Source of the DNA: Branchiostoma floridae
Taxonomy: Eukaryota > Chordata > Leptocardii > Amphioxiformes > Branchiostomatidae
Length of the DNA: 64,000 bases
Reading direction: 5' to 3'
Assembly: GCF_000003815.2 (NCBI RefSeq)
Contig: NC_049982.1
Span: 16,656,972-16,720,971 of the forward strand
Shown: positions 1 to 64,000 of the stretch, piece by piece
How positions within the stretch are numbered: position 1 is the stretch's first letter
Layout: the number at the start of each line of letters is the position of its first letter
Made by a program: the position numbers and the translations under genes
Notes under the pieces: model-generated
Seen by the model: only the letters and a program-made list of their open reading frames with translations
Told to the model about the DNA's origin: nothing
The model's database searches: none

Positions 1-1140
1 ACTCTTTTTGTCTCCTCGCTCCCAAAAAAATTACCTTATCAACTATCAATGTTATTTTCTATGTAATTCTATTTTCATAATCTAACATACTTTCCCATCA
101 AATTTTCCTTTTTGTCTGTCAAAATTCAAGGTCAAAGTAGCTGTCTAAAATTACGCAAAAATTTCAAACTCATCATAACTTTTAAAACTTGATATCATTG
201 GATAGGTCTTAGTAAAACAAATAGAATGGTTTTTATTTCAACAAAATCGGACATACCGTTAGAGAGTTATGGCCATTGAAAGGCCTGAAAATTATGCATA
301 ATTTCTCTTGATCAGCTAATTAAATATGCAAGATTACAATATCTCTGTACTCATACAAGATACAAGGAAAAAATTGGTGTACAGGGGTTTTATAATATGT
401 TGATTTGAATTATTGTCCTGAAATTTATACATCTAGTTCAGAAATGATGAATAATCCTGAATAATTGAGTTCCAGGGGTAATAAAATCAGAGTCCACTAA
501 TTAAATATGCAAAATCACCATATTTTCCCTATCCTTGAAGATACAAGAAAAAAAATTAGTATACAGGGGTTTTGGCACATGCTGAATTCAAATTTGACCT
601 CAAAAACATCACTTTGGTCTTTTTACAACCTGTAAAAGTGGATTACGTCACTACTACCACAACAACTTGATTTTTACGGCCTAATTTTTGAAAAACTGTT
701 CATCGAAAATGTGTAAAATTAGTTTTATTATGAAATTTACCCTGTAAGGAAAAACTTCGTGCGCTCCCGACGCAAAACAATGCTATTTAGTGCTCCCAAA
801 TGCTGTTAGCATAAGGGGTAATTAAAATTTCAGGAAAAAAATTAATAAAAAATCAGCATGACAAGGTATGATAAAATCCACGCGCAGATCTATTCAAATC
901 ACTATTATGCACATTTCTGAAAAGTTTCAATAATAACAGACAAAATACAAGTCAAAATTTAGGCTTTTTAGGCTTTTTTTTCTAAAAATGGGCGTGGCCT
1001 AAAAGTAGTTGATGACGTCATTGTGACATCATACCAATTTGCATAAATTATCTTTATGCGTTAGGGTACTACCTTAGAAAAAATCAAGGTCCATACATTA
1101 TCTAAGATGGTAATTTTTGAAGACCAAAAACACCCCCCAA
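1..1140. repeat. AT-rich dispersed repeat, non-coding
   Basis: This AT-rich stretch has no convincing open reading frame. Two segments, about 312-415 and 493-590, are diverged direct copies of each other: both run from AATTAAATATGCAA through a 'gatacaagraaaaaa' stretch to 'acaggggttt'. It also holds ATTTGCAT/ATGCAAAT-type words like those in the octamer-rich elements at 37327-38077 and 41862-42871. I read it as part of an old dispersed non-coding repeat that continues past the left edge of the window. Confidence 0.4.
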
Positions 1141-1409
1141 AACTCCTCAGCCACCCTGAAATCCTACCTTAAATAAGCCCCAGGATTTAGAAAATAACAG
1201 TTACCATTCTCAACATCTTACAAATTTACAAAGAACTGTGAAATACTGATCTTTGTAAACCTCACCAACAGCACATTAATCAAAAACAGATTTATTATAC
1301 ACTCTCTTATTGTGCAAATTTTACATGCATTCAAAATGGCATATTATTGTATTTCTACAGATTATTAACTTTCATTTTCAGTATTTCACATGTATATTGC
1401 ATAATTATG

Positions 1410-1575
1410 GGGTTGTGTGGCATAACGGCAGAGTTTGGCACAGAACAAAGTGGTCTCTGGTTTGAATCCTGTTACGTCACCAATCTTGTGCCCACAAGGG
1501 AGAGGCACCTGGCACAAAGTTAACTTACTCACTTCACTCACTGACAGGTAAAAATGAGTACCTAGCTTCAGTAAG
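1410..1575 (+). mobile_element. tRNA-derived SINE
   Basis: The 5' part looks like an RNA polymerase III promoter. A box-like TGGCATAACGG lies at about 1418-1428 and a B box GGTTTGAATCC at 1459-1469 (consensus GGTTCGANTCC, one change). It is followed by a tRNA-unrelated body with TTCACTCACTGACAGG and AAATGAGTACCTAGCTTC, a layout typical of tRNA-derived SINEs. The 3' end is not sharply defined and no flanking direct repeat was identified. It is not a functional tRNA gene, because no cloverleaf closes around the boxes. Confidence 0.6.
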
Positions 1576-1579
1576 TTAC

Positions 1580-4500
1580 ATGTATCTTACTTCCTCGGAT
1601 AGGATGTTAGCGTACAGAGGTCCTGTGTTTGGGAAGAGCCACACCCCACGCAAGAGCCACACCCCACGCACCAAGAACCCACCACATCTTAAAATAAAAC
1701 AGTAGGGGCATGCTTTGGTGTGTGATAGTCCAAACCTTTCTGTCTGGAGTTGTCGCTTCACACGGATGGAAGAATCTATTTATCTGACTTTAGAGCTTTC
1801 TCCTAAGAATCTCTATCTGAGCTGCATCTCCTTTGCTTGCTACTGCTCAAGACTTGATAGCTCCTACTAGGAATATTTCGGAGTCCTATAACATACACGG
1901 TATGTACTAACTGGCTTTGTCTATTTCACTAAAGCTAAATGACCTTTTCTCTTTCAATTGCTGGTGGATGTGCTGTGTTACATATGGGAACCATCATTCA
2001 GCCATAGCTTGTCAGGACTTCAAATGTTAATTTGCCTCCAGTGTAAATTTAGCAGCAGAGGGCAAAGTAACATTCATTCTCCAGTGGTGGTGCTGTTGGA
2101 TAGTGAGCATTAATTGCCTGATGGCAGTCGGCACAGATGTCTCCTGACTTTACTTTTATCATGCTACAAACCACCTATATGCTAAGCAAAGGGGAATGTA
2201 TGGAGCAAGAGATGTGATACGCTAATGAAGAAGTTACCTACAATGTACATAATGTTGAGTTTGCATTTTAAGGAATGGCTTACTACCACTCAAGGTACAG
2301 CAACCCATTCCAGGGCGCCACCATCCACCAAACCCTACGCTGGACTGAACACATCCAGACCACATCCAATACGGCCAGGGGAACTCTGGAAATCCTTTGA
2401 AGCTATCCAGGGAGGTGCCCAGGAGGTATATGTTATGGCTATGTGCTTACATCTATTTGCAAATGCTGCCTGTGACCATTGTGTATTGTATTATTTGCAT
2501 TCTTGAAAAATCAAACCAAATCAAGGTGACTGAAATTTCTTCCATCCAAGAGGCTCAGTATTGTTATATTACCTTCCATCCATCATTCACCTGAATCATC
2601 TCACATTTTGATCATTTGTGCTAACTTAGGCTAGAAAGTGATCAGTGTAACAGTCAGTCATTGAACTGAATCAGAATAGCCGTAACCTAGATATCTATGA
2701 TAATAGTGATTGATCATCTGTGATATTAATGTCACACGTACACCATACAAAATCAGCTAACATACAAAACTGCAAGGTCACCAATCTTATTGTACTAAAT
2801 GAAACATAACAATTAAACCCTTAACATTTAATAGTGCATGCATCTGAGAGTGCTTGCTCAAAAAAGATATTCTATACAAGTCTGAAACTTCTGGAGACAA
2901 GTTAGTCAGCCCAAACTGAGGATGATGAGAAATCAGAAAGCTAGGGACAACAGCAACAATTTATAGCATTGGATCATGTTAATAGGTGTTTGATTAATAC
3001 AAATTGAGATCAATCATACAGCTTTAATTTAAAGTTCAGAAGATGAAAAATAAAGATAAATTTGAATCCGCCAACCTTTGAACCAATCTGAAGACAAATA
3101 GTGTTTAATTAAGGGTTAATGACCCGCCCTGAGGTGTATATGGTGTCATAACACCTGGTCCCATAACACCAAATGTAACCACCAATGTGAGTGAAACTTC
3201 TAAAAATATTCTTCATAAGAACAACACTGTAACAGTTAAAGTGGCAGTATAACATGGTCACATACATGTAAGGAAATAATTAGCAGTGCCAGCATCAATT
3301 ATGCAAACAAATGTATGATGGAATATGACCAAATCTACAAATGTATAAAGGAAATGTTACTACGTACAGGTTTCAATTCACAAGAAAACACATGCCACAT
3401 TCAACATTCACATATCCTTAGAAAGTGGTACTACATGTACTGAGACACCTGCTGATAATTTGATCAATCAATCTTCTTTAAAGTTTAATGGTAATAAACA
3501 TATGGCAAAAGCTTATCCTTTCCATTGGCACAGTTTCATAATATGGTCTTTTTTATTGAAAATATACAGATAATTTCCACATCCTAGGATCAGCTTCTGA
3601 TCAGTAAAAAATGTGACTCCAATTGTCATGATACTATAAGAAACGGATTCCCTAACCTCTTTTAAACAATGTATGTACATGTATAAACTACATTCATGTA
3701 TATGACTTGAGTCCAACAAGTAAATCAGACAACCTCACATGCGGAAACACTGTACTGTATAATAAAATTTGAAATCACCCACAGCATCAGTATTGGTTAA
3801 AAGGGTTCCACCAGTCCAACTACCTTAACTTCAAAAGAAAATTCTGCCAGTCGCTGCACTTTTTGATTTGAATCTTTTATTCACTTAATCTTGAAAGGAC
3901 TTCATGACATCAGCAGGAGAGCCAGGCTCCTTATGGATTTCAACAGCACTGATTTTGTTGATCTTTGTACTTTTCGTCTCTTTGATACATGTTCTTTTCA
4001 TGATGCATCATGACAAACACTACCATTTCCTCCTCTCCGAGGATCTCACTTGTCTCCTTTCCTTACATCCTACATGCCCAAACTGACTCCAATCTCTCCA
4101 CCTGTCAACTGCAATCACCAGGACTGCAGAATGCACCCTCCCCTGGAACCCATAGCTCTGAACCAATAACACTGCCATCATTCCTGACTGCCCCAATGCA
4201 CACCTTTTGGAAACAAGTCTAATCAATGTGGTTACTGATGATGGTCTTCACAGTAAGCTGGCATACTTGGCTTGTTCCAAGAAATCAAATTTATTTAGGG
4301 CTGCCCAAGGAACATGTTCAAAGTAGCATTTTAAAGTACCAATGGGATATGAAACTACAAGAAAAGTGTGAGTCATGACTTTGTCTCTACAATCAATTGT
4401 TCATGGTAAATTATGCATCATTACCCACAATAGGGCAAACTGTAAGGTATGGCAAGTCAGCAAAAATTCATTTGGTGCAGGGCAGCTGTGTTGACCTCTT

Positions 4501-5130
4501 GGATTTCTTGCAAAAAATGAATAGTTATTGTTAGACTACCTCATTTTCCTAAGATATAGCCACAGGCAGCATATACAAGTGATCAAACACCACAGCTACA
4601 GTGCTGCAAAGCCTTTAACTCAAACTGTGTGCAGCATGCAAGGGGGTATGGGGGTAATTAAAACAAAATTTCCATGGAATTGAAGCCTTTACAGCATTTT
4701 TGGACCTGAAAAAATATGTCTTTAGTTACAATATATGTACAATTGTATATCACCTCTACAACATACATACATTTTGTACATGTCTCAGGCTACATTGCTA
4801 ATTTAAAATACCTAATATATCTAGCCTCCTCCTGACATTTTGAATTGAAATGGTACAGCCCTTGGTCTCCACAGAGTGAAGGAAGGACTCAGGTGCCGAC
4901 CCTCCTCGTTATCGCCCTTTCCGTAGGGGGCACTCATTAACCCCTGACCTCCAGGACCTGTGGCTCTGCATTACCATACTTCACTCCAAGGCAAGTATGC
5001 TTTGTCTGCCTCAACTGATTTCAAGGCAAAAAAATGTCATTACCTGTTGAAGCACCCACTGAAAATTCAAGGTGCATAACTTTTTGTGCCTGATAGTGGA
5101 TGCATGATTTATCTTTTCTAAAATTCTGAG
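1580..5130. other. Intergenic, no supported gene
   Basis: Only short open frames (under 95 codons) are present, with no recognisable protein motif and no exon series with matching phases. The composition is AT-rich throughout. I see no further repeat or RNA gene that I can support. Confidence 0.5.
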
Positions 5131-5279
5131 GGTGTTTAATACATGTAGCTATCAGAATCCTTCTTCCATCAGAGTCTACCCAGTTCCTCTGATGCCAATA
5201 AAAGATAACACAAAATTAACAGACACATGCTGTAGATATCAAAATGTATTGGTGGAGCCAATGCATATTATAAGTTATA

Positions 5280-5500
5280 AGAATATGTTATCACCAAGCA
5301 CAGTAGGGGCATCTTCTCTGGATAGTTTTAAGTCCCCAGCTGCAAAATTCCTTCAAAGGACTGAGGGACAGGTGCTGGCTACAACCCTGGTCCAGTGTAA
5401 TATAACCAGTTGCTGCCGCACCATGTGCCTGCGAAGCTGGTGTGTTACGCTGAAGGGCGGTTATACCGGCTATATAGATACAGATACAGATAAGAAATAA
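5280..5500 (+). mobile_element. Probable non-LTR retrotransposon 3' tail
   Basis: The open frame ending here finishes in a Cys-rich peptide (CNITSCCRTMCLRSWCV) and runs into a short tail of repeated ATAGATAC/AGATAC units. A degraded C-terminal coding stretch followed by a simple-repeat tail is the usual appearance of a 5'-truncated LINE or a SINE derived from its tail. No reverse transcriptase domain is present, so the family cannot be named. This rests on general pattern rather than on a database match. Confidence 0.4.
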
Positions 5501-8500
5501 CTTAATATATAGTTACATTGTTTATGTAAATGGAGATCTCGCTAATGAAAATATTTTGGTTCTTTGAAAAATGCCAAATCTGTAAAAGTGTGACACAAAA
5601 TGCCAAATATTCCATACTTTACGGTCAATACAGCATCTGGACCGAGAAAGCCAGGACAGTATTTCCATCTATCTCAATAAAACATGTATGAGTTGGTACA
5701 CAGCAGGTATGCTCCTGGCTAAGGAACCCAGCTAGACAATCGTTATGACAAGATGCTGTATCCAGCCAATATTTGCCTGCCTGCTAACATGAAAAATCTA
5801 TATGCACCATTTCCTGGTCACTACGCATCATTTCCTGCAGCCGCAGGTCGTTTTTTGACTTCCAATCTGTTCCGATTTTTTTTAGGAGTGTACCAAACAT
5901 GATCAGGCAGATAGAAAGAGTCATAGTCAAGTTAGATATAATGTCCTGTAATCTACAAGAACACAAGTATCTTGGAGGGAATAGGACAGGTACAGAATAG
6001 TTCTTGGGGTCTCATTCATGAGTTTCGGTTTTTCATTGATTTCAACTTAAAAATACACTGTACTTGCTTTCTATTGGGGTGTCCCTGATGATCATTTTGG
6101 TAATATGATGATATCATTCATTTTATGTTGAGTACATTTATGCTTCATTGTGTAAAAAAATTGCCAACATCTAGCCCTTTTTATAGCAACTATAAACTGC
6201 AGTAAATCTTGCCCTGCAAGTGGTACTGTTGCATTGCAATAGCGTACAACAGCACCACTCCAAACCCTGTGCAGATTGTGTAGATCCACCCTAGTGCTTT
6301 GCTGCTGAAAATTACATGTTAATTTCTTCCGTTACAAGCTTTTGCCACTTTGACGTTTTACATCAGTTGGACTGCCGAAAGGGAATTCCTCACCAATACA
6401 AATCCACATTCATGCAGCCATTTTATTTTTGAGTTGGTACTCTTTATTTTTAGGGCACCTACTCAGAGTAATAGTACATGAAAGAGACCTTATGATTCCA
6501 TCACTTTTCCTAGACTTGTATTGTACCTCACCAGTGTAAACCAGATGTGCATGTACTCAACTTCTAACTACTATTAAGCAAACCCAAAATGTTGGATGCA
6601 ATGGTAGTTTATATGTACAAACATATGGAGGTAAACAACATCTCCATGAAAATGAATGGCTATGCAAGAGATAGTCATGTCCATGGTATTTGTTTCTGCC
6701 AGTTCAATCTACAGACCCTGAAGAGGGTGCTGAAGGAGAGTGATGGATGTCACTCAAAACGTCCAGAAGTAAATTTAAGTTTTTTTTCTATCCAGTTGTA
6801 ACTTAAGTTGAGATTAAATTGTATTTGAATATTGGTTACCTGGATGTCTAACCTTCATAAACGTGTCCATGGAATAGTTTATGCAGTTCATTGCAGCAGG
6901 GCAAGGTGGCACTTTAGACCTGTACAAGAATTGTGTACAAGTCATGTGACTCATGGGCTTTATTTTCACAACAATGGTCCTGCCAATTAAAGAAACTATA
7001 AAGGCTAAGACAAGTACCGACCTATTGAACATCACAACCAAGTTGGTATATTGGACTAGATGAAATGAAGTCTCCCCAAAACAAAAGTACAAAATAAATT
7101 ATGTGTTATGACATCATATAAGACGTGTTATGGTTATTCCAAATTAAACAGCTAGGTGGAGCTTCTATATGGCCTAACAGTCCATTTTTCTTTTCAAATT
7201 GTCCTGCAACCTATCAACTATTATTTTGTAAATCTCAAGAGCTGTACTAATCACCTTTGCCAAGAGGGTCATATTTTTGGTAGGTAGGTTGAGGTGATTC
7301 TAATTCTTGCTGATTGTAATTCTCACTAGTTCCAATTCTTGCCTACTGTCATTGGACTATGTCTAACCGAGGAGGTTGAAAAAGAAACCTTTTTTACCTC
7401 CTTGGTCTAACATGTCAAAACATTAACTGGTAATCAATCTCTGTGGTCAACTTTGCATTTTCTAAAGCCTACCAAAGTGATGTGCATGTGTTACAGCATT
7501 GCACTATTTCCTGTGTCTGCATATACAAGTTGATCCATGCATTTTACCATTCACACATGCTAACATTCACAAGGGTAACCCAACCAAACCAAATATGGTA
7601 ACAATACAGGCCTCCCCTGATACCAAGCAGCAATGTGGACAAAGTTTGTGATAAGGCTTCATTACTGAGAGATCTATGGTATTTCCCATCTTTCACCTCA
7701 CACTGTGTTTCCCGACTTCAGCATCTCATACTTTTGGGGGGTCATTGGCATTCAAATTTCTATACAAATCACATTTTCAATAAATGAGATCATTTTTGGC
7801 AACGCTTGGCAAGTCTAACAATATTCAAGTTTTAAAAATCCACAGAAATGCCGTACCCAGTGACAGAGCTGGTCTGCCAAGACCACTTTTCTGAACACAA
7901 CCGGAAAAAGGATGTTTTGAATAATTACCATTCCTCAACCATTACTTTCATATAAACTTGTGCTTGCTATTTTCTGCCAATGTAATTTTGCAAAAAAAAT
8001 GTGTTTTTTTTTAATGCAAATATTAATGAATGTAGTGCGAATAAACCAAAACTTTTTAAAAATCTGTATGTGATTTGTATTTATCTGAGAAACACAACAC
8101 AACTAATTTTTTGTGCCAGTTTATATCAGAACTTCCGCTATCAAATCCAGTGTCACCTCATGAAAATGCTTGGACAATTCCAGAAGCAACTTTTATACCA
8201 CCATCAAAGACTGAGGCTGCACTATTTACACAATTTAACATTCCAGTGACCTCCTCAGCTGGCCTGAAATATTTCATGCAAGAGTCATCCAGACCTGTCA
8301 AGATAAGTGCTAGCCTACCACTGGCCTCCCGAACACTCACTTAGCTGCAACACTGTGGAACAGGAAGGTTCTGATCAGCTCTGAGCGCTCTGTGATCTCT
8401 TTACTTACACAAATGTCTTTATTACTGCCATCATGCATGAGCTAATGTTGCAAGAAAGAGATGTGTGACTAGAAATTCACAGCCAACAGGATTGAAGGTG

Positions 8501-9454
8501 AGTACATGTAGTTCACAGGTTTCCAACTAACACTACTGAGGATTATGACCACTTAGCACATAAACTGCAGGGTCAACTTGCAGGTGAACAACCTTGTATG
8601 TCTGACAACTATATATTGTAAAAACAAATTATGTAAATACATGTTTGTGCTACGTTTTGACTTTAATCAGTCCAACCTTTACCATGCTGAGTGATTATTG
8701 AATATGACTAATGAGACATAATTTGGTGCTAAAAATGGATGTCATGTTTCAAGCATGCATTGATTCACACAAAAGACTAATAGAAGTTGCAGGAAGGGCA
8801 TTCATCAGCCAACAGTTAAAGTAATTCTTCATGTTCAACTACTGATAAGGCATGTTTTATGTCAAGAGTAAGGGTAAAGAGTGCAGATAGGGATGAGGTC
8901 AATGGTGGTTTACCAGGACATGCTCTTGTCTTGTCACAATCATTCTTTCACCATACAATGTACATGAATCAGTCTTCCAATCTATCTCAGTTAAAGTCAG
9001 CTGCTACTGGTACATCAAAATCTCATTGCTTCTTGGGTATTCAAAGAAAAGAGTAATGTACATAATGTCAGTGAGTATTTAAAGAACAGTCATAGCTCAT
9101 GTACTGACATTCAGATCTATTAGCCATTTCAATACCCAAGAAATCTTTGTATAGTAACTTCTAGCAACCTTAGGAATAAGTCCATGGACAAGTAATATGA
9201 TATTAGTAGCCACTTGTAAATGCTACAGAGGGCTGTTGTTAGCTGACATTCCGGTAGAGGTCATTAAAAAAATTGCAATTTCTTTCTGAATTTAAACTTA
9301 CATTTAGTACTTGCTGATGAACAAGAGAAATGAGTCTAAAACTGTAAGCTATGAAGCCTGCATATTTTGTGTCACCTTGATATAGTTCAGGATGCTCTAC
9401 ATTATTCAGGAAATTGTGTTGGTTTGTACCACCACCATGTATCAATAAGCCCTC
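5501..9454. other. Intergenic, no supported gene; 5' flank of 9455 gene
   Basis: This stretch is AT-rich with only short, unconvincing open frames. It contains the foldback insertion at 7361-7411. A fragment near 7250-7310 resembles the start of the octamer-rich elements (ACCTTTGCCAAGAGGG, then a TTTGGTAGGTAGG-like segment). The last few hundred bases before 9455 probably hold the promoter and 5' UTR of the membrane-protein gene, but no TATA box or initiator can be assigned with confidence. Confidence 0.4.
7361..7411. mobile_element. Tiny foldback insertion with 7-bp target duplication
   Basis: A 37-nt imperfect hairpin (7368-7404) begins CGAGGAGGTT and ends ACCTCCTTG. It is flanked on both sides by the identical 7-mer GTCTAAC (7361-7367 and 7405-7411). 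Two further members of the family, at 29793-29842 and 56193-56229, show the same arm sequence and also have perfect 7-bp flanking repeats. It is too short to encode anything. Confidence 0.65.
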
Positions 9455-11278
9455 ATGGCAGAATCATGTGTTGTAAAACTACAGGTAGAAGTTGGGACAT
9501 CAGAGCTCCACATGGTTCTGCAGTGTCCCACATCCACAGATAAGCCTGGCTTGTCAGTACCAGACCCTCACCTGCTATCAGCGCCCCCTATGTTTAGTGA
9601 TGGGAACAGCAATGGCTCCTCAGGAGCGAGCAGTAGGGCAAGCAGCAGCTGTGGAAGCAAGCACAACCTCGCAGCTGAGTCCATGTATTTCTCTTGTCTA
9701 AATGTCATAGATGAAAACTGTGAGAAACAACACATGCATACTCACAGGAGGAACAAAGAAATAAAGACTGTGACTGAGAACGGAAATGGTTATCCCATAC
9801 CAAAGGACTTCTTCGTAGTAGAGCTCCCCCGAAGGTTTCCAGCAAAGGTCCGAATCAACAGGTCTAGATCTATGGGTGCCACAAAGATGAAGAGACCGAG
9901 ACATATTCGTCGCACTGTTTCTGATGTGGAGGAGGGAACTATACAAAGCAGGGGTGGGATACCGAAGATTTCTGTGACTGACGTGGACTCTCAGGGAAGT
10001 GAGAACGGTTACCCTGCGTCGTGTGAGGCCAGCACTGATGCACGGACCATCAGCAACAACCTCCATAGTGAAGGCTCTATGCAAAGTCTGTATTACTCCT
10101 GTACAGGCTCTATTCCACCTACCTCTACATCCTGTAGCTCTGTACCAAGTTCACCTAACACTAACAGAGACACAGATAGCCTTAGCCTGTCAGGAACAAA
10201 GGAATCTTGTACATGTTCCCAGATATTTAAACGTCAAGAAACCTGTTGGATGTGTCTTCCTTCCCTTCTTAGTCTTGTTGTCACATCCATCAGCATAGCC
10301 TGCTCTCTGGCCAACTGTATCGCCTTCATACAGGAAGGGGTGGAGGTGAAGAAGACAGAGATCCTCCTGCTAGTCGTGTGTGTTGTCAGCTTGCTTTTAT
10401 ACATAACTGAGATGTGTATTTTGAAGAAAATTTGGGTGTATCTCCACAACCAAGATGAGGATGCTATGCACAGAGAGACGGAACTTTTGATAGAGCAGTT
10501 CTTTATCAACTTTCTCCGTGTAATACTTGTCAACATGTTCACAACACTCCTGAACTATCTCCGCTGTCGCTCTTTGTTCTCAGATATGAACTTCTTTATC
10601 CTTGTGTTTTCTCAGAGTGCTACAGGTGTGACAATAGCAGTTAAACTTCTCGCAAACACTGGGATTTTCTGCCGTCTCAGGAAAGGACTCTGGCACCTCA
10701 GGCAACAAGATGAAATTCCACGTTCAGGAATATTCTTTGTGATCCTTCTGCTAATGATTCTTACCACATTCTTCGGATTTTACACTCTCCAGATCATTCT
10801 CAAAGAAAGTGACCCTTCCATTCAAATTTCTCAGGTCAAATTCATTCCAGGCAACAGATGGAACAGCTGGGAAGATGAAACTATAAAACAAATCACCATT
10901 GGATTGATCTCTGTGCATTCTTTGAAAAATGCAGAGAATGGTGCTGTCAAGGTCAACATGTCTTCTGACCTTCAACCTAAAAGTGTCAAAACGTTCCTGT
11001 TTCATGACAAGTTATACAGATTGAAAACTTCTACACCATGTACTAAAGGTATACCATCTCTTCTGGCATTCAAATTTGTTTACAGCAAAAATGAGCAAAT
11101 GTGTGAGCAAACCATTACCTACAACATGGCACTGAAGGGTCGCTGCAAGAACTGGATATATTACACATATGGTGGACAAGTTTCAGGAGAGAATTTGAAA
11201 GAACCACACTTTAGAGTAAAACTAAGCACCAACAGCTGTCTGAAACTCAGATGGGAACAGGACATGGAAGTGATTTAG
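9455..11278 (+). CDS. Unrecognised multi-pass membrane protein, 607 aa, intronless
   Basis: This is one uninterrupted frame of 607 codons, far longer than chance in this AT-rich context. Residues 1-260 are hydrophilic and rich in Ser, Asn and Thr (SSGASSRASSSCGSK near 55-69) with a basic patch at about 131-153 (RINRSRSM, KMKRPRHIRR), so probably cytosolic. Hydrophobic segments lie at about 266-292, 303-323, 349-366 (weaker), 378-400 and 425-449. The remaining 158 residues are soluble, with cysteines at 529, 550, 564 and 595 and one NMS glycosylation sequon at 501, which suggests an extracellular or lumenal domain. I do not recognise the family. The absence of introns could mean an old retrocopy or a naturally single-exon coding region; a 5' UTR intron is possible. 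The first ATG of the frame is taken as the start. Confidence 0.8.
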   Translation: MAESCVVKLQVEVGTSELHMVLQCPTSTDKPGLSVPDPHLLSAPPMFSDGNSNGSSGASSRASSSCGSKHNLAAESMYFSCLNVIDENCEKQHMHTHRRNKEIKTVTENGNGYPIPKDFFVVELPRRFPAKVRINRSRSMGATKMKRPRHIRRTVSDVEEGTIQSRGGIPKISVTDVDSQGSENGYPASCEASTDARTISNNLHSEGSMQSLYYSCTGSIPPTSTSCSSVPSSPNTNRDTDSLSLSGTKESCTCSQIFKRQETCWMCLPSLLSLVVTSISIACSLANCIAFIQEGVEVKKTEILLLVVCVVSLLLYITEMCILKKIWVYLHNQDEDAMHRETELLIEQFFINFLRVILVNMFTTLLNYLRCRSLFSDMNFFILVFSQSATGVTIAVKLLANTGIFCRLRKGLWHLRQQDEIPRSGIFFVILLLMILTTFFGFYTLQIILKESDPSIQISQVKFIPGNRWNSWEDETIKQITIGLISVHSLKNAENGAVKVNMSSDLQPKSVKTFLFHDKLYRLKTSTPCTKGIPSLLAFKFVYSKNEQMCEQTITYNMALKGRCKNWIYYTYGGQVSGENLKEPHFRVKLSTNSCLKLRWEQDMEVI

Positions 11279-13850
11279 AGTGAAGGTTTTCCTTGAAAAT
11301 TTGGTGAGTCTACTAGTACTCTTTTGTGTTGGAATATGGAAGTGGCATAAAGCACAATATCACCTCTATAATTATTCAAAAGTTATGTGGGTGTAACATG
11401 GTGGATAATTGCTCGATATCAAGAAATTTAATTTACTTTCAACAATTTACAATACTGTTGAAGAGGTTTTGTGTTGAAGATTTAAAATTGTCTGCATTTG
11501 CTTCTAAACATCCAAATTGTAGTCTATCAGAATGTCAATAATTACCAGTAATTCAACACCTGTTGAGCAGGTCATAACTACATCTACATGTACCTATAAC
11601 TAACTCTACATGTATAACTACCAGTATACCAATGTTTTATTGTATATACACGGTCCCTTGTGCTATAAAAATCTTAAACTCAAATAGGCCATGGTATGGC
11701 AAATCAGAGCTCCTAAAGGCATAACTTATATTATAAACTTATATTAAAGTCTTAGTATATTCTACTAAATTCATTTGTGTATATTAAAACATCAAATAGA
11801 TATGATAGAATAATATATGCAATATTTGCATTTTATAACATGCTTATTTACTTGTATTTTCATACCTTTCTATTTATTTCTCTTTACATGTATATCATAT
11901 AAACACTACATATTTTCTACAGTTGTCAATGAAGTATAGTCTTGATGGCCTGTAATACTGTAATAGTACAATGTTTATAATAGCTTGTAGACATGCTACT
12001 AGCTTGTAGCCTTGCACACATAAAAATGTTTCTTTAATTTGATGCATATGATAATCATATTAATTTTGATACATATTCAAAAATATTCATGTATAATATC
12101 ATACATTCAAGCTCATCTTAAACATTACCTCAAAACATTTTAATGAAATAAAATCAATGCAAGTCTATCTCTATTGCTGTATTTTTTCCTATAAGTACAT
12201 GAACAAACTTTTTGATAAGTTCAATTACCTCCTTGCTACTAGATGACAATACAGCACATGCAATTAGCTATTACTTAGGTTGACATACGTTGCAATGATG
12301 AGAAAACTAGATAGAAACACATGTGTATTGTAGTTATCACCAATACACACAGATTTGGCTTGGTGCCTGTACTACACATCAGCTCTGGACAGATTCATTA
12401 GTCAGTGGTAAAGAACCTACTGTCATAGTAAGTAATACATACAGGTCACATAGCAAAGTTACCTACCTGACTGTCTACTAGTATCCAAATCATTGTTGTC
12501 TGCAAAACACAGCTGAAAAATACATAATTTTGGGGCATGATGGTTCTCAAAAATTATGAGTACTAGAATGGGTATGGTGTAGTTACCATTCTAATTTCTA
12601 ATGTTCCCACTATACACACATATACTATGTGATATAGATTCTTTATAATAACATATTCCAGGCCTGGGGGCGGTATTGCCAAAACTGCTACCCTGATTTC
12701 ACTTTTTTTGGGGAACTGCCTAAAGGCAATAACTCACTGGGTACGTGTTGGGTAATCTGCAAATTGTTGTGTATCCTAGCAAGGTCCCCCAAAAATAATC
12801 TGGTAAGCGTACTTCGTCTAACACTAATAATTAAGTACGCTTATATAGTACAAAAACTAAGTTGTTACCAGTACAATAAATTAGAAATTACAAGACATCT
12901 TAGTTGAACAATATTGCTGGTCTAAACCAACCTACTTTACCTGCAAAGTGCAATATAAAGAAACAATGAAGAGGTTAAACTTCAAACAAACTGGCATTGA
13001 CATGCAAGGGTCTAGGCTATAGGCAGACTATATCCTCCTTTCTAAAATCATATTGTACTTAATACAATGACTTGTCAGTCAGGAATTTCCATTCCTGCCA
13101 CTTATGCCTAAATACATGTGCTTCTTAATACATGGTGGAGGACCAAGTGCATTGGAGGAAGACCTCAGGATTGGTTCCAGCAGGAGCTCGAACTAAGTAA
13201 GTAAGTAAGTTCTGGATATAATGCAAAGGTGTTGAAATATGGATGTGAGATGCAAAAAGATAGTAAAAGACTCAGCAGTAATAACAAGTGAAAGTTGTGT
13301 GCAATGTAGGCTGTACTTTCTAGTTAACAAACCAACTTGACAAAAATTTGAGCAGCTGGATCTGCTTGGAGGGTAAACCTAGTGATCATTAGGTGTTCAC
13401 TTTACAGTTTACACCACAGAAACAACAGCAAGTCAAACACATGTAACAACAGGGCAAATGACACAGGCACCAATATTTACATAAACATGTGTACCGGTAG
13501 TATACACATTCATGTGTTGTACATAATTAGTCTGCAACTCATGCTGCAATTGCTTGGGGCAATAAAAACATCATACTAGTACTTACTAATAGCAATCAAG
13601 CAAAATAACACTGAGTAACATTCAGATATTTGTTACAAATTGCTACATATTAAGTAATAAATTCTTACAGAATTAAATGTAACTTTAACACGTTTATTGT
13701 TATGTTAAGTAACGTTAATGTTTGGAAACACGTTTAACTTTACAATCTTGCCCAGATGAAATTTAGTACCTTGATTTTCTTTCTCGCACATAGAGTTCTC
13801 CGTTTGAATACTGTGACTTGCACTGAGTTGGGATCTATAGTTAAATTTCA
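11279..13850. other. 3' UTR of the 9455 gene, then intergenic
   Basis: The first part is probably the 3' UTR of the 607-codon gene; a canonical AATAAA lies at 12147-12152, about 870 bases after the stop. The rest is AT-rich, without convincing coding potential. A short (GTAA)n run occurs near 13196-13209. Nothing else can be supported. Confidence 0.45.
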
Positions 13851-14677
13851 GATGTCCCAGTGTTTCTGCCTTTGTCTAAGTAATAACGTATAGATGATGA
13901 TGTGCCCCCCTCCCCACTCAGTCACCTGGGCCGGGCCTGGGACAGTTCGTGATCGTACACACACACAGACGACAATTTGTAAGTCATCTGCACAACATCG
14001 GTGCCACGTACTCCCGCGCGCTGCTCGCCTATCAACATCCCCGGGCTGGCCTTCGTCATCCCAGCACAACAAGCCTCGCCACTAGCCCGCACAATCTTGT
14101 GTTTTGGTTGTTTATCAATGGGAATTGATAACAACAAGCAAACCTCACGACGTCGCGAACAACTGGCGCCAAAAGAAACGTTTATGACATACCTTTGGCT
14201 TGTACAGCCACTTCCGCAGGGTGTACATGTCTTCTGCTGCCCCGACCAGGGTCTTCGGGTGGAGAGGAAAATATGAAAACGCCAAACTAAAAACAAAACA
14301 AACGGGTTGAACTTCCCAGGAAATTTCGCCCCGTGTACCAGCTGACGCATGCCCGATCTAATTCTCGCGTTTGGCGAGACTTGAGATTCAGCAGGTATCC
14401 CCCCAGGTGTTCTCCTCGCTACAGAAATATTAACCCGTCAAAGTCTAATGTTGTATTATACAGGTATGTCTTCTATTAATTGCCATATGTTAGCAGAAAC
14501 ACGCGGGTTCAGACTTGGATGGAGTCGGCCAAGTTTATCATCTCGCCATCTACGAGAACTCGTATCAAAAGGTCAAAGTTCAATCCAAAATGGCGGAAAG
14601 TTGAACTTTTTGACAACCGAAACTTCAAAATTGCGGCTAAATATCTCCTTGTTGCAGGATCTCAGCACGTCCAAACA
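13850..14677 (+). promoter_or_regulatory. CpG-rich promoter region and 5' UTR of CHMP7
   Basis: GC and CpG content rise sharply from about 13900 to 14400 compared with the flanks, with many CGCG, GCGC and ACGT words, as in an unmethylated housekeeping promoter. A YY1-like word AAAATGGCGG sits at 14587-14596, about 90 bases before the CHMP7 start. The frame is open upstream of the chosen ATG (from 14480), but those upstream residues have no counterpart that I recognise in CHMP7, so I treat them as 5' UTR. No divergent gene on the minus strand is convincing. Confidence 0.55.
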
Positions 14678-17600
14678 ATGGCCACAGGTGGTGAGTATCT
14701 GCCGGAATGTTGGCAGGATGACGAGCGGATGAATTTTCTCTTCTCTGCGTTCCCAGACAACCGGGACTTGAACCCGCATCACTGGGACAGCAAACTGCAG
14801 TTCTGGGCTGACTTGGTTGTTCACAGCTCAAGAAGCCTGGACGAACTATGTCTGGACTGTTCTACCTTAGCTCAGAGATTTAAAAGGAGCGGAAAGACGC
14901 CTCTTGGGCTACCAGTGGTTCTGAATGAGATGATCAGGTAGGATAGATGTAGTAATATACCGTAACTGTTGATTTTACGGTACCGTAACCTAACCCTATT
15001 TCAAACGTCATCATCGCAATTATTTGGTATTTCTGCGACCAGCTAGAACTTAGAAGATAAATTTCTCAACGCTTAAAGATAAGTTAAATGTTGTGAGCTA
15101 TTTCCCTTTCTCTCGCAAAACTACCGAGGTCACGGGTGAATTTCTCATCACTCGGTTTCCAGTGATGAAGACGCGTCGTCACTGGCTTACCAGTGGGGAA
15201 TATTTATCGTCACTAGTTTTCCAGTGATGAGGAAACTTCAGCTGGTAAACCAGTGACGACAAATATACAGTTTACTGAAGAAAAAGGAATCATCGTATCA
15301 GTTGAGGGGATTTCAAAGTTAGCACTTAAAGTTATACTAACGTCGCCTCTGCAAGTCCCCAGTACACTCCCGGACCAAATCTAACAGTAACACGGCTATG
15401 GCGACATGTGAATAGGGTGTTTTTGTTTTTGCATATCGAACTCAGCACTGGAACGTTCTAGTGCTATTAGAACGTGGTCACTGGAAGCCCAGTGCAGAAA
15501 TAATTTCATCACTCGGCGCCCAGTGCCGAAGAGTCACCCATCACTGGAAAACCGGTGACCTCGATGGTTCCGCACTCGGTGTCCAGTGACGAATGACGTT
15601 CATCACTGGGCCCCGAGTGACGAGCGGAGTTCATCACTGGGCCCCGAGTGACGAGCGGAGTTCATCACTGGGTCCCGAGTGACGAGCGGAGTTCATCACT
15701 GGAAACCGAGTGACGAGTCAAGGTTCATCACTGGAATTCCAGTGCCGAGAGAGCTTCATCACTGGAACAAAGCAATTCATCACTGGGAAACCAGTGACGA
15801 ACTTTCTTCGTCACTGGGCGTCCAGTGATGACGCCATTTTGAACATATTTTTGTCACTGGAAGCCCAGTGAGGAACCCGTGACCAGCGTAGCCTTGCCTT
15901 TCTCTCAACTAAATTACCAACCGCAGTATTAAATGAATTACAGTATTTGTTATAAAAGAAGTAACGTCATAAACTATTGACAGGGTGTCCCTGTCAATCA
16001 ATTTACACTATTGGCAGATGGTCCTTGTAAATAATAGCTTTGTTTGCACAATTGACTGTTTTTGACCAAAAGAATTTGTTTGGCTATATTGACAGGAAGT
16101 TTCTATCAGGATATCATAATCTTATTTGACTGGGCCCTGCCCCATTCAAATGATAATGTGATATCTGTAACACACATGCTATGATTTTTTCCCCAGACAA
16201 GGGAAGATTCAGAAGCTGTCTGAGTTCCAGTCTGGTGTGGATGCAGGTTGGGTGTCGTGGGGTTTTGATCTCATGGTGAAACGGCCTCTGCGCTGGACAT
16301 TTGGTACACTCACAGGCCGTAACCATGGCAACCCTGAGGGCACCTACCTCCTTCTTGATCTGGTTAAAGTATGTTGGTCAACATTCTTTGCAATCTTTAA
16401 ATACTTGTAGCTACTTATTCATTCAATATTATTATCAATCATGTAATGAAAATGGCTGTTGACATTCAGACTTCAAGTGAAGTGTTACACTTTGTACACA
16501 ATGTAGGAGAAGGCGGAAGCTGTTCTGACCACCCATGAGAAGTCTGTGGAGTTTGAGTCTACCGACCATGTAGTGGAGTACAGAACCCTGCTGGAACAGT
16601 GCAGACACTGCTGTAAGGACCAGGACAGCCTGGAGCTGGCACTGCTGCACCTCAGGAAACTCAGGAAAGTCTGCATCTTCCAGTCAGACCAGGGGGAGAA
16701 GGTCAGGTCTTTGGTCGATACATGTATTTGCCATTATACTTAACCCTTGTCTTGCTAAACCCATATGTACATGCATAGATAGATGGGTTACATGTCCAGG
16801 ATGTCTGTATGAGGGTCCTCCCTGTATACTTGATTGTGTATTTGGATTTGTAGTACATTTAGTATTTGAGCACATACTGCAGCAAAATGCATGATATGGA
16901 AGTCTATCTCTAGATCTACAACAGCAGTGCAGAAAAAGTCAAATTCAATGATCTTATTACGCAATCAACACAGGGGGGCTATAATGGTAAAAAGAAATTC
17001 CACAAGGACAAGTCTCTCCTCTGCAATATTTTGCCTTGTAAAGAATGTCTCATGAAATTTTCCAGTAATTGTTGCATGGTTGAAAGAAATGCAATATTTT
17101 TCGTCCATTTCATATGACAACAAGTTTGAGTGTACATTCAACCAACTATGTGGATTTCAATTGAAAATGGGCAGGATTTCTTTATTGACATGTAATATAT
17201 TAAATGTGTTTTGTTTTCAGCTGGTTAAATTTGCATCTTCAGCACACAAAACTGTCTCACCAGTAACAGATGTGGAAGTTGGTATCTTAAGGTAACTATG
17301 AGATGTTTACTCTATACATTATTTTCTTTCTTTTGAAGTCCATGTAATTTGAGATGATCTTATGTACAGATGTAGACTTTCTATTTTTATATGCTGGAAA
17401 TATCAATTTTTCAGATTAAAGAAAACAGAGGCTTCTCTGATGCAGCAAGTGGAAAAGTTGCAATCAGACAGTGACAGGTGAGTATGACAAAGATTTCACC
17501 ATGTACACAGGGAATTTTAAAATTTTTCTTTACATGATGATTTATAGTACAAAATTAATGTATCTGGGATTTTTCCGTGTTATTTAGGTGCAGGACAGAT

Positions 17601-19682
17601 GCAAAAGTTTATCTTCACAAAGGGCTGAAAAATGCAGTAAGTAATACAGAGTGCAGCTCACAGATTCAATATGGTGCCATGTGTACTCCACAGAGCACTT
17701 ACTAGGTAAATAGAGGCCAGATAAAATGCCCAATAAAGAAGACTTTATGATATGTTTACCCTATTCTGAGTGTTTATTGTCTGTCACATACATCTTCCAG
17801 CTTTTTACAGCTACATCTGCTGGCTATTTTGTTGTAAAGTGGCAATGATAGATAACATGTCTTTTCAAATAATCTTTTTTTTTCTGCTCACTGTAATGTT
17901 ATATTCTTAAAAAATCAGAAAAGCCAGATTATAAATACTATTAGCACTGTAAAACCTTGAAATAATGACATATTCAGAAATGTCATTATTTCATGGTTTT
18001 ACCTTCGAATTCTTACCACCCTTTCTTGCCCTTTTCAATCCTAGGCAAAGAATGCCTTAAGGAGGAAGCAGCACATCCAGAAGATCTTGGAGAAGCGAGA
18101 AGGTTCCTTGGAAACAGTCCATGGGCTTGTAAGGAGGATACAAGATGCTGAATCTGACAGGATGGTGAGGATGGAATTCATCTAATAGAAAGGAAGGATT
18201 GGGAAAAGGGAGAAAATAGTTATGGAGGAAAGAAATTATACTTTACATAGTGGTGAGAAAAAAATTCAAGTTCAAGAAATAAAAACATCAGCAGTGTCTC
18301 GTTACTGAGCATTAAGAGTTATGAATACAAATAAGCCATTGGTAAATTAACGTTAGATAAAATGTACATTTGAAGAAGGCATCTGGATTGAACTGGAAAT
18401 GTGCCAGTGGTGCCAATCTGGGCATAGTCAAATGCAATTGTTGTATTCTGACATAAGATTGTGCAATTTTCCTTGGCATTCCTTTCCTACAGCTTTGAAA
18501 AGGTTCATGATAGCTTTTGTGTGTTACCACAGGTAATCGATGCCTACAGGGCAGGAGTGTCAGCATTCAGACAGACTGTGGACAAGGCAGGGCTGACACC
18601 AGATGCAGTGGATGAAACCATGATGGATGTACAAGAGGTAGGGCAGGATGATAAAGACAAGACTTTTTCTTCTCATTTTCTTTTCAGAAAATTGTTCTGG
18701 AGGCTAAATTGTACACACTAAATCTATATATGTTCTTTGTTAGATAGGTCTTGCAAGTGCTGATTATTTCATGCTGTTGCTCTGTGTTTCTTGCAGGTTA
18801 TTGAGACAAGCAATGAAATCTCTGACAGCATAGCTGGTGGACAAGCTGACATGTCAGGGCTGGACCTGGACATGAGTGGTCTGGAGGAGGAGCTAGCAGA
18901 CCTTCTTGCTGAAGAAACACCATCAGTGACATCAGGACTGACACCTAGTAAGAACCAGCTGTTCATTCAGGGGACCTTGTCTAAGCCAGCTGCACTGACT
19001 CCCCATCCACTGACCGACAAAACAACGTCAGCACCAGTTGTCCCCACCCCTAAGAAACACCAGCTGCCTGCTTGTGGGTTGGGGGTTCCTCCTGGTCCTG
19101 CCAGCCCCCACTCTGACATGCCATACCAGGGAACACAGCCTGTCCCATTGCACTTCACTCCCAGCACTGCAGCAGATGAGGACTTGGAAAGGGAACTTGA
19201 AAAGCTTACTCTGGGTGAACCAAGTAAGGCTGTCCACATAGTTATCCCCATGACATGCCACACATTTTGTGTCACCTTATCATTATTTCTACCAAGTACA
19301 TGTAGTTGGTTTGTTAGATGCTTTGTTGGGTGAATATTGGCCTGTAAGATAGATAATTAATCTCTTTGAATGACTACATTTTATGTATTATTCAAATTTG
19401 TCATAGCCAGGTATGGCTAATTTCAGCAATATCAGTGTCACAGATTGGTATTAGGTTGTCTTGGCTGTGACCTATGCTCTCCAAGTGCTATCATTGTTCA
19501 CATGTTTGAATATGTTCACCTGACTTTTGGCATCTTTTCCAGGTGAGGTGGAACTTAAGCTGCCCTCAGTACCTGCTTCACCTGTAGGCGGAGCTGTAGC
19601 TGCAGGTGGGAACACACCTGTGAGTCCGCACCAGGCAGCAGGCAGGTCTGATACAGCCAGGAGACTACTGTTGACAGAGTAG
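14678..19682 (+). CDS. CHMP7: CHMP7, ESCRT-III/ESCRT-II-like nuclear envelope protein
   Basis: Ten coding exons join in frame to 533 codons: 14678-14937, 16197-16368, 16507-16701, 17221-17291, 17415-17477, 17588-17636, 18045-18164, 18533-18637, 18797-19223 and 19543-19682, all with GT-AG boundaries. The N-terminal half carries the CHMP7 signature (WQDDERMNFLFSAF near residue 12; later GWVSWGFDLMVKRPLRWTFG), the ESCRT-II-like winged-helix region that binds membrane and LEM2. From about residue 225 follows a charged helical Snf7-type domain. A MIM1-like helix (DLERELEKLTL) near 474-484 would bind the MIT domain of VPS4. In other animals CHMP7 seeds ESCRT-III polymers for nuclear envelope resealing and endosomal sorting. 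This copy is longer than the roughly 450-residue vertebrate protein, mainly through a Pro-rich stretch before the MIM and an extra C-terminal exon. AATAAA at 20350-20355 probably ends the transcript. Confidence 0.93.
15135..15885. repeat. Array of about 18 short palindromes in CHMP7 intron 1
   Basis: The intron holds roughly eighteen imperfect palindromes of about 20-24 bp. Each is built from half-sites CACTGG or CACTCGG and their complements CCAGTG or CCGAGTG around a 2-5 base centre, often preceded by TTCAT and followed by ACGA. Four central copies (starting at 15601, 15632, 15663 and 15694) form a regular 31-bp tandem repeat; the others are irregularly spaced and more diverged. The core is GC-rich against an AT-rich intron. 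It does not code for protein. It could be a decayed satellite of a foldback element or a cluster of binding sites. Confidence 0.75.
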
Positions 19683-20349
19683 CGGGACAATATCAGTGCC
19701 TGTCAGAGATGCATTATCTTTAACAGTCTTGATGTTTGACAGAAAAGAATGTTACATGTATTAGGCTATTACAGCATTTTCAATACCATTTTTTCTTCTC
19801 AGTATAAACCATTGGAGGCTGATTTTGAGTACATGTACAAGCCCAGAAATGTTCTCAGTTCATTGATATGGTGAAATGTCATTGTCACATTTGTTGCATG
19901 AGCAACAACTTTGTCTGTGGTATGTTAAGTGTATGATTTCTCATTTTTAAGTCACTTTCTTTTCCATTGTTTCAAAACTGTGTGAGTATATAGCTTATAT
20001 TACTTTAACAGATCTTGCCTTTCTCTATTTTTGTTCCACAACCTAAATGTGGGAAACCCCTACATTAGCTTCTTCAAGATTTGAGGATAATGTTTCTAAC
20101 TCTAAGTTAATATACTTATGAATATATCACATCAAGGCACGGCAAAACTTACATTAGTGTACATGTACATGTTCATTACAACACTTGCAATCATAATATT
20201 GTCTTTTTAACAGGAGTGAATATAAATGTTACATATTGACAGTATTATCAAGAAATCTGTAAAAGAAGTAAATAGATTTGTCTATGAAAAGGGGGGTTTA
20301 TGAATGGGGAGATGTACATGTTACTTTGTTGTCCCTGTGTATTACTGCG

Positions 20350-20355
20350 AATAAA
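20350..20355 (+). terminator. Poly(A) signal of CHMP7
   Basis: A canonical AATAAA lies about 670 bases after the CHMP7 stop codon and before the YY1-like word of the next gene. Position and spacing fit cleavage and polyadenylation shortly downstream. Confidence 0.5.
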
Positions 20356-20829
20356 ACTGTGAACCATGGCACATGGTCATCATTGTCTGTCAATTTTGTT
20401 TAGGAGCAGCAATAAGATTTGTGTTGTGTATGATTTAATTTGATACCTTTAATCAGCAGACCTCCGGGCCCAACATCACTTCAATAACAAAATGGAGTAC
20501 CAGCATTCATTTCCTCAGAATACTGCAGATGGGATAGAGTTAGATTGGCAGATTCTCCCTTTTTGGGGGGAAGGGAGCCATCAGAAATGCTTTCTGCCCT
20601 TTTTTCAACTTATCTTGTAGAATCAATCTTAACATTGACTTGACAATGATATAACTAACAGACGACTAAGTATGTTTATGTATCATTTTTCTTGAACAAT
20701 GAAATGTTGATAACACCTTGATGTTATCAAAATGATTGATAACACCTTTTGATGTATGAAATGATGTTGGGAAATGTAGCTGAAATGCGTACCGTATTGT
20801 GGCGCCATCTAGCGATATTAGTATGATTT

Positions 20830-21118
20830 GCAACAGCTTCAAAATGGCGGACGTGGTTGACAACCTGTTCGTTTGGTCCTGTCATCAGATGACCTCTGGT
20901 CGCTGTTTCACGAGAAAGACTGATCGTCCGTCAACGTAGACCAATTCATAGATATCTCAAGACTAGGAACAGCCGGTTAGGTAGATGCCATCAACATTTC
21001 CAGTCGTTACAACCCGTATCCGCGCGTTGTTGAGGTGAAGGACCACCGTGATCGCGGCTGTGACAGTTGTCAGAAACTCGCTGGCAGTGATTTACAAAGC
21101 TGCTACCGCGAAAACGAC
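20830..21118 (+). promoter_or_regulatory. Probable promoter and 5' UTR of PACRGL with YY1-like site
   Basis: The word AAAATGGCGGACGTGG starts at 20841 and matches the YY1 core (AAnATGGCGG) that often overlaps transcription starts of TATA-less genes. CpG content rises from here to the first coding exon. An in-frame ATG at 21035 lies upstream of the chosen start at 21119, so the exact N-terminus is uncertain. Confidence 0.45.
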
Positions 21119-25598
<4,480 letters not shown>

Positions 25599-25795
25599 CA
25601 ATGTCCGTGTATTGGTACATTGTCATGGTCTCTTGCAAATACATGTACAACCCTGTGGTAGTGGTTGTACATATACCAAGACAAGTGGGGAGTCAAAGCA
25701 ATAGGAGACCAGTATCATTCCAGTGTCATGTTTGTAGAACATGAGCAGAACTCTACCAGCCCAGCAGTGTGGAGCTGTGGTAGGAGATAGATAGG

Positions 25796-26565
25796 AGGGT
25801 GAGTCAAGAAGTAATGCAAGTGATTTTATAATCTCATTTTTTAATTCAATGAGTTGAAATCTTTCCCAAAAATAAAAGCATATATCCTCTTGAGATTGAA
25901 ATATATATTAGTAAGTTTGTTGTTCACCATTCATTGTTCATCAAAAGTCTGTTGGTAGAAAAGAGCATAACAAGGGGGCTCACTTAATGTATTATATGGA
26001 TTTCTCTGACTCACTTGTAGCTATTTTGGAGACTGAACCTGCACATGTATCAAGCCGCATATACAGTATCTATAAGCCACATGCTTATTTTGAACTCTGA
26101 AATCCAATCAGTTTTTCTTTTTTTGTTGCTTCGAAGAAGTGAGTTACAAGTTGGATTTAGAGGGCTTGTCAGTATGCTGAATCTGCAGTGTGCTGATTAA
26201 AATTCACTGTAGCCTACTTTCTTATCAACTTAGAGAAATGGAATATAGCAAACATTTTGGTCTTTAAACTGGCAGTAACTGTCAAATTTTGCTTCTTCTT
26301 TTGGTTAGTAGAAAAGTAGTCTACAAAAACTTTTAATCAACAAACCCTGTATTCAGCTCTAATTTATAAATCCAAATGGCACTATAACACAACTTACAAA
26401 ATGTACTCCTAAGCAGCTGTAAATGAGGAAACATTGGGGGTTCAAATTCAGATATTTCAATCTCAAGTAGATATATACCTTTACCTTTGTGACAAATTTC
26501 AACTCATTCAATAAAAAAATGAGCCAGCTATAAAAATTACTTGCATTATTTTTTTACTCACCCTT
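25796..26565. mobile_element. 770-bp MITE with long inverted termini, downstream of PACRGL
   Basis: The left end begins AGGGTGAGTCAAGAAGTAAT and the right end is its near reverse complement (ATTATTTTTTTACTCACCCT). The inverted similarity extends inward well beyond 65 bp: both arms share ATTGAATGAGTTGAAAT-type and TTGAGATTGAAATAT-type words. The interior is AT-rich and non-coding. Long termini starting with a GGTGAGTCAA-like sequence suggest a mariner-type relative, but this is inference. It lies about 200 bases after the PACRGL stop, so it may be transcribed in the 3' UTR. Confidence 0.7.
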
Positions 26566-26639
26566 ATATACATAAGTGCTGCAGACAGGAGTTTTCTGTC
26601 CAAAGTCTTTCACTAGGGGTGTTTCCTGCTTGTTGTGTT

Positions 26640-28230
26640 CTACAGTCGGCTTAAGACTGGTGTTGTTAAATGTGAAATATATTGGTTAAATGCATTGAAA
26701 TCCTAAGCTATGCTACCCAGTTTTGCACTGTACATAGCCTATTATTTTAAGGCTTACTTCATGAAATTTGCATGTTTGTGTTGAGGTAAGTTACTACTTA
26801 TATGGTACATTTTGCACTTTCTGAATATAGTAAGGTTTTTTTACCATCCCTTTCAGTCTGTATTCCCATTTTCATGGATAGTCAGAAAGCAGGTCAGAAG
26901 TCCAAATCAATACATTATCTGTGCCATATGTTTCACCACAGGAGAGCAGAATGTATACATTAGTAGTAAAAAAAACCTGAAGGGTTGCATGGCCGACTAA
27001 ACATTTGTTTCCAGACTTAGTTTGTTTCACCAGTGAAATGTGCACTTTTCTCACAGAGTGCAGATGTTTGAAGTGAAAGATGACCACATGTGGCATATTA
27101 TATAGGAGGATGCTGTATGCTACCTTTCAAAGCACAAATTGCTTGCACAGTGAAATTAGTGACGCAACAGTTTTTAAGTTGGATGTGAGTTTTGTTTTGC
27201 CATATATTTATATACAATTTACAATGTGCCTGCTCTGTTACAAGTACTAGTGTGTGTAATTGCTTTGTTCCTTCAATAGAGATGTTCATTCTGTGGGAGA
27301 GATACATTCTATCAGAAGGTTTTACCCAGCCATTATAACATTTCACCAGTCTTGTATAAAGTAGCTGCCATTATCAAGTTGCTCTGAGTGAAACGTTCAT
27401 GGCTGCTATGATGCTGAAAAAGTTCGATTTTTTTCTGCAGGCCAACAAGTGTTATTTGTGTCCTTTAGTACTTAGCCATAGTGTTTGTACATGTTTCTTG
27501 TGTAAATAAAGACAAATTTCTGTGAACTGGCCAGTGTGGTCTGTTAAAAGATGAATTACAGATATTACATCATAGCATTCACAAATAAAAGATTACACAC
27601 ATTAAATACACAGAAACGTAAGGCCTAGTCTTTTTTGTTAGCCTAAGAAAGGTTGTTGCATTAGTTGAATTGGGGTGGGTTGGTAGTCATATCTTTCACA
27701 ATAGACTCTAAACAAAGTTGTACTTCTTAAAAAGTGTAGATTATTGTAATACACACTGCTCATTTGAACTTGAATGACAAGATTGGATTGGGCACCTCTT
27801 AGTTATTGAATGAATGTTTATTTATTTGTAAGTTTGGAACTGAAGGCTAAGTGCATGTACATGCATGGTAGAAACATAACAGGAAGAAACCATATGACAT
27901 TTTGTGAATGATGAATAATTTATTGCTTGAATAGCTACTACACCATCAAGGATTAGTGTTGATGAGGCACATGAGTACATTTTACTGAAGACAATGTGTG
28001 AAATGAACCCAGACCGTGGTTAGCTGTAGGTTTTAATGGTTTTCAGTAATGTGGATGTCTAAACTAGCTGTGTCTTCAGGTAGGAGGTTCCTACGTGTAG
28101 TGTCACATGTACCCCGGGACAATGCTGTCTAGCAGAAGTTGAAGCTAGGTACGCTGTCCAGGTAGATGTGGTGGCTCTCCTGGGGTCTTCTTCAGCATAG
28201 AAGCAGTCCGGGATAACCTTGAAAACATTC
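26640..28230. repeat. Segmental duplication, copy 1 (partner 40690-43390)
   Basis: Several blocks align in order with 40690-43390. One contains TTGTTAAATGTGA, AATGCATTGAAATCCT and CTGTACATAGCCTAT; one contains GATGCTGTA then GAGTTTTGTTTTGCCA; one contains AATAATTTATTGCTTGAATA then ATTAGTGTTGAT. The block ends in the last exon of a secreted-family gene on the minus strand (broken here, intact in copy C). The shared part is therefore the 3' side of a C-type gene. The partner is longer because it holds an octamer-rich element. Confidence 0.7.
28129..28229 (-). pseudogene. Orphan last exon of the six-cysteine secreted family
   Basis: Read on the minus strand, this is exon 8 of a copy-C-like gene: the acceptor CTACAG is kept, followed by codons matching FKVIPxCF, AExDPR, the IYLDS region and SFNFC, then TAG. 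Compared with exon 8 of copy C (108 nt) it is 101 nt long. A 7-base deletion after the GATT-like codons shifts the frame. The downstream poly(A) signal is also kept (AATAAA on the minus strand, 27919-27924). Exons 3-7 and 1 of this gene are gone. Confidence 0.75.
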
Positions 28231-28638
28231 TGTAGAAAAAATGGTACCTTATTAGTGTTGGCTGTTTTAACTACGACTTTTGTACACTGTATGTATCAGA
28301 ATTGCTAACTCCAGTAACAGTTACAAGGCTTTTCAGCCATTGGTGTTTGCGAAGCGACGACAACAAATGCAAACTACGAGGCAATCGTGATATGCACACT
28401 ATAGGACCCGCATTGAGTTTATTTTGAGTGCATGTACTCCGAAAAGGTCATTGAAGTCTGAATGTGACGGCAGCAACTAGGATTGGCAGCGCCATGAAGA
28501 CAACACCTGTGTCTTCTAATAAAGGCAACGGTAAAGTCGTCTGGTAGTGATCGACTATATCAAGCATACTGTCGGATCTTGTATCAAACTTCACGATTTA
28601 TGGAGAAGACATAAAATAAAATGGAAAATATGCGGTAC

Positions 28639-28648
28639 CTTTTAGCAT
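28639..28648 (-). pseudogene. Remnant of a 24-nt exon 2, internally deleted
   Basis: On the minus strand ATGCTAAAAG lies between the expected acceptor-side AG and the donor GTACCGC. This is the 24-nt exon 2 of copy C with 14 internal bases deleted. Flanking intron sequence on both sides still aligns with copy C around 45500-45700. With the orphan exon at 28129 it marks a collapsed minus-strand gene that stood head-to-head with copy A. Confidence 0.5.
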
Positions 28649-29125
28649 CTAAAGGGAGAAATAAAACACACATATTTGAGCGGTAAGCATCATGACATGG
28701 ATCTGTATAGATGTCTGACAGCATACTTTGATCACCCGTAGATGTGCATGAATGTCCTAGATACATACTATAACTTATCTGCTCATTATATGTTTCAATA
28801 CAATATTACGACATGTAGTATTCAATGCATGTATCTTTTGGTACCGCAGTCTTTTGTGTGATCATGCATGCATAATCTTACCCCGTTGAGGCTACATGTA
28901 AATGCAGTACAAAAACAACATTGAAACAAGTGGCTGCACCCCTCTATCACATTATTTCACTAGTATATAGACAATTATTGAAATAACAGCTAAAAACCAA
29001 GTTATCACAACTTTTCCAACTATCACGTTTTCTGTCCTAAAATACTATTCAGGGCTAAATAAAGGTATTAAATAATCAAGTCTAAATAAAGGACGTACGT
29101 ACCTCGTAAGATCAAAACTCAAGAC

Positions 29126-29260
29126 GATTCGCCTTTTCAGTGAGAAAGAAGCAGCTGAGAACATTTGCATTTGACGTAATGTCACCCACACATAGCCGGT
29201 TCGAACCACCGCCCTTCCGGACCATCCCTGGAACATGTCTGTGCCACAGTCTATAAATGC
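29126..29260 (+). promoter_or_regulatory. Conserved promoter block of copy A with TATA box
   Basis: A block of about 110 bp (29126-29235) recurs upstream of copies B (35331-35442) and D (46592-46705). It contains CAGTGAGAAAG, a CAGCTG E-box, and TGACGTAA (29172-29179), which matches ATF/CREB- or C/EBP-type sites. A TATA box TATAAATG follows at 29252-29259, 83 bases before the ATG; B has the same at 35464. The upstream block is much better preserved than typical intergenic DNA here. Confidence 0.55.
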
Positions 29261-29334
29261 ACAATTGACACCTTGTCACCACTTAGCCCATCGACCAGGA
29301 CAGTACACTCCGACTGCCGAGGACCAACATCATC

Positions 29335-32300
29335 ATGAAGACTGTGGTAGCATTGGCGCTTCTCAGTCTTGTCTGTGTGGAGGGATGGCTCTTCAGTGAG
29401 GGTAAAACAATACCTTGATCTGTCTCTATCTGTGTGCTGTTGTATGCAAGGAAAGTTGGTTTATACAAGAATGAAAGACCTTGGACTACCCAAACCATTT
29501 GTAATTTGCCGTGAATTGTTTGTTATTGTTATTGCTATTGTTATTTCATTTTTTAGTCACTTGCTCGAGTACACCACCTCTCTGTCCTGTATTGTACTGA
29601 GTTGATCTCTGATAAAAAAGAGCCGTCGAACATTCACCGTAGATGTGCTTCAACATAAGTTCATCAACGTCGTAAATGTTTATGTAATTGCATCTTTCCA
29701 TGTCCAACCTTTCCTACATTCACAGAAGCCACTTCTATGCCATTCGTTTTGGTCCAGCTCTTAAAGCCGAAGAAAAATTTCAGAACATTTTAGTACCAGC
29801 AAGGAGGTTAAAAATCTCTTTTTTTAACCTCCTTGGTACCAGACATTTGATTTTCAATCCTACAGACATGGATAATGTATGTACATTTTCTGTCTTCCTT
29901 ATGACTTCTCGACATTCTCCTGTTTCCTCTACAGATGCTGAGTGGAACGACCTCAAAGGTAAAGTTACAAACGATGTTATTAACGTCGTTCGATGCTTTC
30001 ATTCAGTTATGATAAATAGATAGTCTCATTCGAGAGAAATACGAGGCTGATGATGTTACGTCGCAGTCATTGACCACTTTCCACCCTATATTGTTTCTCA
30101 TGATGCACACTCACTCTGGCGTACTATTGGGCCTCAAGCTTTAGTTCCCGCGGCCGTCACGGCTTTGTTATCGTCTCGAGCTCAGTTATCCTTGCATCTT
30201 TTGATAGCGCCCTGACAGCCATGTTGTAAAAATGACACGATGGTTTTCCTTGCCAGTGACGTGGGGCTTGAACCAGGTGTTCGGCTCGACCATATTCGAC
30301 TCCCTCCCCCGTACGGAGAGTGACGCCCTGGCGGAGGGGTGGGTCGACTTCAGTCGTGGCGCAAGTTGCGACGGTACGTATTACCTGATTATAAGAGATT
30401 ATTGGCAGGTTTTATTTTACAGCAATATGTTCCTAAATTGGATAGGACAATGTACAGTATATGATCAACTCTCATATAGTTCCACCGGATGCCATAGTAC
30501 CACCTCATGATAACAAATACATGAAATTAAAGACGTGTACCAATGCGGCACCAGTAACCCTGAGGTATATACAGTTCATATATTTAGGCCACTATAACAA
30601 TGATTATTTGGCGTGGCTGTATTATGTCATTCGATGGTTTTATGTTAATTGCTTTGCACCCATCCAAAATCTCACACTTTGTCGCATTTGTTTTTAGGAG
30701 ATTTTTACCGCGGGTCACGCTATATCAAGGACGACGACCCCGCGGTCATGCTGCTGTTCGACAAGAACGGCTACATCGCTGGTATTCAGATGGGGGTGGG
30801 TCAACCTAAAGTTTTCCAACCTAAAGTTTTCCAACAATGCCTAAACTTTCAGTCCTCAAAACAGGCGACTTAAGTCTAAACCTCATTAGGGCTTCTTTCA
30901 ATATAACTAGTACATTCACTTCACAGATTGTTTCATGGTCCTACTTAGAGATTGCGATATTCTGAAATCATTATTAAAAACTCCTACAGGTGTCTTGAAT
31001 TTGTTGTCTGAAATCCAGACATGTAGGCGAGTATTATTCAGATATCAATCCTTAAAAAATGTTTCTTTTAATATAACTCCCCCCCCCCCCATCCCCCTAG
31101 GCTGTCACAACCGACCTCCCTGCCGGCGTTCCAGCTCCCCAAATCATGAACATGTGGAACTATGATGGTAACATGTTGGTCATCACCGCCTACTTCATAG
31201 ACCCAGGTTTGTCACACATGCATGCTTTATTATAAAACTCGTATTTTTTTTAAGTGGCATAAAAGTCAGCATTTTCATTGTCTCTTAGAGAGAAAGCAGC
31301 CTGTGGTTATCTTCCGTTGTGTCAATTTGTACTGTTTCGACTTAGTTTTCTAGTCTTAAATTCCACGCCTTTTCCTACTGACAGCATCTGTCTGCACCGG
31401 CCGTTCGGACGCGGTCTTCACCCTGGAGGGTACCGGCGTGGGTTTGTACCTGCAGACCGGTACCAACCCTGAGACTGACTACGAGCTCATCCCCAGGGAC
31501 GAGGCTGATATCGGCACGACCGCCTGGACCAAGGGCGGCTGCTTCTACACCATGGGTACACTAAAATATTTGACTATAGATCTGGAAACAGACTGACAGA
31601 AAGTTGACAAAATCACTGATGATNNNNNNNNNNNNNNNNNNNNNNNNNNNNNNNNNNNNNNNNNNNNNNNNNNNNNNNNNNNNNNNNNNNNNNNNNNNNN
31701 NNNNNNNNNNNNNNNNNNNNNNNGTCGACAGAGGTTCCCGCGTATTTTCACTAAAAGCGACCCTGCCACATTGACTGAGGCCGCAAGTAATCTCCTGGGT
31801 ATATATCTATGATAAAGAGCCCCTCTTGCACGCGGACTGTGTAAAACAAAATCTTCTTCGCAAAAAGGCAATGGTGGAGCGCAATCAATGGGCACGGACA
31901 GCTGAATGCATAGAAGAAGAAATTGTGTTGTTAACCATGTCCATATGCTACCGCAGGAGCCACAATAGCAGAAACAGAAACTTGGTCAAAGAAAGTCAAC
32001 ATTCGCAAAGAAACGGGACTTGCCCGACTGGCGGGCTTACGCCATCCGATTTTCGGTCGATGACCAATAATAAAGCCTTGCCCATGCAAGCTATGATGTA
32101 GAAGAAGTCCACATTTAGGTGGAAATGTTCCTATCCAAGTCTGTCCTTTTCTCCGCAGGCCAGCACTACTGGTACGACACTAGCGTCGACATGGACTGTG
32201 ATGACTTCTTCCCAGTCTTCCTGCTGTACAACTCCGGCAGGCTGAACGGATTCGGCTGGAACATCAATGCCAACCTGGACAGCTCCCGCTACGAGAGGCC

Positions 32301-32636
32301 AGCAGCAGACTCACTGAGTGTGAGTGGTTTATGATACCCTACCTCTTTTACAGCTGATTTAGATATGGCTGTCATATAGATCTGAGACCTGGAGAGTCAA
32401 AGTGTACTTAATACTTATGGTTCTTATCTGTCTAGTTCCTTGCTTGTCAGTCTGCCATGCATTTATCACCTATCAGAAAGCACAACTAGTTTTTCCCTTC
32501 CCCTAACGAGTTGTTAATTTCTCTGCTGCAGGCGTTTTTCCAGGACACACCAGCCTGTTTCGAGCAACAGGTCCAGCGTGGCCTGTCCACCATGCATATC
32601 TACATGGACGAACATCCCAGCTTTAACTTCTGTTAG
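29335..32636 (+). CDS. Secreted six-cysteine protein, copy A
   Basis: Eight exons join in frame to 282 codons: 29335-29401, 29935-29958, 30257-30373, 30698-30795, 31101-31206, 31385-31555, 32159-32319 and 32532-32636. Exon 1 encodes a typical signal peptide (MKTVVALALLSLVCVEG). Exon 2 is only 24 nt and encodes DAEWNDLK. The mature chain has six cysteines (68, 141, 190, 208, 257 and the last residue, 282), kept in all complete copies, which suggests three disulfides in an extracellular protein. Two similar hydrophobic blocks, 84-102 (PAVMLLFDKNGYIAGIQMG) and 213-230 (PVFLLYNSGRLNGFGWNI), hint at an internal repeat. I do not recognise the family. A 100-N gap lies in intron 6 and does not touch coding sequence. 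AATAAA at 33063-33068 probably ends the transcript. Confidence 0.87.
29793..29842. mobile_element. Tiny foldback insertion in copy A intron 1
   Basis: A 36-nt hairpin (29800-29835) with arms CAAGGAGGTT and AACCTCCTTG is flanked by the 7-mer GTACCAG on both sides (29793-29799 and 29836-29842). The same intron of copy B near 35876-35890 has the uninterrupted site (TTTTAGGACCAGACATTT), and copy D also lacks the hairpin. This is direct empty-site evidence of insertion. Confidence 0.8.
31624..31723. other. Assembly gap (100 N) in copy A intron 6
   Basis: Exactly 100 N, the conventional size for a gap of unknown length. It separates exons 6 and 7 of copy A, so that intron's true length is unknown. 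Confidence 0.99.
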
Positions 32637-33269
32637 ACACAACATGACGTCCTGGAAGTATCACATCTACAACACATCTACCTGGGCTGCACACAAATAT
32701 AACTACCGTTAGTCATACTTTTCATTGAAATAACACATGCTCGCCATACAGAATACTTCAGTGTGATCTTCAAGACGATCTCCTTTCTGCAAATGTGCCT
32801 ATATCTACACATCTCCTCTCCGTACATGTGCTTATTATATACGTATCTTGAAGAGTAAAACAGGAGAACGTGACTACTTGTAAGATCGTCAACCCCAGTC
32901 TAAAACCCACGAAATAGTCCTTTGATCAACACTGCGTGTCGCCATACCTTTCGACAAAGATATGATATTTGTGTCAGAACGGCTTCTATGCCTACAGGTC
33001 AGTACATCAGCACATTATCCCACAGATCATGCGTTAGCTCTCCATGTGTTTCGTCAGAAACAAATAAAGATATTTGCCAGTGAAAGTCTGTATTTTCATT
33101 TTTGTCACGAGGACAATGGATAGATGACGTTAGGAGTGTCAAGTAACATCGAACAAGCGCAGGGAAAGAAAAAGCTACATGAAAGATATGAAAATTTGCG
33201 ACTATAACATTCAAAGGTTATCGGTCGCAGAAAATACAAACAAACAAATAGTCGTGACAGCGTGACTAC

Positions 33270-34240
33270 GTTGCATTCTTGTTTTTGGTGGTGAAAATTA
33301 GACCATGACTTGATCAGCCGGATAGAAACTCATGGTAGAGCATCTGGGCACTCCAATATCGACTGGACAATTTCCTGGCGCTCTACTTTCTGTCACAAAA
33401 GCCCGCCATGACTCTATGTCAGAAACGACGCCTTGTGACTCGATATTTCAATACACGTTGTAAGATACAATTGCAGATAAATATGTCCGCCATCATACAT
33501 TCTTGAACCTCTCTACTTTCACGAATCCGAGTTATTTCATAAAAAACACTAAACCAATATAGTATAATATCCATAAATGTCTTATACGCGCCGCCAGACG
33601 TCAGGTTGGTTCATGCTGCAGGACGGAGAATGATGCTAGCCCATGCCGGGACTGGCCTGTCACGTCCCGTTAATTACGTTTTTTTGCAACTAGACATATA
33701 TATACTAGTGATCTGTAACCATGACAAGAAGGCTGATTATGTAACCATAAAACATATTACCTCAGGAGATTATCAGAGTCAAATGTTTCATGGGAATTTC
33801 GAATCTGCGTGTGGATGAACTGGTGGGTAAATAAACGGAAGCTGTAGGCGTTAGTTCATTGTTCTCCTTTTCTTCATTATTTCCTAGAAATTTGCGGAGT
33901 ACAAATCACAATGGACTTGAATAGCAAACTAAGTACATAATGACATGTGACAACCCCTGCATGGTATACATAGGAAGATATATTAAAGACTATCTAGGCG
34001 TCATTAAGTTCTCCTATAATTGTAAAAGCCCATTCTTATCCCTTACACTCTTGTATTAGGTAGACTCGCCTTATGGAGCTGTAATTATGTACCAGTAGAT
34101 ACTTTGTACCTTGTTCAATTATTGTGAAATTAAGTTATCATTATATTAATATCCGCAATGTTGATGGCGACGTGATTAACGTACAGCCAACAGACAAATT
34201 TTTTTTTAGAACGAGACTTTCTACCTTAACCAATCGAACA
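33270..34240. other. 3' flank of copy A, shared with copies B and D
   Basis: Sequence from the poly(A) region to about 33850 aligns with the flank of B (39880-40620) and, split by an insertion, with that of D (49720-49870 then 52725-53280). The similarity ends at a shared GGCGTTAGT, which marks the edge of the duplicated unit. The remainder to 34240 is AT-rich and shows nothing I can support. Confidence 0.5.
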
Positions 34241-34267
34241 ACTTCATAGCAACGTTCGTAACTTTAC

Positions 34268-34428
34268 CTTTGAGGTCGTTCAGAAGACAGAAATGTAAAT
34301 ACATCATCCATATGTGTAGGGTCAAAAATTAAACGTCTGGTACTAAACTGTTGTAAAATCTATCTTCTAACATAACGTCAAATGCAAATGTTCTCAGCTG
34401 CATCTTTCTCACTGAAAGGGGCGAGGTA
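34268..34428 (-). pseudogene. Minus-strand promoter and partial exon 2 remnant
   Basis: Read on the minus strand, 34428-34374 reproduces the conserved promoter block (CAGTGAGAAAGATGCAGCTG and TTTGCATTTGACGTTA). It is followed by intron-1-like sequence and then GAACGACCTCAAAG with its donor GTAAAG (34281-34268), the 3' 14 nt of exon 2. Exon 1 and the 5' part of exon 2 are deleted. It is the inverted counterpart of an A/B-type gene start. Confidence 0.65.
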
Positions 34429-35015
34429 TTTTTGGGTTTCAATCTTCTTAGTCCTGAAGATAGAGATGTTACGAGTCACATCCTTTATTTGATTCAGCCA
34501 TTTGTATTGTCTTGAATGTTTAGCCACATGAACGGTGTGCGAAGCGAGGACAATAAATGCAAACTACAAGGCAAACATGATATACACACTAGGACCGACT
34601 TCTTTTTTTTACAGCGATGAGTTTGTTCTGCGTACAGTACTCAGAGAAGGTCAGTAAGTGGTCTGTGAAAGGGGGCTGCAGCAACTAAGATGGCAGCACA
34701 AGGAAGACAACACCTGAGTCGAAGGGTTGCTTTTTAGCGAAGGCACGCTTTAACCAATAGCTGACACTGGCATCTCTGGAATCTTCAATAAGAAGGTTGT
34801 GACAAGGACAAAACAACGAAGCGCAATCTTGATAACATAAAAGACTGCGGTAGCTCAAATCATACAGTCTATTACTAGTATTACAATTTTTGAAGATGGG
34901 AAGGAAAAGCCTGCGCATACGTGTTCCAGATAGGGGTAACACACGGCAGTGACCGACTGTAAGCAAACTGTCGGATCTCGGATCAAACTTCACGATCTTG
35001 GAGAATTTAAGGTAC

Positions 35016-35039
35016 CCTTTAGATTGTTCCACTCGGCAT
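35016..35039 (-). pseudogene. Orphan intact 24-nt exon 2
   Basis: On the minus strand a full 24-nt exon (encoding DAEWNNLK with its split codons) lies between an AG acceptor and a GTACC donor, in flanking sequence that aligns with copy C around its exon 2. No other exon of this gene remains nearby, so it is a stranded relic of a head-to-head partner of copy B. Confidence 0.65.
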
Positions 35040-35330
35040 CTGAAGAGAGAAATAAAATACCTGAGCGGTCAGTTGACCTGACATGGATATACATGTCTGA
35101 CAACATACTTTGATCACCCTTGTATCTGCAGGTACATGTGTTTCAATTACTAGTATCCAATGCGTGTATCTTTTGGTATCGCAGTTTTCTATGTGACAAT
35201 GATTGCATATCCATGCCCCATCGGGGCCAATACAATAAAAGCATTGAAACCAACAAGCTTAAGAGTGGCTGACCCAAATAAAATGTCCCTCATATTATTG
35301 TTATCTGTAGGACTAAGCAGATCAAAGATA

Positions 35331-35470
35331 ATTCGCCTTTTTCAGTGAGAAAGATGCAGCTGAGAACATTTGTATTTGACGTAATGTTAACCACACACAA
35401 CCGGTCCGACCCACCCATCTTCCGGACCATCCCTCGAACATCAGCACTTTGTGTCACAGAGTTTATAAAT
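35331..35470 (+). promoter_or_regulatory. Conserved promoter block of copy B with TATA box
   Basis: It aligns with the blocks upstream of A and D: CAGTGAGAAAGATGCAGCTG, then TTGACGTAATG, then a GGTCCGACCCACC-like segment. TATAAAT lies at 35464-35470, 90 bases before the ATG. Confidence 0.55.
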
Positions 35471-35553
35471 GCACAATTGACGCATTACCACCACTTCGCC
35501 CACCGACCAGGACACGACAGTACACTCCTGCTGCTTATAGGACCAACATCAGC

Positions 35554-38500
35554 ATGAAGACTGTGGTAGCATTGACGCTTCTCAGCCTTGTCTGTGTGGA
35601 AGGATGGCTCTTTAGTGAGGGTACGGCATTGTCTTGTTCTGTCTTTATTTGTGTGTATGCAAGAAAATTGTCATTAGGCTACTGTTCATACAAGAATGAA
35701 AAAGACATTAACACATTCGGCGCAGATGTATTTCTACATAAATTCAACAATATCGTAAATGTCTATGTAATTGTGTGCACTTTTCTATGTCCAACCCTTT
35801 CTACATTTACGGAAGCCACCTCTATGCCATTCGTTTTGGTCCAGTTCTTTAAGTCGAAGATAAATTTCAGAACATTTTAGGACCAGACATTTGATTTTCA
35901 ACCCTACAGACATGGATAATGTATGTACATTTTCTGCCTTCCTTATGACTTCTCGACATTCTCCTGTTTCCCCTGCAGATGCTGAGTGGAACGACCTCAA
36001 AGGTAAAGTTACAAACGATGTTATTAACGTCTTTCGATGCTTTCATTCAGTTATGATAAATAGATAGTCTCATTGGAAAGAAATTCGAGATTGTGCTTTT
36101 ACGTCGCCATCAACATTGTGGATGTACTTACCATCTGCTGTGCAGTCATCGACCACTTTCGACCCTATATTGTGTCTCATGATGCACACTCGCTCTGGCG
36201 TATTATTGGGCCTCAAGCTTTAGTTCCCGCGGCCGTCACGGCTTATTTCTTCTCTCGAGCTCAGTTTTCCTTGCATCTTTTGATAGCGCCCTGATAGCCA
36301 TGTTGTAGAAATAACACGATGGTTTTCCTTACCAGTGACATGGGGTTTGAACCAGGTGTTCAGCTCGACCGTGTTCGACTCCCTCCCCCGTACGGAGAGT
36401 GACGCCCTGGCGGAGGGGTGGGTCGACTTCAGCCATGGCGCAAGTTGCGACGGTACGTATTACCTGACTATAAGAGATTATTTGTAGGTTTTATTTTACA
36501 ATTGCAATATGTTCCTAAATTAGATAGGACAGTGATCAACTCTCATATAATTCCACCGGGTGGCATAAGACCGCCACATGATAACAAATACATGAATTTA
36601 GTGATTTAAAGACATGTACCAATGCGGCACTAGTAATCCTGAGGTATGTACACTTCAGATATTTAGGCCACTATAGCAATGTTTATTTGGCGTGGCTGTA
36701 TTATGGCATCCGATGGAATTGTGAGTCTGTGTTAATTGCTTTCCACCCATCCCAAATCTCACACTCGCATTTGTTTTTTAGGAGATTTTTACCGCGGGTC
36801 CCGCTACATCAAGGACAACGACCCCGCGGTCATGCTGCTGTTCGACAAGAACGGCTACATCGCTGGTATCCAGATGGGGGTGGGTCGACCTAAAGTTTTC
36901 CAACAATGTCTAAACTGTCAGTCCTCATAACAGAAGACTTTAGTCTAAACCTCATTAAGGGTTTCTTTTAATGTTGAATTACTCCGCAGCTTGTAAAATG
37001 CACCCTGGTACTGCTCAGCCATGGCGACATTGTCATCTGAAATCACTTCTCAAAACTCAACCTGTCTTGAATTTCCAGTCTTAAGTCCAAATACGTAATC
37101 TTATTAGAGATATAGACTCCTGAAAATTTTTGTTGTTTTTTTATAACTCTCCACAGGCCCGCAAAAACGAACTCTCTGCCAACATTCCCGCTCCCCAAAT
37201 CATGAACATGTGGAACGACGATGGTGACATGTTGGTGATCACCGCCTACTTCATAGACCCAGGTTGGTCACGCATGATGGCTTAATTTTGATTGTCTCGT
37301 AGACAGAATGCAGTCTGTGGTTGATTACCTCCATGAAAAATGGAGGTATAGTTTTGAGTGTATCTATCTGTCTGTGTGTGTGTTTGTGTTTCCGGATATT
37401 TGTGGACATCATAACTTGAGAACCTCTCGATGGACTACGATGATATTTGGTATGTGGGTAGGGTTTGGTACAAAGGTCAAGATCAATTTTAGACCCCCTG
37501 GTGTGTGACCTTGGTACTGCAGCAAAACTTCTTTTTTTTTTGTATCTTTTTACCTGGACATGCTATGGTCTTGATTTCTTGGTGGCAGATAGCTTTTGAT
37601 GTAAGGAAGAAGTGGTGTATGTTTGGGCCTCCTAGCAGCTTGCTCTGGAACTGCAGAAGCATTTTTGTCAGAATCTTCCAAGGAGCATAATAGAACGTAG
37701 GAATGATGGATTTCCATGATATTTGGTATGCAGGTACCTGTGGCAGAGATGTACACAATGAAGTGCAAATTATGCAAATTTGGACTTAATTTGCATACTT
37801 AATGAGGAAAATCTATATTTACAGTATTTTCCAATATAGGACTCAAATACATGTTACATAATAGTAGTTTGTGGCAGGCGGAAGTTAAGCAGATACTAAT
37901 CATGCAAATAAGTCCCAAATTTGCATAATTAATTCGAAAGTGTCCCAATTCTTCTTAGTACGTGTAGTAAATGATTCAACACTGTGACCTGTGTAAGTTG
38001 CTGAAAGGTGCACATAAGCAAGCATAAATGATGTAAATGTGAAAGTCATTTGCATAATCAAAATATTTCATGGAGGTATGAGGGCTTCGAACTCTTGTTT
38101 CCCCTGTGTCGATTTGTACTGTTTCAAAGTACTTTTCTAGTCTTCAATTCCTCACGTTTTCCTGCTGTCAGCATCTGTCTGCACCGGCCGTTCGGACGCA
38201 ACCTTCACCCTGGAGGGTACCGGCGTGGGTCTGTACCTGCAGACCGGTACCAACCCTGAGACCGACTACGAGCTGATCCCCAGGGACGAGGATAATCTGG
38301 CCACGACCCTCTGGACCAAGGGCGGCTGCTTCTACACCATGGGTACGCTGGGATATTTTACCATAGATCTGGAAACAGGATGACAAAAAGTTGACAAAAT
38401 CATTGATGTTGTAACTTGTGTGTTTGATGAGGCCTGGTCGTAAAGCTCAATAACAATGTGACTAAAATGTCTCTTGAAAACCTAATAGACTGGACTTGCT

Positions 38501-38977
38501 CCCTTACGCAGGCCAGCACTACTGGTACGACACTTCCGCCGACATGGACTGTGAAGACTTCTTCCCTGTCTTCCTGCTGTACAACTCCGGCAGGCTGAAC
38601 GGATTCGGCTGGAACATCAATGCCGACCTGACCAGCAACCGCTACGAGAAGCCAGCTGTAGATTCACTGAGTGTGAGTGGTTTATGATACCCTACTTCTT
38701 CTACAGCTGACCTAGATATGGCTGTCATATATGCGACCTAAAGCGTCAAAAGTGCACTAATCTGACTTATTCGTTGCAATCGCTTGTTTGTCTGTGATGC
38801 TTTTATCACCTACTAATAAGCACAACTAGCTTTGCCCCTTGATTAAATGGGTTTTAATTTTTTCTGCCGTAGATGTTCTTCCAGGACACCCCAGCCTGTT
38901 TCGTACAGCACGCCCAGCGTGGACTGACCACCCAGCACATCTACCTGGACGATTCCCCCAGCTTCAACTTCTGTTAG
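35554..38977 (+). CDS. Secreted six-cysteine protein, copy B
   Basis: Eight exons join in frame to 282 codons: 35554-35620, 35979-36002, 36336-36452, 36782-36879, 37157-37262, 38172-38342, 38512-38672 and 38873-38977. Exon lengths equal those of copy A exactly (67, 24, 117, 98, 106, 171, 161 and 105 nt) with the same phases. The signal peptide (MKTVVALTLLSLVCVEG), the six cysteines and the C-terminal SFNFC are conserved. Exons and introns are both very similar to A, so the duplication is recent. Two insertions are absent from A: an octamer-rich element in intron 5 (37327-38077) and a MITE in the 3' UTR (39139-39614). AATAAA at 39850-39855 aligns with the signal of A, so the MITE is probably carried in the mRNA. 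Confidence 0.88.
37327..38077. mobile_element. Octamer-rich inverted-repeat element in copy B intron 5
   Basis: The ends are inverted repeats (left ACCTCCATGAAAAAT, right ATATTTCATGGAGGT). Copy A intron 5 aligns on both sides but lacks the segment, which gives an empty site. The interior carries repeated ATGCAAAT/ATTTGCAT words near ATTAAT and a 'gatatttggtatgt' motif shared with 41862-42871. It is non-coding. Confidence 0.7.
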
Positions 38978-39138
38978 ACACAACAGATATCTGAAGTCCT
39001 GCGGCGTATCACGTCTACAACACATCTGTCTGGGCTGCACACAAGCATGAATTCCGTTATTAGTCATAATTTTTCTCAAAATAACACATGGTCGCCCTGC
39101 GAAATCTTCAAGACGATCTCCTCTCCGTACATGTGCTT

Positions 39139-39614
39139 ATATATGTCACAGGAGAGATGTCGATCCAGTAGGATCGTCGATTCTCCTATGAGAGATCTCG
39201 ATCGGAGCTGGTCCTAGGGCCAACTCTGATCGGGGTCTCTCCTAGGAGAACCGACGATTCTACTAGTATAGATTGCGATCGGGGTCTCTCCTAGGGCCAA
39301 CTCCGATCCAAACTCAAATGATGCTAAGATATTGGAAACAGACTGCGATCGGGATCTCTCCTAGGAGAATCGGCGATTCTACTAGGAGAGACCCCGATCG
39401 GAGTTGGGACCAGCTCCGATCCAAACTCAAATGATACTAAGATATAGGAAACAGCAATCCTTTTTTTGATAAACAATGATTTTATTTAGTATTAATGCAA
39501 ACCTACTAATTAACTCATTAACAGCTACACACAAGCCTACTTGTGTCTACAATGTTCACTTAAGACTACCACAATAGGGTCGCTTCAGATCGACATCTCT
39601 CCTGTGACATATAT
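39139..39614. mobile_element. 476-bp MITE in the 3' UTR of copy B
   Basis: The ends are perfect 27-bp inverted repeats whose first 20 bases are ATATATGTCACAGGAGAGAT; the outermost ATATAT may be target duplication. The 3' UTR of copy A continues straight through this point (TGCTTATTATATACG), which is the empty site. The left two-thirds contains many short inverted subrepeats built on TCTCCTAGGAGA and GATCGGAGTTGG, so the RNA would fold extensively. It has no coding capacity. Confidence 0.85.
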
Positions 39615-41861
39615 ACGTATTTTGACTTGTGTAGAGAAAGCGTACAACAGGAGGACGTGACTTCTTGTAAGATCGTCAACCCCAGTCTAAAACCCACGAA
39701 ATAGCCCTTTGATCAACACTACCTGTCACCATACCTTTCGACAAAGATATGATATTTGTGTCAGAACGGCTTCTATGGCTACAGGTCAGTACATCATCAC
39801 ATTATCCAATAGATTATGCGTTAGCTCTCCATGTGTTACTTCAGAAACAAATAAAGATATTTGCCAGTGAAAGTCTGTATTTTCATTTTTGTCACGAGGA
39901 CAATGGATAGATGACGTTAGGAGTGTCAAGTATCATGCAAACAAGCGCAGGGAAAGAAAAGCTACATGAAAGATATGAAAATTTGCGACTAAAACATTCA
40001 AAGGTTCTAGGTCGCAGAAAATACAAACAAACAAATAGTCGTGACAGCGTGACTAGTGTACGTTGCATTCTTGTTTTTGGTGGTGAAAATTAGACCATGA
40101 CTTGATCAGCCGGATAGAAACTCATGGTAGAGCATCTGGGCACTATAATATCGAGTGGACAAGTTCCTGATGGAGCGCTGCGCTCGCGCTCTACTTTCTG
40201 CCGCAAAAGCCCGCCATGACTCTATGGCAGAAACGACGCCTTGTGACTCGATATTTCAATACACGTTGTAAGATACAATTGCAGACAAATCTGTCCGCCA
40301 TCATACATTCTTGAACCTCTCTACTTTCAGGAATCTGAGCTATTTCATAAAAATACTGAGGTATGATATCCATAAATGTCTGATAAGTGCCGCCAGACGT
40401 CAGATTTTTGCAAGGCGGAGATGATCCTGTACCGGTCCATGCCAGGACTACCCTGTCCCGTTAATTACTAGCAACTAAGTAGTGATCTACAACCACTACC
40501 AGAAAGCTGATAAACATGTAACAGTGGAACATATTACATCTGGGGATTATCAGGGTCAAACGTTTCATGGGAATCTGCATGCGGATGAACTGGTGGGTAA
40601 CTTTACAGGCGTTAGTCGTTTAACCCGAGAATTGCGTACACGTCTCATATGTAATGTTGTGGATGTTCCGTGGTTGTCGTATTCTAACATTCTGATGTTG
40701 TTAAATGTGATATGCGTTGGTTGAATGCATTGAAATCCTTGCTACTTAGTTTTCCCACTGTACATAGCCTATCATGCATTCATAAGGGTTCCTTAATCAA
40801 ATTTGCATGGTTGAGTAGAGGGGAGTCACTTCTAGATATGGTAGGCTTTGCACTATTCTGGATATGGTATGTATTTATCATTTCACCTGCTGTGATATGT
40901 GCACTTGTTTGAAGTTAAAGACTATCACCTCTGGCCAGTGTAAGAAGATGCTGTACGTCATCTTCCCATGCACAAAATAAATGCTTGTACAGTGAAATTG
41001 GCAAGGCAACAATTGTTGGATGCGAGTTTTGTTTTGCCAAATTCTTTCATACCATATCGTACATTGTCCACACTCTAATACAAGTGTATGTTAATGCTTT
41101 GTCCCTTCATTATGTGTTACCTTTAGATACATTTTATCACAAGATCAACCATCTGAAACAGTGTTGTTTAGAGTAGCTGTCATTAGCACTGTTTAAGTTG
41201 CTCTGAGTGGCTGCTAATGACTGTGTACGTATTGGGAGTACGTATGTACGTATTGGGAAACATATACGACATCACTCTGTGAAGTTTCATATTTATAGAC
41301 TGTTCGAATCATTTGTTAGAGTAACAAATCATTTGGGCGTTCGCTCGCCTGCCACCTGCGGGGCCACACTCCCTGGGGAAAACAACGGCGGTGATGCTTA
41401 TGTTGTTTTTCTATGGCCGGTCTTCTATTCAACAAACATTTGAAGGCCAATATTTGTAGTGTTTTGTGAAGCTTTATTTCTTATGTGTATGACAGTTGTG
41501 TGGCTGTTTTGTGCTGGTTGTATATTTAGGGACACGAGCCACCAATCCCTAATAACAGGTGACCACAGTGATTCGGCGCTACCAACATTGTTGTGAAAAT
41601 TCTGTCTTCAAAAAGAAGAGAAGTGAATACGTGTACATATTTTTTAATGGAAAAAACAGCTGTTTGTTTGGACTTGGTTTATTTACCTTTCTAATCATCA
41701 TAGTCAGTGGCATCAAACACGGCGTACTTATGCATAATAAGATCTGCAAAAAATCCGGGCATCTTAGGGCAGGGCGCATCTTAGGCCCCCGTTAGACTGT
41801 TGTGAAACTTGTGATACACCCTGCTCGTTTGAACTTGAATGTCAAGATCGGTGTCTTAGTT

Positions 41862-42871
41862 ACCTTTGCCAGAATGGCTAAGGTTATGTTTTGGGCTTGT
41901 GAGTCTGTCTGTGTGTGTGTGTGTTAACAGCATAACTCGAGAAGCCTTGGATGGATCCCAATAATATTTGGTAGGTGGGTAGGGGTCGCGAAAACGAAGG
42001 TTCGATAATGGGGCCCCTAGCGGCTTGCTAAGGTACTGCAGCAGAACCTCAATTTTTTATATCTCGTGTTCTGGAACTTGTTTGGAACTGCAGTAGCCGA
42101 TTTCCTTTCAAACTTTGGATGAGAATAAGTCGAGAACGTGTTGATGGATCATCATGATTTTGGTATGTAGATAGCCCAAGTAACAATGTACATAATGAAA
42201 TACTAATTATGCAAATCAGCAACTCATTTGCATAATTAATGAGGAAAGTTTATAAATCCACTGCATTTCATGATAGGACTTTCAAACTTGTCACATATAT
42301 AGATGAGAAAGAGAAAAATATCAATGCATATTGATTATGCAAATGACGGCACCATTTGCATAATTAATGAAAAATATGAACGTGTTAACGGATCGTCATG
42401 ATTTTTGGTATGTAGATAGCCTAAGTAAAAACTTACATAATGAGATACTAGTTATGCAAATTAACAGCTAATTTGCATAATTAATGAAGAAAGTTGATAA
42501 ATCCACTGCATTCCATGATAGGACTTTCAAACTTGTCACATATGTAACTGAGAAAGATGGCGGAGAGTAAGAGGTGTATGTTTGGGTCCGCTAACATCTT
42601 TTCTTGAACTGCAGGAGCCGGTTTAGTTTCCTACTTTGAGAGAGAATAAGTCAAGAAGGGATGACGGGGTCATCATGATTTTTGGTATGCTGACAGCTTA
42701 AGTGATGCTTGATACAATCTAATATTAGTAAGTAAATAGGGATCTAATTTGTATAAGCAATGGCAAAATGTTATGAACCAACTCCAGGCATATAAGATAA
42801 AATATAATGAGTAACACATTTATGTCTACAGACATCATTATACATAACAAACCTGGTTTATTGGCAAAGGT
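41862..42871. mobile_element. Octamer-rich element with internal duplication
   Basis: The ends are ACCTTTGCCA and TTGGCAAAGGT. The interior has two direct copies of about 240 bp (near 42120-42330 and 42380-42560), each with a 'cgtgttgatggatcatcatgatttttggtatg'-type block and a palindromic pair ATTATGCAAAT ... ATTTGCATAATTAAT. The family resembles the element in copy B intron 5. It is non-coding. Confidence 0.6.
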
Positions 42872-43027
42872 ATGTGTTCGTGGAACTCTAGTTATTAGAT
42901 GAAGTTTAATGGCATGTTTGTCATTGAAAGCTATTTGTAGCTACGGTGAAAATATAGGAGAACAATACAATCGAGTAAAAAGAAGTCAAGAAGAAGCCAT
43001 ATATGTCATTTTGTGGATGGTGAATAA

Positions 43028-43033
43028 TTTATT
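43028..43033 (-). terminator. Poly(A) signal of copy C
   Basis: TTTATT on the plus strand is AATAAA on the minus strand, about 250 bases after the copy C stop. The same signal is kept next to the orphan exon at 28129. Confidence 0.5.
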
Positions 43034-43282
43034 GCTTGAATAGCTTCTACACCATCAAAGATTAGTGTTGATAAGGCACAGAGTCCTTGGCCATGTACGT
43101 TCCACAGAAGAAAATGGGTGAAATGGATCCAGACTGTAGTTAGCTGTAGGAATTGATGGTTTTCCGTAATGTGAATGTCTAAGCTAGCTATGTGCTTCTT
43201 CAGATAGGAGCCGTAAGCAGGGTCCTATGTGTGTTGGTTGCAGTCAGGCTGTGGTGTCACATGTACCCCGGGACAATGCTGT

Positions 43283-45969
43283 CTAGCAGAAGTTGAAGCT
43301 TGGTGAACTGTCCATGTAGATGTGCTGTGTGGTGGCTCCCCTGGGGTCGGCTTCAGCAAAGAAACACTCCGGGATAACCTTGAAGAACATCTGTAGAAAA
43401 ATGGCACCTTATTGTGGCTGTTTTGATTATGTACTGCATTGCTGTACAATGATGCCAGCAGAAGTGTACAGCGTAGAGGCAGAGTAAACCTTATGATGCC
43501 TTTTGATATTCATGCGCAGAAATCAAACGAGTTGTGAATTGTGATTAAGTTATTGGCATGAAAATATATAATATAAGGATTCTAATGAAATTAGACAAAA
43601 AGCACTGACGTCAAGTACGTCGGTTGTCGGGTGTTCGTAGCGGGGACTGCCCAGGTAGGCTTTGATGTTCCAGCCGAATCCGTTCAGCCTGCCGGAGTTG
43701 TACAGCAGGAAGACTGGGAAGAAGTCTTCACAGGACATGTCCGCCGTGACGTTGTACCAGTAGTGCTGGCCTGTTGGACCGGAAAGGGAATATTGTTAAT
43801 CAATCTTGATGCATCTTAAGTAAAGCGACTGTCTCTAGATCTGTTCCCCTGCCTTGAGTAATGGTGTTTCGTTACTGCTTGTTGCCAGTGAGAATAGTTT
43901 CATATATTACGTTATGGGGAATATATATGATACTTTATATTTCTAAGCTTACAAAAAACATTTGCTATCTTTCAGCTACATACTTGGGCGTCAAAACTTT
44001 TACCGCTGTTTGATACGGCATTGACGTGGACGTGTCTTTCTAATTGCACTTCTCCGTTTTACTTTAAGTCAACACCATTTTACAGTGTTAACCGTACCCA
44101 TGGTGTAGAAGCATTCTCCCTGGGTCCACAGAGTCGTGCCTATGTCAGCCTCGTCCCGAGGGATGAGATCGTAGTCATACTGCGGGTTGGGGCCGTTCTG
44201 GATGTACAGACCCTCGCCGGTACCCTCCAGAGTAAACAGCGCCTCCGAGCGGCCGGTGCAGACAGTGGCTAAATTAAGAAAGATAAATGCTGGACACTAC
44301 AAGAAGACCGTATCTTTCACTGCATCTTTCCTATAACGTCGCCTGTTACGATTTGTGGGGAAATAACGAGTGGTCCACCATTCACTGAGGCAGAGGAAGG
44401 CGACAGAAAGGAGAGGGTAGTGGCTATCTCAATTTTTAGCGCTCACGTAACGTTATCTTGTACGCTATATATTTAGAATTCATTTTCACCCACCATGATA
44501 TTCCACCTACGGCATACACACAAGGCCGGTCTTCTGGAGAATCCTTATCTCGTGCGAAGCTTGTGACCTGTGTTAACCTAATACTGACGTGTCTCTTACC
44601 TGGGTTTACAAAGTAGGCCGTAATGACGTACATGTCACCGTCGTCGTTCCACATGTTCTTCATGGCGTCAGACGGTAGGTCGGCAGGTAGTTCGGCTTTA
44701 AGTGCCTGGAGAATGGATATACTTAAACGTAAAACGATATTAGATACATTACCGAACACGTAAGTTCATGATAAGGATATAAATTACTTAAATGCGTCAC
44801 TACAAGGGTCTATTCAGCTCACCCACCCCCATCTGAATACCAGCGACGTAGCCGTTCTTGTCGAACAGCAGCATGACCGCGGGGTCGTTGTCCTTGATGT
44901 AACGGGACCCGCGGTAGAAGCTGTCTGAAAAATAGATTCACTTTGATTATAGACTATCACAGCAAAGCCAACACCTTGCTATCATTCATTAAGTTGTCTT
45001 CTTTTGCACTCTGTCCCTGTCTTTTCCTCCTACTCATATACTTATTTTCCCAGACCAGAATCTCTATGGGAATATTAGTGTAGCCTCATCTACACACCAA
45101 ATGTAATTCGAATGCCGATTGACGAGACGATAATTCTACTACTGTGAATAAAATCAGGTGGTCATTACCATCACACTTGGCACCACGGCTGAAGTCGACC
45201 CACCCCTCCGCCAGGGCGTCACTCTCCGTACGGGGGAGGGAGTCGAACACGGTCGAGCTGAACAGCTGGTTCAAGCCCCACGTCACTGAAAGAAATAAGA
45301 AAGTCACGGCTTTGTTCTAGTTTCCTTTCTTTTTTCTTCGTTTGTACTTCGTAGAAGGCCAGATAAAGCATAAATCATACCTTCTATTAGCATATACAAT
45401 TTTTGAAGAAGGGAAAGAAAAGCCCGCGCATACGCGTTCCAAATAAATGTAACATACGGTACCAGAAGTCTGGCAATGATCGACTACAAGAAAACTGTTG
45501 GATCTGGCATTTTAGTTCACGTTTGCAGTTTCGGAGGAGACATGAGTAGAAATAGAAACTATGCGGTACCTCTTAGATCGTTCCACTCAGCATCTGAAGG
45601 GAGAGATAAAACACACATATCTGAGCGGTCAGCGGACCTGACATGGATCTGAATAGATGTCTATCACCCTTATACTAATATATACGCGTTCTATATACTA
45701 TCAGCTTATTTGCTCATTATGTTTCGATACGGTATTATTCAATGCACGTATATCTTTAATTTGAGTACCCCGTTTTTTTATATGATCACGATCGCGCTTA
45801 GTTGTTTTGCCATTGTCACAGCCTTCATATTAACTGTTTACCTTAATTGGCAGCCTTTGCCATGTAGCCATACAGATACAATACATCAATTTGAAAACCT
45901 ACCTTCGCTAAAAAGCCATCCCTCCACGGATACAAGACTCAAGAGCGCCAAAACTACTGTTGTCTTCAT
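43283..45969 (-). CDS. Secreted six-cysteine protein, copy C (reverse strand)
   Basis: Eight exons on the minus strand join in frame to 283 codons: 45903-45969, 45570-45593, 45169-45285, 44827-44924, 44600-44705, 44098-44268, 43610-43770 and 43283-43390. Phases match the other copies, and the last exon is one codon longer. The signal peptide is MKTTVVLALLSLVSVEG and exon 2 encodes DAEWNDLR. All six mature cysteines are present and the protein ends SFNFC. The middle exons differ more from A, B and D than those do from each other (for example ALKAELPADLPSDAMKNMW in exon 5). It stands head-to-head with copy D, with 818 bases between start codons, so a shared bidirectional promoter is possible. 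Confidence 0.88.
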
Positions 45970-46317
45970 AGTGTTGCCAATGTTCTTGCTGTCGCGCCCT
46001 TTCAGAGACTTCGGTGCCAACCTTCTCCGAGTACTGTACCGAGAACAGACTGATGGCTGAACACGGTTGGAACTAGTGCGCATATAATGTTTGCCTCGTT
46101 GTTTGCACCGGTTCTGCACGCTTCGCACAATTCATGTGATTAAACATTAATTTAAAAGTAAACAACAACGGATGAATCAAATAAAGGATGTGCCTCGTAA
46201 CATCTTTACCTGCGTGACTAAGCAGATTGAAGCCCATGATACCAATGCATTAAAACGAACTAATTCTAACGATATCAAGAAGATGTTTCAGCCATACACA
46301 AAAGCATGCTTTTGCTG

Positions 46318-46391
46318 AAAAGGCACCCCCCCCCCCACACACACACACACTGATACATGACTACAAGCGTCAGAACTACTGCTGTCTTCAT
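46318..46391 (-). pseudogene. Orphan exon 1 (signal peptide) remnant with CA and poly-C expansion
   Basis: On the minus strand the frame starts MKTAVVLTLVV, clearly related to exon 1 of copy C. It then runs through a (CA)n and poly-C stretch that replaces the middle of the signal peptide, and ends CLFSK near the expected donor. The upstream flank also duplicates that of copy C (GCAGACTGATGGC and TTTGCACCGGTT in both). No later exons follow between it and copy C other than C's own, so it is a local duplicate of the C start. Confidence 0.6.
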
Positions 46392-46591
46392 ATTGCTATC
46401 ACTGTTCGTTGCTTCCAACCTTCTCTGAGAAGAATTAAAAGGGCAGACTGATGGCGATGAAAAGGTCTTTGCACCGGTTGTGCACACTTCCGAACACACT
46501 TCATATGATTATACGTTGAAGCAAACAACGGCGGCTAAATCTGTCTTTTGACAACTTTATCTTCATGACAAAATGGATTGAAACTCAAGAT

Positions 46592-46705
46592 AAATCGCCT
46601 TTTTCAGTGAGAAAGATGCAGCTGACAAAATTTGTATTTGACGTATGTCAAGCACAGACGACCGGTCGGAACCACCGCCCTTCCGGAGCACCCCTGAAAC
46701 ATAGT
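46592..46705 (+). promoter_or_regulatory. Conserved promoter block of copy D
   Basis: It aligns with the blocks of A and B (TTTTTCAGTGAGAAAGATGC, CAGCTG, TTGACGTATG, then CACCGCCCTTCCGGA). The TATA word seen in A and B is replaced here by GTTAAAACTAG, so core promoter strength may differ. Confidence 0.5.
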
Positions 46706-46787
46706 TAAAACTAGCTTTTTGTGCCTATTTGTCCCACCGGCCAGGACAGTTCACTCCGACTGCAGAGTACAGAAGACCCATATCATC

Positions 46788-49239
46788 ATGAAGACTGTGG
46801 TAGCATTGGCGCTTCTCAGCCTAGTTTGTGTGGAGGGATGGCTCTTCTCTGAGGGTACGGCACAGGCTTGTCCTGTCTTTGTTTCCGCCATGTTGTGTAG
46901 TAGTAGTAAAATAAGCAAATCAACATGGCTTAAGTTCCACACGTCGTAAATGGTTATGTAATTTTGTGTACTTTCCCCCAACCCTGTCTACTTTCACGTT
47001 GAAGATGAATTTCAGAACATTTTAGAACCAGGCGTTTCATTTTTCATACATCATGGATAAAGTATGTACACATTCTATCTTTTTATGACTTCTGACCTCC
47101 CAACATTCCCCTGTTTCCCTGCAGATGCTGAGTGGAATGACCTCAAAGGTAAAGTCACGAACTATGTACGCTATGAACTTCATCTTCATTCGGTTAAGAT
47201 GGATAGTCTCATCATAAAGAAATACCAGTCTGCTGACTTTATATCGCCATCGGCATTGCGGATAATTGCCAAATGCTTTGCAGTCTTTCGGTCCCCTTAA
47301 GTCTTCTTTTTTCTCACTCTCGCACTAGCATCAGATCTCGAGCTTTAGTTCCCGCCACGGCTTTGTTATCCGCTCGGGCTCAGCCATCCTTGCATCTCTG
47401 GATAGCGCCATGCTGTAGAAATGACACGATGGTTTTCCCCATGGTTTGCCAGTGACGTGGGGCTTGAACCAGGTGTTCAGCTCGACCGTGTTCGACTCCC
47501 TCCCCCGTACGGAGAGTGACGCCCTGGCGGACGGGTGGGTCGACTTCAGTCGTGGCGCAAGTTGCGACGGTACGTATTACCTGATTATAAGAGATTATTT
47601 GTAGGTTTTATTTTACAATTGTAATATGTTCCTAAATTGGATAGGACAATGATCAACTCCGCCACATGATAAAAAATACATGAATTTAGTGATTTAAAGA
47701 CATGTACCAATGCGGCACCAGTAATCTTGAGGTATGTACACTTCAGATATTTAGGCCACTATAACAATGTGTATTTGGTGTAGCTGTATTATGGCATCCG
47801 ATGGAATTATGAGTTTATGTTAATTGCTTTGCACCCATCCAAAGTCTCACACTCTGTCGCATTTGTTTGTTAGGAGATTTTTACCGCGGATCCCGCTACA
47901 TCAAGGACAACGACCCCGCGGTCATGCTGCTGTTCGACAAGAACGGCTACATCGCTGGTATTCAGATGGGGGTGGGTCGACCTAAAGTTAATAATGCCTG
48001 AACTGTCAGTCCTCATAACAGAAGACTTTAGTCTAAACCTCATTGGGGCTTCTTTTAATGTTCATTGGCTCCGCAGCTTGTAAAATGCACCCTGGTACTG
48101 CTCAGCCATTGCGACATTGTCATCTGAAATCACTTCTCGAAACAGTCTTGAATTTGCGCTGTTTTAAGTCCAAAGACGTAATCTTATTAAGATATAGATT
48201 CCTGAAAATATTTGTTTTTCTCTCCCCAGGCCCGCAAAACTGACCTCTCTGCCAACGTTCCCGCTCCCCAAATCATGCACATGTGGAACGACGATGGGGA
48301 CATGTTTGTCATCACCGCTTACTTCATAGACCCAGGTTGGTCACGCATGCTCTAAACTCTTGATTGTCTAGTAGATAGAATGCAGCCTGTGTTGATTTCC
48401 CCTGTGTCGATTTGTANNNNNNNNNNNNNNNNNNNNNNNNNNNNNNNNNNNNNNNNNNNNNNNNNNNNNNNNNNNNNNNNNNNNNNNNNNNNNNNNNNNN
48501 NNNNNNNNNNNNNNNNNNNNNNNNNNNNNNNNNNNNNNNNNNNNNNNNNNNNNNNNNNNNNNNNNNNNNNNNNNNNNNNNNNNNNNNNNNNNNNNNNNNN
48601 NNNNNNNNNNNNNNNNNNNNNNNNNNNNNNNNNNNNNNNNNNNNNNNNNNNNNNNNNNNNNNNNNNNNNNNNNNNNNNNNNNNNNNNNNNNNNNNNNNNN
48701 NNNNNNNNNNNNNNNNNNNNNNNNNNNNNNNNNNNNNNNNNNNNNNNNNNNNNNNNNNNNNNNNNNNNNNNNNNNNNNNNNNNNNNNNNNNNNNNNNNNN
48801 NNNNNNNNNNNNNNNNNNNNNNNNNNNNNNNNNNGACAGGCTGAACGGATTCGGCTGGAACATCAATGCCGACCTGAACAGCCCCCGCTACGAACACCCG
48901 GCTGTAGACGTTCTGGATGTGAGTGGTCTATGATACAGCTTACCTAGATATAGTTGTCATATATGCGAGTCAAAAGTGCACTAATCTGACTAGTCCCTTA
49001 CAATTGCTTGTCAGTCTGTGATGTCTTTATCACCTATTAGTAAGCACAACTAGTAGTAAGCACAACTTGTTCGTGACTCTTTGATTAAACCCCTTGCCCC
49101 TTGAGTAAACGAGTTTTAATTCTTCCTGCCGTAGATGTTCTTCCAGGACACCCCAGCCTGTTTCGTACAGCACGCCCAGCGCGGCCTGACCACCCAGCAC
49201 ATCTACCTGGACGATTCACCCAGCTTCAACTTCTGTTAG
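46788..49239 (+). CDS. Secreted six-cysteine protein, copy D (interrupted by gap)
   Basis: Visible exons are 46788-46854, 47125-47148, 47453-47569, 47874-47971, 48230-48335, the 3' part of exon 7 (48835-48918) and exon 8 (49135-49239). Exon 6 and the start of exon 7 fall in the 418-N gap. Exons 1-5 have the same lengths and phases as A and B, with an intact signal peptide (MKTVVALALLSLVCVEG), DAEWNDLK microexon and C-terminal SFNFC. Nothing visible is broken, so the gene is probably intact. AATAAA lies at 49666-49671. It is head-to-head with copy C. Confidence 0.8.
48417..48834. other. Assembly gap (418 N) inside copy D
   Basis: The N run removes exon 6 and the 5' part of exon 7 of copy D. 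In copy B these span about 38172-38600, so with the B-specific insertion excluded the gap size is close to what an A- or B-like gene would need. Confidence 0.99.
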
Positions 49240-51131
49240 ACACAACAGCCATCTGAAGTCCTGCTGCGCATCACGTCCACAACACATCTACCTGGGCTGC
49301 ACACAAACATAACTTCCGTCACAATTTCCCTCAAAACAACACTAGAAATATTTCAGCGTAATATTCATACAGATCTCCTTTCTGTACATGTGCCTATATC
49401 TACACATCATGACTTGTGTAGAGAAAGAGTACGACAGGAGGAAGTGACGGGGCCATTTTCCGCCACCAGGTCTGCTTGAGATTATTGTAAAATCGTCACC
49501 ATCAATCCAGAAACCGCAAAATATCCCTTTGGACCACACTTTTCACCTTACCTTTCTGACAAAGACATTAAGTTGTTTTATGTTGGAATGCCTTATATGG
49601 ATACAAGTCAGTACCAGTACCTCAGCACGTTAGTACATAGTCCATACTTCAGAAACAAATATTGAAATAAAGACATGCCAATGAAAATCTGTATCTGTTT
49701 TTTTTTTGTCACAAGGCCGATGAATAAATAGGGGTGTCAGGTAACATGCAAAGGAAAGAAAAACTACATGAACAATGTAAAGATTTGCAACTAGAACATT
49801 CAAAGGTTCCCGGTCGCAGTAAAGGAAAGCAAATAGATAAAGGTGACGGTGCGGCGTGGCTAGTGTGTCATTCTATTTCTTTTTTGCCTTGCCGCCGGCA
49901 AGGCTTTACGCCAGCTTTCTTCCTTGGACGGACGGACGGACCTTTTAACCTTGCTCTTCCAAAGACCCTTTCAAAGGCCCTTCCAAATCGCCTTTCTCAT
50001 GGACAAGTTTGACGGCTTAGGCAGACAATGGTACATCCCCGTTGAATTTTAAACCGTCCATTTTACGTATTTGTTTCTGTTTGCGGTCGGTTCTAAAAGC
50101 ATTTAATATTTGGTTACATTGAATGATTGAAGCGTTTGTATGGTAAAATTCCAAATTCATTTGGAGTGGCATAAAATCAAGTGTATTATCTCGCAACAAG
50201 AATTGCATTAGCTTTTCATAAAGATGAAATAATGTCCAAATCAGGCTAATGAATTGTATGTGAATATATAAGTAGCCATGACGTCATCAAAACGTTGGAG
50301 ACACCTTCCGAGACCGCAGCACAACGCTAACGTGAGTTTAGGAGAGCGCCAGCTCAAAACGTCACACGAGAAGTCGCAATAGATAATATTTTAGATCATT
50401 TTTGTATATTTCAAATATCAACTCTAGTCCTGCGGCCTGTTTTGTTACATTTCCCCTCACACGAGGAGGTCGCAATAGATAATATTTAGGATCATTTTGT
50501 TATATTTCAAATATCAACTCTAGTCTGCGGGCCTGTTTTGTTACATTTCCTAGTCTTCATTCTACATCATTTCTTTCAAAGTTATCGCTAATCCAGAAAT
50601 AAAATGTAACGCTTTGGAATATGTAAGATAATATTCTAGCTACTATATATGTCAAACTTTTATCGTAGTGATTCCTAAAATAATCATTGTTTTATCCGTG
50701 TTTTTGTGAGGCCTGTAACTAGATCAGTTTTCTTTGTGCATAATTTGTCGGACATTTTTGTTACCTGGGTGGTATTTCCCTGACATCGTAGGTGAACAAA
50801 TTATTAACAAGTGTAATAAATGACGCTGGTTTGTCCGGCCGTGAACATAATTTCATAAACACGAAAAGACGAAGTGAATCAAAACAGCCCCCCTCCCCAA
50901 TCCTTTTCGGACATGCAAGGTTCTATTTTCACACGATTGAGCACATTCGTGTCTTACTTTCTTGCTTACCAACTAACGTTTGCCATCTTTAAATGTCTAC
51001 TCAGGACTGTTTCTATCGTATTGCCTTCATTTTGGTCCCATTTTTTAAAAAGATTTATGCTGTCGGTGGAGGAGGGGAGCAGATCCTCTCCAACAAATAT
51101 TGAAGAATGCCAAGAAATTGGCTACCATTTA

Positions 51132-51168
51132 GTCATGTCAAGGTCTTTTTAAACCTCCTTTGTCATAT
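51132..51168. mobile_element. Degenerate tiny foldback insertion
   Basis: A 23-nt imperfect hairpin (51139-51161) starts CAAGGT and ends CCTCCTTT. It is flanked by GTCATGT and GTCATAT, which match at six of seven positions. It appears to be an older member of the family at 7361, 29793 and 56193. Confidence 0.4.
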
Positions 51169-52093
51169 GTTTAGAAACCACTAGTATTCTATCAATTAAA
51201 TATACATATGCTCTTTCAGTTGGTTTTAATGTTGACACAAGAAATTGTTTTCCTTCTCTTTCAGTCTTCGATTGCAGATTTCTTCACAGCACAGACCAGA
51301 GCCGTGTTAAAGCCAAAGTGTATATTGAATGAAATACGCCATCCTCTAAGACAAAGTCTAATCATTGCCACTTATTACCAATCCTTGCCATCGTGCAGAC
51401 TGTGCTTTTGCACTCAATCTTCCAACCCCTGCCACCGTGCAGACTGTGCATTCGCACTCAATACAACAAGTTCAACCTCTGCCACCGTACAGACTGTATT
51501 GTGATTAGCACAAATGCACGCTGCTCTGATGAACTACATCAAATATTGCAATATACAAAGTAATGCCATCTGATAAACAACACGTTTCATATAAGTTGTC
51601 AAATTTGTCAAAAGACAATTAATTTATTTTTGACCAACTGTTCAATCTTACCATAGTACATATACCTGAACTGCAGTCATTCATATAGTCAGGGTTCTCC
51701 CCAGAATCTTTTAGTATAGTGGAGGGGCTGGCAAAAATAATCCAAACCAACGCGCTGCGCTTTCATGAAAATTTGTTCATTTTGCATGACAGATGGTGTC
51801 AAATACTACAAGTACAATATAGTGTTGTGACTCCTTTGTTGTGAAGTGTCAAAACCACTATTGCTTTGACCATCGCCCATTCACAAGTTTTTGCAGACAA
51901 TGCCAACTGGAAAAGTGATACCACAAAAATCTGTGAATTTTCATTAAAATTAGCAAAACTAATCAGGAAAATAGGGAAGAAACACACTAGATTTCAAATG
52001 TAGTATAGTGGAGCTGGGCTGGAGTATAGTGGAGAGCCTCCCTTATTCCATCATTTGGGGAGGACTCTGATATAGTACCCTCTCAACTTACCA

Positions 52094-52415
52094 CAGTACC
52101 TCAAATTGTGCAAGCAGTACCCACTCAGCTCACCACAGTACCTGGACTCCAGCCATGCATGCAGCTCCTACTAAGCTGACCACAATACATGGACGCCTGC
52201 TATGCATGCAGTACCCACTCAGGTATCCACAATACCTGGACTCCAGCCATGCATGCAGTACCCACTCAGCTGACCACAGTACCTGGACTCCTGCTGTGCA
52301 TGCAGTACCCACTCAGCTGGCCACAATACCTGGACGCCTGCTATGCATGCAGTACCCTCTCAGCTGACCACAGTACCTGAACTCCTGCTAAGCATACAGT
52401 ACCCGCTCAGCTGCC
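52094..52415. repeat. 47-bp minisatellite, about 7 units
   Basis: Units starting CAGTACCTGGACTCC and containing ATGCATGCAGTACCCACTCA recur at 52136, 52183, 52230, 52277, 52324 and 52371, with a shorter unit before them. The period is exactly 47 bp, not a multiple of three, so the open frames across it are a by-product. Each unit contains the palindrome TGCATGCA. Confidence 0.9.
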
Positions 52416-53280
52416 CTTTCACAGAAATGAAATAAATTAAAATTGTTACTGTATATCCTTGAAATAATGTCTAATTATTTCATATTTATTAGTGGTCGAG
52501 GGTCAGAAAATGCAAGGTCATATTTTAAGACACCTACATATATTTCCAACAAGATTAACAGATCAATACAAGGCTTTGGCTACCATAATACGTATTCAGC
52601 AGACAAGCAAATTATCCCTACTGCACGCCAAGGCATAGCATTTTGCCTTGCTGGGCTTGAAGTGCCGACCTACCTTTTCCTGACGATATTCCTACCACGC
52701 GGCAAGGCACAGCTTTTTTAAAAAGATTTCTTGTTTTGGTGGTGGAAGTTAAACCATCACCTGAACAACTGGAGGGTAGAAACTCATGGAAGAGCACCGA
52801 GAAACTCTTTCACTGACTGTACGATTTTCTGATAGAGCGCTACGCTCAGGTTTCTGCCGTAAATGCCCGAAAATAAATGTTTGCTATGACTCCTTGACTC
52901 TGGGTTTCTTTGACCTTGGGAATTGGCATTTCAATACACGTTGTAAGACGCTATTGCTGACAAAGTTGTCTGCCACCGTCTGAGTCCTCTCTACTTTCAC
53001 GAAAATATGTACGATATGATATCACATAAATGTCTAATACGTGACGTCAGAATGGTACAGGACGGAGGATGATCCTGGCCCATGTTCTGACCTGTTCTGT
53101 AAAATTGTATGCATCTAATTATATAACGTAGATAACGTTATAGACTATTGCACGTATGCACGTATTATTATGTAACAATGAAATATATCACATCAGGGGA
53201 TTATCAGGGTCACATGTTTCATGGGAATCTACATCTGGATGAACTCGTGGGTAAATAAACGGAGGCGTTAGTTATTTAAT

Positions 53281-54029
53281 CCAACAAGTACGTATACAGA
53301 CTGAGATAAAGAAAACCACTTTCCGGCCGTGGTAAGTATGCGCCAAGATGATAGACTCCGAATTGGTATACAGGGTATCGTTAAACATATATTTAACTTT
53401 AAAGTTGCAAATACTTCACCGCGCTCCGGATATCGCCAGCTACAAAGTGGTCACTGTTTGCTGTACATCTGCTGAGTGATAAACGGCCACACATTTCGGT
53501 GTGCTAAATGTTAATGAGGAGGCCAGAATCCGGCATAAAAGATAACTGGTGTGCCCTACAGTGGGGTACAAATAACAGGCTAGGGCCTGTTTGCTATTGT
53601 GTAACACTACTTAAGCTTAGCAATAGTGTGACATATAAACAGACCTAAATCTTTCAAAGCTGTGAAACAGTGAAAGCATATTTTAGACATTTTTATATTT
53701 GATTGACCATTTTCTTTGATTCCAGAAATTCTGTCAGCACTGCGTTGTAAGTTCGCATGTCTAAACAAAAACGAATCATGTAACCCCAAAGTGCTCTTTG
53801 ACGAACCAAACTTTTCTTGGATGGCGGCAGGTACTTTTTCGGGACGTCAAAGGGAGGGGCCATTACACACCTGTCACGGTATGCATATATCTGATGACCC
53901 AGCATCACAAACGGATGTCCCCAGAACCCCAGAGTAAATACCTAAGTGTGAACTCGACCAGCTTTCACTCAGCCAGTAAGGACTCGAGGCCTTTCCCTTT
54001 CTTTGCTCCCGACGTTACCGAGTGGAAGG
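53281..54029. other. 5' flank of copy E
   Basis: There is no gene. The conserved A/B/D promoter block is not recognisable here, so regulation of copy E probably differs. A CTATTGTGTAACACTA / CAATAGTGTGACATA pair near 53595-53635 is partly repeated. No TATA box close to the start could be assigned. Confidence 0.35.
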
Positions 54030-54665
54030 ATGAAACCGTTGGTGGTGTTGGTGTTGGTGCTCACCGGTGCTGTGGCAGCGGAGGCTTTTCTTTACAACGG
54101 TGAGTATGTGCCCTGCTGCATACACTGATGACGACGCGGGACATCCTTATATTATAATAGAAGAGTCAAATGTTGAGTAACACATGCACAATTATCCCAA
54201 GAAAACACTTAGTTAGTGATGGCAGGACGTATGTGACCGGGCCCTTTACCAGGCAGACAAACCACGCACAGGTTATAAGTATATTCAAAGTTATTTATAA
54301 GTAAATCAGAATGGTTTGATCGACTGACATAGTGGAGCATCTGCTTATATCTCAACGATATAAAGTATGCGCTTTCTCTATTTTCAGATGCGGATTGGAG
54401 TGATCTTAAAGGTAAGTACTGTTTTATTGGTCAACACATGTAACGGGTATCTCAATTCACAGCGTTCACTTGGGCTTCATATGCACGTCGGTGTGACCAA
54501 GAGGGAGAGTTGGCACAGTTTAGTTTGTGTCATTTCCTAGCACAATTCGGCGCAGTCCAGTGAGTTAACCGCTTTAATGTAATATCAATTGTGATTTACG
54601 GAGAAGTGTCCGTACAGGATTTAGGATTAATATCGTGTCTGCGCTTGTGCAGGTCCTGTCATATT

Positions 54666-54710
<45 letters not shown>

Positions 54711-56887
54711 CACCAAGTGGGTATGATAATGATGATACCTTTATTGCAAACCCATGCCCGATGGCCAATTACAAAACTTAAATGGTGACGTTTTCATCAT
54801 TTCTTGAATTAATGCCTGCATAGTACAAGACGTTAAACGCGTACAACGTCAATCACTTGCTCCATATCTGGTCTCTTGTCGATCATTTCCCCAGTGACGT
54901 GGGGAGCGAACCCCTTCAATTCCCAGTACTTCCAGTCCATCCCGCGCAAGGAGAGTGACGCCAAGGCCGCAGACTGGACTGCGTTCAGCAGAGGCAATGA
55001 GTGCAACGGTAAATTACCCACTTCTTCACCGGTGCCAGAACAAAATAGAAGTTGATAGATTTTAGCAGTCACCTACAAGTGACAAAATAAAGAATAACAG
55101 ATATTTGTATGGACACGGACTGTGAATGAATGAATGAATGATTGAATAACTAATGGACGAAAGTAGATATAAGGCACATGAAGAGCAATTTCGGATGGAC
55201 GGTAATCTAAAAGAAAATGAGTTCCCCTTTCTCGTTATTTCTAGGGGCCTTCTACAACGGCTATCGTTTCATAAAGAACAACGACCCCGCAGTCATGCTG
55301 CTGTTCGACAAGAACGGCTACATCGCTGGTATTCAGATGGGGGTAAGTATTTGTGGCTGCACCAATGTATGTGTGAAGCAGGATAACATATGATGACGGT
55401 ATCTTGGTCTTATACTTGTCCCATCACTATGTACATTGTATATACGTCTAGAACAAAAAGACCAGGCGTTCCTAGACTCGTCTAGATGGTTGAAAGTAGC
55501 TATTTCATCATGTGTCAAGCGCCATCAGTATATTTAAGCCAGTAGTATAGTCAGTTGCCAAGGAAGACTGTTAGCAATAGTTTCGATCACATGTACTGCT
55601 ATACCAGGCCCAGAAGGACAAGCTACCCGCTGGCACCCCCTCCCGGTACATCCAGGCTCTGTGGAATGATGACGACGACATGTACGTCATCACGGCATAT
55701 TTCGTGGATCCAGGTGAGTCACGTGTTCATATGACGTCACACTTCCAATAGTTGGTTCAACGCCAGGTTTCTGTATGAGACACATACAGCGTGCCAAAGT
55801 GTAGCATATGGATAAACGGGTCATTTTTTTGGTTTATCCTAACTATAGAATCATACTACAAAACCTGTATTTTTGTAGTATGATAGAAATATGAGCTGTA
55901 TTCAATGGCAACTTATTTCGAGACTCTTTTTGAAGCAGTTTTGAAGGCATTATTGTGATTAGTTCTTTTCCACGATCTCACCTGTTTTGCAGCCATCGTC
56001 TGCACCACTGGTCGTACGGAGGAAGAGTTCGACCAACACGGGACCGGTACAGACCTGTACATCCAGAACGGCACCACCCCAGCCATGCACATCAAGATTC
56101 CCAAGTCGGAGTCCGGTCTCACGGACACGGCGTGGACCAAGGGGGGTTGCTTCTACACTATGGGTACAGGCTTTGTTTTATAAGCTCATTGTGTAGGACC
56201 AAGGAGCTTTAAAAGCTCCTTGGTAGGACCTGCGGCTTGGACTTGTAGGCTTATAACAGTATGTGAGCACATATATTCATTGCTTCTAGTAAGTGTGAGA
56301 GTAAACACAGTAACAGCATCAATTCGTCTATATGTGCACCTTGAGTCCCCGGCTGTTATCTGTCGAACGTTCTGTCAGATCAGTAGAAGGTGTTCTTGAG
56401 GACAAAATGAGCCCGAAAACGGGCAAATCAAGGTCGTTATTTTTCCGTTTCCGGACGGGATACGACCATATACGTGCGGATACAAATGGTATGGAAAATA
56501 ACGACCCGGATTTGACTGTATCCGGACCCACTTTGTTCATATGTATTCTAGTCTAATCTTTTGCTGTGAATTTTTATGCACAACTCCGTCAATGTGGAAT
56601 ATTTGCACAGTATACACTAGACACTCTTGAAGTGTAACGTCCTCTCTTGCAGGGCGTCACTATTGGTATAACGTGAGTAGGGACATGGACTGTGACCGAT
56701 TCTTCCCAGTCTTCCTCATGTACAACTCCGGAGATCTGAACGGCTTCGGCTGGAACATGAACGCGAACCTGGACAGTCACCGCTACGAGCACCCTCCTGC
56801 CGCCGCGCTTGGGGTGAGTAACAGCCGTTAGCCCCGATATATATAATGCGATAAAGACAGATAACGTTAAAAGACGAGAGGTTGCAA

Positions 56888-56948
<61 letters not shown>

Positions 56949-57109
56949 GCCTTGCCTTGTCTACATCTTGTGTCATACTGTAAGGATCCTGTTCCATTCA
57001 ACAGCTGTTCTTTGAGGAGGCGCCGACCTGTCTACCTGACCTGGCCAACCGCGGGCTGACCACACAGCACATCTACCTGGACAGCACACCGCAACTCAAC
57101 TTCTGCTAG
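54030..57109 (+). CDS. Secreted six-cysteine protein, copy E (diverged)
   Basis: Eight exons join in frame to 282 codons: 54030-54099, 54388-54411, 54895-55008, 55245-55342, 55608-55713, 55993-56163, 56653-56813 and 57005-57109. Phases match the other copies; exon 1 is one codon longer and exon 3 one codon shorter than in A. The signal peptide is MKPLVVLVLVLTGAVAAEA and exon 2 encodes DADWSDLK. The six cysteines and the terminal LNFC are kept. It has two possible N-glycosylation sequons (NGT in exon 6 and NVS in exon 7). The protein is clearly more distant from A-D, except for the second half of exon 4, which is almost identical at the DNA level. AATAAA lies at 57339-57344. Confidence 0.88.
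54669..54710. repeat. (CAAT)n microsatellite
   Basis: About ten perfect AATC units in intron 2 of copy E. A run of this length is likely to vary in length between individuals. Confidence 0.95.
56193..56229. mobile_element. Tiny foldback insertion in copy E intron 6
   Basis: A 23-nt perfect palindrome apart from its central base (56200-56222; arms CAAGGAGCTTT and AAAGCTCCTTG) is flanked by GTAGGAC on both sides. It is the cleanest member of the family and has the same outer arm CAAGGAG/CTCCTTG as the insertions at 7361 and 29793. Confidence 0.75.
56890..56947. repeat. (GT)n microsatellite
   Basis: About 29 GT units in intron 7 of copy E, interrupted only at the left edge. It is long enough to be highly variable. 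Confidence 0.97.
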
Positions 57110-57725
57110 ACACGTCATGTTAGCCTCAGCACCAGCCTTCTAGTTTGTGGGTTAAGCCACGTCCGAGCTGGATACAGCTGAACCGGGCTGCACACCGTCT
57201 ACTGTACTGTGTATGTCAAACAAGACTGCAAATCTGCAAACTCAGCCAGTCCTGCTCTGGCAAGCATATCGTACAGAAACCGTAATGATCGGACACATTA
57301 CACAAATCATATCAACAAAGCCTGCTGCTCTAGTGGTAAATAAATGAAGTGAAAAGTTAATAGGTTCAGTTGTCTCTTTTTTCACGCCTGTTCCTCTGTC
57401 TTGATCTCAGTTTAATCTTATAAGATTACACCGACCCTTGGGCACTGACCTTTCTTCCACTCTGGTTATATGGGAACAAAGCTAAAACTTCATGTAAGTA
57501 TTTTTTTTTAAACATTAATTTAGTTTCCCTTCACTCTTTGTGTCCCTATCTAAGGTAGGTCAATGTCCGGGACTGACGTGTTAAGGTACAGGTACAGAGT
57601 ACAGGGTTTGCTGCCCGGCTGTCCTGTGGGTCTGAACCGTTTTTAAAAAAAACATGACATCAGGTGGGCCATTCGCTGATCGGTAAACACATAAATCATG
57701 CAAGAAAAGCAGGGATATTCACAAT

Positions 57726-57820
57726 TAAGCCTGGAATCCAGCATTGTTAGCTTTGGTGTACCCATGGGGTAACAACCCTCGGAAGCGGACCAAAGCTAAC
57801 AAGGCTGGATTCCAGGCTTA
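57726..57820. mobile_element. 95-bp foldback MITE between copies E and F
   Basis: Two arms of about 31 bp are near-perfect inverted repeats: the left begins TAAGCCTGGAATCCAGCATT and the right ends GGCTGGATTCCAGGCTTA. A short loop of about 30 bases separates them. It is non-coding. Confidence 0.8.
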
Positions 57821-58270
57821 TTCCCAATGCCACTGGCAGTTTCACCATCACGATGAACGGAAGCTCTGTTTCCATGACAGTCACGTCACAAGGTTCTATA
57901 GCACGAAAAAAACGCAAACGTGTACTTTTCCTGCTACTGTTATTTCGCCTTATCACGATCAACAATTAAATACCCTGGTCTCCATAGCAACCGCTGCCAA
58001 TCTGACAGATTAGCGATTGTCCCTTGCCATAACAACATGTACGTGCAACCCTTGGCTAGACCCAGGCCCACGGGGTGGACACTTTTATTCTTGCCAAGCA
58101 GTATTGCTAAGAAGCAGCGCTTTGACAGTGCCCCAATATGAACACACAAAAGTAGCCCCCCCCCCCGGAAATCTGATCATCTGATCAGCAGACGTTGGTG
58201 TTCAAAAGTCACTCCAGTCCTGAGCCGTCTGTTTTTTTCTCTCTCGCGGCACGTTACGTACGTGTGGAAG

Positions 58271-61200
58271 ATGAAGCTGTTTTTGGTTCTCGTCCTCGGC
58301 GCGGCTGCTGTGGACGCCCAGTCCTGGTGGTCCTGGTTCAGCACTCCTGCTGACAGCACCCCAAGTAAACTAACCGTCTTTTTACTCTTTCGATTTAACT
58401 GTGAAGAACTATTTACTAGTATTCTAATCTTTCACGGTATGATTTTAAGGGATTTCAGCATCACAATCTAGATAAATCTAACGTCGTGTCCTGAATACAT
58501 ACATTTGATCCCATGCTGTACTTTTGCTCAAATAGATATGTTATGCTAATGGCACAACGCGCCGTACGTGCGATTTGTCCGTACGTTTTTTGGGGAGGCC
58601 ACGTCCGCCACGTATTTCTGAAAACGTGGGGAACGACTGGCAAGAGCAGGGAGGTAGTACGTCAACGCACGTCACTCGCACGGTTGCGTAAGGTGCAAAC
58701 AAACCTGCACGTCAAGTTCTACGGCGTGTCTGCGTGCTCCAAATTCCGTCGGATTCCCTACGAGTTCGTACGGAGGCGGTACTTACCACTTACGGATACC
58801 AAAAGATTGCCCACGTTTTGGCACGTAGACAGCACGTATTTGCACGTATGGCGGGTTGTGCCCTTAGCTCAAGCATTTCCACAGACTAAAAGCAGAAAGT
58901 TTTGTTGACATGTCTTTGTTATCTTCATTGCAGGGGCAGCATGGGACGGCTTGAGAGGTAAAACCACTCTTATATCTATGTTGGTGAACAAAATAACAAA
59001 ATTCTTCTACAATGTTGCCGTTATCGTATTTATTTAGACCCTTCGAGCGTTATTTGACCTCCAAATCAGTTGTTTCTGATGCTGTAAAATCTATCCATAA
59101 TAGGGCTGGGTACCGGTACAGAAAATTCAGGTCCAGGTCCAGTTCAGGTCCAGAGGATCAGGTCCAGGTCCGGACCTGAACCTGGACCTGATTCAGTATG
59201 ACTCATACCAATGGTCCATTTCACTACAAAGAAATCTGTTTGGTGGAGTATTAGACATAACACTGGCGTTTTAAAATACTACAACGCTAACTGCACCTGT
59301 ACGATTGACTGTAAACATTGGTAGAAATTACTATAAACTCTACTCTACTTCACTCTTGTCATTTTCTTCCAACTGCAAGCGCCAAAACGTATGAATGCCT
59401 TATAAAATAATATGTTAATTTTCTAATCGGTCCAACATCCGGTCCACCTAATTTTTTCAGGTCCGGTTTGTCTGGACCGGTCCAATAAGAAAAACCGGTT
59501 TTGTACCGGTACGCTGTACCGATACCCAGCCCTAATCCATATCGTTTGCTCTTTCACAATCTGACCTATAAAAGCCTCGACACTTCGTTGATATACAAAT
59601 AAATGTCCACTGCACAGCAGGTTTACATTCTATGAAGATCTTTTTTCTTCCTTCCTTCTGCTTTCAGATAAAGAACAGTGCGAAGTGTTTATCTTTAAAT
59701 GTCCCTTCATATTTGATAAACCTTTTCTTTTCCATGGCAAACGTTTCTGTTTCCACTTGGTTGTACAGACGACCAATATTTGACCAGTAAAAAGCATTGC
59801 AACATCGAAGTCGGGGTCATCTGGGCACCGATAAAACGACGTTACAAACGAAAGATGAAAAATAAATCTTCCATAGAGGGACGATCACAACCACGTGTAG
59901 AATATGCCTTTAGCAAATTACTTGCTATAGTTTTCTAGGATCTTCTAACAGCGATTCAGTGAAAAATGAACATTTTGATTGTTTATTTTGAAATATTCAG
60001 TGACCTTCGGATTCAACCCTTTTGGAAACAACTTTGACCGCTTGCCTCGCACCAAGGAGGTGGCGGAACATAAAGGATGGACGCCGTTTGGACCGAACAT
60101 GTGCACAGGTCAGATATCAGTACTGTTATTTTTGACAGTTGGGTTAATTGATAGACAAGCCTGGTGCAGGTAAGCAGAAGGTACGCACACTTCAAGCAGG
60201 TTAGAAATCCCAGCGCACATATCGAAAGGAGTAATGGGCCTTCCTGGTCTGAGTAGCTATATATAGGTGAAACATTACAGTCTTACGCAGCTTGTACAAA
60301 ACTGGTGTGTTGTATACATGTACTCTTGAACGGTTAATCGAAACAACAAAATCATTGAGGTAAGTTTGCCATTGATATCGTGTAAGCCTGGTATTAGTTA
60401 CCTAACGCAACCAATGATATGACGTAAAGTTGGCATTGGTTGCCTAAACCAACCATTAATATCATGTAAGTCTGGTATTAATTGCACAAGGCAACCGTTA
60501 GTATCAGGTCAGTCTGGTGCCAGGTACCATTAATGCCAGGTTGGTACCTGATGAAAAGGGACAATGGAATGTGATTGACGTGGCGATGCAGATAGACAAT
60601 GTTAACGTTGTTGCTGCTCTCCTTTTATTTCCATCTTGCTTTTTCCTGTCACCTTTTTTCTTTATTTCTTTCAAATACATTTTGTGACGATTCTTTTACA
60701 GCTGGTACGTGGCGGGGTTTCCGCTACGTCAAGGACAACGACCCTGCGGTCACCTTGCTGTTCGACAAGAACGGCTACATCGCCGGGTTACAGATGGGGG
60801 TGAGTCTCGGCGTTAGTCGACATCCGGGTGCATGTAGTTGCACTCCCATCATCAATCGACGCAGGAGAAACAAACCTTATTTCTCAGCCAATAGGGCTGA
60901 TAGAAAAATTCCAATATTAGAGTGCCATTTCTTCTTTATTCATTCATACATATCACCAAATAATAACCTACTAATCAGATAAAGAAACGAGGAAGTTGAT
61001 CCCTTTGTTTTGGTACTACTAGTAGTACTTTTAATATCTCGTAAAATTGGTATTTCTTGAACAGCCTATGGTTACCCAATGGAAAGGACCAAATATCGTA
61101 TTTGCCTGAAACCGTCTGAAAACATTTTGTAACTTAGGTGCGGAAGAATGAGCTGCCCCCTGACCCGCCCCAGCAGGTCACCCCACCATGGATAGAGGAC

Positions 61201-63331
61201 ACGGACCAGGACATGTGGCTGCTTACAGCCTATTTCATCCAGCCGAGTGAGCATCATTGCGATTAGACCACCTTCAAGTTGTCAAAGTAGATAATCACAT
61301 TGTTTGAAACAGAGGTTGATGAACCAAAATGAGTAAACGTATTAACGATAAGTATACATGCGGAAAAAGTCTAAAGACATACTTTTTTATGTCACTGTAT
61401 TTTATCAAATGGGCCAGTCAACCCCCTGCCTTTGATATCACCCAGGTGACATTTGCAGTGATGGTCGTACAGAGGCTGAGTACCAGGAGGAAGGCACGGG
61501 GACTGACCTGTACATCCAGACCGGCCCTAACCCCACCTCGGACATCATGGCCATCCCCCTCTACCAATCCGACCTGCAGGGCACTGAATGGATCGAGGGC
61601 AAGTGCTTCTGGGGCATGGGTGAGTTTGATATCCAAAGGATACATTGTCAGTAGCTGAACCCATCCGATATCCTTTTACAACCACACTGGAATGACCTTC
61701 CTCACTACCGGTTAGCTCATTTACATAGACACTACCTAACCATAGTTGGAGCTTTGTAAACATTCGAAACGTCGTTTCCCCTTCTGGCAGTGCGTATGGT
61801 ACATCCAGTGCCACCTACGAGGGGCGTGCAATTAGTAATGGTCCTGACCCATTTCCCATAGCAGGAGATTAATGAAACTTGGCACAGTTATTAGTCTTTC
61901 TCTTCATAGGAATCACCCAGAGTTATGCATTTCTCCCATCGTTTGATGCAGCTCTGGACACCGATTTTGTAGGACACCCCAGGTTGGTCCTCCAACTGAT
62001 GCCTCATCAATGGCACAAGAGGGACGACCAGGTCTGGGAGCTGTTTCCACAGACTTCCAGCCACGTTTGAATTCAGGATGCCAGCGTTTTACAAGGTCAT
62101 ATGATGGGGCATCATCACCATAAGTTTCATTTATTTCATCAAAAGTCTTCTTTGGTGTGCGTCCTTTCAAATACAAAAACCGGATCACTGCGCGACACTC
62201 AACTGGTTCCATTTCACACCTGGTCCATTTCGCACCTGACTAAGTTCAAACACCAGTAAATCAGAAACCACAATTAGTTCAGAGCTGTCTTTTGCAACAT
62301 AACCCATAGAGATATGAATTATTACACATACAAAATTTCATTTAGATCAGACAACTGGAAGTGGGTCAGGACCATTACTTATTGCACGCCCCTCGTATAG
62401 GGTGCTGATGATGACCTTTTCATACTTGACAACAGGTAAACACTACTGGTGGAATCTGCGCGTCGACATGGACTGCAGGGAGTTCTACCCAGTCTTTATC
62501 ATGTACAATGGCGGGAAGCTGAACGCTTTCGGCTGGGACATAATGAACTACCTGGGTAGCCCGCGCTACGAGCACCCATCAGCCTTCGGGGTGAGTTATA
62601 CGTTTAAACGGAGAACAAATCCTGATAAGATGAATTCATGTATGGAGAATAAAACGTCTGGCATCATTATTTTATTTAGCCTTTTGTTAAACAAGCAAGT
62701 GTATTCAAGTCTCAATGTAGAGTGTGGTTTGACTACCTTACAACATGGTAACATCAGCTTTAGCAGATATCTAGATACTGTTTACTTTATGTAAAACCTA
62801 AGCTTTCGTCGTAAGCCACTCCTTTTGTCATTTAGATATTAGCAATATCTATCTAAAATTCGCTGACAGCTCTGTGATATACCATAATCACAGCGCACAC
62901 TTCATCAACAAGCTGTCTTACGTCAGTGTGCCAGATCGCATAACCGTGACCCTGTTCGTGATTGGTATCTCACATATGTCGTGCGATCGTCGCACGATTT
63001 TGATGCCATAGGATTTTCAAGCAGGCTGTGACATAACCAACCACCGACAAGGATCCAAAACAGCCTTGTGAGTGCCAAGACAACCAAAACTTGGCAAGAC
63101 AAGTACATGTCTGTATGCCTCCAAAATGTCCGACGTATTACGATCGCACGACCTATGTGACCACGCCCTTACTAGACCTAACCCCGCGTGTTAAGTAAAT
63201 GATGCTGTTTCTTACCTTTTCAGTTGTTCATAGATACTGTGCCGACCTGTCTGGCTGACCAGAGTCAGGGCCTGTCCACTATGCACGTGTACCTGACCAA
63301 CGGGTTCCCGCCCTTCTTCAACCGCTGTTAG
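58271..63331 (+). CDS. Secreted six-cysteine protein, copy F (most diverged)
   Basis: Eight exons join in frame to 289 codons: 58271-58364, 58934-58957, 60001-60108, 60702-60799, 61138-61246, 61446-61619, 62436-62590 and 63224-63331. The phase pattern is the same as in all other copies and exon 2 is again 24 nt (AAWDGLR). After the signal peptide (MKLFLVLVLGAAAVDA) exon 1 adds a tryptophan-rich stretch (SWWSWFSTPADSTP) not seen in A-E. The six cysteines are conserved, but the C-terminus is FFNRC instead of FNFC. Exons 3, 5, 6, 7 and 8 each differ in length from A by whole codons. Its introns carry four mobile elements. AATAAA lies at 63531-63536. It is the oldest branch of the array by sequence. 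Confidence 0.87.
58551..58862. mobile_element. 312-bp CpG-rich MITE in copy F intron 1
   Basis: The ends are inverted repeats of about 24 bp with a few mismatches (left GGCACAACGCGCCGTACGTG, right CACGTATGGCGGGTTGTGCC). The interior is dense in ACGT words (CACGTC, TACGTG, GCACGTA), unlike the AT-rich intron. A 131-codon open frame across it is a by-product of high GC and has no protein-like motif. Confidence 0.7.
59101..59534. mobile_element. hAT-like MITE in copy F intron 2
   Basis: The inverted ends are TAGGGCTGGGTACCGGTAC and GTACCGATACCCAGCCCTA. The flanking 8-mers are ATCCATAA and ATCCATAT (seven of eight identical), and an 8-bp target duplication is the hAT pattern. The interior has nested inverted repeats of CAGGTCCAGGTCC. 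It is non-coding. Confidence 0.8.
60365..60545. repeat. Diverged tandem repeat in copy F intron 3
   Basis: About four units of roughly 42-47 bp, each close to 'ttgatatcrtgtaagtctgg' followed by 'tattrgttgcctaarcaacca'. They are quite diverged, so an old minisatellite. Confidence 0.55.
61818..62395 (-). mobile_element. Internally deleted mariner element in copy F intron 6
   Basis: The termini are inverted repeats of about 36 bp (CGAGGGGCGTGCAAT, then AGTAATGGTCCTGACCCA) and each is flanked by TA, the mariner target duplication. On the minus strand 61913-62212 is an open frame of 99 codons starting MEPVECRAVIRFLYLKGRTP. It matches the N-terminal helix-turn-helix of mariner transposases, with the linker RPGRPS. 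The catalytic DDD domain is absent, so the element cannot move itself, but its ends look intact. Confidence 0.88.
62969..63162. mobile_element. Small MITE in copy F intron 7
   Basis: The left end CACATATGTCGTGCGATCGT and the right end CGATCGCACGACCTATGTG are inverted repeats with one or two mismatches. A direct continuation of the left end (CGTCGCACGA) makes an extra local palindrome. It is non-coding. Confidence 0.6.
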
Positions 63332-63336
63332 ACTCC

Positions 63337-64000
63337 TGGACCGTGGACCGGAACCAACAGCATTATAGGGCTGAAAATAATCCATATCTCGTCATGGTTT
63401 TATGAACGCTAGCTTCTTAATATGGGCAGATACTGGCTAATTAATAGAATAAGACACAACGGAATCCGACACATTTTCCTGACAAGACGATCAGCTACAA
63501 ATGATTGTGATAATGATTATTACACTCTATAATAAAAGTCTGATTGTTCGTGATGGTATGCTTCCTGCGGCACCGTGCAATGTGCTTTAATCACTGTAGG
63601 TTATGACGTCAGCCTGCCTTGCAATTTGCACATAGCAGGTCTTTTCGCTGTATCTGTATTTACCCAAATTCCACACACCCCATTCCGCATTACTTTGCAT
63701 TCTGCCTATTATCCGGAAAAAAGGTTGTGAACCTTCATTATTCTCTAATTCATGTAAGGTACACTTATCGAAAAAAAAACCATTAAAACACAGTTGTCAA
63801 TGTCCATGGCTTGTAGTGTTATTGACTTGTACAAAAAGTTAATACAACAAACTATACACGGTGATGTGTACCTATTCTGTTAGTGTAGGAGCCTTCGTTT
63901 TGGCAATCGCAAACACTTATTTCAGATCAAAATCGGTTAAAGTGTTTGGTCGGTACACCCCAAGCTTTGCCAGCCTTGTGGGCCAGGAGAACCACCACCT
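63337..64000. other. 3' UTR of copy F and downstream DNA
   Basis: The poly(A) signal at 63531-63536 probably ends the copy F transcript. The remaining 460 bases are AT-rich. Nothing further can be supported before the window edge. Confidence 0.45.

Follow-up and report, generated by a model that had tools for sequence, protein, structure and literature searches.

Short hairpins between 7-bp target duplications in the lancelet genome as probable excision footprints of P-superfamily DNA transposons

The short hairpins that recur in the genome of the lancelet Branchiostoma floridae are, with a probability that we put at about 0.92, excision footprints of P-superfamily DNA transposons and not mobile elements themselves. 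They stand between 7-bp target duplications (TSDs), and their ends and TSD length recur in long elements that encode a P-type transposase. In one family the hairpin arms are capped at 17 nt of the TIR, and the fillers between the arms are arm-like.

Our starting point was the window, the whole 64-kb stretch of B. floridae DNA analysed here, which lies at C4:16656972-16720971 and for which a preliminary description had reported three insertions with perfect 7-bp flanking repeats and a fourth, degenerate copy. The layouts found at these places agree with it in both respects.

7361-7411, no strand assigned: hairpin 1, TSD GTCTAAC at 7361-7367 and 7405-7411 with 37 bp between, parsed by eye as a 17-nt TIR (CGAGGAGGTTGAAAAAG), AAA and a 17-nt inverted TIR
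29793-29842, no strand assigned: hairpin 2, TSD GTACCAG at 29793-29799 and 29836-29842 with 36 bp between; left arm CAAGGAGGTTAAAAATC (17 nt), a junction, and right arm CAAGGAGGTTAAAAA (15 nt)
56193-56229, no strand assigned: hairpin 3, TSD GTAGGAC at 56193-56199 and 56223-56229 with 23 bp between; 11 nt of the E1 TIR (CAAGGAGCTTTTA...) in one arm and 13 nt in the other, with a 1-nt overlap at the join
51132-51168, no strand assigned: hairpin 4, decayed, GTCATGT at 51132-51138 and GTCATAT at 51162-51168 (6/7 match) with 23 bp between, CAAGGTCTTTTTAAACCTCCTTT

A tolerant scan of the whole window, allowing at most 3 mismatches in total in the ends and requiring a flanking repeat of at least 6/7, returned exactly these four hairpins. 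The same scan found none in 20/20 three-mer block shuffles of the window, and on the reversed window sequence it gave three overlapping readings, all belonging to one tandem repeat. The exact form AAGGAGN{5,35}CTCCTT was observed twice in the window, against 0.07 expected. The hairpin at 29793-29842 sits in one of three paralogous stretches and the other two present a clean empty site, as had been claimed for copies B and D.

35733-36034, + strand: paralogous stretch, copy B, empty target with the 7-mer GGACCAG once and the hairpin absent
46900-47167, + strand: paralogous stretch, copy D, empty target with the 7-mer GAACCAG once and the hairpin absent

The hairpin at 56193 belongs to the E1-type family, and its arms are the only ones in the window for which a donor family (E1) was identified; a search for a full-length donor of the arms at 7361 and 29793 found none. 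Other dense inverted-repeat clusters lie in the window at 39167-39404 and 15175-15875 (motifs TCTCCTAGGAGA; CGTCACTGG), outside the hairpin family.

A scan of the 513-Mb B. floridae genome, which the preliminary description had proposed, gave 255 exact matches to CCAAGGAGGTTN{0,30}AACCTCCTTGG and 197 hairpins with GTNNNAC on both sides, the reverse-read control being 0 in each case. The E1-type query CCAAGGAGCTTTTN{0,30}CTCCTTGG matched 102 times forward and 100 times in reverse (control 0), many places being counted in both. Besides the matches by which loci were retrieved, 9 further readings (8 places) were met in the 188,573 bases of retrieved sequence, some of them decayed and two of the CAAGGACGTT kind. 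The density there is about one hairpin per 24 kb in a sample that is not random, and extrapolation from this nonrandom sample would put the intact and decayed hairpins of the genome at thousands or more. A further end family, CAAGGACGTT...AACGTCCTTG, has perfect 7-bp repeats at L009:1462-1501 and L016:1626-1673.

The length of the target duplication was read from 57 pairs of flanks, taken from loci L001-L035, L069-L083 and the window. The flanks were exactly equal at k=7 in 38/57 readings, at k=6 in 0/57 and at k=8 in 1/57, while 11/57 matched at 5/7 or fewer. The preliminary description was right that the insertions are related to transposons, that the target duplication is truly one of 7 bp and that the hAT, mariner and piggyBac patterns do not fit. 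CAAGG resembles hAT ends; an origin from hAT ends was ruled out by the TSD length together with the P-type transposase. In a second set of 20 E1-type places, 10 flanks were exact, 6 matched at 6/7 and 4 were lower; one of these four, L090, becomes exact if its right end is read (by eye) 6 bp further out. The G1 and C7 columns of the target are forced by the query, which required C and G next to the hairpin, and among the other, unbiased columns we found T at -3 in 35/46, T2 in 30/46, A6 in 32/46 and, more weakly, A at +3 in 22/46. All targets had been said to fit GTnnnA[CG]. The near-palindromic preference for GTnnnAC stands, but as a tendency and not as a rule, because only 2/10 long copies, whose flanks were unconstrained at retrieval, fit GTnnnA[CG].

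The P-type RNase H domain was located at three places in a genome search, two of them inside elements with CAAGGAG ends. The long elements, and the genes at two P-type transposon loci, are located as follows.

C19:10308832-10317273: E1, 8,442 bp, 31-bp perfect TIR starting CAAGGAGCTTTTATCAG, TSD CTCTAAC on both sides
C11:17071456-17080139: E2, 8,684 bp, 38-bp perfect TIR starting CAAGGAGGTTGAATAAGGG, TSD AAGTCAT on both sides
L039, 3222-5495, + strand: transposase
L039, 8174-9235, - strand: second gene
L040, 6904-4597, - strand: transposase
L040, 549-1598, + strand: second gene

In E1 and E2 alike, a second ORF (353 and 349 aa) runs convergently to the transposase gene; RAG1 and RAG2 are likewise laid out as two convergent genes. 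The predicted transposases P0004 (E1) and P0007 (E2) both score above the cut-off for PF21787, PF21788 and PF21789 in a Pfam scan, domains that would give each a P/THAP9-type RNase H core with a GTP-binding insertion. P0004 matches the structure of the Drosophila P transposase (6p5a, E 3.2e-12). The VSD and QDxxE blocks fall within the main aligned stretch, whereas the DEMK block aligned apart from it and weakly, at 5.2 bits; we take these three blocks to hold the catalytic acids. PF12560 (RAG1 importin binding) is matched at the N-terminus of 4/5 of the proteins scanned, P0004 among them; the P0007 gene model is without it, but an upstream ORF in L040 has PF12560. The Pfam scan matched no THAP domain at E 0.001 among the five proteins, and a THAP domain (PF05485) is present in P0025, a distant sea-anemone relative with 32% identity. 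There are relatives in other lancelets, in a sea urchin and in Hydra. E1, E2 and 10/10 further pairs of E1 ends have TIRs with 7-bp TSDs, in keeping with the 7-8 bp of the P superfamily, its GT..AC target being present as a tendency only. By their predicted catalytic core E1 and E2 are P-superfamily DNA transposons; an N-terminal THAP domain, typical of P, Galileo and THAP9, is no requirement when assignment is by the core. The lancelet transposon is a variant within that superfamily, in its N-terminal region and its two-gene layout.

The second protein of these transposons shows sub-threshold C2H2 matches in two lancelet gene models, and its crinoid homologue a sub-threshold PHD match (22.4 vs a cut-off of 24). 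A further candidate, E3 (L043, L044 and L045, on C3, C1 and C7), was not used, as its visible boundary (L084:723) is without a CAAGG end. Its copy L044 is 97.7-99.8% identical to L045 and to L043 in the main aligned blocks, and all three carry a relative of the second ORF (62-63%) with ~68-bp tandem repeats.

Shorter copies with E1 ends are also present. The 23-nt E1 end occurs 48 times in the genome (control 0), and 30 of these occurrences pair up face to face. Of the 15 pairs so formed, 13 span 1,187-1,190 bp, one spans 4,111 bp and the last, of 8,442 bp, is E1; the remaining 18/48 are without an exact partner in the list. None of the 15 pairs faces at hairpin distance. Exact 7-bp TSDs flank 10/10 pairs examined (9 of the 13 ~1.19-kb pairs and the 4,111-bp pair), and the TIRs of those ten are identical at no fewer than 27/30 nt. 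A longer element with the same ends and duplication length, which the preliminary description had thought worth seeking, is available in E1, E2 and the ~1.19-kb and 4,111-bp copies. The near-constant length and perfect TSDs of the ~1.19-kb family suggest that it moved recently in B. floridae; its copies are possibly non-autonomous and may be MITE-like elements.

How much of the TIR a hairpin retains was determined at 62 E1-type places among the matches listed, each of the 124 arms being compared with the E1 TIR. The query fixed 12 nt of one arm and 7 nt of the opposite arm and left room for hairpins as long as 49 bp; the TIR itself extends to 31. Among these arms 117/124 keep at most 17 nt; 28 reach position 17, 7 continue to 18, 1 reaches 20 and none reaches 21. 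The rate of continuing is 0.77, 0.76 and 0.62 at positions 14, 15 and 16, the drop having already begun at 16, and falls to 0.25 (7/28) at 17, about the rate of random letters. Pooled for positions 14-16 the rate is 0.73 vs 0.25 at 17 (Fisher p = 1.6e-6). When only the 48 distinct hairpins are counted the step is weaker but kept, with rates of 0.69, 0.85 and 0.54 followed by 0.37 (7/19) at 17 (7/19 vs 95/135, Fisher p = 0.008). Seven arms pass 17. In three of them (C4:11570341, C6:5654894, C6:14576748) the other arm or one filler base explains the extra match equally well. The remaining four, of 19, 19, 19 and 20 nt, call for filler bases agreeing with the TIR by chance. Read from these footprints, second-strand cleavage in the E1 family would lie 17 nt inside the TIR. 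The 62 hairpins measure 19-43 bp.

The interiors of the same hairpins look like repair junctions. With the cap set at 17 nt, 30/62 listed places are joined without filler, and 18 of these have an overlap of 1-2 nt. Fillers were defined with the same cap, and the 15 distinct ones of at least 5 nt scored 71 against the arms vs a shuffle mean of 53.6, with 0/5,000 shuffles reaching 71. There are 48 distinct interiors among the 62. The commonest, of 31 bp with an ATCAGAT junction, is found at 8/62 listed places, and the five of these whose flanks were seen all have different TSDs. It consists of a full 17-nt tail joined to a 15-nt tail through one shared base, so that repeated repair explains its recurrence. 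Apart from 7/124 arms, the E1 family has the form of an excision footprint, that is, a TSD, head-to-head stubs no longer than the stagger, and microhomology or filler at the join. Internal sequence shared among copies, by which MITEs are recognised, was not found across the E1-type hairpins listed.

We propose the following course of events. A P-superfamily element would insert with a 7-bp duplication and later be excised, its transposase cutting the transferred strand at the border of TIR and TSD and the other strand ~17 nt inside the TIR. Because the strand cuts are staggered, each flank would be left with a single-stranded 3' tail of 17 nt, carrying the same part of the TIR. These tails, being mutually non-complementary, would be trimmed by alternative end joining, annealed at 1-2 nt microhomologies or given short templated fillers, and then sealed, the repair enzyme being probably of the polymerase-theta type. 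The product would be a pair of head-to-head TIR stubs enclosed by the duplications. P transposase cuts 17 bp inside the TIR (PMC7776569), and this would account for 17-nt tails after excision; P excision leaves 17-nt 3' tails that are joined at microhomologies, with T-nucleotide insertions (PMC2895639). The arm and filler pattern in the lancelet matches the outcome of P excision and alternative end joining in flies. We infer that excision happened in vivo and that a transposase of the E1/E2 type did the cutting. Within the single genome assembly used, we met no site at which one copy carries a long element and another a hairpin.

The preliminary description took the hairpins for a self-inserting family of 23-37 bp foldback elements. 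Such elements could be moved in trans by a P-type transposase as ultra-short MITEs, and their perfect TSDs and the empty site would be expected, as would the single 31-bp interior that appears between different TSDs. We nevertheless consider this improbable. Most of the listed interiors are distinct from one another, the arms of the E1 family are capped at 17 nt, the fillers are arm-like and the recurrent interior is explained by repeated repair; moreover, P transposase reportedly needs internal P sequences (work cited in PMC7776569), for which the hairpins are too small. Since arms that stop at the expected P-type cut and junction-like interiors are what is observed in the family tested, the idea of a self-inserting family is most likely wrong. 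The same description had named footprints of a longer transposon as the finding that would speak against it, and this is in substance what we have found.

The loss of the middle of long copies by slippage or abortive gap repair, without any fixed-offset cut by a transposase, would also leave TSD, end, end and TSD in a row, and incomplete gap repair is known for P elements (PMC2895639). It predicts, however, a broad spread of remaining ends, whereas a step at 17 nt is observed; the hairpins stay within 19-43 bp though 49 was allowed, and facing 23-nt ends are found from 1,187 bp up only. We regard internal deletion of this kind as very improbable. Least credible of all, and hardly to be entertained, is that the hairpins are chance palindromes, or structured hairpins with a role in regulation or RNA and no tie to transposition. 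Their palindromes are indeed strong, and one was assigned to an intron in the preliminary description, but the reverse-read controls of the genome-wide hairpin and E1-end searches were 0, and the 7-bp TSDs and the empty paralogous sites refute this possibility.

Excision footprints of P-superfamily elements thus remain the preferred reading, and they closely resemble those of the Drosophila P element, in which two TSDs enclose a TIR stub and an inverted TIR stub, neither above 17 nt, that meet at a microhomology or a filler. The P element also has a 31-bp TIR, as E1 does, and a P-type catalytic core. On the other hand, its TSD is 8 bp and that of the lancelet elements 7 bp, and its footprints come from induced events, whereas those described here would be natural fossil footprints in a chordate. 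The lancelet proteins scanned differ from it in their RAG1-like N-terminal region, the lack of a THAP match and the second convergent gene, and in other lancelet arm families the stop seems to come at 18-20 nt. Galileo, a Drosophila member of the P superfamily, shares with the lancelet elements a 7-bp TSD and a palindromic preference, GTANTAC (PMC4168063). It has unusually long TIRs and a THAP domain (PMC3688188); the lancelet TIRs are of 31-38 bp and the N-terminal match is to PF12560. The Aplysia element N-RAG-TP, described as made only of RAG1-N-like sequence (PMC8355894), resembles the lancelet transposon in encoding a protein like the N-terminal part of RAG1. By that description it is set apart, the RAG1-like part in the lancelet being fused to a P-type transposase core. 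MITEs, finally, are also short, bounded by TIRs and flanked by TSDs, but the hairpins lack a common interior and resemble repair junctions.

Among the papers listed in searches of the open-access literature, none reports P-type footprints in amphioxus, these hairpins or these elements. P-element footprints as such are already known; natural ones from P-type elements with a RAG1-like N-terminus did not come up among the papers listed. A stagger of 17 nt is unusually long and is familiar from the Drosophila P element. The same 17 can be read in a chordate genome, although the transposase of these elements resembles RAG1 at its N-terminus and gave no THAP match, suggesting that the geometry of cutting is ancient and a property of the catalytic core. 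Together the footprints constitute a large natural record of end-joining outcomes, with microhomologies and templated fillers, at ends of known sequence, and through such footprints the strand offsets of extinct transposons could be inferred from sequence alone. For annotation they carry a warning: a very short palindromic repeat flanked by perfect TSDs may be a scar instead of an element.

The arms of the CAAGGAGGTT families seem to stop at 18-20 nt and not at 17. In 52 retrieved hairpins, arms matching F1 (CAAGGAGGTTAAAAATCAAGAGG), a sequence known from the multi-unit hairpin L066 alone, stop at 18 in five cases, at 19 in one and, ambiguously, at 21 in one. Three arms beginning GAAAGAG extend to 19, and AAAGAA arms may extend to 20. 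Hairpins of the E2 type are scarce, with 7 forward and 2 reverse matches, and one keeps 19 nt. The offset may vary from family to family, or else the TIRs are other than assumed. It is conceivable, though we would give it somewhat less than even odds, that the P-type cutting offset is evolvable and family-specific (17 nt in E1, ~18 to 20 nt in the CAAGGAGGTT families) and could be read from lancelet footprints for every family without biochemistry, even for families whose autonomous copies are lost. Members of the CAAGGAGGTT family with gaps of ~60-90 bp were found at 3 places. Larger hairpins, of 98-119 bp with the flanking motifs included, occur at L066, L067 and L068; they contain reiterated TIR pieces or repeated filler between the target repeats, looking like multi-round templated end joining.
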